Below are positions 1 to 43,894 of a stretch of DNA of 43,894 bases, piece after piece. How positions within the stretch are numbered: the stretch's first letter is position 1; each line of letters begins with the position of its first letter. The stretch spans positions 1 to 43,894 of the forward strand of contig VGRY01000030.1 of the NCBI GenBank assembly GCA_016875195.1, read 5' to 3'. The DNA comes from Deltaproteobacteria bacterium. Its GTDB lineage: Bacteria > Desulfobacterota > BSN033 > UBA1163. The position numbers and the translations under genes are program-made. The notes under the pieces are model-generated. The model was not told where the DNA came from. It was given only the letters and a program-made list of their open reading frames with translations, and searched no databases.

Positions 1-26
1 CAATCCAAAAGGCCGGTCTGCATCAT
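1..26 (-). CDS. N-terminus of an unidentified leftward gene (runs off the window)
   Basis: Reading leftward from 26 there is an ATG followed immediately by a second ATG, giving MMQTGLLD before the window ends. An AGGAG ribosome binding site at 34-38 lies 7 nt upstream of the first ATG, which is the main support. Eight residues are too few to name a product. The gene is divergent from the glycan operon that starts to its right. The call rests only on the start signal and an open frame to the edge. Confidence 0.4.
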
Positions 27-265
27 GATTTGTCTCCTTATTTTCCATTTCGATGCCAGACCATAACATACTGATGGTTAGATTGGTATAGGTTGATAGT
101 AAATATCGTTAATTTTTAGAGGAACCCTTTAAATATATCCCATTTTTCAGTGGGATCCGATATCCTGTTAAGTTTCTTTATATCTTCATTCTTGCCCTTG
201 CTATTACGTCAGGCTTAGGTTTTGAAAGACTTCTGAAATTTTCAAGGGAGCGAGAAGGTAAGACC

Positions 266-1612
266 TTGAAACAGGTCCTTATGGCCTTTTCCCTTGTTTC
301 TGGAGTTGTACTTCTGTTACTTGCGCTCGGGCATGGGCCGATTGAGCATTTTCTTAAGGTCAGAGAGATTGACTTCCCTCAATTCAATCGCCTTTCCGTC
401 AACCTTTTTCATGCCAAAAGATTCTTTTTCTATCTCACCTTATTCTTCCTTCTTCTCCGGGTGGGATATGAGTTGAAGTGGAAAGGGTGGACTAAGGTTG
501 TTTTAGTCTTTTTTCTCATTACAGATCTATTCGGAAATATGGGCTTCTATGGGAAAGAGAAATCTGAAGACTATTTTAAAAAGACAGAGATACTGGAGAA
601 TGTCACTTCAACAAAAGAACCATTCCGGACATTCGCTACCGGGAAAACCATTGCCCTGGATGCGCCCATTATCCTTGGAAAAGGCGCCCCATTTGATCTG
701 ATCAAAGAGAAGCACATCCCCTCATTGAACATGATTTTTAAGGTCCATGATATCTGGGGAGTGGATGTGGTTAGATTAAAAAAGAACGATGAACTTTACA
801 AAAAGTTTATAAGTCTTCCTTCCATCTCCTCAAGCCGCTTTGTTGATGTTTACGGAATCAAGTATGTCATTTCTGTAACTCAGCTTGAAGAAGATCCACG
901 ATTTGAACTGATTTATGCCAAGCTGGAAGGGCTTGAAGGAGAAAAAGAGGAGCTGTTAAAAAAGGAAACCATAAAGTTGTATAAAGTTAAAAACCCTTCT
1001 CAAAGGGCACAGATCGTGAAAAACTTTAAAGTGATGGATTCAAAAGAGATTCTACAGTCGATGGTTGGGAAGGATTTTCAAGTGGACAATATAGTGCTCT
1101 TGGAAGAAATCCCCCCCTCCCTCACCCTCCCTCTCGAGGGACTGTGTCGTAATTCCGTTCATGGTTCGAGAACCTCACCACGAACGGAATATGACATGTT
1201 AAAAATCAATGAGTTAGCCGTTCGTCCTGAGGCTCTCGAAGGGCGAATGGCTAATTACGACACAGCCTCCGAGGGGGGAGGGAAGGGTGGGGGAGAGGTG
1301 AAATTTCTCTCAGAGACCAGTAATCGATTGGCACTTCAGGTGCAAGCAGATGAAGACTCGATGCTGGTATTGAGCGACACCCACTATCCCGGCTGGAAAG
1401 TGTTTGTGAATGGGACAGAAGAAAAAATCCTTCGTGCCAATTATCATTTCCGTGCAATTCCGGTACCCGGCGGTTCCTCCAGAGTGGAATTCGTATATGA
1501 TCCCATCAGTATGAAACTTGGCGCTGCAATAACTTCACTGGGAGTGATGGGGCTTCTTTGTGGCTGGGTGTTCCAGCGACGGAAAAGATCGAAAAAATCA
1601 GATGGATGTTGA
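266..1612 (+). CDS. YfhO-like polytopic membrane protein, 5'-truncated C-terminal part
   Basis: The product resembles the C-terminal part of bacterial YfhO-family membrane proteins, implicated in glycosylation of envelope polymers. Seen: hydrophobic segments near residues 5-22, 52-68 and 77-95, a soluble domain with the YfhO-like end signature YPGWKVFVNG and IPVPGGSSRVEF, and a last membrane segment near 418-438. The frame is open from 113, after a stop at 110, and the stretch 122-265 still encodes conserved membrane sequence (PFFSGIRYPVKFLYIF), but it contains no ATG, GTG or TTG. The first usable start is TTG at 266. Full-length relatives are much longer at the N-terminus, so the 5' half appears lost and the gene may be a remnant. 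A palindromic repeat (1111-1299) sits in frame inside the soluble domain. The stop overlaps the methyltransferase start. Confidence 0.7.
   Translation: MKQVLMAFSLVSGVVLLLLALGHGPIEHFLKVREIDFPQFNRLSVNLFHAKRFFFYLTLFFLLLRVGYELKWKGWTKVVLVFFLITDLFGNMGFYGKEKSEDYFKKTEILENVTSTKEPFRTFATGKTIALDAPIILGKGAPFDLIKEKHIPSLNMIFKVHDIWGVDVVRLKKNDELYKKFISLPSISSSRFVDVYGIKYVISVTQLEEDPRFELIYAKLEGLEGEKEELLKKETIKLYKVKNPSQRAQIVKNFKVMDSKEILQSMVGKDFQVDNIVLLEEIPPSLTLPLEGLCRNSVHGSRTSPRTEYDMLKINELAVRPEALEGRMANYDTASEGGGKGGGEVKFLSETSNRLALQVQADEDSMLVLSDTHYPGWKVFVNGTEEKILRANYHFRAIPVPGGSSRVEFVYDPISMKLGAAITSLGVMGLLCGWVFQRRKRSKKSDGC
1111..1299. repeat. Compound palindromic repeat inserted in frame in the YfhO-like gene
   Basis: The outer arms are inverted copies of about 43 bp: 1111-1153 (C-rich, then CTGTGTCGTAATT) and 1253-1299 (AATTACGACACAG, then G-rich). 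Two smaller hairpins lie between them: CCGTTCATGGT with ACCACGAACGG (1155-1187) and AGCCGTTCGTCC with GGGCGAATGGCT (1216-1252). The block is read through without a stop and encodes low-complexity sequence unlike the rest of the protein. The inner hairpins resemble REP-like palindromes common between genes in many bacteria. Confidence 0.8.
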
Positions 1613-2303
1613 AAAAACAAATACCTTGACCCTTCTTATGCTTGAGAAAGCCACCGCATACCACAGGTGGATATTTGAGGAGATCCAACCATTCCTAAAA
1701 GGAAATCTTCTTGAGGTTGGTTGTGGCACAGGGAATCTTACAGGGTTGCTTCTGCAACAGGGGAGGGTGATGGCTGTCGACCTTAATGAGGACTATCTTC
1801 GGATCGTTCGCGAGAGGTACGGGAAGGATTCAAACCTGATAGGCACTCTCATCTGGAATATTGAGAGCAATCCTCCGGAGGCGCTTCAACAACCGATTGA
1901 TACTATTGTCTGCTCCAATGTTCTGGAGCATGTGGAGGATGATGATATCGTTTTAAGCCATTTTTATGAACTATTGCCCGAAGGTGGAAAACTGATTCTC
2001 CTTGTCCCCGCGCTGAAATTTCTGTATAATCACCTTGACTGGGAACTTGGCCATTGCCGGAGGTATGGCAGGGAGGAGCTAATACAAAAAATGAAACGGA
2101 ACAGGTTCAGAATTACTCACCTGGCCTATTTCAATTTCTTCGGCATATTGGGTTGGTATTTGAATGGCACGCTTTTGAAAAGGCGCCTTCTGCCGGAAGG
2201 GCAGATGGGAATGTTCAATAAAATGGTTCCTTTGTTTAGGATCGCGGAAAAGATGATCCCCGGACGGGTGGGGCAATCGTTAATTGCAGTGGGAGAAAAA
2301 TGA
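1602..2303 (+). CDS. Class I SAM-dependent methyltransferase
   Basis: A 233-residue soluble methyltransferase of the type 11/12 fold. Motif I, LEVGCGTGNL (about residues 36-45), binds S-adenosylmethionine. An acidic residue in VMAVDLNEDYL ends strand 2, and the motif-IV-like segment TIVCSNVLEHVEDDD follows. I chose the ATG at 1602 (MDVEKTN) because the frame upstream is only the end of the YfhO-like gene; the two overlap by 11 nt. It overlaps the next gene by ATGA, so the three genes look translationally coupled. Neighbours suggest modification of a glycan or lipid-linked sugar. The acceptor cannot be read from sequence. Confidence 0.85.
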   Translation: MDVEKTNTLTLLMLEKATAYHRWIFEEIQPFLKGNLLEVGCGTGNLTGLLLQQGRVMAVDLNEDYLRIVRERYGKDSNLIGTLIWNIESNPPEALQQPIDTIVCSNVLEHVEDDDIVLSHFYELLPEGGKLILLVPALKFLYNHLDWELGHCRRYGREELIQKMKRNRFRITHLAYFNFFGILGWYLNGTLLKRRLLPEGQMGMFNKMVPLFRIAEKMIPGRVGQSLIAVGEK

Positions 2304-2980
2304 TGAAGCTTTCGGTGATCATTCCAGTCTATAACGAAGTCAAGACGATCCTCGAAATCATTAGAAGAGTGAAAGAGTCTCCTTTCGAGAAGGAGATTAT
2401 TGTTGTTGACGATTTTTCAAACGATGGGACGGCTAACCTTCTTAAGGATAATAGTGAAGGGGTCAAAACACTCTTTCACGATCGGAACCAGGGTAAAGGG
2501 GCAGCCATACGGACGGCTCTTTCTCAAATTACAGGGGAGATCACGATCATTCAGGATGCGGACCTCGAATATCATCCGTCAGAATATCCTCACCTGATCA
2601 ATCCGATTCTGAATGGAGTGGCGGATGTGGTCTATGGCTCCCGATTCCAGGGAGGAACCCATCGGGTGCTCTATTTCTGGCATTCTGTTGGAAATAGGGT
2701 GATCACCACATTGTCCAATATGCTTACGGACCTGAATTTGTCGGATATGGAAACAGGGTATAAGGCCTTTCGCTCAGAAGTTCTGAAAGGAATTCAGATT
2801 GAGAGCAATCGCTTCGGGTTTGAACCGGAAGTGACGGCTAAGGTCGCCAAGATGAAATGTCGCGTCTATGAAGTTCCCATCTCTTACTGGGGAAGGGACT
2901 ATTCTGAAGGGAAGAAGATCAACTGGAAAGATGGTTTGGCCGCTCTTTACTGGATCATCAAGTTCAACTTGTTTCGTTAA
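2300..2980 (+). CDS. Family 2 glycosyltransferase (polyprenyl-phosphate sugar synthase type)
   Basis: A 226-residue GT-A fold enzyme resembling dolichol- or undecaprenyl-phosphate mannose/glucose synthases (DPM1 type). It probably loads a sugar onto a polyprenyl phosphate at the inner membrane face. Seen: the N-terminal nucleotide-binding strand LSVIIPVYNE, VVDDFSNDGT, the metal-binding QDADLEYHP, and the acceptor region with SDMETGYKAFR and FGFEPEVTAKV. There is no C-terminal membrane domain, unlike GtrB proteins. Start: tandem ATGs at 2300 and 2303, overlapping the methyltransferase stop. In related loci such enzymes supply lipid-linked sugar to YfhO-like membrane glycosyltransferases, which fits this operon. 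The sugar is unknown. Confidence 0.88.
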   Translation: MMKLSVIIPVYNEVKTILEIIRRVKESPFEKEIIVVDDFSNDGTANLLKDNSEGVKTLFHDRNQGKGAAIRTALSQITGEITIIQDADLEYHPSEYPHLINPILNGVADVVYGSRFQGGTHRVLYFWHSVGNRVITTLSNMLTDLNLSDMETGYKAFRSEVLKGIQIESNRFGFEPEVTAKVAKMKCRVYEVPISYWGRDYSEGKKINWKDGLAALYWIIKFNLFR

Positions 2981-3141
2981 CCCCCCTCTAATTTAAGCTT
3001 TTCGCGTCCCATAAGTCAGGCCGCTTGACACAAGGTTTCTTTGGTTTTCGAGCTATTAAGGGGTGAAATTCGAATATCGAAGCACGAAATTCGAAATCAA
3101 AATATTCCAAATTCGGGTTCATCCGGGAATTGAGTGGGTAA

Positions 3142-3164
3142 CCTCCCCTTAGGTTAAGGGGAGG
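3142..3164. repeat. Palindrome of the CCTCCCCTTAA family
   Basis: CCTCCCCTT and AAGGGGAGG pair around a 5-nt centre. It supplies the last codons and the TAA stop of the leftward DUF559 gene. The same family recurs at 5713, 9937 and 40250. Confidence 0.85.
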
Positions 3165-3526
3165 TGGGGAGGGGTTACTTTTCGTCCCAGCTCAGATAGG
3201 ACGCTTTCCATATCAAGCAATACCTCATTGTCCCAAAACCGCATAACCTCAATCCCCTTGACTTTCAGGTATTCTGAACGAACGGCATCATATTTCTTAG
3301 CCTCGCATCGGTTGTGCTGTCCCCCGTCTAATTCTACTGCGAGTTTCATGTTTGGGCAATAAAAATCTAAAATATAAGGCCCAATGCTGTATTGGCGGAA
3401 AAATTTCATTCCATAGAACTGCTTGTTTCGGAGGTATGCCCAAAGGGCCTTTTCCGCATCCGTCTGATTACGCCTCAATTCCCTTCGTCGTTGCTTTAAT
3501 GCCAGGTCATTCTGAAGGTATTTCAT
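3149..3526 (-). CDS. DUF559 domain protein (Vsr/restriction-endonuclease-like fold)
   Basis: A 125-residue protein matching the DUF559 family, distantly related to very-short-patch-repair nucleases. Seen: a basic N-terminus (QRRRELRRNQTDAEKALWAYLRN), the family core FRQYSIGPYILDFYCP, then KLAVELDGGQH, whose Asp and Glu are the expected metal ligands, and a C-terminal helix. The length is normal. The last residues (VTPPHLPLT) and the stop are encoded by a palindromic repeat. The only ribosome-binding-like sequence, GGGGGAG just before the ATG, comes from the flanking repeat at the other side. The gene therefore fits exactly between two repeats and looks like cargo of a small mobile unit. Nuclease activity is inferred from the family only. 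Confidence 0.85.
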   Translation of the reverse strand: MKYLQNDLALKQRRRELRRNQTDAEKALWAYLRNKQFYGMKFFRQYSIGPYILDFYCPNMKLAVELDGGQHNRCEAKKYDAVRSEYLKVKGIEVMRFWDNEVLLDMESVLSELGRKVTPPHLPLT

Positions 3527-3538
3527 AACTCCCCCTCA

Positions 3539-3562
3539 CCCCCTCTTATACTTAAGAGGGGG
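3539..3562. repeat. C-rich/G-rich palindrome upstream of the DUF559 gene
   Basis: CCCCCTCTTA pairs with TAAGAGGGGG around a short centre. The adjacent CCCCCTC at 3531-3537 reads GAGGGGG on the minus strand and supplies the likely ribosome binding site of the DUF559 gene. Confidence 0.75.
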
Positions 3563-3741
3563 AAAAGCACCCATAAAAAAGCCGGATGAATCCAAATTCG
3601 AAACATACAACATGAAAGAACACGTTTGAGGCATTTGAGATTCGGATTTTCAGTGCCAATTGCCGACAATAGATATCTCTTGCGGCCAGCAATGCCACTT
3701 ATGGGTAAGGATTAGTAATATAAGGGGGGAGGTAACGGCGG

Positions 3742-5466
3742 TTAATAGGCGACCCGATCGATTTCCTCCAGTGTGGTGATCCCCTTTACGACCTTCATCA
3801 AGCCATCTTTCCTGAGAGAGAGCAGCCCTGCTGTTTCGCGAGCCGCATCTCGAATAGCGATAGAAGACGCTTTTTCTGAGATCAACCGCTTCACTGTTTC
3901 GTTGACCACGAGAAGTTCAAAAATCCCTTTTCTTCCAAGGTAGCCCGACTGTTTGCACTGCTTGCATCCTTTTCCACGGGAGAAGGAGGGGGGCACTTTC
4001 AAGGCTGAGACCTGGTCTCCTATTTCCTTCAATACCCCTTCATCGGGAGGAGTTGGGGTTTTACAATGGGGACAGATGGCTCTGACCAATCGCTGGGCGA
4101 GAACGCCGATCACAGAAGATGAGATGAGATAAGGTTCCACACCAATATCCATCAGTCGGGTAATGGCTTCGGGCGCATCATTGGTATGGAGGGTGCTTAA
4201 GACCAGATGGCCGGTGAGGGCGGCCTGAATGGCGATTTCAGAGGTGTCGAGGTCCCTGATTTCGCCGACCATGATCACATCCGGGTCCTGGCGGAGAATC
4301 GATCTGAGGCCAGCCGCAAAGGTGATTCCCGCTTTGGGGTTGATCTGGGTCTGTCGGATTAAAGAGAGCCGGTATTCGACGGGATCTTCAATGGTGATGA
4401 TATTTTTGTCCATGGAGTTAATCAGATTGAGAGAGCCGTAAAGGGTTGTCGTTTTCCCGCTTCCGGTCGGACCGGTGACCAGGATGATTCCAGTCGTCTT
4501 CCGGAGAAGCTGTTTAAATTGGGCTAACATCTCCTCCGAGAAGCCCAGATCCTCCAAGGTGAGAAGAGGGCTTGTCTGATCCAGAATACGAAGGACGACA
4601 TTTTCTCCGTAGATCGTTGGGAAGGTTGAGACCCTGATCTCAAAACCGCGGTTCTCCATCTTGATATTGAAATTCCCGTCCTGAGGGAGCCTGGTCTCGG
4701 TAATGTCCATCTCCGCTAAGATTTTGATACGAGCGGTAACTGCCGGATGAACGGTTTTAGGCAGTGTGAAGGTTTCAAAGAGAAAGCCATCGATGCGAAA
4801 TCGGACACGGAGCGCCTTTTCATCAGGTTCGAAATGGATGTCACTGGCACGGTCGTGAATGGCCTGAATCATGACCAGGTCGAGCATCCTTGCAGCCGGA
4901 GCTCCTTCGACGGACCCTGTCAAAGGTTCTTTTAGCTGAAGATCGTAGGTCTTCCTGTATTCGACTGGTTCCTTGGCGGTTTCGGTCGAATTTTGAGCGG
5001 TGGCCTGTCGCAGGGTGTTCTCCATGACGGTTGCTCCCACCCCGTAATATTGTTCAATCGCCTTTTTGATTTTTTTCTCTGTACTGAGAGCTATCTCCAC
5101 ATCCATCTTCGTTTTATTTCGCACCTCGTCAAGAGCAATAATATTGAGAGGATTGTCCATGGCCACGGTTAATGTCGTTCCAATTTTGAAAAGAGGGATC
5201 AAGGCATGACGCCGTACTAATTCGTCTGGAATAATCTTTACGATCTTATCATCGATCAGATAGGTATCAAGGTCAACATAAGGGAGATTGAAATAATCAG
5301 CCAGGCACTGATAAATAACCTCCTCCTTGGCATATCCCTTACGGGTGACGGTCTGCTCCAGTCTTTCCCCCCCCTGCCTTTGCTCCTGAGCCGCCTTTTT
5401 GAGTTGTTCAGGGGTAAGGATCCCAAGGTCAACTAAAAATTCTCCAAAACTCTTTTTTTGAGCCAT
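3742..5466 (-). CDS. mshE: GspE/PilB-family assembly ATPase, MshE-like
   Basis: The hexameric cytoplasmic ATPase that powers pilus or pseudopilus extension. The N-terminal 150 residues form the GspE/MshE N domain, which in MshE binds cyclic di-GMP; I did not verify those ligands. The catalytic core has Walker A GPTGSGKTT (about 328-336), the Asp box and Walker B in DPDVIMVGEIRD (about 390-400), the His box in LVLSTLHTNDA, and a C-terminal zinc module (CPHCK, then CKQC, about 465-505). At 574 residues it is full length. It is the last gene of the leftward cluster, separated from the TPR gene by 342 bp holding a MITE and palindromes, so it may have its own promoter. The MSHA assignment rests on gene order. 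Confidence 0.9.
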   Translation of the reverse strand: MAQKKSFGEFLVDLGILTPEQLKKAAQEQRQGGERLEQTVTRKGYAKEEVIYQCLADYFNLPYVDLDTYLIDDKIVKIIPDELVRRHALIPLFKIGTTLTVAMDNPLNIIALDEVRNKTKMDVEIALSTEKKIKKAIEQYYGVGATVMENTLRQATAQNSTETAKEPVEYRKTYDLQLKEPLTGSVEGAPAARMLDLVMIQAIHDRASDIHFEPDEKALRVRFRIDGFLFETFTLPKTVHPAVTARIKILAEMDITETRLPQDGNFNIKMENRGFEIRVSTFPTIYGENVVLRILDQTSPLLTLEDLGFSEEMLAQFKQLLRKTTGIILVTGPTGSGKTTTLYGSLNLINSMDKNIITIEDPVEYRLSLIRQTQINPKAGITFAAGLRSILRQDPDVIMVGEIRDLDTSEIAIQAALTGHLVLSTLHTNDAPEAITRLMDIGVEPYLISSSVIGVLAQRLVRAICPHCKTPTPPDEGVLKEIGDQVSALKVPPSFSRGKGCKQCKQSGYLGRKGIFELLVVNETVKRLISEKASSIAIRDAARETAGLLSLRKDGLMKVVKGITTLEEIDRVAY

Positions 5467-5490
5467 AACTCCTCCACCTATTAATCACCA

Positions 5491-5673
5491 CCTAAATTGA
5501 GCGATTTTTTTGAATTTCATTGTAGCGCAACCCTTTAGGGTTGCTTCTGATCCCTGCCTGCGTCAGGCAAGCAAGGCTAAAGCCTTGCGCTACAAATCAC
5601 CCGCTGGGTGATTTTAAACCCGAGATGAAGCTTGTAGCTAAAGATGTTTTCAAAAAGAATCGCTTAATTTAGG
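5491..5673. mobile_element. 183-bp MITE-like element with a 5-bp target duplication
   Basis: The ends are inverted copies beginning CCTAAATT[G/A]AGCGATT (5491-5514 and 5649-5673), with one gap and two mismatches in about 24 bp. CACCA flanks both ends (5486-5490 and 5674-5678). The interior has a second palindrome, TGTAGCGCAACCCTTTAGGG against GGCTAAAGCCTTGCGCTACA (5519-5595). There is no ORF. It occupies most of the 342-bp gap between the TPR and GspE-like genes. Confidence 0.8.
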
Positions 5674-5712
5674 CACCAAATATCGATTACCAATGCTCAT
5701 AACCCCACCTGA

Positions 5713-5761
5713 CCTCCCCTTAAAATAAGGGGAGGCATCACCCCTCTTAAATTAAGAGGGG
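5713..5761. repeat. Two adjacent C-rich/G-rich palindromes
   Basis: CCTCCCCTT with AAGGGGAGG (5713-5735) is followed by CCCCTCTT with AAGAGGGG (5741-5761). Both are perfect stems with 5-nt AT-rich centres. They are not followed by a T-run, so an intrinsic terminator is unlikely. Confidence 0.85.
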
Positions 5762-5808
5762 GAAAGGGGGAGTTACTATTTCAATTATTCTAATATTGAG
5801 TATTTCAT

Positions 5809-6984
5809 TTACTCCTTCTTTCCTTCCTTTGTCTTCAACATCTGTTGGATATGCCTCCTGACCTTTGATGCCAGTTCCGGATAGGCATTTGAAGACGACT
5901 GGACAAACTGCCGGTAATGCTGTATAGCCAGTTCCCTGTTGCCAATTTGTTCATAGAGGAGGCCTAAGTTGTAATGGGTCTCTCCATGAAGAGGATCAAT
6001 AGAAAGGGCCTTCTGGTAAGATTCGATTCCTTTTTCCATCTGTCCTTTCTTTTTATAGAGAGTCCCAAGATGGATATGGCTCCCGATATGATTTGGATTG
6101 ATGGAAAGGACTTTTTTGAAAGCTTCCATTGCTTTTTCATCTTCTCCCCTGAGATAGAAAATAATCCCCATGTTGTTAAGGGCCTTTTCATATCGGGGAT
6201 TGATCTCAATAGCTTTTTGATAAGCCTGGAGGGCGTTCTCCGGTTTTCCGATCTCTTGATAGATGATTCCAAGATTATTATGCGCCTCCATATGGTTGGG
6301 CTCCAGTTGAATCACCTTCTGGTAGGCCTGAATCGCCTTCAATACATCACCCTGATGATAATAAGCAACCCCCATATTGAAATGTTGGATCACTTCCATG
6401 GTGAGATGACGATCTCTTCCGGTTCCCTGTTCAAGTACAACAGGTTTCGGTATCACTTCCTCTTTAGGAGGAGGTGGCACAGTTGGTTTTTCTTGAGAAG
6501 ATTTTACTTCAGCATCGGCCTTTTCCTCTTTTTTGGGTGTCCCCGCTATTTTTTCTTCGGGTTTTGTCTGAGGAAGAGATTCTATGTTTTCCTTTTTAGG
6601 AATGGTTAATTTCTTTCTAACCGATTTTACTTCTTTAGGAGCGGGAGAAGAGACGGGGGGGGGAGTGATTTTGGGTTCTTCAATCATTTCTAAGTTCTTC
6701 TTCTCCTCTTCTTTTGGGAGTTCCGGGGGAATCTTTTCAATGACTGCTGGAGAAGGTTTCCTCTCCGCGATTTTAATCACCGGTTCAGGAGGTGAAGGAG
6801 GTAAAAGAATTTTCCAGACGCCAACTATTATAATGAGAAGGATCAGAGAAGAAAGAAGAATGAACCAAGCCCATTGCTTTGGACCTTTTCTATCCGGAGA
6901 GCGGCCCCTGAAAAAAGGCGACCCTTTTGACTCTATTGAACGGAGTTGTTGAGCCTTTTTCAGGGCGTCAATGATCAGACTCAT
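5809..6984 (-). CDS. mshN: Membrane-anchored TPR protein, MshN-like
   Basis: A 391-residue bitopic protein, probably a scaffold in the pilus/secretion machine. The N-terminus MSLIIDALKKAQQLR resembles the start of ExeB/GspB-type partners of ExeA ATPases. A single membrane segment spans about 38-60, followed by a Pro/Lys/Glu-rich periplasmic linker (about 65-190). Four to five tetratricopeptide repeats follow (about 195-375; for example FNMGVAYYHQGDVLKAIQAY and LGIIYQEIGKPENALQAY). The start overlaps the stop of the ExeA-like gene by ATGA, matching the MshM-MshN pair. The domain order and context are clear; the symbol rests on synteny and sequence identity with MshN was not measured. Confidence 0.8.
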   Translation of the reverse strand: MSLIIDALKKAQQLRSIESKGSPFFRGRSPDRKGPKQWAWFILLSSLILLIIIVGVWKILLPPSPPEPVIKIAERKPSPAVIEKIPPELPKEEEKKNLEMIEEPKITPPPVSSPAPKEVKSVRKKLTIPKKENIESLPQTKPEEKIAGTPKKEEKADAEVKSSQEKPTVPPPPKEEVIPKPVVLEQGTGRDRHLTMEVIQHFNMGVAYYHQGDVLKAIQAYQKVIQLEPNHMEAHNNLGIIYQEIGKPENALQAYQKAIEINPRYEKALNNMGIIFYLRGEDEKAMEAFKKVLSINPNHIGSHIHLGTLYKKKGQMEKGIESYQKALSIDPLHGETHYNLGLLYEQIGNRELAIQHYRQFVQSSSNAYPELASKVRRHIQQMLKTKEGKKE

Positions 6985-8093
6985 TTTGACCCCTCCGGCG
7001 AGATTCTCGCCGATTCTGATAAAATCTCTTTCTGCAGAGAATCCTGTTCTACTTTCTTTTCTGAAGGGATCGGAGCGATCGATGGTGATTTCTTATCTTC
7101 AATCCGCAGGTAAATCTTTTCAAATTTCTGATTGATTACGTCTCGTGCTCCCTGAAGGGAAAGGGATCGGTCATGGTTTAGAAGAATCATCGCCACCAAT
7201 AAAAAGATCAAGATAATAAGAAGAGAGGCACGCAAGGGTGTAAATTGTTTTAAATAAGCGGGGATACGGAAGGCCCCAGTGGCTGATTCTTCTCCTCCCA
7301 AATCCTTTTTAGCCTTTAAGACGACCTCTTTGTCGATCTGATTGGTCTCATCCACAAAGCCCCCGAGCAGGGCTCGATCACAGATCAGGTTGATCAGCCT
7401 TGGAGTTCCCCCTGAAAAACGGTAGATTTCATTGAGCGCCGATTTTGAAAACGTAATGGTACCGTGTGAGCCGGCCACGGTGAGGCGCTGGTAAATGTAT
7501 GACTCTGTTTCTTCCCGATTGAGGGAGCGGATGTGATGACGGATGGCAACCCGCTGGTTCAACTGTTTCAATTTAGGAGACCAGAGTTTCTGGTTTAATT
7601 CGAGCTGACCGAATAAGATGATCTGGAGCATTTTCTCTTTTGTCGTCTCAAGATTGGAGAGCATACGGATCTGTTCGAGAACCGGTATGGAAAGATTTTG
7701 GGCTTCGTCAATGATGAGGATGACATGGCTATCCTGGGACAATTGTTGTAAGAGGAATTGATTCAGCGCATCAATCCGTTCCGCCTTCGTTCTTCCAATT
7801 GTTTTAAAACCAAAATCCTGAAGGATCGCTCTCAGCAGCTCCCCCTCCGCAAGATAGGAGTTGAAAATAACTGCCGTCTTCACATTTTTATCCAATTTAT
7901 CGAGGAGACTCCGGCAGATGGTTGTCTTTCCGGTTCCAATATCTCCGGTGACTACCATGAATCCCTCTCTCTCCTTGATTCCGTAGAGGAGGGAATCGAT
8001 CGCGGTCCGGTGGCTCTCGCTCAGATAGAGGAACTGCGGGTCCGGCGTCAGAGCAAAAGGTTTTTCTTTTAAACCATAGAAGTCGAGGTACAT
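6981..8093 (-). CDS. mshM: ExeA/MshM-like AAA ATPase with C-terminal membrane anchor
   Basis: A 370-residue P-loop ATPase of the ExeA/GspA family, which in aeromonads helps insert the secretin through peptidoglycan. The N-terminus MYLDFYGLKEKPF is the family signature. Walker A is GDIGTGKTT (50-58) and Walker B with the family motif is VILIIDEAQNLS (about 123-134). Sensor and lid regions include FSGGTPRLINLICDRALL. One membrane segment lies near 290-310, then a charged tail. It lies directly after the secretin gene and overlaps the TPR gene, the order L-M-N known from MSHA operons. The gap before it (8094-8203) holds a tandem-repeat hairpin. Confidence 0.87.
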   Translation of the reverse strand: MYLDFYGLKEKPFALTPDPQFLYLSESHRTAIDSLLYGIKEREGFMVVTGDIGTGKTTICRSLLDKLDKNVKTAVIFNSYLAEGELLRAILQDFGFKTIGRTKAERIDALNQFLLQQLSQDSHVILIIDEAQNLSIPVLEQIRMLSNLETTKEKMLQIILFGQLELNQKLWSPKLKQLNQRVAIRHHIRSLNREETESYIYQRLTVAGSHGTITFSKSALNEIYRFSGGTPRLINLICDRALLGGFVDETNQIDKEVVLKAKKDLGGEESATGAFRIPAYLKQFTPLRASLLIILIFLLVAMILLNHDRSLSLQGARDVINQKFEKIYLRIEDKKSPSIAPIPSEKKVEQDSLQKEILSESARISPEGSK

Positions 8094-8117
8094 CTCTTTC
8101 CCAAAAGTGTTCTAAAG

Positions 8118-8209
8118 GGTTCAAGGATTCGAGGGTTCATGGGTTCAAGTGAGAATTTTAAAAATATTTTACTGGAACCCTTGACCCCTTGGCCCCTTGA
8201 AACCTATCT
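8118..8209. repeat. Inverted arms of GGGTTCAAG-type units (empty loop)
   Basis: The left arm (8118-8153) has degenerate direct units such as GGGTTCAAGGATT, GAGGGTTCAT and GGGTTCAAG. The right arm (8173-8209) is its approximate reverse complement, with units such as CCCTTGACC and CCCCTTGAA. The loop is about 20 bp and AT-rich. The arrangement lies between two cotranscribed genes and ends at the stop of the secretin gene. Confidence 0.7.
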
Positions 8210-9877
8210 GTTTTTTGTAACATCTTCCACTTTCTTTCCCACTTGAAGGGTAGGGGTGATCATGATCACCAGTTCTGCAATTCTCTTCCTTTCGGTTTTG
8301 TAACGGAACATCCCTCCAAGCAGAGGAATAGACTGTAATACGGGCACACCGACATGGGTGTCCTCTATTTTATCCTGCATGAGCCCGGCAATGATGATGG
8401 TCTGGCCATCCTGTACCCTTACCGTAGTATCGGTTTCCCTTACGCTTAAAAGAGGGAAGGTGGTTTTCCCATCGGGAGTTGCTTTCTCTCCAGTTTTTTC
8501 AGTAATACTGGGATGGATATTCATGGTGATGGTTCCATCCTCAGCAATCTGCGGGGTGACATCGAGGATGATTCCCACATCGATCGTCACGGGTTGAAAC
8601 GTCTGGACCACTGTTTCTCCTCCGGTGACCACTGCTCCGGAGATGAAGAAGACATCCTGGTTTCCTACACGGATGATGGCCTTCTGATTGTTGAGCGTGG
8701 AGATGGTCGGGCTGGAAAGCACCTTCACATCTCCCTGTTCTGCGATGGCCTGCATGATGTCTGAAAGCGCGACATCACCTGCCCCAACGGCAAAAGTCCC
8801 TCCAAAAGGCCTTATTCTAAAAGTCCCGGGGGTCTGGATCGTTGTTCCGGTGGTCGTATCAGTGAGGGTAAAGCCCCCTGTCACTCCTGGAAAGCCAGTT
8901 GTTCCCGCCTTATTCGTAAGCCCCCATGATAAATTGGAAAGGCGGGGCAATCCCTGAATCACCTTCCAGTTGATCCCCTCTTTATTCTCGTCCGAGAGGA
9001 TCACCTCAAAAATTTTCGCCTGAATGGTGACCTGACGCTGGGCGCTACCCTCCATCGCTTCAAGGAAGGATGCGATTTTATTGAGATTGGCCGGATAGTC
9101 GCTTACCAAAATCACGCTAGTCGATTTATTGACGATTAATTTTTTCCCTTTACTATCAGCCCTAGCCCAGGTCGTTTTATCTGGCTCTGGTGGTGCCGCT
9201 TTTTCATCGGCTCCTCCAAAGATAATGACTTCCAACCCCCTCTGGATTTCCTTCCACAGGTCCATTTCATCCACACTGACCAGGTCGCTAAATCCTGTTC
9301 TATTCCCTGTGCCCCCGATGGTCGTGGGAGTGGTGCTTCCAGTGGTGGTGGAGGTTCCAGGAATAACGCCGCTTTGCAGTCCCCCACCTGTCGTCGCATA
9401 GACTTCCCTCTTTCCACTTCTCCGGGTGGCAAGATAATTAAGCGTAAAGAGGCGTGTCTCCACCTGGGGTCTAATGATTTTAATGAATTTTCCTTCGATG
9501 CGATAAGTCCATCCCAGGGGAATAAGAATGGCATCGAGCGCTTCTTTAAGAGTGACCCGTTTAAGATCAATGGTCACCTTACCAGTCAGCTCCGGGTCGA
9601 TGACGATGTTATACTCGTCCTCCTTTGAAAAAGCGATCAGAATGTCCTGAATGTTCGTATCTCTCGCGAAGAAGGAATAGAGCCTCTCTGGGGCTTTTTT
9701 TGCCTCTTCCCTTTGGGGAATGACCAGTTCCTTCATTTTTTCTTCAGGAGGCGGCTGCGGTTTAGAGGGCTCCATTTTCTGAGAAGGCAGTTTGGCGCGA
9801 TCCTGTTTAGGAGGAGAAGCGCAACCCACTGCCCATAAGAGACACAGAAGAGAAATAAATAGTATTTTTGTTTTCAT
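8204..9877 (-). CDS. mshL: Secretin lipoprotein, MshL/PilQ-like
   Basis: The outer-membrane secretin that forms the exit pore. A lipoprotein signal ends in the lipobox AVGC (Cys19), and a Pro/Lys-rich linker follows. An STN/N0-type domain lies near 68-130 (for example TGKVTIDLKRVTLKEALDAI). A Gly/Thr/Ser-rich loop is near 160-195, an N1-like domain near 225-290, and the secretin beta domain near 370-550 with the conserved end VPVLQSIPLLGGMFRYK. At 557 residues it is the expected length for MshL. The upstream 127 bp to the PilP-like gene contain one palindrome. Genes downstream encode its likely assembly helpers (ExeA-like ATPase and TPR protein). Confidence 0.92.
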   Translation of the reverse strand: MKTKILFISLLCLLWAVGCASPPKQDRAKLPSQKMEPSKPQPPPEEKMKELVIPQREEAKKAPERLYSFFARDTNIQDILIAFSKEDEYNIVIDPELTGKVTIDLKRVTLKEALDAILIPLGWTYRIEGKFIKIIRPQVETRLFTLNYLATRRSGKREVYATTGGGLQSGVIPGTSTTTGSTTPTTIGGTGNRTGFSDLVSVDEMDLWKEIQRGLEVIIFGGADEKAAPPEPDKTTWARADSKGKKLIVNKSTSVILVSDYPANLNKIASFLEAMEGSAQRQVTIQAKIFEVILSDENKEGINWKVIQGLPRLSNLSWGLTNKAGTTGFPGVTGGFTLTDTTTGTTIQTPGTFRIRPFGGTFAVGAGDVALSDIMQAIAEQGDVKVLSSPTISTLNNQKAIIRVGNQDVFFISGAVVTGGETVVQTFQPVTIDVGIILDVTPQIAEDGTITMNIHPSITEKTGEKATPDGKTTFPLLSVRETDTTVRVQDGQTIIIAGLMQDKIEDTHVGVPVLQSIPLLGGMFRYKTERKRIAELVIMITPTLQVGKKVEDVTKNR

Positions 9878-9936
9878 GTCTTACTCCTTTTTATGGTTCT
9901 TTCGGTCTATATCTTTTCCCTATTAATCCCTCCCTT

Positions 9937-9959
9937 CCTCCCCTTAAATTAAGGGGAGG
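9937..9959. repeat. Palindrome of the CCTCCCCTTAA family
   Basis: CCTCCCCTT and AAGGGGAGG form a perfect stem around AAATT, in the gap between the PilP-like and secretin genes. Confidence 0.85.
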
Positions 9960-10004
9960 TAAGGTGGGGTTAAGGAAGGGAAATTATCAGGGGGGACATG
10001 GGGA

Positions 10005-10475
10005 TTATCTACCTTCAACTGTTAGTTTCACTGGACTCTGGTCCAGAAGGATTGTTCTTTTTTTACCTACCTTTTCCAAAATAACCCTGTCAGGCCAGAT
10101 CTCCAATACCTTTTCTCCGCCGATTGAGTCTCCAACGGTTACTATGGACCGGTCAATTGACGCCAATCGAATACGGTCGGATATCAAGACTGCCTTCAGA
10201 TGCAAAGTGGGCTCAACCGGTTTTATTTCGCTCGTCTTTACCTGTACTATGGGTTGAACCGTTTTTTCTTCTTTTACTGGTGTCTCCTTAGAGAGGAGGC
10301 GGATTCCGGGAGGTATGGAGAATGGGTCTTTCCGTCCCTCATGAAATACAATAGTTTTCTTTTGGGGTTGTCCAAAGCTGAACTCTGGTTCTATTAAAAC
10401 GATGCCCGTCGTAGGCAAAATTCCTGTACATAACAGAGTAAAGGCAAACTTAAGTATGAATTTGTGCATCTTCAT
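10005..10475 (-). CDS. PilP/MshK-like periplasmic pilus accessory protein
   Basis: A 156-residue protein with an N-terminal hydrophobic segment (about 5-30) acting as signal or anchor. The motif GRKDPFSIPPG (about 46-56) is typical of PilP, MshK and GspC-like proteins that touch the secretin. The C-terminal half holds the small beta domain seen in this group: LHLKAVLISDRIRLASIDRS, then VGDSIGGEKVLEIWPDRVIL, where a residue-by-residue beta hairpin is expected. It lies 11 nt after the PilO-like gene and before the secretin. MshK is the positional equivalent. Sequence similarity across this family is low, so the family call is partly contextual. Confidence 0.7.
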   Translation of the reverse strand: MKMHKFILKFAFTLLCTGILPTTGIVLIEPEFSFGQPQKKTIVFHEGRKDPFSIPPGIRLLSKETPVKEEKTVQPIVQVKTSEIKPVEPTLHLKAVLISDRIRLASIDRSIVTVGDSIGGEKVLEIWPDRVILEKVGKKRTILLDQSPVKLTVEGR

Positions 10476-10486
10476 ATTATCCTCTA

Positions 10487-11053
10487 TTACAACGCAATGA
10501 TATACATTTTAAGCCCCAGGGTGACCTTTAAGAGAGGTTGTATCTCATCATTTCTCTGAATCTGAAGTCCTTCTATCTGGACCAGAAAGGGGAGTTCCTC
10601 TATCCCTTTCAAATAGGACTCCAATTTGGCGAAAGTGGAATGGAGAACCAGATGAACCGCCACCTTTCGTGAATCCTGAAGAACAGACTCTTTCTTCTCC
10701 TCGGACGGAGATATCTTCTCCTCAGAAGGAGAGATGGAAATCACCTTCATCTGAAGAGGGTCACTTTCCCTCGCCAGATGTCTCAGAAAAGCCCTGAATT
10801 CCTCGCCTCTGAGCGTGCGCTCAGAAAGTCCCTTCAATTCCTCCTCGAGTCTGATGATCTCAGCCTCTGCTGTTTCGAGACCTTTTGATAAAAGAGCAAG
10901 TTCGGCCAGTTTAGAGTCAGCCGCTTTAACTTCTCCTTTGAGCATGGAAATCTTGCGATTCATGGGTGTATCGAAAAGCCGATCGAATAGAAAAATGGCG
11001 ACAGCTACCAATACAACCACCAATAAAATCTTTTCTCTTCTTTTAAGTGCCAT
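10487..11053 (-). CDS. PilO/MshJ-like inner-membrane protein
   Basis: A 188-residue bitopic protein. A short cytoplasmic tail (MALKRREK) precedes one membrane segment (about 9-26). A coiled coil follows (about 36-80, KAADSKLAELALLSKGLETA and neighbours), then a C-terminal alpha/beta domain beginning near 95 as in PilO and GspM proteins. These form the periplasmic alignment complex between the PilM-PilN protein and the secretin. Its position, 20 nt after the PilM-PilN fusion and 11 nt before the PilP-like gene, supports the role. The family is defined more by architecture than by conserved residues. Confidence 0.75.
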   Translation of the reverse strand: MALKRREKILLVVVLVAVAIFLFDRLFDTPMNRKISMLKGEVKAADSKLAELALLSKGLETAEAEIIRLEEELKGLSERTLRGEEFRAFLRHLARESDPLQMKVISISPSEEKISPSEEKKESVLQDSRKVAVHLVLHSTFAKLESYLKGIEELPFLVQIEGLQIQRNDEIQPLLKVTLGLKMYIIAL

Positions 11054-11073
11054 GAATTAAGGTTTCTCCTCTT

Positions 11074-12786
11074 CTAATCCTTTCCCTTATTGGGAATGTC
11101 AATATCGCAGACGATATCGAATTCCGTGGCTAATTGATTATATAGTTTATTCTCATCCGTCGAAATCAATTTGACATGGCTGAAAAGAGGAGACCGTTCA
11201 AGTCCCTCGATGATCTTAGCCAAAGCCGTAAGGCAGTGGATATCGTTTCCAAAGGCCAGACCGGAGAGATGGAGAATACTCTTGGGATGACCCTGTGGCT
11301 CGGTTTCCTTTGATGCTGGAGTTTGAGAGGGCTTGCCTACGGGTTTTCCCCCTGATTGAATCTCAAACAAGGTCAGAGTCATGTTCCCGGGGATGACCTC
11401 AAGGACTTCTTTGAGTGCCTTTCGGTAGGGTATGGGTGGGGTGACCAAAGAGGGAAAGAGGGAGAGATCCTGTTTGATCTTCGCCTCTTTCTCTTTCAGG
11501 ACCGACAGCCTGGTCCTAAGATCCTCCAGCTTTGCTACCCTTGCTACCTTGTCAGCCCGTTCCTTTTGAAGAGCGGTCACTTGCCCGGTTTTATACCAGA
11601 TCATCCCCAGAAAAATAAGGATGGTCAGGATTGGAACAAGAATAAAAATTGCTTTCTCAGCGGGTATTTTTGACCAGAAAGGTTCTTTAACGGGTAGCAA
11701 TTCTACCTGCCGCGGTTCGGAGAGGGCAATGCCTGCTGCTGTGGTGAACATCGAGCCTGTTTCATCAAGGGCCTGTCCATTTACCCTTTTGGCGTCATAG
11801 AGCATCTCCCTGAGTGGGTTAAAAAGTTCCACAGGAAGGTGGAGTTCGCCTTCGAGGTAAGAGGCAATATTCTTCAGATGGGCGCCTCCCCCGGTGAGAA
11901 GGATGCGGTCAATCTTTTCTCCATAGAACTGATTTCGATAATAATCGAGAGAACGCCCAATTTCCGCTACCCATCTTTCCAACACGGGCCTCATCAAAAA
12001 GGAGATTTTTGAGAAATCGAGTTTTTCACCAGCCACTCGTCCTTCCTGGGCGCCAGACAAAATTCCTACTTCTTCTTTAATCCTCTCTGCCTTTTCAAAG
12101 AGGAAACCCATGTCTTTCTCAAAAGGGAGGCCATCCGTGATCGCACGGGTCAGGTCAGCTCCGGCCGGAGTCATCTCTCGGCTGAATTGGAGCGTTTCAT
12201 CTTTAAAAAGGAAAAGGCTTATCTTCTCCGAACCTAAATCAATCAGAGCGACTGTTTCCCCAAGTTTTAATTGATCCCGTGCGTAAAGCATATTCCAGAG
12301 GCCAAAAGCACTCACATCGAGATGAGTGACCTGAAGCCCGGCAACATTGGCAATGGAGAGTGTCCGGTCAATGAGGTTGATCGGGCAGGCCACGACAAGC
12401 AAGTCCAACTTTTTGGCCCCATCTTCGACAAATTCTCCAAGGATGTTGTATTGAATCCGTGCTGTTTCCACAGGGAAAGGGAGATTATCCTTCATCTCCC
12501 ACGGCAGTGTTTGAATTAACTCTTTTTTAGGAATGGAGGGTAGGGTCATCCGTCTGATATGGATTCCTGAGCCGGAAACGGTAAGCCTTACCTTCTTTGT
12601 TCTGATGTCGGTTTCTTCAATTAAGTCTTTGAGAAGGATGGAGAGGGAGTTGATATCCTCCTTGTCAATGGACTGGGGAATTCTCTTCAGCCCTAAACAG
12701 GTTAGAAAAGGCCCCTTAGCAGTCTTTTCCATTCCCACCAACTTGATCGAATGAGACCCAATGTCCAACCCGATTGTTTCTGTCAT
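11074..12786 (-). CDS. PilM-PilN fusion protein (MshI/GspL-like)
   Basis: A 570-residue protein joining two functions usually split in type IVa pilus operons. Residues 1-350 form an actin-like PilM domain with the phosphate motif GLDIGSHSIKLVG (5-17), VALIDLGSEKISLFLF, and ILLTGGGAHLKNI. A Glu/Pro-rich stretch leads to one membrane segment (about 376-396). After it come a coiled coil (TALQKERADKVARVAKLEDL) and a PilN-like periplasmic domain to the C-terminus. The same order is seen in GspL and MshI families. It is predicted to link the cytoplasmic ATPase to the periplasmic PilO/PilP-like proteins. The ATG at 12786 is followed by the expected PilM start, so the start is secure. Confidence 0.87.
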   Translation of the reverse strand: MTETIGLDIGSHSIKLVGMEKTAKGPFLTCLGLKRIPQSIDKEDINSLSILLKDLIEETDIRTKKVRLTVSGSGIHIRRMTLPSIPKKELIQTLPWEMKDNLPFPVETARIQYNILGEFVEDGAKKLDLLVVACPINLIDRTLSIANVAGLQVTHLDVSAFGLWNMLYARDQLKLGETVALIDLGSEKISLFLFKDETLQFSREMTPAGADLTRAITDGLPFEKDMGFLFEKAERIKEEVGILSGAQEGRVAGEKLDFSKISFLMRPVLERWVAEIGRSLDYYRNQFYGEKIDRILLTGGGAHLKNIASYLEGELHLPVELFNPLREMLYDAKRVNGQALDETGSMFTTAAGIALSEPRQVELLPVKEPFWSKIPAEKAIFILVPILTILIFLGMIWYKTGQVTALQKERADKVARVAKLEDLRTRLSVLKEKEAKIKQDLSLFPSLVTPPIPYRKALKEVLEVIPGNMTLTLFEIQSGGKPVGKPSQTPASKETEPQGHPKSILHLSGLAFGNDIHCLTALAKIIEGLERSPLFSHVKLISTDENKLYNQLATEFDIVCDIDIPNKGKD

Positions 12787-12855
12787 ATTAGTTTTGTCCC
12801 TTTATTGTGTTTTACTCTTTCACTGTCCTTCATCAGACAGGCTACATTTTTTCTG

Positions 12856-13734
12856 CTATAGGCAAGGAAGCAACGCGCCTCCCAAGTCGAACTCGTAAGG
12901 TTCTCCTGTTCCGGTGTAAAAAGTAATGATAATATTTCCTGTAACATATGGATTGAACCAATAAACATCTATTCGAATAACCTGATTGGGGATAATTACT
13001 TGGTTATTCCCTCCACGATTCAAATTTTGTCGAGGGTCTCCGTTCCAGTAATTACCAAAAAATTTCTGAGTTCCATCCATATGAATTTCTCGTATGCGAG
13101 TGCTTGACGAGTCACTCCATGTTGCAGTGAAAGCTGTGAGGGTGACATTAGAACTCCCAATGTTTTTTATAAAGAAACGTGCCCTTTGGCCTCCAAGCGT
13201 CCAACAGGGAGATGGAGAACCTGGATCTAGGACCAACTGCTTTACTAGAAAACTAGTAAAATTAGATACAACGATTCTCCTTTGGCTGGTGTTTGGGATT
13301 TCACCGATGGATGTGAGCCGATCCGTAGGAGCGGGTTCATAACTGATTGTGAAGCTTCCACGGCCAAGAGACCTTGAAATAGGATTACTGAGACCGCTCA
13401 GACCGTTGTCCGTTGTATATCGCACAGCGAACTCCACTCCTGATTGGGCTAAGAAAAAGGCTTGATTGGAACTGATGGTAAGAGCAATAGACTTCTGCTT
13501 GGTTGGGATGAGATAAGAGAAGACATACCCGATTGCCACCATCAACAGCATGACGACGACGAGGAAGAGAACGGAGAGGCCTCTGGAGTTAAAGAAAATC
13601 CCTCCCAACCTCCCTTTGCCCTCCGGGTCAGAGACCGCTCTGGGTCGGAGACCAAAGGGAGTGGAAATTAATTCCCCCCCTTTTTTAAAGGGGGAAGAGG
13701 GGGGGGTATGAATTTTTTTTGTTCTTTTTTTCAA
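12856..13734 (-). CDS. Pseudopilin-like protein, MshP/GspK/PilX type, with repeat-expanded leader
   Basis: A 292-residue protein with a type IV pilin-like N-terminal helix, RG|LSVLFLVVVMLLMV, after a leader of about 52 residues. It lacks the Glu at position 5, as do MshP and GspK-type minor pilins. The rest is a secreted domain with two Cys near its end and a hydrophobic finish. The start is TTG at 13734, overlapping the previous stop (TTGA) and preceded by an AGAGGA ribosome binding site. After eight codons the leader is encoded by dispersed repeats (13596-13704), giving an odd Pro/Gly/Arg-rich leader. If processed by prepilin peptidase the extra residues would be removed. I infer the role from position after three other pseudopilins. 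Confidence 0.72.
   Translation of the reverse strand: MKKRTKKIHTPPSSPFKKGGELISTPFGLRPRAVSDPEGKGRLGGIFFNSRGLSVLFLVVVMLLMVAIGYVFSYLIPTKQKSIALTISSNQAFFLAQSGVEFAVRYTTDNGLSGLSNPISRSLGRGSFTISYEPAPTDRLTSIGEIPNTSQRRIVVSNFTSFLVKQLVLDPGSPSPCWTLGGQRARFFIKNIGSSNVTLTAFTATWSDSSSTRIREIHMDGTQKFFGNYWNGDPRQNLNRGGNNQVIIPNQVIRIDVYWFNPYVTGNIIITFYTGTGEPYEFDLGGALLPCL
13596..13704. repeat. Composite of three dispersed repeats translated as pseudopilin leader
   Basis: Three parts are visible. First, 13597-13619 is an exact 23-bp match in opposite orientation to 29453-29475. Second, 13618-13651 holds two head-to-tail copies of a GGGTC/GAGAC unit, matching in their diagnostic bases the two borders of the GIY-YIG unit at 17048 and 17299. 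Third, 13674-13694 is a C-rich/T-A/G-rich palindrome. All of it is read through in frame in the gene above. Confidence 0.8.
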
Positions 13735-14363
13735 CTGCTGGGTTCCTCTCGCCAGTTATCGTAATAATTCTTGTAAGTTGAACTCTTAACAAAATTTTTT
13801 GGATAGACCTTTGTCTGTAAAGTTACATTCTCACCGCTTGCTAATGAAAGAGTAAACGACAAAGTAATCTCATTTTCATTGTTGGTAGCTACTGCCCCCC
13901 GGGTCACTGTGAATGAAGACACATTTGAGGCAAGTGGACTTGTCGCCGCAGGGGATGTCTTAACTTTTTGAAGGGTTGAGCCGGTTAACTGGAAGGTGAG
14001 GGTTTCGTTAAGTCCATCCTGGGCTGTGGCGTTGGTTCTCTGGAAAACGATGGTATTGCCCGAGCCTCCTGCGGCAGGCGTGGTGATGCTTCTTGCATCC
14101 CGAATATCTCTGACCATTCTCTCGAGCGCCAGTTTTCCCTCGTCGAAAAGGGTTTTTTGATTGACCGTCATTGTATAGACTTTCAAACTATTAATCAAGA
14201 AATAAATCATAATACCCGAAGCGATCGATAAAATGACGATCACCACAATGATTTCGATGAGGGTGAAACCCTCGATACCGAAAGTTCGGAGTTCGGAGTT
14301 CGGAGTTCGGAGTTTTTTTGAAATATATTTATACGGACTGAATATGTTCATCATCTTTTTCAT
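13731..14363 (-). CDS. Pseudopilin, GspJ/MshO-like, with repeat in the leader
   Basis: A prepilin-like protein with the cleavage motif EG|FTLIEIIVVIVILSI, including Glu at position 5, followed by a secreted domain (DEGKLALERMVRDIRDARSI is typical of GspJ/MshO). I prefer the ATG at 14363, which has GGAG just upstream. The frame also opens at 14438, but that start has no ribosome binding site and overlaps the previous gene. With the chosen start the protein has 210 residues and the leader 32. Part of the leader (KLRTPNSELRTFG) is encoded by GTTCGGA tandem units (14282-14313). The stop overlaps the TTG of the next gene. Confidence 0.8.
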   Translation of the reverse strand: MKKMMNIFSPYKYISKKLRTPNSELRTFGIEGFTLIEIIVVIVILSIASGIMIYFLINSLKVYTMTVNQKTLFDEGKLALERMVRDIRDARSITTPAAGGSGNTIVFQRTNATAQDGLNETLTFQLTGSTLQKVKTSPAATSPLASNVSSFTVTRGAVATNNENEITLSFTLSLASGENVTLQTKVYPKNFVKSSTYKNYYDNWREEPSS

Positions 14364-14397
14364 TTTCTCCGAACTACGAAATACTTGCTCCGAACTA
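14282..14397. repeat. Inverted arms of GTTCGGA-type units around the leader of a pseudopilin gene
   Basis: The left arm (14282-14313) has four direct units of AGTTCGG spacing. The right arm (14368-14397) has TCCGAACTACGAA and CTCCGAACT. On the minus strand the right arm ends GGAG-AAA-ATG, so the repeat supplies both the ribosome-binding-like GGAG and the ATG at 14363. Confidence 0.75.
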
Positions 14398-14403
14398 TTT
14401 TCA

Positions 14404-14901
14404 TTACGGAAACCTTGTGACCACTGAATAGATTTCATAAGTGTCGTTTTGTGGATCGCTTACCCGAACTCTCATTCGTTTGTAATTTGTGTCTGGGCCT
14501 AAACTTCCTAAAGCATTGAGATCATTGTTTGGCACATAAAGGATTTCATATTGGCACTGGTAGCCAGAAGGTGGTGAAGTCTGGCATGCAGTAAGGTTAG
14601 TAGGATTGAGTTGTGGTCCACCATAATTGTATTTCATTCGGTATTCCATCTCCTCATGGGCGAGATACATAGCCTTGGTTGCCATTTCTGGCTTCTGGCT
14701 TCCTTTAATACCCGTTGCAAAGGGGACGATGATGACCGGCAAAAGAATCCCCGCCATCACAATGAGGATGATGACTTCGATAAGGGTGAAACCCTGTTGA
14801 AATACAAGTTCGAAGTTGGGAGTTCGGAGTTCGGAGTTTTTAAACTCTAATCTTTTAAAATGTTTTTTTAATGGTTTAATTGTTTTTCTCATCTTTGTCA
14901 T
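14404..14901 (-). CDS. Pseudopilin, GspI/PilV/MshD-like, with repeat in the leader
   Basis: A 165-residue prepilin-like protein. The leader of 37 residues ends QQG, followed by FTLIEVIILIVMAGILLPV with Glu at position 5. The mature part includes the MYLAHEEMEYRM segment typical of the GspI/MshD class and a Cys pair (CQTSPPSGYQC). Leader residues KNSELRTPNFEL are encoded by GTTCGGA-type repeats (14806-14837). The ATG at 14901 lies at the end of a repeat arm, GGAG-TAA-ATG, so the start is provided by repeat DNA; the ATG at 14892 is an alternative. It follows the GspH-like gene across about 130 bp of tandem repeats. Confidence 0.8.
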   Translation of the reverse strand: MTKMRKTIKPLKKHFKRLEFKNSELRTPNFELVFQQGFTLIEVIILIVMAGILLPVIIVPFATGIKGSQKPEMATKAMYLAHEEMEYRMKYNYGGPQLNPTNLTACQTSPPSGYQCQYEILYVPNNDLNALGSLGPDTNYKRMRVRVSDPQNDTYEIYSVVTRFP

Positions 14902-15035
14902 TTACTCCGAACTACGAACTCATTACTCCGAACTGCTAATTATTATCATTTTCTCCGAGCTACGAACTCCTAACCCCGAACTGCTAATTATTATCATTTT
15001 CTCCGAACTACGAACTCATTACTCCGAACTGTTAA
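14806..15035. repeat. GTTCGGAG/CTCCGAAC repeat arms, tandemly amplified
   Basis: The left arm (14806-14837) contains GAGTTCGGAGTTCGGAG. The right side (14903-15035) has about two and a half tandem copies of a unit of roughly 60 bp made of CTCCGAACTACGAACT, ATTACTCCGAACTG and CTAATTATTATCATTTT. Read on the minus strand each unit holds GGAG-AAAATG, a ribosome-binding-like site and start codon with a short reading frame. There are no unique spacers. Confidence 0.8.
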
Positions 15036-15523
15036 TTAATACTCACCTTTCCTGTATAGTTTGAGACACTGATAGTCTTTGATCCTCCACTTCCGGAAAC
15101 CGTGACTGATCCTCCTCCACCTGTTGTGGGTTCGCCAAGGGAATTGAAGGTCAAGGTTAATGCAGAGGTGGCTACGCCAGCCGGGAGTCGGCCCGATGGA
15201 TCTAAGTTGTTGGAGGGCGCAAAAGTATAAGAATTTCCACCGGAAAACGTGATGGTCTTTGAAGTTCGGGTAGACATGGCACATTCCTGGGCATACCGGA
15301 TATCTGAGGCAACCATATGAGCGGCACCTTCCACAGAGGCTTTTGGGGCCATGTCAAAACCCATCCTGGGGATAGCCACAGCCGCCAGTATGGCAATGAC
15401 AATCATTATGAGAATAACTTCAATAAGAGACATTCCCGATTGCGGATTGCGGATTTTGGATTGTGGATTTAAAATTCCGAATTCCGAAATCCGAAATCCG
15501 AAATTGAAAGGTTCAACGTTCAT
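15032..15523 (-). CDS. Pseudopilin, GspH/MshC-like, with repeat in the leader
   Basis: A 163-residue prepilin-like protein. The cleavage motif SG|MSLIEVILIMIVIAILAAVAIPRM has Glu at position 5. The mature domain carries the GspH-type segment AAHMVASDIRYAQECAMSTRTS, then Gly/Ser-rich strands. I chose the ATG at 15523 because AGGTGA lies 7 nt upstream, inside the end of the GspF-like gene; a TTG at 15526 precedes it. The 30-residue leader is almost wholly repeat-encoded (FGFRISEFGILNPQSK, from AAATCCG units at 15431-15506). The start signal lies outside the repeat, so the repeat must be translated if the pseudopilin is made. Confidence 0.82.
   Translation of the reverse strand: MNVEPFNFGFRISEFGILNPQSKIRNPQSGMSLIEVILIMIVIAILAAVAIPRMGFDMAPKASVEGAAHMVASDIRYAQECAMSTRTSKTITFSGGNSYTFAPSNNLDPSGRLPAGVATSALTLTFNSLGEPTTGGGGSVTVSGSGGSKTISVSNYTGKVSIN
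15431..15506. repeat. Inverted arms of ATCCGAA/TTCGGAT-type units in a pseudopilin leader
   Basis: The left half (15431-15464) has direct units GATTGCG, GATTGCG, GATTTTG, GATTGTG. The right half (15466-15506) has CCGAATT, CCGAAAT, CCGAAAT, CCGAAAT. The two halves are roughly reverse complements with almost no loop. Confidence 0.75.
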
Positions 15524-15529
15524 CAAGAA

Positions 15530-16747
15530 TCACCTGAACAACGAGGCCATGTTCCACCAGGGGAGAAATACGGCCAGTGCCAGAAGTAAAACGACTCCCC
15601 CCAGAAAGAGCGTCAGGATCGGCTCAATATAAGTGGGGAACTTCTTCAAAGCGTTGTCCACTTCCACATCATAATAATCCGTCACTCTTGTCAACATCTC
15701 ATCCAGTGTTCCGGAGGTTTCACCCACAGAGATCATCTGAATGACAAGAGAGGTAAACCTTCCGCTCTCCTTCAGTGCATCTGTCAAACTGCTTCCCCCT
15801 CCCACCTTCTGCTGGACGCTCTTAATGGATTGGGAGAGAAGGACGTTGTCCACCGTAGTAGAAGTGATGTCCAGCGCCTGCAAAATAGGGATTCCACTTC
15901 GGTTCAACATGCCAAACGTATTGGAAAACCGGGAGAGGCCAATTTTTAAGAAAAGTTGGCCTAAAACCGGAATCCGGATTTTAATGTTATCCCAGAAGTA
16001 TCTTCCATTTTCAGTCTTCAGGTAGCGCCTGACAAGAATGGAAATTCCGATCAGTCCTCCCAGAAGCATATACCAGTAGCTTTGAAATATTTTATTCATC
16101 CCGATCATAAGGCGGGTCGGCAGGGGGAGAGGCATATTGAACTGTGCAAAGGTTGCTGCAAACCTTGGAATGACAAAAGCTAATAGGACGACAAAGGCAA
16201 TGACCACTGCGGAGATGACGATTTTAGGGTATCGTGTTGCCTCTTTGAGCCTCTGGCGGGTTTGAAGTTCCCGGTCGGCGAGAGTGACAAATCGGTCCAG
16301 TGATTCACCTAACCGTCCTGATGTTTCGCCTGCACGAATCATATTAATGTAGACAATTGAAAAGACCGATGGATGTTTAGCCATGGAGGCATATAATGGG
16401 TTCCCGGCCTCAATGTCTGTACAAACCTCATCCAGAACATTTTGAAATTTCTTGTTCTCTGTCTGGTCCTTCAAATTGGATAAACCAGTGAGAAGGGGGA
16501 GGCCTGCCTTATATAGGGTCGAAAGTTGCTGGCTGAAGACGACGAGATCCTCCAGGGGAACCTTTTTAAAACGGTCCATTAAATCCGAAAGGTCAAACAG
16601 AGGGACCTCTTCGAGTTTCTCGATCGAAACTGGAAGGTATCCGAGGCGGTGAAGCTGATCGCCAGCCAATTGGAGGGTAGGGGCCTCCAGCCTCCCATCC
16701 ATGGCCTTGCCAGCTCTGTCGCGCGCTTTATATTTGAAAGTAGGCAT
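15530..16747 (-). CDS. mshG: GspF/PilC-family platform protein, MshG-like
   Basis: The polytopic inner-membrane platform of type IV pili and type II secretion. Two homologous cytoplasmic helical domains are visible, each with the family pattern: FSQQLSTLYKAGLPLLTGL (first) and FSNTFGMLNRSGIPILQAL (second). Membrane segments lie near 165-190, 215-235 and at the C-terminal end (about 370-400). I start it at the ATG at 16747, MPTFKYKARDRAG, the canonical GspF beginning, giving 405 residues; the frame upstream is only repeat-derived. It heads the pilus gene run and sits 3' of the broken four-helix-bundle element. The stop lies 6 nt before the next start. Confidence 0.92.
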   Translation of the reverse strand: MPTFKYKARDRAGKAMDGRLEAPTLQLAGDQLHRLGYLPVSIEKLEEVPLFDLSDLMDRFKKVPLEDLVVFSQQLSTLYKAGLPLLTGLSNLKDQTENKKFQNVLDEVCTDIEAGNPLYASMAKHPSVFSIVYINMIRAGETSGRLGESLDRFVTLADRELQTRQRLKEATRYPKIVISAVVIAFVVLLAFVIPRFAATFAQFNMPLPLPTRLMIGMNKIFQSYWYMLLGGLIGISILVRRYLKTENGRYFWDNIKIRIPVLGQLFLKIGLSRFSNTFGMLNRSGIPILQALDITSTTVDNVLLSQSIKSVQQKVGGGSSLTDALKESGRFTSLVIQMISVGETSGTLDEMLTRVTDYYDVEVDNALKKFPTYIEPILTLFLGGVVLLLALAVFLPWWNMASLFR

Positions 16748-17047
16748 TTCTTTTACCCTTTTAAGATTTAGGGAGATAAGGAGATGGGGCGATAGGGAGC
16801 CCATCTTCTTAAAACCCATCCAATCTTCAGCGTTGTTTCGCTCCAGGTAATAACCATGGGAGAGGATCGTTGATTAGACTAACGATCTTACCCAGGATAT
16901 TGTCGTAATTGCTCAATAATTCTTGTCCCGTTTCATTTAAGAGATAACCGCACTTAATAGCAAACTCCAGCCAAACCTGAGTTTCAGCTGCTTCTGCTTC
17001 AGCATCACTCAGTTTGCTTACGAATGAAGCTTCATAACGCCTTTTTC

Positions 17048-17317
17048 GCCCCTCCGGGTCAGAGACCCAGGAATTTGTCCAAAGCTTTTTTCGAATGCTT
17101 CAGTGAACGTTCTATCCATCTAGCTTCTGAACGTAAAGAATATTTTTTGCAGGCGATTATCCGCCAAGGTAAGCCAGCCTTAGTTGATTTCACACGGCCA
17201 GCATTGTGTTCTTTTAATCTTTTGTTTAAATCGTTAGTATGTCCTATGTAACGTCTGCCTGTAAGATTGCTATGGAGGATATATACAAACATTATTCTGC
17301 CCCTCTGGGTCGGAGAC
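17048..17317. mobile_element. GIY-YIG unit bounded by 19-bp direct repeats
   Basis: GCCCCTCCGGGTCAGAGAC (17048-17066) and GCCCCTCTGGGTCGGAGAC (17299-17317) are direct repeats differing at two positions. They mark the borders of the insertion in the four-helix-bundle gene. One supplies the stop codon of the GIY-YIG gene and the other a purine-rich sequence before its start. The same two variants stand adjacent without cargo at 13618-13651. Confidence 0.75.
17059..17292 (-). CDS. GIY-YIG nuclease domain protein (UPF0213/Slx1-like)
   Basis: A 77-residue protein consisting of one GIY-YIG domain: MFVYILHSNLTGRRYIGHTN with the paired VYI and YIG strands, then LNKRLKEHNAG, the catalytic-type Arg in the helix (KRLKEH), and the C-terminal EARWIERSLKHSKKALDKF segment with the conserved Glu. 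The length is normal for single-domain members. ATG at 17292 overlaps the stop of the four-helix-bundle N-half (TAATG). TTG at 17319 is possible but would add repeat-encoded residues. The TGA stop lies inside the 3' border repeat. Family nucleases cut DNA in homing or repair; mobility of this unit is inferred from its position. Confidence 0.88.
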   Translation of the reverse strand: MFVYILHSNLTGRRYIGHTNDLNKRLKEHNAGRVKSTKAGLPWRIIACKKYSLRSEARWIERSLKHSKKALDKFLGL

Positions 17318-17631
17318 AAGCCTCAGCAAGATTGGTACAAACCGATCTCGATGAACGACGGATTTGATCTGTCAGTGAATAACGCTCCTCGACCGGAAAT
17401 GATCTGCTTTTTTCAAATATCTGCATAGCCGCTTCAAAGGCCATTTTATAAACTTCTAAATCCCGATGAGTCCGAATCAACTTCTTTTCCATTATTTTTA
17501 TCCCCCCATCTCCTTATCTCCCAATCTCCCCATCTTTCTTTTTATCACCCTATCTCCCTATCCCCACAACTCCCCATCTCCCCATCTCCCCAACTCTTAA
17601 CCTAACTCCGAACTACGAACTCCGGACTGAA

Positions 17632-18000
17632 TTATCGCAGATAATTCTTCACTTTATTCATCAATTCATCCATCTCAAAGGGCTTGGTGATATATTCGTT
17701 TGCCCCGGTTTCCATGCCGGTGGCCCTGTCTTTCTCCTGGGTTTTTGCGGTCAGCATGAGAATGGGGATGTGTTTATATTTTTCATCGAATTTTAATAAC
17801 CGGCAGACCTTGTATCCATCCAGTTTCGGTAACATGAGATCAAGAAGGATCAAGTCCGGATTTTCTTTCCGTGCCTGATTTAATGCCTCTTCACCGTTGT
17901 AAGCGGAGAGCACCTCATATCCTTCCAGTTCGAGAGCGAAACGAACGGTTTCCACCAGATCCACTTCATCATCAACCACCAGTATCCTCTTATTGCTCAT
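17632..18000 (-). CDS. Single-domain response regulator (CheY-like receiver)
   Basis: A 122-residue stand-alone receiver. The acidic pair DD (10-11), the phospho-acceptor Asp54 in LLDLMLPK, Thr in MLTAKTQ, and Lys in ITKPF near 107 are all present. There is no output domain, so it probably acts by protein contact, perhaps on the adjacent hybrid kinase or on the pilus machine. It lies 57 nt downstream of the receiver-kinase gene on the same strand, and a repeat-rich region separates it from the pilus genes. ATG at 18000 follows a GAGGTAATTTCA sequence, a good ribosome binding site. Confidence 0.92.
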   Translation of the reverse strand: MSNKRILVVDDEVDLVETVRFALELEGYEVLSAYNGEEALNQARKENPDLILLDLMLPKLDGYKVCRLLKFDEKYKHIPILMLTAKTQEKDRATGMETGANEYITKPFEMDELMNKVKNYLR

Positions 18001-18057
18001 TGAAATTACCTCCTCAATTCTTTTTTCGCCTGCCGAAGGAACGCATCTATGCGTTCC

Positions 18058-19611
18058 CTACGTCCTCAATCGTTCTTTCGCCTTCCTGAAGAGTTCCCGT
18101 TTTGAAAGAGCCTCCTCAGGAAAAGTAGCAACTCCGATTTTAATGGATAACGGTCCATCTGCTGTCTCGATTGGGTTTTTCCGAAGGTCCTCTTCTATCC
18201 TCTGACGGATGGCCTGAACTCCTTTTAAATCAGCCTCACAGAGCGCAAACAGCATTTTCTCTTGTTTCCTTCTCATTAAAACATCCCCCTTTCGGCAAAG
18301 GGACTGTTTTATCCTCAATTCGAGCTCTTTCAATGATTCATCTTCTATTTCTTTCTTTTGTCCAAGACTTTCTATGAAAAATAAGGAAAGAGGTGAGTCA
18401 TTTTTTTGTGCTCGATTGAAAGCTTTGTCCAGCATAAACCGGAACTGAGATTCTCTTCTTTCTCCCTTTGATGCTGGAAGGGTGAAGGTGAAGGCGCTGC
18501 CTTTCCCTACTTCGCTCTCCGCCCATAACTTTCCCTGATGGGCTTCAACCAGTCCTTTGGTAATGGCCAGACCCAATCCGGTTCCGCTTACTGAGCGATG
18601 GAGCGATCCTTCGACCTGGAAGAATTTATCGAAGATTGAGCTGAGATGTTCTGCGGGGATTCCAACTCCTGTATCTTTCACAGAGATAGCAATCTTATCT
18701 CCAAACCCTCCTGCCCTTTCTTCAGAATAGGGAGCTGCCGAGACGTAAATGCTTCCCATCTCAGGTGTAAATTTGATCCCATTCCCGATGAGGTTGATCA
18801 GGATCTGTTCTATTTTTTCTTTGTCTCCATTCACCGATGAAAGTCCTTCGGGTATTTCTGATAAAATCTTAATTGATTTTACATCGGCCTGAGGTCGCAA
18901 TGAAGATACGGTAACTTCAATGAGGGTTTTTAATTCCACGTCCTCGAATTTCAATTCGATCTTCCCCGACTCAATTTTGGAGAGATTGAGCAAGTCATTC
19001 AAGATGTTGGTCAATCGGGTGATGTTTCTATCTGCCATAGAGAGAAACTTCGTCTGGTTTTCGTTGATCGCCCCCGTCTTTCCCGAGAGGATCAACTGAA
19101 TCGAATTTTTAATAGAGGCAAGAGGAGTTCTTAATTCATGAGAGGCGACCGAGACAAACTCCGACTTCATTGCATCGATTTTTTTAAGTTCCAGATTGGC
19201 CTTTTCCAATCGATCAGCATGGTCTTTCATCTTCACAAAACGTTGCTTTTCATCAAGGACTTTTTTCAAGCGCAAGATGGTTTCGTCCAGATTAATCGGC
19301 TTGGTGAGATAGTCACTCGCTCCCTGTTTCATGGCTTCAATGGCGGAGTCAATGGTTCCATGTCCGGTCATGAGAACAGTAAGGATTTCCGGATGCGATC
19401 TTGAAATCTCTTTGATCAACTGGAGGCCGTCTACCCGTGGCATTTTCAGGTCGGTCATGACAAGATCAAACCTTTGTTGCTCCATCTTTTTCAGAGCCGC
19501 CTCTCCATTTTCCGCAAGTTCAACCTGAAATCCACCAATGCGGGTAAGGGCCTTCATGAGAAAGTCCCGGATCTCCTTCTCGTCATCGACCACTAAGACT
19601 CTGTTTTCCAT
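18058..19611 (-). CDS. Receiver-histidine kinase hybrid with a degenerate GGDEF-like C-terminus
   Basis: A 517-residue soluble signalling protein. Domains in order: receiver (1-120, Asp54 in MTDLKMPRVDG), short coiled coil (120-150), HisKA with His158 in SVASHELRTP, HATPase (about 260-375) with DTGVGIP and GTGLGLAI, then a tail (about 385-515). The tail resembles a GGDEF domain in layout (MLDKAFNRAQKNDSPLSLFF, and IKIGVATFPEEALSKRELFRKAKERL) but lacks the GGDEF signature, which here reads RRKQEKM, so it should not make cyclic di-GMP. The receiver may be phosphorylated by the large kinase upstream. No membrane segment is present. The gene ends 57 nt before the stand-alone receiver. Confidence 0.88.
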   Translation of the reverse strand: MENRVLVVDDEKEIRDFLMKALTRIGGFQVELAENGEAALKKMEQQRFDLVMTDLKMPRVDGLQLIKEISRSHPEILTVLMTGHGTIDSAIEAMKQGASDYLTKPINLDETILRLKKVLDEKQRFVKMKDHADRLEKANLELKKIDAMKSEFVSVASHELRTPLASIKNSIQLILSGKTGAINENQTKFLSMADRNITRLTNILNDLLNLSKIESGKIELKFEDVELKTLIEVTVSSLRPQADVKSIKILSEIPEGLSSVNGDKEKIEQILINLIGNGIKFTPEMGSIYVSAAPYSEERAGGFGDKIAISVKDTGVGIPAEHLSSIFDKFFQVEGSLHRSVSGTGLGLAITKGLVEAHQGKLWAESEVGKGSAFTFTLPASKGERRESQFRFMLDKAFNRAQKNDSPLSLFFIESLGQKKEIEDESLKELELRIKQSLCRKGDVLMRRKQEKMLFALCEADLKGVQAIRQRIEEDLRKNPIETADGPLSIKIGVATFPEEALSKRELFRKAKERLRT

Positions 19612-19845
19612 TTATCTTTTTTCCTCCTGGGCATGGTTATCTCTTCCGGATAGCCATTCGTCAAGAGCATCCTTCTTGAAGCGCCAGCTCCCCCCAATCT
19701 TTCGGCAGGGGATATCACCGTTTTTCGCAAGCCGGTAGATCGTCCGGACATGGATGCTCAGATAATCAGCCGCTTCCCGCGGTGTCATGATGGCTTTAGT
19801 TCGGAGCTCTGAGTTCGTAGTTCGTAGTTCAGAATATTTATCCAT
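19612..19845 (-). CDS. Small helix-turn-helix protein, excisionase/MerR-like
   Basis: A 77-residue protein with the DNA-binding core MTPREAADYLSIHVRTIYRLAKNG, then IPCRKIGGSWRFKKDALDEWL, as in HTH_17 excisionase-family proteins. Such proteins act as small regulators in many contexts, so no mobile-element role follows. ATG at 19845 has AAGGAG about 9 nt upstream, so translation likely starts there. Residues 5-16 (SELRTTNSELRT) are then repeat-encoded and precede the folded domain. An internal ATG at 19788 would remove them but has no ribosome binding site. The stop directly abuts the start of the receiver-kinase gene, suggesting coexpression. Confidence 0.82.
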   Translation of the reverse strand: MDKYSELRTTNSELRTKAIMTPREAADYLSIHVRTIYRLAKNGDIPCRKIGGSWRFKKDALDEWLSGRDNHAQEEKR

Positions 19846-19985
19846 TTTTATTTCTCCTTACTGTATTGAAAGTTAAAATACGGAGTACTTGGTTCGGAGC
19901 TTTTTTAAAATGACTCAATAAAATTTGATTAATTTTATTATCATTGTCTCCGAACTCCGAACTAATTACTCCGAACTACTTTAGA
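19799..19985. repeat. GTTCGGAG/CTCCGAAC arms around the HTH gene start and 3' of the large kinase
   Basis: Units AGTTCGGAG, GAGTTCGTAGTTCGTAGTTC (19799-19830) and GGTTCGGAG (19881-19889) face CTCCGAACTCCGAACT and ACTCCGAACTAC (19947-19980). Read on the minus strand the right arm runs into GGAGACAATGATAATAAAA, a GGAG-ATGA junction like those at 14363 and 14901. Confidence 0.7.
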
Positions 19986-19987
19986 AC

Positions 19988-22900
19988 CTACCGGTCCAAT
20001 ACTTCCCTGACTTTCCTTGCCAGGCCCTCCGGCGTGAAAGGTTTCTGGACAAAATTCACTCCCTTATCCAGCACCCCATGGTGAACAATGGCATCATCCG
20101 TATAGCCCGAAATAAATAGAACTTTGGTTTGAGGTGTCGAAAGTTTCAGGTGATCTGCCAGCTCCTTACCGCTCATTCCGGGCATCACCACATCGGTAAG
20201 TAAAAGATGAATGTCTCTGTCCGGATGGTCTTGGACAAATTTTAAAGCTTCCTTTCCATCACGCGCTGAATAGACCAGATATCCTCTTTCACTCAGAATT
20301 CGAGCCGCCAGCTCACGAACCGATTGTTCGTCTTCGGCCAGGAGGATTGTTTCATTTCCTGTCAAAATATAAATTCCATCCTCTTCTTTTTGAATCCTAT
20401 CTTCGTCTTCTTCCACCCTTGGGAGGTAGATATGAAAAGTGGTTCCCTTTCCTGGTTCACTATATACATAAATATTCCCACGGCTTTGTTTCACAATTCC
20501 ATAAACCGTTGAGAGTCCCAGGCCCGTGCCTTTTCCTTTGGCCTTCGTCGTAAAAAAAGGTTCAAAAAGATGTTCTTTGACTTCAGGAGTCATCCCACAC
20601 CCTGTATCGGTAATGGATACCCTTATGTAACTTCCCTGGCTGATATCGGGATAGGCGAATGTTTCTATTTCGTCCACATCCACCCTGTCTGTCCCGATGA
20701 TCAATTTTCCTCCGGATGGCATGGCATCCCTTGCATTGACCGCTAAGTTTAAAATGACCTGCTCGATCTGCCCCGGATCGGTCTTAACTTTGCCTGCGTT
20801 TTCATCCAGCTTATAAATGAGTTCGATATCCTCACCAAGGATGCGATGGAGCATCTTATCGAGGTCCCGGATGAGGGAGTTGAGATTGAGAACTTTGAAG
20901 TCGAGGATCTGTTTCCGGCTGAAAGCTAAAAGCTGGCGGGTTAAATTGGCGGCCCGCTCACTCGCTTTATAGATTTCATTTATATTTTCTTTTAGAAGGT
21001 CTCCATCTTTTAGACCAAAAAGGGATAGTTCACTATAGCCTTTGATGACCGTAAGAAGGTTATTAAAATCATGGGCGATTCCACCAGCCAGCCGTCCAAC
21101 AGCCTCCATCTTCTGTGACTGACGGAGCTGCTCCTCGGTCTCCCGAAGGGTTTCCTCCGCCTGCACACGGTCTTTAAAAAGCTGTGAATTAGCAATAGCG
21201 CCGGCGATCTGATTCCCAACTCTTTCTGCGAGTTTTACATCCGTCTCAGAATAAGCATTCGGTTTCAGTGACCGGAAATGGATCACACCAGTCACCTGAT
21301 CCTTGGAAATTAAAGGAACCGATAACATCGAACGAAATCCTACCCTAATGGTATTCAGAAGACTGGGAAATCGTTTAACCAATTCATTTCCATCCTCTGT
21401 CTGGAGAAGGAGGCTTGAACGGGTCTTTATGAGATACTCATTGAGCGAACCGGATAATGGAAAGATATTTCCAATTCGTCGTTCTGGCACATCAAGCCCC
21501 AATTCATAAGCAATCATAACGGTGTTTTCTTTTAAATTGTTGAGATTAATTGCAACCCGTTCGAAGGGAATCAATTTGCGCACTTCATCAGCAAAACGCC
21601 CATATACTTCCTCGATGTTGAGAGAGGAGCTGATGATTTGCCCAATCTCGGCTATGACTGCATTCTCGTTAGCTAATTTTCTAGACTCCTCTTCACTCTT
21701 TCGGAGGGCCTCCTCCGCCCGCTTGCGTTCGGTGATGTCCTCACAGGTCATCAAGTTTTCTCCTTCCTCTGATACCACAGAAATAAAATTGACAATCTTT
21801 TCTGATCCATCCTTGCATGTTGCTTTAAAGATTCTTGGCCTCTTTACCCCGGACCCTATAGAGGTTAAATCATCTAACCAAACAGAAATGGCCTGATGCC
21901 TATAATCAGGATCAGGATAGGCCTTTCGAAACCAGGTTCTTCCGTCAGGAACATCCGTCAGATCATATCCAAACAGTTCTTTAAATTTCTGATTCACATA
22001 GTTAAAGGTTCCATTCCTGTCGATCATTACCATCCCAAAAGGGGCATTTTCCGATAAGGACCGAAACCTTTCCCGCTCAACGCGCAAAATTTCCTCGGCT
22101 TGCTTATGCTCGCTGATGTCTCGAGCCCAGACCTGGATTCCTGGTTCTCCTAAATAATTAATGACTTTTGCGTTGATTTCTCCCCAGAAAGAAAAGCCAT
22201 CCTTTCGAAGAAACTTCACCTCGTACGTGGAAGGGGGTGATTCTCCGCGAAGACGCATAAGAGCTCTTTCACGGGTGAGAGCCTGATAATCGGGATGGTA
22301 GATAATCCAGTGGTCACGGCCTTCTAATTCACCTGGCTCATAGCCCAGCATTTCATGGAGGCGATTGTTGGCAAAGATGATGTCAGCTCCCTTTTGAAAA
22401 AATATTCCGTCAAAACTCTCCTCAACCAGAGTCCGATACCGTTCTTCACTCAGGCGTAAAGCTTCCGCTGCCTGTTTGCGAATGGTTATGTCTCGAAAAC
22501 TCCATACTCTTCCAACAATTTGTTCACCGATCTGTTGGGGTTTCGAATAACGCTCAAAAACTCGTCCGTCTTGAAATTCAAGAAGATCAAAACTCTCAGC
22601 CAAGGGCTGGTCATATAATTCTTTAACCTTGGAGAGAAAATCCTCAGGGTATTTTAGCTGGTTTAAAACAAAAACCAACGCCTGATCGTCATCACGGGAT
22701 GCAAGGATGGATTCGGGGATATGCCACATCTGGATAAACTTTTGATTAAATCTTTCAATTTTTCCTTGCCTGTCAACCACAAGAATACCATCAGCGGTGG
22801 ATTCCAGCGCGGCATTGAGCAGGGAAAAGGTTCGTTTAAGTTCTTCCTCAGCACGTTTACGCTCAGTGATGTCCCGGGCAATACCTCGAAAACCAATCGG

Positions 22901-25009
22901 CTGCCCTTTTGCGTCTCTTATAAGTGACACGGATACTTCGCCGAAAACTTTTGTCCCGTCTTTTTTAATCACTTCCCAATCAAAATTCTTTGCGGGTTCT
23001 CCGGTCCTGAATACTTCGTTGAAAGCTTCAAATAACTTTTTTCGGTTCTCCTGGTCCGTATATTGTTGATTCCCCATCCCTAACAATTCGTCTCTGGAGT
23101 AACCCAGCATCCGACACAAAGAATCGTTGAAGAAGGTGAGATCCCCTTGGAGGTCTACCTCGTAATAACCATCTTCAATATTCTCAAGGATGGTTCGATA
23201 TAGTTCTTCCGATTCTCGAAGGGCGTCCTCTGTGCGCTTACGTTTGGTAATGTCCGTATCCGTCCCTCGATATCCGAGGAGGGTTCCGTTGTGATCTAAA
23301 ATCGGTGTGCCGCTTGATTCTAATATAACAGTGTCACCATTTTTGGTAATACATTGATTTACAAAATTATTAAAAGATTCTTTTCTGGAAAAAACTTCAA
23401 ATGAAACCTTTTTTAGTCGTTCCTTTACATCGGGAGGAAAAAAATCGTAAAAATATCTTATTCCAACGATTTCCTCCGCTTTGAAACCAATTATTTTTTC
23501 CACAACAGGATTTGAATAAATGAATAGACCATCTGCATTGAATTCCCAGATCCATTCGCCCGCGGTTTCGGCCACTTGCCTGAAACGTTCCATGCTCTCC
23601 CGAAGGGCTTCCTCCCCTTGCCTGCGTTCGGTGATGTCCCGAACAATACCCCGAAACCCAACAGGTTGACCAGAAGAGTTCTTTATTAAAGAGATAGAGG
23701 ATTCGATATATCGTTTTGTCCCGTCTTTTCTGATAATCTCCCAATCGAATATTTGAGAGGGATTTCCTGTTTGATAAACTTTATTGAAGGCCTGATACAA
23801 TTTTTTCGCATTTCCGCGGTCCGTATATTGGCGGTTATTCATTCCCAGCAATTCATCTTTGGAATATCCAAGAAGTTGGCAGATCGAAACATTGAAGAGG
23901 GTAAAATTGCCGGCAAGATCAACTTCGTAATAACCATCTGCAATATTTTCAAGAATGGAACGATATTTTTCTTCGCTTTCCCTCAGTGCTACGCCGGCCT
24001 GTTTTATTTCATTGTAGAGGAGCGAATTTGCAATAGCGCCGGAGATATGTCGGGTCACTCTTTCTGCAAGATCAAGGTCTTTTTCCTTGTAGATATTGGG
24101 TTGGGTGTGTCGTAAAGACAGGGTGCCTATGAACCGGTCTTTCGATACTAAGGGCACAAATATGAACGACCGAAATCCGGCTTGTAAAGAGGGTAACAAT
24201 CCTGGAAAACGATTTGCCACCTCTTCTATCTCTTCGGCTTGAATGAGGGTGACGGAACGCCTCCGCATGCATTCTTCAACCCCTGAACCCTTTAATGGCA
24301 CGACATCCCCTGCCTGACGTTGCTTGACATCCATCCCAGCCGCATAGGCGATGTTGATGATACTGTGTTGATGGTTGACGAGATTGATAACAATACGCTC
24401 AAAGGGGATAATCTTCTTGACCTCTTCAGCAAAACGTTTATATACCTCATGAATGTCAAGCGAAGAACTGATGATTTGCCCAATTTCGGCCATAATCGCG
24501 CTCTCTTGGGCCAATCGTTTTGGCTCTGCCTCCGCTTGTCTGCGTTCGGTGATATCGACATAGGTGGCCAGGACAGCCGGTTCGCCATTATATTCGATTT
24601 GGGTTCCGGATATTTCAAACCACCCGATATTTCCATCTTTGCGGATTGCACGAACTTCATAATTGGGATGGACCAGTTTTCCTTCCAAACGGTCTTTATA
24701 TCGGTTGAAAAATGATAATCGATCGTCAGGATGGACCAGGTTTTGCGTCTGTTCAATCGTTAAAGAGGTCAGTTCATCAGGTGTATATCCCAGCATCCTG
24801 GAGATCGCAGGATTTGCATAGACGAGGCGAGGGGGGATTCCCTTAGCAATGACAATCCCCTGTAAAGAGGCTTCAACTAATTTTTTATAGAGGCTTCCCG
24901 GTTCCTGGTAAGACTTTTTTGTTTTTGATTTTTTGTTTTTGGCTGATATGTTTACCGGTTTTCTTTTTTTGAGAGTAAGTGATTTAGCCTCTTTTTTCTT
25001 TTTTTCCAT
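19988..25009 (-). CDS. Multi-PAS/GAF hybrid histidine kinase with C-terminal receiver
   Basis: A 1673-residue soluble sensor kinase. After a Lys-rich N-terminus the order is PAS (about 41-157), GAF (165-340), PAS (345-465), PAS (468-590), PAS (595-715), PAS (720-845), PAS (850-970), PAS (975-1095), GAF (1110-1275), HisKA with the phospho-His in [11 protein letters not shown] (about 1300), HATPase (1390-1520, [10 protein letters not shown] and [13 protein letters not shown]), receiver (1550-1670, Asp in [12 protein letters not shown]). The HisKA type (HDFNN) is that of the HisKA/HWE-like hybrid group. No membrane segment, so it senses cytoplasmic cues; several PAS domains may bind heme, flavin or aromatics, which cannot be read here. 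It is the first gene of the leftward regulatory run. The receiver and hybrid kinase downstream are plausible partners. Confidence 0.93.
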
Positions 25010-25357
25010 CCGGAAGCCCTTTCAGGAAATTTTGACGATAGAAAGATACAACATGAACAATTAGCAATATTTGTTCCAAAATATTCCAAATTGTCATAAA
25101 AATGCATTTAAGCTTATAACTATTTGGAATTTAATAGATTTTATTTTTAATGTAGAATATAGAAAAGGGGAAAGATTGGGGTAGAGAAATCGGAGAAAGT
25201 GATTAATTTATGACAACTTTGCCAAATAAATGACAATTTTGTACAAAAAGGGAAGATAGATAAAGGAATATTGGAATGGTGGGTGTAGATGTAAAAGGGA
25301 AGAGTAGGACAATTATCAGCGCTTGACTTTGAAGGAACGTTTATTTATAAATAACTC
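25010..25357. other. AT-rich divergent intergenic region
   Basis: This region of 348 bp separates the leftward kinase from the rightward toxin-antitoxin genes and should hold both promoters. A direct repeat ATGACAA-CTTTG / ATGACAA-TTTTG is visible at 25209-25241 and could be a regulator site. The rightward promoter at its end is listed separately. No ORF, hairpin element or RNA gene was recognised in the rest. Confidence 0.5.
25323..25351 (+). promoter_or_regulatory. Sigma-70-like promoter of the toxin-antitoxin module
   Basis: TTGACT (25323-25328) and TATAAA (25346-25351) are separated by exactly 17 bp. The ATG of the first gene begins 7 nt after the -10 box, where transcription would be expected to start, and there is no ribosome binding site between. 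The transcript may be leaderless. Confidence 0.65.
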
Positions 25358-25609
25358 ATGCAAATAACAGAAGAAATAAGAACTTCGTTAAGGCGGGAAT
25401 ACTTGCTCTGCTCAAATGCCATTGCTTTTTATAAAAAAGCAATAAAGGATTTTGAACAAAAATACAATCTCTCTACCCGGGCCTTTTTGAAGAAATTTGA
25501 GGCAGGCGAGATAGGGGATGATGCCGATTATTTCGATTGGCATGCTTTTGCTAAACTTCTTGACCAATGGCAGAAAACTCAATCTGCCATCCGTTCAGCC
25601 ATCCAGTGA
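25358..25609 (+). CDS. Putative antitoxin partner of a TumE-like toxin
   Basis: An 83-residue, mostly helical protein: EEIRTSLRREYLLCSNAIAF, then FEQKYNLSTRAFLKKFEAGEIGDDADYFDWHAF, then a C-terminal helix. The pattern of a helix, a 'FLKKFEAGEIGDD..YFDW' segment and a final helix recurs in small proteins encoded just before DUF6516/TumE toxins. It is not the HTH-type TumA antitoxin. It lies directly upstream of the toxin and its stop overlaps the toxin's likely GTG start. The antitoxin role is inferred from position and size. Transcription is probably from the promoter at 25323. Confidence 0.75.
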   Translation: MQITEEIRTSLRREYLLCSNAIAFYKKAIKDFEQKYNLSTRAFLKKFEAGEIGDDADYFDWHAFAKLLDQWQKTQSAIRSAIQ

Positions 25610-25989
25610 TCAAAAGATTTACCGAAAACATTGATAAAACCATTGCATCTTCTTCAATTGTTCTATCTTCCAATATTCTAAAACACTTCTTTCCGGATGG
25701 AAGAGCGGTTTATATGAAAGGGAATCTTGTATTCGTGGATTCCTCCGTCTTAGAAATCGCTATGTTTGTCAGTGAAACCCATGAGGCCGTAAAAATCGAG
25801 AAATATAGGCTTCATTATATGAAAGGTAACGGACAGATGCTGTTCCGTTATGATAATGCTCCTCATCATCCGGAGATAGCTTCTTACCCCCACCACAAGC
25901 ACACTCCCGACAACGTCATACCCTCAACGGAGACTTCCCTTAAAGATGTCCTGAAAGAAATAAGCGCCATCATCATTGGGAAACCTTAA
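25606..25989 (+). CDS. TumE-family (DUF6516) toxin
   Basis: A small protein of the TumE toxin family. The conserved core is YRLHYMKGNGQMLFRYDNAP followed by HHPEIASYPHHKH; the Arg, Asp and His residues of this motif define the family and are likely catalytic. The N-terminal part has the usual SNILKHFFPDGRAVYMKGNL strands. I choose GTG at 25606 (127 residues) because it overlaps the antitoxin stop as GTGA. ATG at 25567 also opens the frame but would overlap the antitoxin by 43 nt. Toxicity is known for relatives, not shown here. A hairpin with a T-run follows the stop. Confidence 0.8.
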   Translation: MIKRFTENIDKTIASSSIVLSSNILKHFFPDGRAVYMKGNLVFVDSSVLEIAMFVSETHEAVKIEKYRLHYMKGNGQMLFRYDNAPHHPEIASYPHHKHTPDNVIPSTETSLKDVLKEISAIIIGKP

Positions 25990-26005
25990 CCCATAAAGGG
26001 TTTTT
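25988..26005 (+). terminator. Possible weak intrinsic terminator
   Basis: AACCC (25988-25992) and GGGTT (25998-26002) form a 5-bp stem followed by a run of T to 26005. It overlaps the end of the toxin gene and separates it from the convergent molybdenum hydroxylase gene. The short stem makes it uncertain. Confidence 0.35.
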
Positions 26006-26038
26006 ACGAGTCCATTATTCCAATATTCCACTATTTCA

Positions 26039-28339
26039 TCATTTTGTAGGGGCTTTTTCTTTCAAGGCTGCAAGCACCTTCTCAGGAGTAATCGGGAGCT
26101 CTTTGATCCTGACTCCCACAGCATCATAAATGGCGTTGGCAATGGCTGGTGCTGTGGGGACCAGACCTGGCTCACCGATGCCTTTAGCGCCAAAAGGCCC
26201 AAACTGATCATCCGTCTCGACCACAATGGGCTCAATATTTGGAACATCCTTTGCTGTCAGCATCTTGTAATCGAGGAAATTGGGATTGACCACTTTTCCA
26301 TTTTGCAGAATGAGCTTTTCGGTTAACGCATAACCGATTCCCATGGTTGCCCCTCCGTAAACCTGGCCTTCAAGGAGCATGGGGTTGATTGCCCGGCCCA
26401 CATCATGAGCAGCGATATATTTCAGTATTTTGACCTGCCCCGTCTCTTTATCCACTTCAACCTCAACACCATGTGTCCCGTAAGCATAGGTGACTGAAAG
26501 ATTTCCCTTGAATTCCCTATCGAGGTTTTCATTGGGTGGATCGTAAAAATGTTCCGCCATGACCATTTTTCCGCCTGCGGCATAATGGGCTGCCCTCAAT
26601 ATTTTCCCCAATGGGGATTTCTTCTCAGGATCACTTTTTGAGAAGATGGTCCGATCCCGTATATCCAGGTTTTCAGGGCTTTCACCGAGAGATTTTGCTG
26701 CTACCTCAAGAAGCTGGTCTTTCACTTTTTTTGCGGCTCCTCTTGCTGAATTTCCAGCAACAAAGGTTGTCCGGCTGGCATGAGCTCCTACATCCCAGGG
26801 GCAGATGTCGGTATCCGTATGGGTGACGACCACATCCTCTGTCTTTACCCCAAGCTCTTCGGCAACGATCTGGGCAATGACCGTATCCGAACCCTGTCCC
26901 ATATCCGTAGCGCCAGTGATCACATTGACCGTTCCGAAATCATCGATCTTAATAATTGTCCCACAGCCATCGGATTTATAGACCCGGGCGCCTCCGCCCA
27001 CATGGATCATGGAAGCCATACCGATTCCTCTTCCCTCCCTTTTTCCCCGATTCTGTCGCCAGTCTAACTTCTGTGCCACGACATCAATACATTCCCTCAA
27101 ACCGCAGGTGTTGATTTTAAATTTCTGAGGGGTGACTTCCCCTGGCGTATTGGCATTTCTCATCCTGAAATCGAGAGGATCGATCCCGGCCATTTCAGCG
27201 AGAATATCGATCTGGGAGTCGATCGCGAATGTGGCCTGGGGGTTCCCATATCCTCTCATGGCCTGAGAGTAAGTGTTATTCGTGTAAACGCATTTCGCCA
27301 CATATCGAACGTTGGGTACTTTATAGAGGGAGGAGATGGGCATCATCATGACCGAAGGTGTGGTCGCTCCCCAGGAAGTGTAGGCGCCATTGTCAAGCGT
27401 CATTCGGATGTCCCGGAAAGTCAGTTTCCCGTCTTTCGTGCACCCCTGAGCAATGTCTATGATGGCGGGTTGTCTGGGTGAGGTGGCAAAAAACTCTTCC
27501 TCACGGCTGAAGATGATCTTGACGGGTTTGCGTGTCCGGTGGGCTAAAAGGATGGCAATATATTCGTAGGCATAAGTGTCGAGTTTGCTTCCGAATCCTC
27601 CCCCAATCATCGCTTTAATGACACGGACTTTTTTCCCCTGTAATCCTATCGTGGAGAGAGCATCGAGATAGTCTTTCTGTGCGAGGGAAGGAATCTGTGT
27701 GTTGCTGTATATTGTTAGATTATTCTTAAGGTCAAACTGTGCCACACATCCGCTTGTCCCCAGACAACAGTGAGCAACCCAGGTCACTTTGAAACGGTCC
27801 TGTGCCACGTAGGTCGAGTTCTTGCGCGCCTCATCCACATCTCCGGCGATCAACCTCCAGGGAAAATTAAGCACATTGGTCGGTTTTTTCTCCTTTCCAC
27901 CTACATGCTCTTCGTGGATGAGGGGAGCTCCTTCTTTCATTGCCTCTTCAGGGTCAAATATGGCTGGAAGGATTTCGTACTCAACCTTGATGAGATTGAT
28001 GGCCTCCTCGGCAATATCCGGATCAATTGCTGCGACAGCCGCAACCTCGTCTCGGTAAGAGCAGACCTTGTTGGCCTTGAGGGGGGTGTTATCCTTATAG
28101 ACCCCGAATTTAATGGAAGGTATGTTATAGCCTGTTAAAACGGCTTTCACCCCGGGAAGCTTCTCTGCCTCAGAGGTATCTATCCTTAATATTTTTGCAT
28201 GAGGATGGTGACTGTAAAGGATCTTTCCGTAAAGCATTCCTGGCAGCTTGAGGTCGTGGATATAGATTGCCTTTCCTGTAACCTTCTCCTCTGCATCCAT
28301 CTTCGGAATCCGCTTCCCGATATTAATGAAGTCTGGCAT
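26039..28339 (-). CDS. Xanthine-oxidase-family molybdenum-binding subunit
   Basis: A 766-residue catalytic subunit of a molybdopterin hydroxylase. The N-terminal Ald_Xan_dh domain (about 15-125) begins GKRIPKMDAEEKVTGKAIYI. The Mo-binding domains show GGGFGSKLD, MRGYGNPQATFA, TGATDMGQGSDT and the catalytic-type Glu in AKGIGEPG (about 721). The enzyme uses water-derived oxygen to hydroxylate, or the reverse, a substrate carbon. Substrate is unknown: relatives act on purines, aldehydes, N-heterocycles and 4-hydroxybenzoyl-CoA. The FeS and FAD subunits are upstream, but a four-helix-bundle element separates this gene from the FeS gene. Nearby CoA ligases make an aromatic or acyl-CoA substrate possible but unproven. 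Confidence 0.9.
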   Translation of the reverse strand: MPDFINIGKRIPKMDAEEKVTGKAIYIHDLKLPGMLYGKILYSHHPHAKILRIDTSEAEKLPGVKAVLTGYNIPSIKFGVYKDNTPLKANKVCSYRDEVAAVAAIDPDIAEEAINLIKVEYEILPAIFDPEEAMKEGAPLIHEEHVGGKEKKPTNVLNFPWRLIAGDVDEARKNSTYVAQDRFKVTWVAHCCLGTSGCVAQFDLKNNLTIYSNTQIPSLAQKDYLDALSTIGLQGKKVRVIKAMIGGGFGSKLDTYAYEYIAILLAHRTRKPVKIIFSREEEFFATSPRQPAIIDIAQGCTKDGKLTFRDIRMTLDNGAYTSWGATTPSVMMMPISSLYKVPNVRYVAKCVYTNNTYSQAMRGYGNPQATFAIDSQIDILAEMAGIDPLDFRMRNANTPGEVTPQKFKINTCGLRECIDVVAQKLDWRQNRGKREGRGIGMASMIHVGGGARVYKSDGCGTIIKIDDFGTVNVITGATDMGQGSDTVIAQIVAEELGVKTEDVVVTHTDTDICPWDVGAHASRTTFVAGNSARGAAKKVKDQLLEVAAKSLGESPENLDIRDRTIFSKSDPEKKSPLGKILRAAHYAAGGKMVMAEHFYDPPNENLDREFKGNLSVTYAYGTHGVEVEVDKETGQVKILKYIAAHDVGRAINPMLLEGQVYGGATMGIGYALTEKLILQNGKVVNPNFLDYKMLTAKDVPNIEPIVVETDDQFGPFGAKGIGEPGLVPTAPAIANAIYDAVGVRIKELPITPEKVLAALKEKAPTK

Positions 28340-28355
28340 CTTAACCTCCGGTTAT

Positions 28356-28830
28356 CAAATCCGAAATTCGAATATCGAAATCCGAAACAAATTCGAAATT
28401 CAAATGACCAAATTTTCGAAACACTATTCGCTCTTTCTTAGAATGGACCCAAAGATATTCATTAATTCTGAAGCCTCATTCTCTAATATCTTGCGTTCAT
28501 TTTCTAAATCCGCCTCATCAACAGTATCTATTAATCTCAACCAATACCGGCTTTCTTTAGCTTCTTTCCTGCAAATCTTTATCCTCACAATAAAATCCTT
28601 CTTACTTAGGGCCTCATTCGCTTCAATATAATTAGCTCCAACAGAACCGGACGCCTTGATCAGTTGTTTTCCATCTTCAATATTTGCAGTTGTTTTAAAT
28701 AGTTTTTTTACAAAAGCCCTAGCCGATTTTGCAAATCTTAATGTTCGTTCCTCTAAATCATATGTTTTTAAGTTTTGAGTTTCGGTCATTTGAAATTGTT
28801 TCGAATTTCGGATTTCGTGCTTCGAATTTA
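28356..28830. mobile_element. Inverted-arm element carrying an intact four-helix-bundle gene
   Basis: The left arm (28356-28424) and right arm (28776-28830) are approximate reverse complements built of CGAAATTCGAA, ATCCGAAAC and CAAATGACC units. The loop is exactly the four-helix-bundle ORF: its ATG lies in the AAATGACC motif of one arm and its TAG abuts the TTCGAAACAC of the other. A nearly identical pair of arms with no gene stands at 38737-38880. Confidence 0.8.
28424..28789 (-). CDS. Four-helix-bundle protein (S23/IVS, Avd-like family)
   Basis: A 121-residue all-helical protein of the TIGR02436 family: DLEERTLRFAKSARAFVKKL, then IKASGSVGANYIEANEALSK, with the family-typical 'GSVGANYIEA' turn, KKDFIVRIKICRKEAKESRYWL and a last helix. 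Relatives are encoded inside 23S rRNA intervening sequences, as Avd next to diversity-generating retroelements, or alone; no reverse transcriptase or rRNA is in this window. The ORF occupies the loop between inverted repeat arms and has no clear ribosome binding site; it may depend on readthrough from the FeS gene upstream. Its insertion separates two subunits of one enzyme without damaging either. Function unknown. Confidence 0.88.
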   Translation of the reverse strand: MTETQNLKTYDLEERTLRFAKSARAFVKKLFKTTANIEDGKQLIKASGSVGANYIEANEALSKKDFIVRIKICRKEAKESRYWLRLIDTVDEADLENERKILENEASELMNIFGSILRKSE

Positions 28831-29295
28831 TGCCTTTCCACTGGCTGCTTTAATGGCCTGGATGATCTGTAGATAGCCCGTACAGCGGCATAGATTTCCA
28901 GCAATTCCATGACGAATCTCTTCCTCTGTAGGTTTCTTATTTTCATCGAGAAGAGCTTTCGCAGAAAGAACCATTCCAGGAGTACAAAAACCACACTGGA
29001 TCGCTCCGTATTCAATGAAAGCCTTCTGGATGGAATGCAGGTTGCCCTGGGTATCGGTCAGACCCTCGATCGTCGTGACGTTTTTCCCCTCAGTTTCGAG
29101 GGCAGGGTAGATGCAGGAGTTGACTGTTTTCCCATCGATGAGGACCGTGCAGGCTCCACATTCACCCATCCCGCATCCTTCTTTGGTGCCGGTGAGCTCC
29201 AGTTTATCCCTAAGGACTTGCAACAGAGTGAGATGAGGTTCAATCTCCACCTCGGTTAATTCCCCATTTAGAACAAAACTAATAGTTTTTTTCAT
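28828..29295 (-). CDS. Xanthine-oxidase-family [2Fe-2S] subunit
   Basis: A 155-residue iron-sulfur subunit that passes electrons between the Mo centre and FAD. The N-terminal plant-ferredoxin-type cluster uses the Cys of EGCGMGECGAC and a later Cys in VNSCIYPA. The C-terminal cluster uses CGFC (in IQCGFCTPGMVL) and CRC (in GNLCRCTGYL). All eight expected cysteines are present and the length is normal. It is downstream of the FAD-subunit gene across a 319-bp repeat-rich gap, and upstream of the four-helix-bundle element and the Mo-subunit gene. A good ribosome binding site (GGAGAATCCGAG) precedes the ATG. Confidence 0.94.
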   Translation of the reverse strand: MKKTISFVLNGELTEVEIEPHLTLLQVLRDKLELTGTKEGCGMGECGACTVLIDGKTVNSCIYPALETEGKNVTTIEGLTDTQGNLHSIQKAFIEYGAIQCGFCTPGMVLSAKALLDENKKPTEEEIRHGIAGNLCRCTGYLQIIQAIKAASGKA

Positions 29296-29400
29296 CTCGG
29301 ATTCTCCTTTAGCCCTTAACTAAATTCCAATAACCGTAACACGTTAGCCTTTTGAAAAGAAGGAGTTTTTGAGCCAGTTGGTTCAAAGAATCATCATAAA

Positions 29401-29475
29401 ATCCCCCTTAATCCCCCTTTGCTAAAGGGGGAAATGTTTCTCCTCCCTTTGGAAAAGGGAGGTTGGGAGGGATTT
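29401..29475. repeat. Two C-rich/G-rich palindromes between FAD and FeS subunit genes
   Basis: CCCCCTTTGCTAAAGGGGG and CTCCCTTTGGAAAAGGGAG stand in a row. The stretch 29453-29475 is an exact opposite-strand match to 13597-13619. Together with the next repeat this fills the 319-bp gap 29296-29614; no gene is seen in it. Confidence 0.8.
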
Positions 29476-29505
29476 TACAAAGATTTTCAAACAGCTAAAG
29501 TGATA

Positions 29506-29613
29506 CCAATAACCAAATTCCAAGATCCAAATAATAATCAATCACCAAACCCCAAATGACCAAACTAAATTTGGTCATTGGTTATTGGTGCTTGGTGTTT
29601 GGTTATTATTATC
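29506..29613. repeat. Inverted arms of ACCAAAT-type units, loop collapsed
   Basis: The left arm has units CCAATAACCAAATTCCAAG and CACCAAACCCC. The right arm is its approximate reverse complement (TTGGTTATTGGTGC, TTGGTGTTTGG). The arms meet at a perfect 10-bp stem, AATGACCAAA (29555-29564) with TTTGGTCATT (29570-29579), and only 5 nt between. The right arm runs up to the stop of the FAD-subunit gene. Confidence 0.8.
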
Positions 29614-29614
29614 G

Positions 29615-30586
29615 TTACCACAGCCTCACCGGAAACACTGTCTCTTCTGGCACCAGTATCCTTTCGATACACCTCATCGCCATTCGTTTTACCAGGACCT
29701 TGATCATATCCCTTCGATACCAGGCTTCTCCACGAATGCTATCACGTGGCTGAGCTTCTTGGGCGGCGGTTTCTGCCACTTTACCTAAGAGTTCATCACT
29801 GATCTTCTTACCTCTCAGAAGATTCTCTGCCTTTGTTGCTCTCATCGGGGTCGGAGCGGCTACTCCCAGAGCGATCCGAACTTCTTTGCAGAACACTTCA
29901 TCTCCCTCAAGAGAATGGAGTACGGTGGAGATCGGTGAGGCTGTGCAGAGAAGATCAGAACAAGTCACAGTTGCCTTATCCAGTGAGAGTAGCACCGCGA
30001 CGCCAAGAATAGGAAGATCGAGCGCTCCTCTTCTCTGAAGTTTCCAGTAGGCAGAACCTGTATTGGGAAGAGGTTTCGGAATAAAGATATCAGTAAGAAT
30101 CTCATTCTTCTCCAAAACCGTTTCTCCCGGCGCTGTGAAGAATTGTTCGATGGAAATCGTCCTTTCAGCCTTTGAGCCCTTCAGCTTGAGCTGTGCGCCC
30201 AGTGCAAGAAGAGGGGCGGCGGTATCTGCGGAGGGAGCGGCAGTCACGATATTCCCTCCGATCGTGGCCACATTCCGGATCTGTACAGAGCCAAGCACAT
30301 CTGCAGCATCCGTCAGGGCGGAAAATTTTTCCCGGATCAATCCCGACTTCTCGATCGTTCGGTGAGTGACCATCGGGCCAATTTTGAGTTCTCCATTATA
30401 CTCAATGCGATCGAGGTTGGGAATGTCTTGGAGGGAAATGAGGACGTCAGGTGACAATTCCTTCTGTTTGATCATGACGATGACGTCGGTTCCACCTGCA
30501 ATGAGCTTTGCCTTTCCTCCATATTGATTTAAGAGGGCAAGAGCTTCATCGAGGGTTTTGGGTTTGAAGTAGTCAACCTTTTTCAT
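29615..30586 (-). CDS. Xanthine-oxidase-family FAD-binding subunit
   Basis: A 323-residue FAD subunit of the molybdenum hydroxylase. The FAD-binding PCMH part has the signatures AKLIAGGTDVIVMIK (about 26-40) and IRNVATIGGNIVTAAPSADT (about 102-121). The C-terminal CO-dehydrogenase flavoprotein domain follows from about 170. The Cys-rich loop that holds the extra [4Fe-4S] cluster in the beta subunit of 4-hydroxybenzoyl-CoA reductase is absent; the few Cys present lie elsewhere. This argues against that enzyme despite the neighbourhood. The gene starts 51 nt after the TRAP large-subunit stop, so the transporter and enzyme are probably one transcript. Confidence 0.92.
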   Translation of the reverse strand: MKKVDYFKPKTLDEALALLNQYGGKAKLIAGGTDVIVMIKQKELSPDVLISLQDIPNLDRIEYNGELKIGPMVTHRTIEKSGLIREKFSALTDAADVLGSVQIRNVATIGGNIVTAAPSADTAAPLLALGAQLKLKGSKAERTISIEQFFTAPGETVLEKNEILTDIFIPKPLPNTGSAYWKLQRRGALDLPILGVAVLLSLDKATVTCSDLLCTASPISTVLHSLEGDEVFCKEVRIALGVAAPTPMRATKAENLLRGKKISDELLGKVAETAAQEAQPRDSIRGEAWYRRDMIKVLVKRMAMRCIERILVPEETVFPVRLW

Positions 30587-30637
30587 TTAAGCCTCCCGTT
30601 AAGGAACCCCTGCGCTTCCTTAAAAGTGCAGGGTAAA

Positions 30638-31933
30638 TTATTTCACCAAGCCAGGCAAGAAAAGTGCAATTTCTGGGAAGAGGATCATAATGGCCATCGT
30701 GACACAATAGGCTGGGATAAACCAGAGGACGCCTTTGAAAACAGTTGAAAGGGGGATATCCACGGCCATACCTGAAACCACGTAGGCACAGATTCCCACC
30801 GGAGGTGTAATGGCGCCCATGGTCGTGACCACTGTGAGAATGCAACCGAACCAGATCGGATCATAACCCAGCTTCATCGCCATTGGGAAAAAGATCGGGA
30901 TTGAGATTAAAAGAAATCCAAGGGCATCCATGACCATTCCGGCAATTGCATAGATGAGCAGAATACAGACCATAATCAGATAAGGAGGGATCTGGAGCGT
31001 GGAGACAAAATCAACCGCCAGAAAGGGAAGACGGCTGATGGTTAAAAACCGGCCGAAGATCACGGCCCCCCAGACAATCACAATCACCATACAGGTAACC
31101 TTCAATGCATCAATCAATGCCGAAACGAACCCCTTCCATGAAAGCTTTCTTCTAATTGCGACAGCGATCAGAAAAGCGAAAAAGGCACCCGCAGCCCCTG
31201 CTTCGGTTGGCGTATAAGCGCCCGTATATAGTCCTCCCATGACAAGGCCAAAAAGGATGATCATCTCTGTCATTCCAGGAGTTGCCTTGATCTTGTCAAT
31301 CAGTCTGACCTTTGGTCCTCCAGGCCCCCATTCCGGATGTTTCACGCAGATAAGATAGATCGTCAGTATGAATAGTAAAGTCATGAGAATTCCTGGGAGT
31401 GTCGACCCCCAGAAGAGTTTCCCAATAGACTGTCCGGTCTGGATGCCATAGACGATCAAAACCACGCTCGGTGGAATGACAACTCCCAGTGTCGAACCAC
31501 AGGCAATCGATCCCGCAGAAAGGGCTTTATTGTAGTTATATTTTTTCATCTCCGGAAGGGCTACAGTTGTCATGGTCGCCGCAGTGGCGTTGTTGGAGCC
31601 ACAGATCGCGGCAAACCCTGCACAGGCCATCACGGTAGCCATGGCAATTCCGCCCTTGGTTCGACCAAACCATTTGTAGGCCGTTTCATAGAGATTCTTA
31701 TTGACTCCTGAATGAAAACAGATCGTTCCCATGAGAATAAACAGGGGAATCACGGTCAGCCCATAAGAGGAAAAGATGGACCAGGTCTCTGTACCGATCG
31801 TGGACAGGGCTGAACTGAGACTGGTTACATACCAGATTCCAAAAAAACCGACTAAGGCCATTGAGAAACCGACAGGCATCTGCAAGATGACCATGACGAT
31901 AAGAAGAATAAGGATTCCGATGAGGCCTGCCAT
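30638..31933 (-). CDS. dctM: TRAP transporter large permease (DctM family)
   Basis: A 431-residue membrane protein with about 12 hydrophobic segments, the ion-coupled channel of a tripartite ATP-independent periplasmic transporter. Family motifs visible include IPLFILMGTICFHSG, GSNNATAATMTTVALPEM, PPSVVLIVYG, TPTEAGAAGAFFA and ITPPVGICAYVV. The gene directly abuts the small permease gene and precedes the molybdenum hydroxylase subunits, so the transporter may import that enzyme's substrate or a precursor. The ligand cannot be inferred from DctM. Confidence 0.93.
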   Translation of the reverse strand: MAGLIGILILLIVMVILQMPVGFSMALVGFFGIWYVTSLSSALSTIGTETWSIFSSYGLTVIPLFILMGTICFHSGVNKNLYETAYKWFGRTKGGIAMATVMACAGFAAICGSNNATAATMTTVALPEMKKYNYNKALSAGSIACGSTLGVVIPPSVVLIVYGIQTGQSIGKLFWGSTLPGILMTLLFILTIYLICVKHPEWGPGGPKVRLIDKIKATPGMTEMIILFGLVMGGLYTGAYTPTEAGAAGAFFAFLIAVAIRRKLSWKGFVSALIDALKVTCMVIVIVWGAVIFGRFLTISRLPFLAVDFVSTLQIPPYLIMVCILLIYAIAGMVMDALGFLLISIPIFFPMAMKLGYDPIWFGCILTVVTTMGAITPPVGICAYVVSGMAVDIPLSTVFKGVLWFIPAYCVTMAIMILFPEIALFLPGLVK

Positions 31934-32440
31934 CTATTGCTCTCCTCTCTCAGGCAGAAGGGTTTTTATAAAGTCGACCAACAGGGTATAAGCGAGAAGA
32001 AGGCAACAGAGGGCCACAAGATAGACAAAGGGATGATAGATGATTCTCAAGGTCTCCGATGTCTCGCCTCTCTTCCAGATGGTGGTTGCAAAGACTGAAA
32101 CTTGCCAGGCCACCAGGACAAAGAAGATCGTACAAAAAAAAGAATTGATGGAATTGATGATTCTCTTGGTTCGTTTTGAATATCGACTGGCGAGAATGTC
32201 AACAGCGATATGGCTACGGGAGATCTGGGTGTAACCCAAGGCGAAAGCGACCGTCAGTGCGCCTGCGAATCCGACCAATTCATAAGCCCCTTTGAGGGGA
32301 GATCCAAGAGGACGCATCAGCATATTGGCGCATGCGATGATCGTCATGGCTAAAAGGGCAACTCCTCCTGTCCAGACAAACCATTTGTTTAAAAGGGCGC
32401 TCATTTTTTCAAGTGTTTTGATCATGGATGACCTCATCAT
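31934..32440 (-). CDS. dctQ: TRAP transporter small permease (DctQ family)
   Basis: A 168-residue protein with four membrane segments, the partner of the large permease. The family pattern ALGYTQISRSHIAVDILASRYS is present. Three starts are possible. ATG at 32440 has GGAG 6 nt upstream, but both lie in the 3' arm of a perfect hairpin (32436-32476). ATG at 32425 (MIKTLEKM) lies outside it with GAGG nearby. The chosen start follows the clearer site. The stop directly precedes the large permease ATG. Confidence 0.88.
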   Translation of the reverse strand: MMRSSMIKTLEKMSALLNKWFVWTGGVALLAMTIIACANMLMRPLGSPLKGAYELVGFAGALTVAFALGYTQISRSHIAVDILASRYSKRTKRIINSINSFFCTIFFVLVAWQVSVFATTIWKRGETSETLRIIYHPFVYLVALCCLLLAYTLLVDFIKTLLPERGEQ

Positions 32441-32476
32441 TCCCCTCTCCCTGTGAAAAAAGGAGAGGGGAATGAT
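32436..32476 (-). promoter_or_regulatory. Hairpin hiding the start region of the small permease gene
   Basis: ATCATTCCCCTCTCC and GGAGAGGGGAATGAT form a perfect 15-bp stem with an 11-nt loop, just after the binding-protein stop. In the leftward mRNA the 3' arm holds the GGAGAGGG ribosome binding site and the first ATG of the small permease gene. Likely effects are lower permease translation or 3' protection of the binding-protein message. Confidence 0.7.
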
Positions 32477-32497
32477 AAACGTGGAGATGGTATGGAA

Positions 32498-33544
32498 TTA
32501 TTTGGCGTATTCCTTGGTGTATTTTTCTTTGGCTTTTAACACATCATCGAGGATCGCCTTGGTGGGCAGTCCTTTTGCTTCATAGTCTTTCAGATACTTA
32601 TCCGTCATCGGTTTCAACAAGGCATACCATTTTGAAAGTTCATCTTTCGAAATCTCGAGCATCTGAAAATCTTTGAAAGACTCCTTAGACCATTTGAGGG
32701 CCGCATTCACATGATTGTCTACATACTGTCCTGTCCAGATGGCCTGGTCTCTCCTTAAGTCATCGAATACCTTCTTTACGTCATCCGGCAGAGAATTCCA
32801 TTTGGCCTGGTTCATTACCACGGCAAATGAGACGACAAAGAGGTTAACATTGGAAGTAACATTGCGGCAATATTCCGCATATTTGAAATCTTTCAGTACT
32901 TCCATGGAGGAAACATTCCCTTTGATGACGCCTTTCTGAAGCGCCTCAGGCACATCGGACTGAGGCATGGCTACTGGTGCCGCTCCCAATAGTTCAAGAA
33001 TCTTCGCACCCGTCCCGGAGGCCCGCAACTCATAACCCTTCAGGTCTGCAAGGCTACGGATGGGTTTCATGGACATGATGTTGGCCGGTGGGCAGGTGAA
33101 CATGGTAAGAACTTTTACCTTTTCGAATTCTTTGGGTTTATACTTGTCAACCAGCTCCCAGAGGGTAACGCTTGCAACCGTAGCATTAGGCCAACCCAGA
33201 GGCAGGTCCACTGCTTCGACGACGGGGAATGCTCCGGGCTGATAAGAGGTTGCAAGATTACCTATATCCGCTGTTCCTGCAATCACGCCATCAAACATGT
33301 TTCTTGGATTGAGCAGCGTGCTGCCCGGATAGGTATCCACTTTAACCTTTCCGGCCGTTCTTTTTTCCACCTCTGTTTTCCACCTTTCCATCTGAACACA
33401 GGGGAAAGTCGGGGCAGGGGGAAAGTTCGCATAACTGAGTTTGATCTGTGCGTGTGCCTGTGTGGTTAACAGACCGCTTCCTCCCAAAAATACCATTAGA
33501 ATTCCAGCGAGGGCAATTAGAAAGATCTTCTTTTTCATCTTCAT
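32498..33544 (-). CDS. dctP: TRAP transporter solute-binding protein (DctP family)
   Basis: A 348-residue periplasmic receptor. A signal peptide ends near TTQAHAQ (about residue 33). The mature part has the DctP features: DTYPGSTLLNPRNMFDGVIAGTADIG, and the carboxylate-binding Arg in KGYELRASGTG, then QKGVIKGNVSSMEVLKDF. Ligands of the family are mostly organic acids. It is first in the operon, before the hairpin and the permease genes. A promoter-like TTGACA and a GGATAC-GTATAC palindrome lie upstream (33580-33612). Confidence 0.94.
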   Translation of the reverse strand: MKMKKKIFLIALAGILMVFLGGSGLLTTQAHAQIKLSYANFPPAPTFPCVQMERWKTEVEKRTAGKVKVDTYPGSTLLNPRNMFDGVIAGTADIGNLATSYQPGAFPVVEAVDLPLGWPNATVASVTLWELVDKYKPKEFEKVKVLTMFTCPPANIMSMKPIRSLADLKGYELRASGTGAKILELLGAAPVAMPQSDVPEALQKGVIKGNVSSMEVLKDFKYAEYCRNVTSNVNLFVVSFAVVMNQAKWNSLPDDVKKVFDDLRRDQAIWTGQYVDNHVNAALKWSKESFKDFQMLEISKDELSKWYALLKPMTDKYLKDYEAKGLPTKAILDDVLKAKEKYTKEYAK

Positions 33545-33579
33545 TCCTCCTTTTTAGAATTAAATAACCGTGCCATTAG

Positions 33580-33612
33580 TGGATACTGTATACAATAATC
33601 GGATTTTGTCAA
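33580..33612 (-). promoter_or_regulatory. Promoter region and probable operator of the leftward TRAP operon
   Basis: On the minus strand TTGACA (33612-33607) is followed by a palindromic block, TATTGTATACAGTATCCA (33597-33580), that overlaps the expected -10 position. The block matches 36951-36968 before the other TRAP operon at 16 of 18 positions when read on the plus strand. The pattern resembles GntR-family operators, but no such regulator gene is in the window. Confidence 0.55.
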
Positions 33613-33670
33613 GATATTCTTTTCATCACCTCCTTTTAGTAGTAGTTTGTTAATCGCTATCTGTTTTCAT

Positions 33671-33730
33671 CATTCATAACTCAAAACTCATAATACATAA
33701 CTTATAACTCATAACTCATAACTTATCACT
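33671..33730. repeat. CATAACT-type direct repeat patch
   Basis: About six degenerate units of CATAACT/CTCATAACT lie between the CoA-ligase stop and the binding-protein promoter. Only one arm is visible; no inverted partner was found next to it. Confidence 0.6.
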
Positions 33731-33734
33731 GAGT

Positions 33735-35027
33735 TCATTCTTCCCTGTGGTCAAAGACCCGTTTGCTTTTTCGTTCCGACCTCGGAAGCGTACTATAATC
33801 AACCACTTCCACTTTGCCGCTCACTAAAATCTGCCTTTTAATTTCCTCCTCAATCGTTTTGGCGAGAGCCATATCTCCTGCCGGATCACCTCCTTCCACT
33901 CTCTCGACTTTGACTGCCATGTAGTCCTTGCCATCCTCTTTCCTGGTGAGATGGATCTGATATTCGCTTCCCACTCCCTTTGTGTTTGAGAGGATGTAAT
34001 CGATTTGACCAGGATAGATGTTGACTGCCCGAATGATGAACATATCATCAGACCTACCCAGAAGTCGGTCATGTATGGGAAGAATCGAGCCACAGGAACA
34101 CCGTTTTGGAATGAGCCGGGTGAGATCCCGGGTCCGGTAACGGATGAGGGGGGAGGCCTCCTTTTTCAGGGTTGTGACGACCATTTCCCCAGTTTCTCCT
34201 GGTTGAACCGGCTGAAGGGTTTTGGGATTGAGGAGTTCGAGAATATAGTAATCAGCCCAGTAATGAACCCCCTCATGATAACTGCAATCAATGCCCGTTC
34301 CGGGACCGTAGAGCTCGGTAAGACCCGTGATGTCGTAGACATGCTCCACATCGAGGAGTTCCTTCATCCTCGACCTCATCGCATCGCTCGAACGCTCAGA
34401 GCCCATGATCACTTTGTTCAGAGCGATCTTTCCTTTGAGACCTCTTTTCTCAACCTCCTCTCCCATGAGAAGCGCCATCGAAGCAGTGGCACAGAGTACG
34501 GTTGATTGGAAATCCTCCAGAAACTGACACTGCATATCGATATTTCCTGGGCCAATGGGGATTGCCATAGCGCCTAACCGTTCAACTCCAAGCTGAAAAC
34601 CCACACCGGCAGTCCAGACTCCATAACCCACGGCAACCTGGACTCGGTCTTTTGCTGTCAGACCTGCCATTTCATAACATCGGGCGAACATATTCCCCCA
34701 ATCGTTAATATCTTTTTGCGTATAGCAGAGGACCTTACGTTTGCCTGTTGTCCCTGAGGAGGCATGGATACGAACAATCTTTTTAAAAGGTGAGGAGCGG
34801 AGAGGAAAGGGATATCCCTCTTGAAGGTCTTTGGCTGTAGTAAATGGAAGTTTTGAAATATCTTTGAGGGATTTGAGATGCTGGGGTTTAACTCCTGCTT
34901 CGTCGAATCGTTTCTGGTAAAACTCAGAATTCTTATAGACATGGTTGACTGTTTTCTGGAGTCCCTCTAATTGAATCCGCTTGAGCTCCCGTTCGGTTCG
35001 AACCTTTGGCATAAACGTTTTTCCCAT
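33735..35027 (-). CDS. Phenylacetate-CoA ligase-like adenylate-forming enzyme
   Basis: A 430-residue PaaK-family ligase that would activate an aryl or other carboxylic acid with ATP and CoA. Seen: the P-loop-type HASSGTTGKRKV, the YGVWTAGVGFQLG and GAMAIPIGPGNIDMQ segments, the aromatic-binding area ITGLTELYGPG, the YRTRDLTRL motif and the C-terminal SERKSKRVFD end with its Lys. ATG at 35027 is preceded by GAGGAGGAAGAT, a strong ribosome binding site; the upstream frame to 35054 is not needed. It lies between the TRAP operon and a repeat region, so separate transcription is likely. The true acid is unknown. Related enzymes serve phenylacetate, indoleacetate and 2-aminobenzoate. Confidence 0.9.
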   Translation of the reverse strand: MGKTFMPKVRTERELKRIQLEGLQKTVNHVYKNSEFYQKRFDEAGVKPQHLKSLKDISKLPFTTAKDLQEGYPFPLRSSPFKKIVRIHASSGTTGKRKVLCYTQKDINDWGNMFARCYEMAGLTAKDRVQVAVGYGVWTAGVGFQLGVERLGAMAIPIGPGNIDMQCQFLEDFQSTVLCATASMALLMGEEVEKRGLKGKIALNKVIMGSERSSDAMRSRMKELLDVEHVYDITGLTELYGPGTGIDCSYHEGVHYWADYYILELLNPKTLQPVQPGETGEMVVTTLKKEASPLIRYRTRDLTRLIPKRCSCGSILPIHDRLLGRSDDMFIIRAVNIYPGQIDYILSNTKGVGSEYQIHLTRKEDGKDYMAVKVERVEGGDPAGDMALAKTIEEEIKRQILVSGKVEVVDYSTLPRSERKSKRVFDHREE

Positions 35028-35096
35028 ATCTTCCTCCTCGAGTAACCGGAACACATCGTATTAAAAAACAGATCATCCGTCAAGTGAAAAAGATCA

Positions 35097-35235
35097 CCCA
35101 AATCCCGATTTGGAAATTGAAACCCCTTTACCAGGCAGTCATTGCGAGCACCTGCAAGGTGCGTGGCAATCTCATTGCAAAAGGCAAGATTGCTTCGATT
35201 CCCTCGCAATGACAATTCCTAAATCGGGATGTGGG
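35097..35235. repeat. 139-bp palindromic repeat with GTCATTGCGAG core
   Basis: The ends CCCAAATCCCGATTT (35097-35111) and AAATCGGGATGTGGG (35221-35235) are inverted with one mismatch. Inside, GTCATTGCGAG (35138-35148) faces CTCGCAATGAC (35203-35213), with GTGGCAATCTC and CAAGATTGCTTCG between. The core is a widely dispersed bacterial repeat; no gene is present. Confidence 0.75.
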
Positions 35236-35237
35236 AG

Positions 35238-35738
35238 TCACACGAGTTCGAACTTACAAAAAGAATCTCCTTTTGCAAAGCAGAGAGTTTCATTCAGTTC
35301 ACTCTCCTTTCCAAAGATAACAGATACCATTCCACTCAGGACTCCGCAAATGAAATGGCAAACGGGTTTTATGGAAACCCCATAGGCTTCTGCAAATGGG
35401 GAATGATAGACTTTTACGGAAAGAGACTGGCTTTTAGGATCAAATCTTTCCAGTTCAAACCTCCCCCAGCCAATCTGCGGCCCCATCTCGATCATGAATT
35501 GGAGGATATCTTCATCTGAAAGATGAAAAACTTCCCGATACTTTTTCGACGAGAGACTACCCCCCTGAAATCCACTCAGAAAGAGAATATGTCCGGCCTT
35601 ATCCCCGAGTTCTTTTTCAGTCTCTTTCTGGAAGGTGATTAAAACCTCAGGGCGGATGAGGAGGTAACGGACTTCCTTATAAAAGAGGCCCCCTTTTTCA
35701 GAGTTAAAATAAAGGTCTTTAAGAATCATGTTTTCCAT
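35238..35738 (-). CDS. V4R domain protein (4-vinyl-reductase-like, hydrocarbon-binding)
   Basis: A 166-residue protein with an N-terminal XylR_N-like part (LYFNSEKGGLFYKEVRYLLI) and a C-terminal V4R domain. V4R features include the Cys pair region VKPVCHFICGVLSGMVSVIF-like and CFAKGDSFCKFEL; the conserved Cys/His could bind a small ligand or metal. In XylR-type regulators this module senses aromatic effectors, but here there is no DNA-binding or AAA domain, so it is a stand-alone ligand-binding protein. It overlaps the EamA gene by 20 nt and shares its strand. A role in sensing or handling the transported acids is inference. Confidence 0.8.
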   Translation of the reverse strand: MENMILKDLYFNSEKGGLFYKEVRYLLIRPEVLITFQKETEKELGDKAGHILFLSGFQGGSLSSKKYREVFHLSDEDILQFMIEMGPQIGWGRFELERFDPKSQSLSVKVYHSPFAEAYGVSIKPVCHFICGVLSGMVSVIFGKESELNETLCFAKGDSFCKFELV

Positions 35739-36681
35739 TTTCTTTTCTCCCTTTTTTAAAACTGAAAAACCCCTGCTGTGTTATTGAAATCAGAGCAACG
35801 GATCCAATGACCATCAAGGCGGAAATGAGGATACGAATGGTTAGAAGCTCTCCTGCTAGGAAATAGCCTAACAAGACAGCAACGATCGGATTGACATAAG
35901 CATAAGTCGAAACGAGTGGTGTTGGGGCCGAACGAAGCAGCCAGGTGTAGGCACTAAATCCAATCCATGAACCAAAAACCACAAGATAAAGCCATCCAAA
36001 CCAGGATGCCATGGAAATAGAAAGCAAACTGAGGCGTCCCATTTCTCCTGTTAGAATTCCCAGAAAAAGCAAACCCAATCCTCCGGCCATCATCTCCATA
36101 CCTGTCCCAAGCAGAGGAGATGAGGGGAGTTTGGCTCGACGACTATATAGGGACCCGATCGACCATAAGAGGGAAGAAAGCACTAAGACTCCTGCGCCTA
36201 TCAACTCAACCGGTTCTCTGGCGCTCATCGATTGAAGAGGGTCGATGAGAATGATAGTACCGATAAAACCGAATCCTACCCCAAAAATTGCCCATCGATG
36301 AGGCCTCCGGCTTCCTGGATGGAGTATATCAATGAGGATCATCCAGAGCGGGGCTGTGGCTACCATCAGTGCCGCAACTCCTGATGCCACCCACTGCTGG
36401 GCCCAGACAACACCTCCATTGCCGCCTACCAGTAATAAGATTCCGATCACCGCAGCAGACCGCCACTCCTTCAATAAAGGTTTTGGGTCACCCAAAGATC
36501 TCCTGATCAGGTAAAGTACAGAGCCTGCAATCAGAAAACGAGCGCCAGCCATTAAAAAGGGCGGCATCGTCTGGACGGCGAAACGAATGGCAAGGTAGGT
36601 GGAGCCCCAGATCACATAAATAGTGATCATGGCAGACCAGATGAACAGGGATGAGGGAGGTACGGACGCTTTAGGCGGCAC
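35719..36681 (-). CDS. EamA/DMT-family transporter, 10 membrane segments
   Basis: A 320-residue drug/metabolite transporter with two tandem EamA repeats. Repeat one starts ITIYVIWGSTYLAIRFAVQT, repeat two near GVLVLSSLLWSIGSLYSRR. Ten hydrophobic helices are visible, ending in a basic tail (KKGRKENG). Substrates of this family range from amino acids to nucleobases. ATG at 36681 starts the protein with a short Pro-rich tail, typical of the group. The gene heads a leftward pair with the V4R gene and is divergent from the second TRAP operon. Confidence 0.9.
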   Translation of the reverse strand: MPPKASVPPSSLFIWSAMITIYVIWGSTYLAIRFAVQTMPPFLMAGARFLIAGSVLYLIRRSLGDPKPLLKEWRSAAVIGILLLVGGNGGVVWAQQWVASGVAALMVATAPLWMILIDILHPGSRRPHRWAIFGVGFGFIGTIILIDPLQSMSAREPVELIGAGVLVLSSLLWSIGSLYSRRAKLPSSPLLGTGMEMMAGGLGLLFLGILTGEMGRLSLLSISMASWFGWLYLVVFGSWIGFSAYTWLLRSAPTPLVSTYAYVNPIVAVLLGYFLAGELLTIRILISALMVIGSVALISITQQGFFSFKKGRKENGKHDS

Positions 36682-36778
36682 CGGTATGGACCCCTTAGAT
36701 TCCTTTTGATAAACTTTTAATCGGAAATCCCCGTTAAAGTGTGTAAAGAAGGGAGTCTAAAAAACTCTTTTCGCTCTC

Positions 36779-36876
36779 TTGATTACTTAGATTACAAAAA
36801 ATGATTTCACAGATTTTTTTTAAATTGCAATGCCCTCTAATCTGTGCAATCGGAAGTTGACCGGTGTAATCTGAGA
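36779..36876. repeat. Inverted arms of GATTACxxAGATT-type units, nearly empty loop
   Basis: The left arm TTGATTACTTAGATTAC plus AATGATTTCACAGATT (36779-36815) faces AATCTGTGCAATC and GGTGTAATCTGAG (36838-36876). The loop is about 22 bp. This occupies the middle of the 404-bp divergent region 36682-37085; the promoter and operator at its right are listed separately, and 36682-36778 shows nothing recognised. Confidence 0.65.
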
Positions 36877-36910
36877 TTTCTGACTTTTCTCAGAATCTCA
36901 AGAAAAATGC

Positions 36911-36969
36911 TTGACATTCGATTCCGAATTATATAGCATCAAACCTGGTTTGGATACAGTATACAGAAT
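36911..36969 (+). promoter_or_regulatory. Promoter and probable operator of the rightward TRAP operon
   Basis: TTGACA (36911-36916) is followed by possible -10 hexamers in ATTATATAGCAT (36928-36939), the best-spaced being TAGCAT at 17 bp. The palindrome TGGATACAGTATACAGAA (36951-36968) lies just downstream, where a repressor would block transcription. It nearly matches the block at 33580-33597. Confidence 0.55.
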
Positions 36970-37085
36970 TTTGCCGTGAAAGCAATACCCCAAAAGAGGG
37001 TGGGAGAGACTTCATCAACGTATCTTCACGTGTTTTTATTTAAATCCATACCCCATGCAGGGGGAAGATCGAAAAGGAGGAGAAG

Positions 37086-38060
37086 ATGAAAAAGAATATT
37101 GCTCTTTTCATTGCCATCTTAGCAGTTAGTCTTTTGTGCGCATCGGCAGGATTAGCCCAGGTAACGGAGTTGAAGGGTGTATCTTTTTTACCGAAGAATC
37201 ATCGTCTCTGTGCCATGATTCCGGTATGGGTCGACAGGGTGAATGCTGAGTTAAAGGATGTTTTAAAGATTAACTGGGTTGGCGGACCGGAGGTCACTCC
37301 TCCCTTTGAACAATCCGAAGCCGTCCGAAAAGGAATTCTCCAGCTTGGCTTCATCCCTGCGGCTTATTATATGGGCCTCCTCCCCGAAGCCGATGCAATC
37401 TCCCTTTCCAAATATGATTTTGCAAAGGAGAGAGAGAAGGGCGGAGTGTGGGATTATTTTGTTGAAAGACATAAAAAAATTAACATGATGCTCATCGGGA
37501 CCTGGCTTTACGATCCATTCCATCTCTACATAAAAAAAACAGTGAAAGGTCTGGAAGATCTCAAAGGCCTCAAGATGAGGACTGCAGCCAAGTACGATAA
37601 AATGATGCTCAGGCTGGGCATGGTTCCTGTGACAGTGGCGTTTGGTGAAACCTATACTGCCCTTCAGCGAGGAGTGGTGGATGGGTTTGGATGGTCAACG
37701 ATCGGGCCTCGGGAAACGGGATGGCTCGAATTCTCAAAGTATGTCATCGATATTCCTTTCTATACAAGACAGAACACATTCTTTGTGATGAATCTTGATT
37801 CATGGAACAAATTGCCCAGAGCCGCCCAGGATAAGATCATGGAGATCACCATCAAATATGAACCTGAGATGCAGGCCTATTTTGAGAAAGAGATAGATAA
37901 AGAGAAGAAAGAGATGCAGAAGATGGGGGTACAAAGGATTAAATTCTCTGCTGACGATACGAAGAAGTATATTGATTCAGCCAATTATTCATTCCTGGAC
38001 GATCTTGAGAAGAAAGTACCTGAAGAAGTGAAGGTCATCAAGAGACTGATGGGCTATTAG
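37086..38060 (+). CDS. dctP: TRAP transporter solute-binding protein (DctP family), second system
   Basis: A 324-residue periplasmic receptor with a signal peptide ending at AGLAQ (about residue 25). DctP features: LKGLKMRTAAKYDKM with the ligand-contacting Arg, and TALQRGVVDGFGWS. It differs clearly from the first DctP of the window, so the two systems probably take different ligands. AAAGGAGGAGAAG precedes the ATG, a strong ribosome binding site. It heads a rightward operon with its own permeases. A GGATAC-GTATAC operator lies upstream. Confidence 0.93.
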   Translation: MKKNIALFIAILAVSLLCASAGLAQVTELKGVSFLPKNHRLCAMIPVWVDRVNAELKDVLKINWVGGPEVTPPFEQSEAVRKGILQLGFIPAAYYMGLLPEADAISLSKYDFAKEREKGGVWDYFVERHKKINMMLIGTWLYDPFHLYIKKTVKGLEDLKGLKMRTAAKYDKMMLRLGMVPVTVAFGETYTALQRGVVDGFGWSTIGPRETGWLEFSKYVIDIPFYTRQNTFFVMNLDSWNKLPRAAQDKIMEITIKYEPEMQAYFEKEIDKEKKEMQKMGVQRIKFSADDTKKYIDSANYSFLDDLEKKVPEEVKVIKRLMGY

Positions 38061-38063
38061 AAG

Positions 38064-38190
38064 CACCAAATTCCAAGCACCAAATAACAAATAAATACCG
38101 ATGACCAAATTAAAAATGTTTTAACCTTCTTGTATAGGTCATTGGAAATTGGAGCTTATTTGGAATTTGTGATTTGTGATTTGAAATTTG
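38064..38190. repeat. Inverted arms of ACCAAAT/ATTTGGT-type units between dctP and dctQ
   Basis: The left arm has AGCACCAAATTCCAAGC, ACCAAATAACAAAT and GATGACCAAATT (38064-38113). The right arm has GGTCATTGGAAATTGG, TTATTTGGAATTTG and GATTTGTGATTTG (38137-38190). The loop is about 24 bp. The inner end again carries ATGACC. Confidence 0.75.
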
Positions 38191-38195
38191 TAAAG

Positions 38196-38224
38196 CAGGG
38201 GGGATGTTTGATACATCCCCCCTG
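38196..38224 (+). promoter_or_regulatory. Strong hairpin just upstream of the second small permease gene
   Basis: CAGGGGGGATGT (38196-38207) and ACATCCCCCCTG (38213-38224) form a perfect 12-bp stem with a 5-nt loop, 19 nt before the dctQ ATG. There is no T-run. Its position matches the hairpin between the genes of the other TRAP operon. Confidence 0.75.
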
Positions 38225-38243
38225 GTTTAGGTGGGAATTGGGT

Positions 38244-38735
38244 ATGGACTGTTTCTTTGAATATATTGAAAAAATAGTGTCAGTCCTCTGTAAAATATTT
38301 GTCTTTTTTGCCTCGCTCATGATGGCTGCTTTGGTGGTTATTGTCTGTATCGACCTTGGCCTGAGATATTTTTTAAATGCTCCCCTTCTGTGGGGCACAG
38401 AAGTCACAGAGATATTGCTCCTATACATCACCTTTCTTGGAACAGCCTGGGTCTTTAAAGAGGATGGACATGTGGTGGTGGATGTGTTGATCGGCAAGGC
38501 TACAGGAAAGCGGAAAAAGATATTGATGACTTTCAGTTATGTTTTGATCACCATTGTGTCTGTTGTCCTCATCTATTATGGATTTTACGCGACCTACGAT
38601 CACTACAAAAGAGGTGTATTCAATCCGACGATTTTAGAGACACCCATTGCGCTTATTATCATGATCATCCCCATCGGAAGCATCCCCCTTTTTTTGGAGG
38701 TTTTGGTCAAAGGATGGAAGCTATTAAAACAATAA
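38244..38735 (+). CDS. dctQ: TRAP transporter small permease (DctQ family), second system
   Basis: A 163-residue protein with four membrane segments, starting MDCFFEYIEKIVSVLCKIF. Family pattern: KEDGHVVVDVLIGKATGKRKK. I start it at ATG 38244, preceded by AGGTGGGA; the longer frame from 38130 reads through the repeat arm and hairpin and is not plausible. It is followed by a repeat element and then the large permease gene. Confidence 0.9.
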   Translation: MDCFFEYIEKIVSVLCKIFVFFASLMMAALVVIVCIDLGLRYFLNAPLLWGTEVTEILLLYITFLGTAWVFKEDGHVVVDVLIGKATGKRKKILMTFSYVLITIVSVVLIYYGFYATYDHYKRGVFNPTILETPIALIIMIIPIGSIPLFLEVLVKGWKLLKQ

Positions 38736-38736
38736 A

Positions 38737-38880
38737 TTCGAAATTCGAATATCGAAATCCGAAACAAATCCGAATATCGAATGACCAAATATTTCAAACA
38801 GGATATTTTATTTAGAGTTGAAAATTCGGTAATTTGATATTGTTTCGAAATTCGGATTTCGTATTTCGGATTTTTTGCAA
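38737..38880. repeat. Inverted arms of AATTCGAA/ATCCGAAA units, empty loop
   Basis: The left arm (38737-38800) and right arm (38822-38875) match those that enclose the four-helix-bundle gene at 28356-28830 unit by unit, including ATCGAAATCCGAAAC and GAATGACCAAAT. Here the loop is only about 20 bp of AT-rich DNA and holds no ORF. It sits between dctQ and dctM. Confidence 0.8.
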
Positions 38881-38890
38881 AAGGCAAAGG

Positions 38891-40198
38891 ATGGATTGGC
38901 TAACTCTGTTTATCATCATTCTTTCATCGCTTATCGGCCTCTTCTTTTTAGGCGTTCCGGTTGCTTTTTCGTTCCTCTTCATTAATATCCTCTTCGCCTA
39001 TCTTTTCTGGGGAGACGCAGGTCTGGCTCAGCTCATTTTAAGCGTCTTCCGGTCCATCACTTCCTTTTCACTCCTTCCCGTGCCGCTCTTCCTGTTGATG
39101 GGAGAAGTGATGTTCCTGTTTGGAATCGCCCAGAACATGATGGAGACCATGGAAAAATGGATGGGGAGACTGCCCGGGCGGCTGAGCCTCCTTGCGGTTG
39201 GAGGCGGTGTCTTATTCGCCACCCTTTCAGGTTCTTCCATGGCGGGCTGTGCTATGCTTGGGCAGACGTTACTTCCGGATATGGAGAAGAGGGGATATAA
39301 ATATCAGATTACGCTTGGCCCGATCATGGGCTGTGGGACGCTTGCGGCTATGATCCCTCCCAGTGCGCTGGGCGTTTTATTAGCCAGCCTCGCACAAATT
39401 TCAGTGGGAGATTTTCTTCTTTCCATCATATTCCCAGGACTTCTGATGGCCGCTCTATTTGCCATCTATATCGTGGTGATGTGTTGGTTAAAACCTGAAT
39501 TGGCGCCTCAGTATGAAGTGCAGAAGATTTCATTGGGAGAAAAGTTGAAACTGACCTGTAAGTATATCCTGCCTCTGGGTTCGGTCATCTTTTCGGTAAT
39601 TGGCCTCATCATCTTCGGAATTGCCACCCCCACCGAATCAGCTGCGGTTGGAGCATTGGTCTGTTTTATCCTGGCTTTTATTTACAAAGGGATTCGGCCT
39701 GACATCGTCAAAAAGTCAATGATCAACAGTGTCAAGATTACCGTGATGATGTTTATGATCCTGACCGGAGCGACTGCTTTTTCACAACTTCTGGCTTACA
39801 CCGGAGCTAGCTCTAACCTGGTGAGTCTGGCCACGGGGCTTCCCTTGCACCCGATTGTAGTGATCATCATCATGCAATTTATCCTCATCCTTCTGGGGAC
39901 ATTTATGGAACCCCTCTCCATTCTAATGGTGGCGCTTCCTATTTACATGCCAATCATTAAACAACTCGGCGTCAATCCGCTGGCTTTTTGCTCGGTTCTC
40001 CTGATCAATATGGAGATGGCGACGATTTCTCCTCCGGATGGATTGGTTCTTTATACGATGAAAGCAGTGGCTCCCCAATACAGCATGGCTCAAATCTACA
40101 AGGCCAGCATTCCTTTTGTCATCATTGATGCCATTGCCATGGCCCTCATCATGATCTTCCCGGAGATTGCCCTTTTTCTACCTTCTATTGCCAAATGA
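38891..40198 (+). CDS. dctM: TRAP transporter large permease (DctM family), second system
   Basis: A 435-residue membrane protein with about 12 hydrophobic segments. Family motifs: PLFLLMGEVMFLFGIAQNMM, LSGSSMAGCAMLGQTLLPDM, PPSALGVLLASLA, TPTESAAVGALVCF and ISPPDGLVLYTMKAV. I start it at ATG 38891 (MDWLTLFIIIL); the longer frame from 38834 is repeat-encoded. It ends the rightward TRAP operon and converges with the acyl-CoA synthetase gene. Confidence 0.93.
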   Translation: MDWLTLFIIILSSLIGLFFLGVPVAFSFLFINILFAYLFWGDAGLAQLILSVFRSITSFSLLPVPLFLLMGEVMFLFGIAQNMMETMEKWMGRLPGRLSLLAVGGGVLFATLSGSSMAGCAMLGQTLLPDMEKRGYKYQITLGPIMGCGTLAAMIPPSALGVLLASLAQISVGDFLLSIIFPGLLMAALFAIYIVVMCWLKPELAPQYEVQKISLGEKLKLTCKYILPLGSVIFSVIGLIIFGIATPTESAAVGALVCFILAFIYKGIRPDIVKKSMINSVKITVMMFMILTGATAFSQLLAYTGASSNLVSLATGLPLHPIVVIIIMQFILILLGTFMEPLSILMVALPIYMPIIKQLGVNPLAFCSVLLINMEMATISPPDGLVLYTMKAVAPQYSMAQIYKASIPFVIIDAIAMALIMIFPEIALFLPSIAK

Positions 40199-40249
40199 AA
40201 TAGATTCTTCCGATTTTTTTGTCCATATGATTTTATTAACCCCACCCAG

Positions 40250-40272
40250 CCTCCCCTTACATTAAGGGGAGG
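40250..40272. repeat. Palindrome of the CCTCCCCTTAA family
   Basis: CCTCCCCTT and AAGGGGAGG form a stem around ACATT, between the convergent dctM and acyl-CoA synthetase genes. It could stop transcription in both directions, but no T-run follows. Confidence 0.85.
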
Positions 40273-40326
40273 TGTGGAGGGGTTATGATAAGAGAGGAGG
40301 TTTATAAATAAGTGGAGATAATCTGG

Positions 40327-41868
40327 TCAATTACCCGAAGGGGCTTTTTTAAAGGCTTTCACCACTTCTTCCTTCATGACCTTTCCCATCTTATTTCTGG
40401 GAAGTTCACTCAGAAAAAGAATCTCTTTTGGGCATTTCCAGTCGAGGAGGTGTGTTTTACAGTGATCTCTTATCTCTTTTTCTGTAGAGACGGCGCCTGG
40501 TTTTAATATCACGGCAGCCACTGCCTTCTCTCCCCATTTTTCATCAGGGATGCCTATGACACAGGTTTCCAGAACATGTTGATGCTGGTTGATCACCGAC
40601 TCGATCTCTTTAGGGGAGATATTTTCTCCCCCGGAGATAATGATATGCTTGAGGCGGTCCGTGATATAGTAATATCCGTCCTCGTCTGTTTTTCCAAGGT
40701 CGCCTGTTCGGAACCACCCCTTAACAAATACCGCCTCTGTCTCCTTAGGTTTATTCCAATAACCCGGGGTGACATTCGGGCCCTTCAACCAGATCTCTCC
40801 AACATCCCCAGGCTTCACATCTTGATGTGTCTCGGGGTTTACAATTTTTGCCTCAACCTTTGGGAGGGGAAGACCGATGGAGCCAGGTTTTTTAACTCCC
40901 CGAAAGGGGTTCGAGAAATTCATTCCGGTTTCAGACATTCCTTCTCTTTCAACGGGTTCTTTGCCAAATACTTTCTTTATTCTCTCAAAATCTTTTGGAA
41001 GGAGAGGGGCAGATCCAGAGGCAAGGAGCCGAAGATGACTGAAATCCGGTCCGGCCTCTTCGATTCGATCCACTAACCTCAGATACATGGTTGGAACAGC
41101 CATAAAGACATTGCAGGCTAGGTCCCCTGTCTGCCGGGAAAGAATATTCAGAGTGACCTCAGGGGAGAACTCATCACACATCACGATCCTTGTTCCAGCA
41201 ATCAAAGACGTATGAAGGGCAAAGCATAATCCGTGGACATGAAACAGTGGAAGGGCGTGGCAGAGGACATCTCTTTCAGTTATCTCCCAGATTTGGATGA
41301 TATTTTTTGCATCCTGAATGAGGTTCTGTTGCGTGAGAATCGATCCCTTGGGTTGGCCTGTCGTCCCAGAGGTATAGATGAGAATGGCAGGGTCATGGAG
41401 GCTGGCCTCCGTATGGTTTATCTGAGAAGAGATTCCTGGAAATAATTTCTCTTCAGTAAACGGAGATTCCGTATCAACAATGAGAAGAAGCCGTTTATCA
41501 TCAATAGATCGAATCAACGCCTCTTCTTTTTTTCCAGTGATGACGATCCTGGCATCCGTATCCCTCAAGAAATAGTCCATCTCATCCTTTTTAAAACCCG
41601 GGTTGAGGATGACTGAGACGGCCCCTATCTTCTGGATGCCAAGATGAAGCACTACCAGATCCAGACTCTTGGGCATGAAAAGAATGACCCGGTCCCCTTT
41701 TTTAACTCCCATTTCCGTCAATCCATTGGCTATCCGGCCGTAAGATTGTTGAAGGGACAAGTAGGTCATTCGACTTTCGATTTTTCCCTTTCTTAAAAAA
41801 AGGATAATATCCTTTTTGCCCAATCGAAGAGCTGTCTGGTCAATAAGGGATATCAATGTGTCATTCAT
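40327..41868 (-). CDS. AMP-binding acyl-CoA synthetase
   Basis: A 513-residue adenylate-forming ligase that activates a carboxylic acid with ATP and CoA. Seen: the P-loop LIYTSGTTGQPKGSIL (about 164-179), the A5-type motif GMSETGMNFSNP, the hinge Asp in GWFRTGDLGKTDEDGYYYITDR, the DRLKHIIISGGENISPKEIE segment, and the C-terminal catalytic Lys in LPRNKMGKVMKE. At 513 residues it is the usual size. The closest families by pattern are medium/long-chain fatty acyl-CoA or malonyl/methylmalonyl-CoA synthetases. The ligand is unknown. It begins 4 nt after the stop of the small transporter gene upstream, so cotranscription is likely. Confidence 0.92.
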   Translation of the reverse strand: MNDTLISLIDQTALRLGKKDIILFLRKGKIESRMTYLSLQQSYGRIANGLTEMGVKKGDRVILFMPKSLDLVVLHLGIQKIGAVSVILNPGFKKDEMDYFLRDTDARIVITGKKEEALIRSIDDKRLLLIVDTESPFTEEKLFPGISSQINHTEASLHDPAILIYTSGTTGQPKGSILTQQNLIQDAKNIIQIWEITERDVLCHALPLFHVHGLCFALHTSLIAGTRIVMCDEFSPEVTLNILSRQTGDLACNVFMAVPTMYLRLVDRIEEAGPDFSHLRLLASGSAPLLPKDFERIKKVFGKEPVEREGMSETGMNFSNPFRGVKKPGSIGLPLPKVEAKIVNPETHQDVKPGDVGEIWLKGPNVTPGYWNKPKETEAVFVKGWFRTGDLGKTDEDGYYYITDRLKHIIISGGENISPKEIESVINQHQHVLETCVIGIPDEKWGEKAVAAVILKPGAVSTEKEIRDHCKTHLLDWKCPKEILFLSELPRNKMGKVMKEEVVKAFKKAPSGN

Positions 41869-41872
41869 ATGA

Positions 41873-42304
41873 TTAGATCGTCAGGATGACTCCAATGACA
41901 ATGAAGAAGGTTCCGATGACTGTATAACGGTCAAATGCCTCGCCTTCCCTCAGGAAGAAATAAGCAGCAAGCATGGTAAAAAGAGGATAAATGCAGGTGA
42001 CAGGGACCACCAGCGCTACCTTACCGATCGACATTGCCCAATAGAAAGTGATAATTGCCACGGAGTTGCAGAGGCCGGCAAAAATAGCGTTACTTAGACC
42101 ATATTTTTTGATTGCTTTCCATTGCCACACCTGCTGGGAAAAAAACGCTAATACGATCATGATAACAAGCGCTGTTCCGTTGGCAATAAGGACGCCATAA
42201 AAAGGATGGAGCCCGCTCATCAAACCTTTTTTAGCAAAGATCGGTGCTACCCCAAAACAAACGGACGCAATGGTCGCCTCCACTTGACCGCGCAAGTGAC
42301 TCAT
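41873..42304 (-). CDS. DMT/EamA half-transporter, second half
   Basis: A 143-residue protein with five membrane segments: one EamA-type repeat (VEATIASVCFGVAPIFAKKG at the start, ending YTVIGTFFIVIGVILTI). I start it at ATG 42304 (MSHLRGQVEA), preceded by GGGGAAGAG and overlapping the previous stop as ATGA. It pairs with the equally small upstream gene; together they correspond to one ten-segment EamA protein. They probably form a heterodimer. The transported compound is unknown. Confidence 0.85.
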   Translation of the reverse strand: MSHLRGQVEATIASVCFGVAPIFAKKGLMSGLHPFYGVLIANGTALVIMIVLAFFSQQVWQWKAIKKYGLSNAIFAGLCNSVAIITFYWAMSIGKVALVVPVTCIYPLFTMLAAYFFLREGEAFDRYTVIGTFFIVIGVILTI

Positions 42305-42741
42305 CTCTTCCCCTTCACCATCAAGAGGTAAGCCCCGAACAGGGTAAGACCAATTCCAGCCCATTGATGCAAGGCCAGTTTTTCACCTAAAACAATAATT
42401 GCAAAAGCGACCGAAAGAATCGGATAAGTGGAACTGATGGAGGTACTCTGGGTAACACTGATGAAGCGGAAACTGCTGTAATAGAGACCTCTCCCTAAGA
42501 CAAAGTTTAAGAGCCCTGCAACCGAAAAATAGAAATAGACGGGTGCAGGGAGAGTTAAAAACACAGGGAATCCTTCCCCTATACCTAACCCGATCAGAAG
42601 GATCAGGGCTAAAAAGTTTACGGTCAGCGTAATGAGAATTGCCATCTGGAAGGGGATGCTACCCATCGCTTTTTTCAGGTAGATGGATTGAACTCCCCAT
42701 GCCATTGCACATACGATCGAAAGAAAAATGCTGAGGTCCAT
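42301..42741 (-). CDS. DMT/EamA half-transporter, first half
   Basis: A 146-residue protein with five membrane segments: MDLSIFLSIVCAMAWGVQSI at the start and the EamA-type YYSSFRFISVTQSTSISSTY and EKLALHQWAGIGLTLFGAYLL at the end. It overlaps the second half by ATGA, implying matched synthesis. The pair leads directly into the acyl-CoA synthetase gene, so it could import that enzyme's acid. No frameshift was seen that would make it a broken single gene; both halves have proper starts and stops. Confidence 0.85.
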   Translation of the reverse strand: MDLSIFLSIVCAMAWGVQSIYLKKAMGSIPFQMAILITLTVNFLALILLIGLGIGEGFPVFLTLPAPVYFYFSVAGLLNFVLGRGLYYSSFRFISVTQSTSISSTYPILSVAFAIIVLGEKLALHQWAGIGLTLFGAYLLMVKGKR

Positions 42742-42869
42742 TGATAGCCCTGCCTTGCCACATTCTAATACAACTACCGTCTTTTTTGTAAAATATTTTT
42801 TAGCTCTGAAAAAATTGACAGATGTTCTCCATTTTGATAAAAAATTGGCAGAGTCAATGCCCCCATCGA

Positions 42870-43214
42870 TTTCCCTCCTCTTGAGGTACTAAACGTGTCC
42901 TATAAGTTGGGGGCTGGACACAAGCATCTGTTGGTGCGTGTACGGCAAGGGATTGGAAATTCGAATATCGAAGCACGAAATTCGAAACAAATCCGAATTT
43001 CAAATGTTCCAAATTCGAAACATACAGATCACAAAAGCACGTTTTGGTCATTTGGAATTTAGATTTTGGTCATTGTTTCGGATTGGTCCTAAGAGGACGC
43101 TTCGCCCGATATTCAGATTTTGGATTTTTACCACGGCTTAGCTACATGATATCCCCTGTGTCTAACAGTCTGACTTATGGGTAAGGATAAGCTTAAGGTA
43201 AGAGGGGGAGGGGG
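42870..43214. mobile_element. MITE-like element related to the one at 2984-3735
   Basis: The right end (43152-43214) holds TGTGTC, TGACTTATGGGTAAGGA, AAGCTTAA and AGAGGGGG, matching the reverse of the left end at 2984-3035. Its own left end (42870-42925) is a weaker inverted match (ACTTATAGG, TGTGTCC). GAAATTCGAA-type arms fill the interior (42955-43080), including ATATCGAAGCACGAAATTCG shared with 3072-3091. It fills most of the 519-bp gap 42742-43260; no gene is seen there. Confidence 0.6.
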
Positions 43215-43260
43215 GGAGTTATAAGAAGACTGAATGGACTAATCAAAAAAGGAGAGAAAA

Positions 43261-43749
43261 ATGAATCTATCTGCTGACCGGTTTTTAGAGATTGCCCAAT
43301 ATTCAATTGTCCGTTTGGATGGGGCATGGTTTTTGGCACTGGCGGCAAAACTCGGTAAAGAGAAAGCATGGGAGATGGATATAGAAGCGTGGAAACAGTT
43401 CTCCTATCTTTTTGGGAAAAAGATCAGAAAAGAGATCATTCCCAATCCCGTGTGGCCTGGTAGTTTTTTAGACACTCTGGATATTCTCAGTAAGGTTTTA
43501 AAAATTGAAGGTCGTAAGACCAAAGTTGAGGGAGATACGATCACGATTCAGGCAGTGGACTGTGAGATTCAGAAAGCCATTGCCAAAGCCGGCATAGCTG
43601 ATTGTGGCATTGTAACGGTTCACACCTACCAGGGACTGATGAGGGGATTATTTGAGAGGGAGATGGACGTACTCGTGCGGCACACCAAGAACCTGAATCA
43701 AGGCGATGATTGTTGTGAAGTGATCATCTCCAAACAATTTCACCGATAA
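43261..43749 (+). CDS. DUF6125-like cytoplasmic protein
   Basis: A 162-residue soluble protein. The N-terminus YSIVRLDGAWFLALAAKLGKEKAWEMDIEAW resembles the DUF6125 family common in Deltaproteobacteria and related to L-2-amino-thiazoline-4-carboxylate hydrolase-like folds. Cys residues occur in VDCEIQ, IADCGIV and DDCCEV, a possible ligand set. AAAAAAGGAGAGAAAA gives a strong ribosome binding site before the ATG. It is a single rightward gene between a repeat element and an IS110 element. No catalytic function can be stated. Confidence 0.65.
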   Translation: MNLSADRFLEIAQYSIVRLDGAWFLALAAKLGKEKAWEMDIEAWKQFSYLFGKKIRKEIIPNPVWPGSFLDTLDILSKVLKIEGRKTKVEGDTITIQAVDCEIQKAIAKAGIADCGIVTVHTYQGLMRGLFEREMDVLVRHTKNLNQGDDCCEVIISKQFHR

Positions 43750-43785
43750 CCGGAATCTTAACCTTAACATTGATAATGATTAAAA

Positions 43786-43863
43786 GGCACCTCCTTGAAG
43801 CGAAGCAGAAACAAATCTGATATGCTTCAGGGAAAGAATCTCAATCTTAGCCCAGGAGGTGCC
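43786..43863 (+). promoter_or_regulatory. Stem that can hide the ribosome binding site of the transposase
   Basis: GGCACCTCCT (43786-43795) is the exact reverse complement of AGGAGGTGCC (43854-43863), which contains the perfect AGGAGGT ribosome binding site 6 nt before the transposase ATG. A smaller GAAGC/GCTTC pair lies between. In a transcript entering from outside the stem would mask the site. Confidence 0.65.
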
Positions 43864-43865
43864 GT

Positions 43866-43894
43866 ATGGAATTGTACTGTGGAATGGATTTGCA
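43866..43894 (+). CDS. IS110-family transposase, N-terminus (runs off the window)
   Basis: The first nine codons read MELYCGMDL, followed by CA of a probable His codon. The pattern 'YCGxDLH' is the start of IS110-family (DEDD) transposases, where the Asp is the first catalytic residue. A perfect AGGAGGT ribosome binding site precedes it. The element's left end must lie in the 116 bp between 43750 and 43865. In IS110-group elements the upstream noncoding end encodes a bridge RNA; whether this copy does so cannot be judged from what is visible. Confidence 0.7.

Follow-up and report, generated by a model that had tools for sequence, protein, structure and literature searches.

The locus at 28356-28830 raises the question of whether a gene for a small four-helix-bundle (4HB) protein and the inverted repeats enclosing it form a mobile element together, as the first-pass annotation had proposed. 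The window, i.e. the whole stretch of 43,894 nt analysed here, is contig C30 of a draft genome of 4.08 Mb. At this locus, a 121-aa 4HB gene occupies the loop of two facing arms made of degenerate 7-8-nt repeats built on the word CGAAATTC, and this intact copy spans ~470 nt. The gene (28424-28789, minus strand) has its ATGACC start at the edge of the 5′ arm (28780-28830, CGAAGCACGAAATCCGAAATTCGAAAC.., detector score 51, see below), confirming what had been read from the letters, and a mirror ATGACC is found at 28404, at the inner edge of the 3′ arm (28358-28412), which carries the reverse complement word. Complementarity between 28364-28387 and 28806-28829 amounts to 88%. The neighbours are the genes of a [2Fe-2S] protein and of a molybdopterin-domain (xanthine-dehydrogenase-like) protein, which we take to be CoxS and XDH and name as such below.

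The product of 28424-28789 belongs to the S23/23S_rRNA_IVP/TIGR02436 family, as it exceeds the curated cut-offs of both PF05635 (Pfam, 47.8 bits for a cut-off of 33.8, E 1.8e-12) and TIGR02436 (NCBIfam, 65.4 bits for a cut-off of 24, E 4.6e-18), and has a structure predicted by AF2 to consist of four helices, with 2rld as the closest solved structure. Residues Q42, S49, N53, E56 and E79 are invariant among 21 aligned sequences, and the protein is under purifying selection (dN/dS of 0.05-0.16, from those 6 pairs, among 18 printed, that had an estimable dS). The loop contains no other gene, the 4HB protein has no further Pfam match, and no recognisable transposase was found in the element.

Facing arms were detected as 6-mer matches between 60-nt boxes and their reverse complements (at least 3 diagonals). 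As a null for the window, 40 dinucleotide shuffles yielded, in total, a single box scoring 15 or more. Facing arms had been listed at 13 loci of the window, and 8 of them score at least 15 (14282, 14806, 16767, 19799, 28356, 29506, 38064 and 38737). The locus at 42955 (empty element, 42958-43126) scores only 13, yet the family model of the dispersed CGAAATTC repeats matches it over its full length (4.3e-22). The score of 10 at 36779 is inside the null range, and 8118 and 15431 stay below 10, with repeats visible by eye. Finally, 3064 is missed by the detector and by the CGAAATTC family model; by eye, the locus resembles a related copy of the 42955 element, in which a left part (3064-3117) and a right part (3591-3650) are separated by a 473-nt unit carrying a DUF559 gene.

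The idea that the window contains versions of the same arms proved partly right, as several different repeat words are present. Besides 42955, the CGAAATTC family is represented by an empty element of full length (138 nt, 38735-38872, score 34), and its model also matches the empty element at 38066-38185, built on the word CCAAATTCC (score 17). Another empty element, with the word CCAAATAACC (29502-29613, score 15), does have ATGACC at the inner edges of both arms, as had been noticed. The word TTCGGAG forms empty elements at 14283-14396 (score 32, near an ORF start) and 19797-19978 (score 28), as well as an element with more than one right-hand arm at 14800-15037 (scores 30 and 29). By eye, the sequence downstream of the two TTCGGAG palindromes near ORF starts (14283-14396 and 14800-15037) reads like a prepilin leader (GFTL), and these arms may be translated, or may shift the start. 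The second 4HB gene of the window (16869-17453, minus strand) was also correctly placed within arms, of the word GGGAGAT (16761-16799 on its 3′ side, score 25, and 17499-17600 on its 5′ side); this copy is broken, with a GIY-YIG ORF inside (17083-17292).

Facing arms are abundant in the genome as a whole. In an unbiased sample of 960 kb, 94 boxes score 18 or more, and the loop is shorter than 150 nt in 79 of the 94 arm pairs; one shuffle per stretch gave one box of score 15-19 and none of 20 or more. Non-overlapping short-loop palindromes number 78 in these 960 kb (a few belong to other types of repeat), and 70 of the 78 have their midpoint outside ORFs of at least 100 codons, ORFs that cover 81% of the sequence. 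By proportion, a genome would contain ~330 palindromes, of many unrelated words. The empty ones are REPIN-like, in that they are inverted pairs of repeats, scattered over the genome and extragenic. Loci L025, L023 and L026 contain a further dispersed palindrome (TAGTGAACGACTT...TCATTGCGA) that has no relation to the word arms.

How constantly are 4HB genes associated with such arms? The genome has 17 TIGR02436 matches, corresponding to 15 genes, two of them split, and each of the 15 has facing arms close by on its two sides. Fourteen score at least 17; the weakest, on contig C55 and with a nested GIY-YIG ORF, scores 12, a value reached by shuffles too, and its arms are clear only by eye. In relatives, 16 of the 21 scored 4HB loci (29 were fetched) reach 12 and 5 stay below; three of the relatives' loci recur in a more distant set. 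The latter comprised the 80 best of 565 relatives, with loci taken from named genomes that span many phyla and include an ANME-1 archaeon (L213), and 75 had enough flank. A score of 12 is reached by 56 of the 75 and a score of 15 by 47, compared to 4 and 2 of 546 control windows from the same loci, and to 1 and 0 of the 75 when one flank was shuffled. The suggested enrichment of TIGR02436 genes in arms is thus observed, both in this genome and across phyla. Had 4HB genes occurred genome-wide without arms, the proposal would have failed; this is not what was observed here, though 19 of the 75 distant ones score below 12.

Both arms of an element have one word in common, and words differ between lineages (those of the printed arms include GTGTCCG, GTGTTAA, ATCAGGAT, TTCGGAG, AACGATGGACAATG, GGGACTA, AGTGACG and GTACCAA). 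A repeat lag of 7 nt fits best for 47 of the 75 elements, one of 8 nt for 26 and one of 6 nt for 2; among the same 75, the arm in gene orientation is purine-rich in 63, and the best partner of the left arm is its own right arm in 47. Word sharing, defined as a Jaccard value of at least 0.15, was compared with protein identity for 74 elements. The word is shared in 41 of 47 pairs with 4HB identity of 70% or more, in 18 of 42 pairs at 60-70%, in 9 of 393 at 50-60%, and in 9 of 2219 below 50%. The correlation (Mantel r=0.40) was reached by none of 2000 permutations, close pairs being mutually dependent and often from related hosts. We conclude that the word and the 4HB protein are co-inherited. 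Between three paralogues within the window's genome, synonymous codons differ at 44 of 83, 49 of 82 and 43 of 81 positions (null, 49-50), while the 5′ arms align at 37 of 45, 34 of 45 and 36 of 44 nt, and a 95-nt 3′ stretch, about a third of which is unrelated flank, at 65 of 83, 71 of 88 and 56 of 87. Words therefore appear constrained or homogenised, because the arms still align where synonymous codons are near random. An avoidance of homology between paralogues was also considered and rejected, the synonymous differences being close to random codon choice.

To relate empty and coding copies, one family, that of CGAAATTC, was modelled (the model picks up the CCAAAT word too). In 1.18 Mb of the genome, which include stretches chosen around 4HB genes, 67 full-length copies of 110 to 199 nt were found, and 92 loci with any match. 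AATGACC is held by 32 of the 67. The 36 copies that match end to end have fixed ends (all 36 are preceded by an A, and 35 are followed by a T); among them, duplications of the target, sought at 2-9 nt, were not clearly above chance. Transposon families that make no target duplications exist. The family has two different arms, which when compared by eye correspond to the 5′ and 3′ arms of the 4HB-bearing element. The marks of a DNA transposon with MITEs, namely ends that are conserved and derivatives with internal deletions, are thus found, and a derivative was seen directly at one site (see below). Of the 16 relatives searched, at least 11 have copies at other sites, among the matches listed, and further copies were found in congeners; G008 had no match among those listed. 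The most similar pair of copies is 97% identical, with similar flanks too. None of the 67 forms a near-identical pair with unrelated flanks, and as the best such pair is 89% identical, recent activity of the family is without support. A small nested hairpin (such as GGGCGAAGCGTCCGTCTCGGACCAAT) was noticed in one arm, at a similar position, in L026:4524-4680, L165:18466-18624 and L168:11922-12078.

The comparison of orthologous loci called for by the first-pass annotation was made at four junctions, where the arms separate two adjacent genes and sit shortly behind the stop codon of the first. At the CoxS/XDH junction, both genes were found in 9 relatives. The same arms with a 4HB gene are present in G011, and another word with another 4HB gene in G006, G009 and G013; remnants are left in G016 and G008, and a short wordy one in G015, and G002 has an empty palindrome of a third word. 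At this junction in G005 (L079), an ORF for a Y1-type (REP-associated-like) transposase was noticed by eye after a CGAAGCACGAAAC arm. At the 38735 site (6 relatives), different words occur in G002, G014, G015 and G016, a short one-word stretch in G009, and nothing in G010. The 4HB gene of the C22 site is absent from 6 of 6 relatives: an empty CGAAATTC pair is found in G004, ATCAGG in G003, other words in G007 and G002, another kind of sequence in G009, and no palindrome in G008. Lastly, at the 4HB site of C51 (L019, 6 relatives), arms and gene are present in G009, arms surround another sequence in G007, a trace of one arm remains in G004, and empty palindromes of another word are found in G001 and G002. 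In G003 the arms are kept with only the first 25 nt of the 4HB gene, which is most simply an in-place loss of the gene. Presence and absence are therefore both seen at these junctions, and unrelated families have repeatedly occupied a single one. Simple random transposition is insufficient as an explanation, because one orthologous junction often holds different words in different species.

The reading that we consider probable, from these sequence comparisons, is that of a transposon-like element whose sole gene encodes the 4HB protein, bordered by arms of a lineage-particular 7-8-nt word, and accompanied by non-autonomous derivatives. The proposed participation of the 4HB protein in a mobile element draws support from the 15 genes of 15 in arms and the 56 of 75 across phyla, from words that follow the protein, and from orthologous sites that differ in presence, word and content. 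Points against this reading include the absence of a catalytic domain in the element, the identity of only 89% of the best pair with unrelated flanks, the 4HB genes that score below 12 (19 of 75 distant ones and 5 of 21 in relatives), and the occupation of one junction by different words. The 'empty' palindromes would be MITE-like non-autonomous derivatives in which the ends are retained and the gene is largely gone. Like its solved relatives, the 4HB protein is probably an oligomer; it might bind its own word in the DNA and, once bound, bring the two arms together. Such paired ends could then let host enzymes, or an unrecognised activity of the 4HB protein itself, copy or move the element, and the empty copies would be moved in trans.

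An unlikely alternative is that the arms are an independent repeat class, a passive landing site, into whose pre-existing loops 4HB genes insert as the DUF559 unit does. Empty arms are indeed far commoner than filled ones, and unrelated units do nest in arms. One of them is the DUF559 unit of the window (3118-3590, 473 nt, ORF 3149-3526 on the minus strand), with its own ends TTCATCCGG / CCGGATGAA. It occurs in full at three other places (91-98% identity) and in part at two more, and perfect 8-nt target duplications border the three copies with both ends recognised (CCAAATTC in the window, TGAATTAT at L030 and TAAACTAT at L031). Only the window's copy was noticed within arms, among the copies seen, and none of the 7 DUF559 matches (6 loci, the window's included) reaches 12. 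DUF559 had been counted as a third cargo of the arms; this is rejected, as DUF559 belongs to a transposon-like unit of its own, which is nested within an empty element.

GIY-YIG genes were rejected as cargo too. The genome has 6 matches, two of which are inside 4HB genes, near the conserved NIAEG region, and of the 4 outside, the two that were scored have no arms (neither reaches 12). The enrichment expected for DUF559 and GIY-YIG genes in arms was not found among the matches scored. The GIY-YIG ORF sits inside a 4HB gene at two separate loci, 17083-17292 in the window and 19229-19441 on contig C55, and the insert of the window is flanked by a 19-nt near-repeat (17 of 19 identical), which suggests a further mobile unit that would target the 4HB gene. 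For the Y1 transposase, 11 of 12 matches score 10 or less (5 of the 12 loci are shortened by contig ends), and the remaining one scores 26 through a repeat that is unrelated by eye. We conclude that arm loops are not a general cargo system.

The landing-site explanation finds some support in one planctomycete. In this genome, G059, the element's word matches 74 times, compared to 0 in three other genomes, and the same pattern read backwards matches 0 times in G059 and 16 times in one of the three others. A facing partner is present at 2 of 15 distinct sites (30 fetched loci), one of them doubtful and a different array, so that this genome has the word mostly as single arms. Elsewhere, the element's word is confined to one contig in a Chloroploca genome, and 4 of 48 distant loci contained a second palindrome of the own word. 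The relation between coding and empty copies is therefore only partly supported beyond the phylum. Loci L314-L343 of G059 appear as composite intergenic arrays in which different words succeed each other, mostly with no facing partner. What speaks against a passive landing site is that all 4HB genes of the window's genome are in arms, while DUF559 genes elsewhere in it, GIY-YIG genes outside 4HB genes, and Y1 genes are not, as far as scored; that words track 4HB lineages across hosts, though close pairs are often from related hosts; and that one site, that of C51, shows both a gene-bearing and a gutted form.

It is likewise improbable that the element acts at the RNA level, like the intervening sequences (IVS) of 23S rRNA, with arms forming a long RNA stem that is cut by RNase III and with spread via RNA. 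The likeness is real: in Leptospira and Coxiella, the same 4HB family is encoded in the loop of terminal inverted repeats. In passages of PMC4990558, the IVS are called selfish and their stems are cut by RNase III, a role of the ORF in mobility is said to have been proposed earlier (citing Ralph and McClelland 1993), and TIGR02436/S23 proteins are described as having no known function. In contrast to the rRNA IVS, the elements reported here lie at intergenic junctions outside rRNA (the window copy is between two protein genes), have tandem 7-8-nt lineage words and many empty copies per genome, and bear no RNA-stem signature. Indeed, G-U-compatible mismatches on the sense strand were not in excess (88 vs 105, p=0.25, in 85 elements, a few near-identical). 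The RNA-stem model was rejected on this lack of a wobble signature, and a DNA-level role of the arms is argued for, since arm mismatches have no G-U-compatible preference. Moreover, no rRNA was detected by Rfam in the 20 weak-arm distant 4HB loci scanned, and no reverse transcriptase (RVT_1) in the window's genome, which is 87% complete, or in 8 of its 16 relatives. A retro-mechanism was rejected on the same absence from the window's genome.

Less probable still are host regulatory sites, i.e. arms at operon junctions acting as RNA-stability or termination elements, with the 4HB protein as their regulator. The position of the arms between genes, close after a stop codon, at the four junctions would fit, and there is a tendency to re-occupy orthologous junctions: of the 23 junctions occupied in the window's genome, 8 are also occupied in relatives, vs 3 of the 44 others, at a score threshold of 12 (Fisher p=0.006), and the figures are 11 of 38 vs 2 of 29 at a threshold of 10 (p=0.03), the 67 comparisons being interdependent and short palindromes being missed. 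Against them stand the junctions themselves, at each of which congeners may lack the arms or the gene or have another word, and the number of palindromes, ~330 per genome by proportion, with many unrelated words. Chance or low-complexity sequence can practically be discarded: it may account for 36779, 8118 and 15431, at or below the null, and is refuted for the main loci by the near absence of high-scoring boxes in the shuffles of the 960 kb and by the existence of orthologous and dispersed copies.

Among other known systems, REPIN/RAYT offers a close parallel, with dispersed extragenic palindromic non-autonomous units beside one coding copy, and with a specific repeat-protein pairing according to passages of PMC3116915. 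The differences are that RAYT is a Y1 tyrosine transposase, whereas the loop gene here encodes a 4HB protein with no known catalytic domain, and that REPINs are made of single REP hairpins, whereas the arms here are tandem words. The Avd protein of diversity-generating retroelements has a similar fold (8ub7 and 4dwl, TM-scores of 0.67-0.79 with Foldseek E values of only 0.13-0.28), but these retroelements comprise a reverse transcriptase, and the present element has none. As for the TAACTGA heptamers of Beggiatoaceae, they are also 7-nt intergenic repeats, whose mobility is discussed, with one inverted case, in passages of PMC4679880; they differ by being direct repeats of one shared heptamer, with no facing arms, and the terms 'S23' and 'four helix' are absent from the text of that paper. 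Among the open-licence papers searched, we found none that links TIGR02436/S23 proteins to such arms outside rRNA.

Beyond the transposon-like element of the window, we tentatively envisage a class of prokaryotic elements whose sole protein, a non-enzymatic 4HB, would read a private tandem 7-8-nt word, with word-protein coevolution, many independent families per genome, and the rRNA IVS as a special case. As part of this same tentative view, the class would range over Thermodesulfobacteriota, Bacteroidota, Planctomycetota, Cyanobacteria and an ANME-1 archaeon. If this is true, TIGR02436/S23 proteins would provide the specificity of a class of mobile DNA that is very common and has no name yet, which would fill intergenic space with palindromes and would move in the absence of any recognised recombinase, with a word-protein code.
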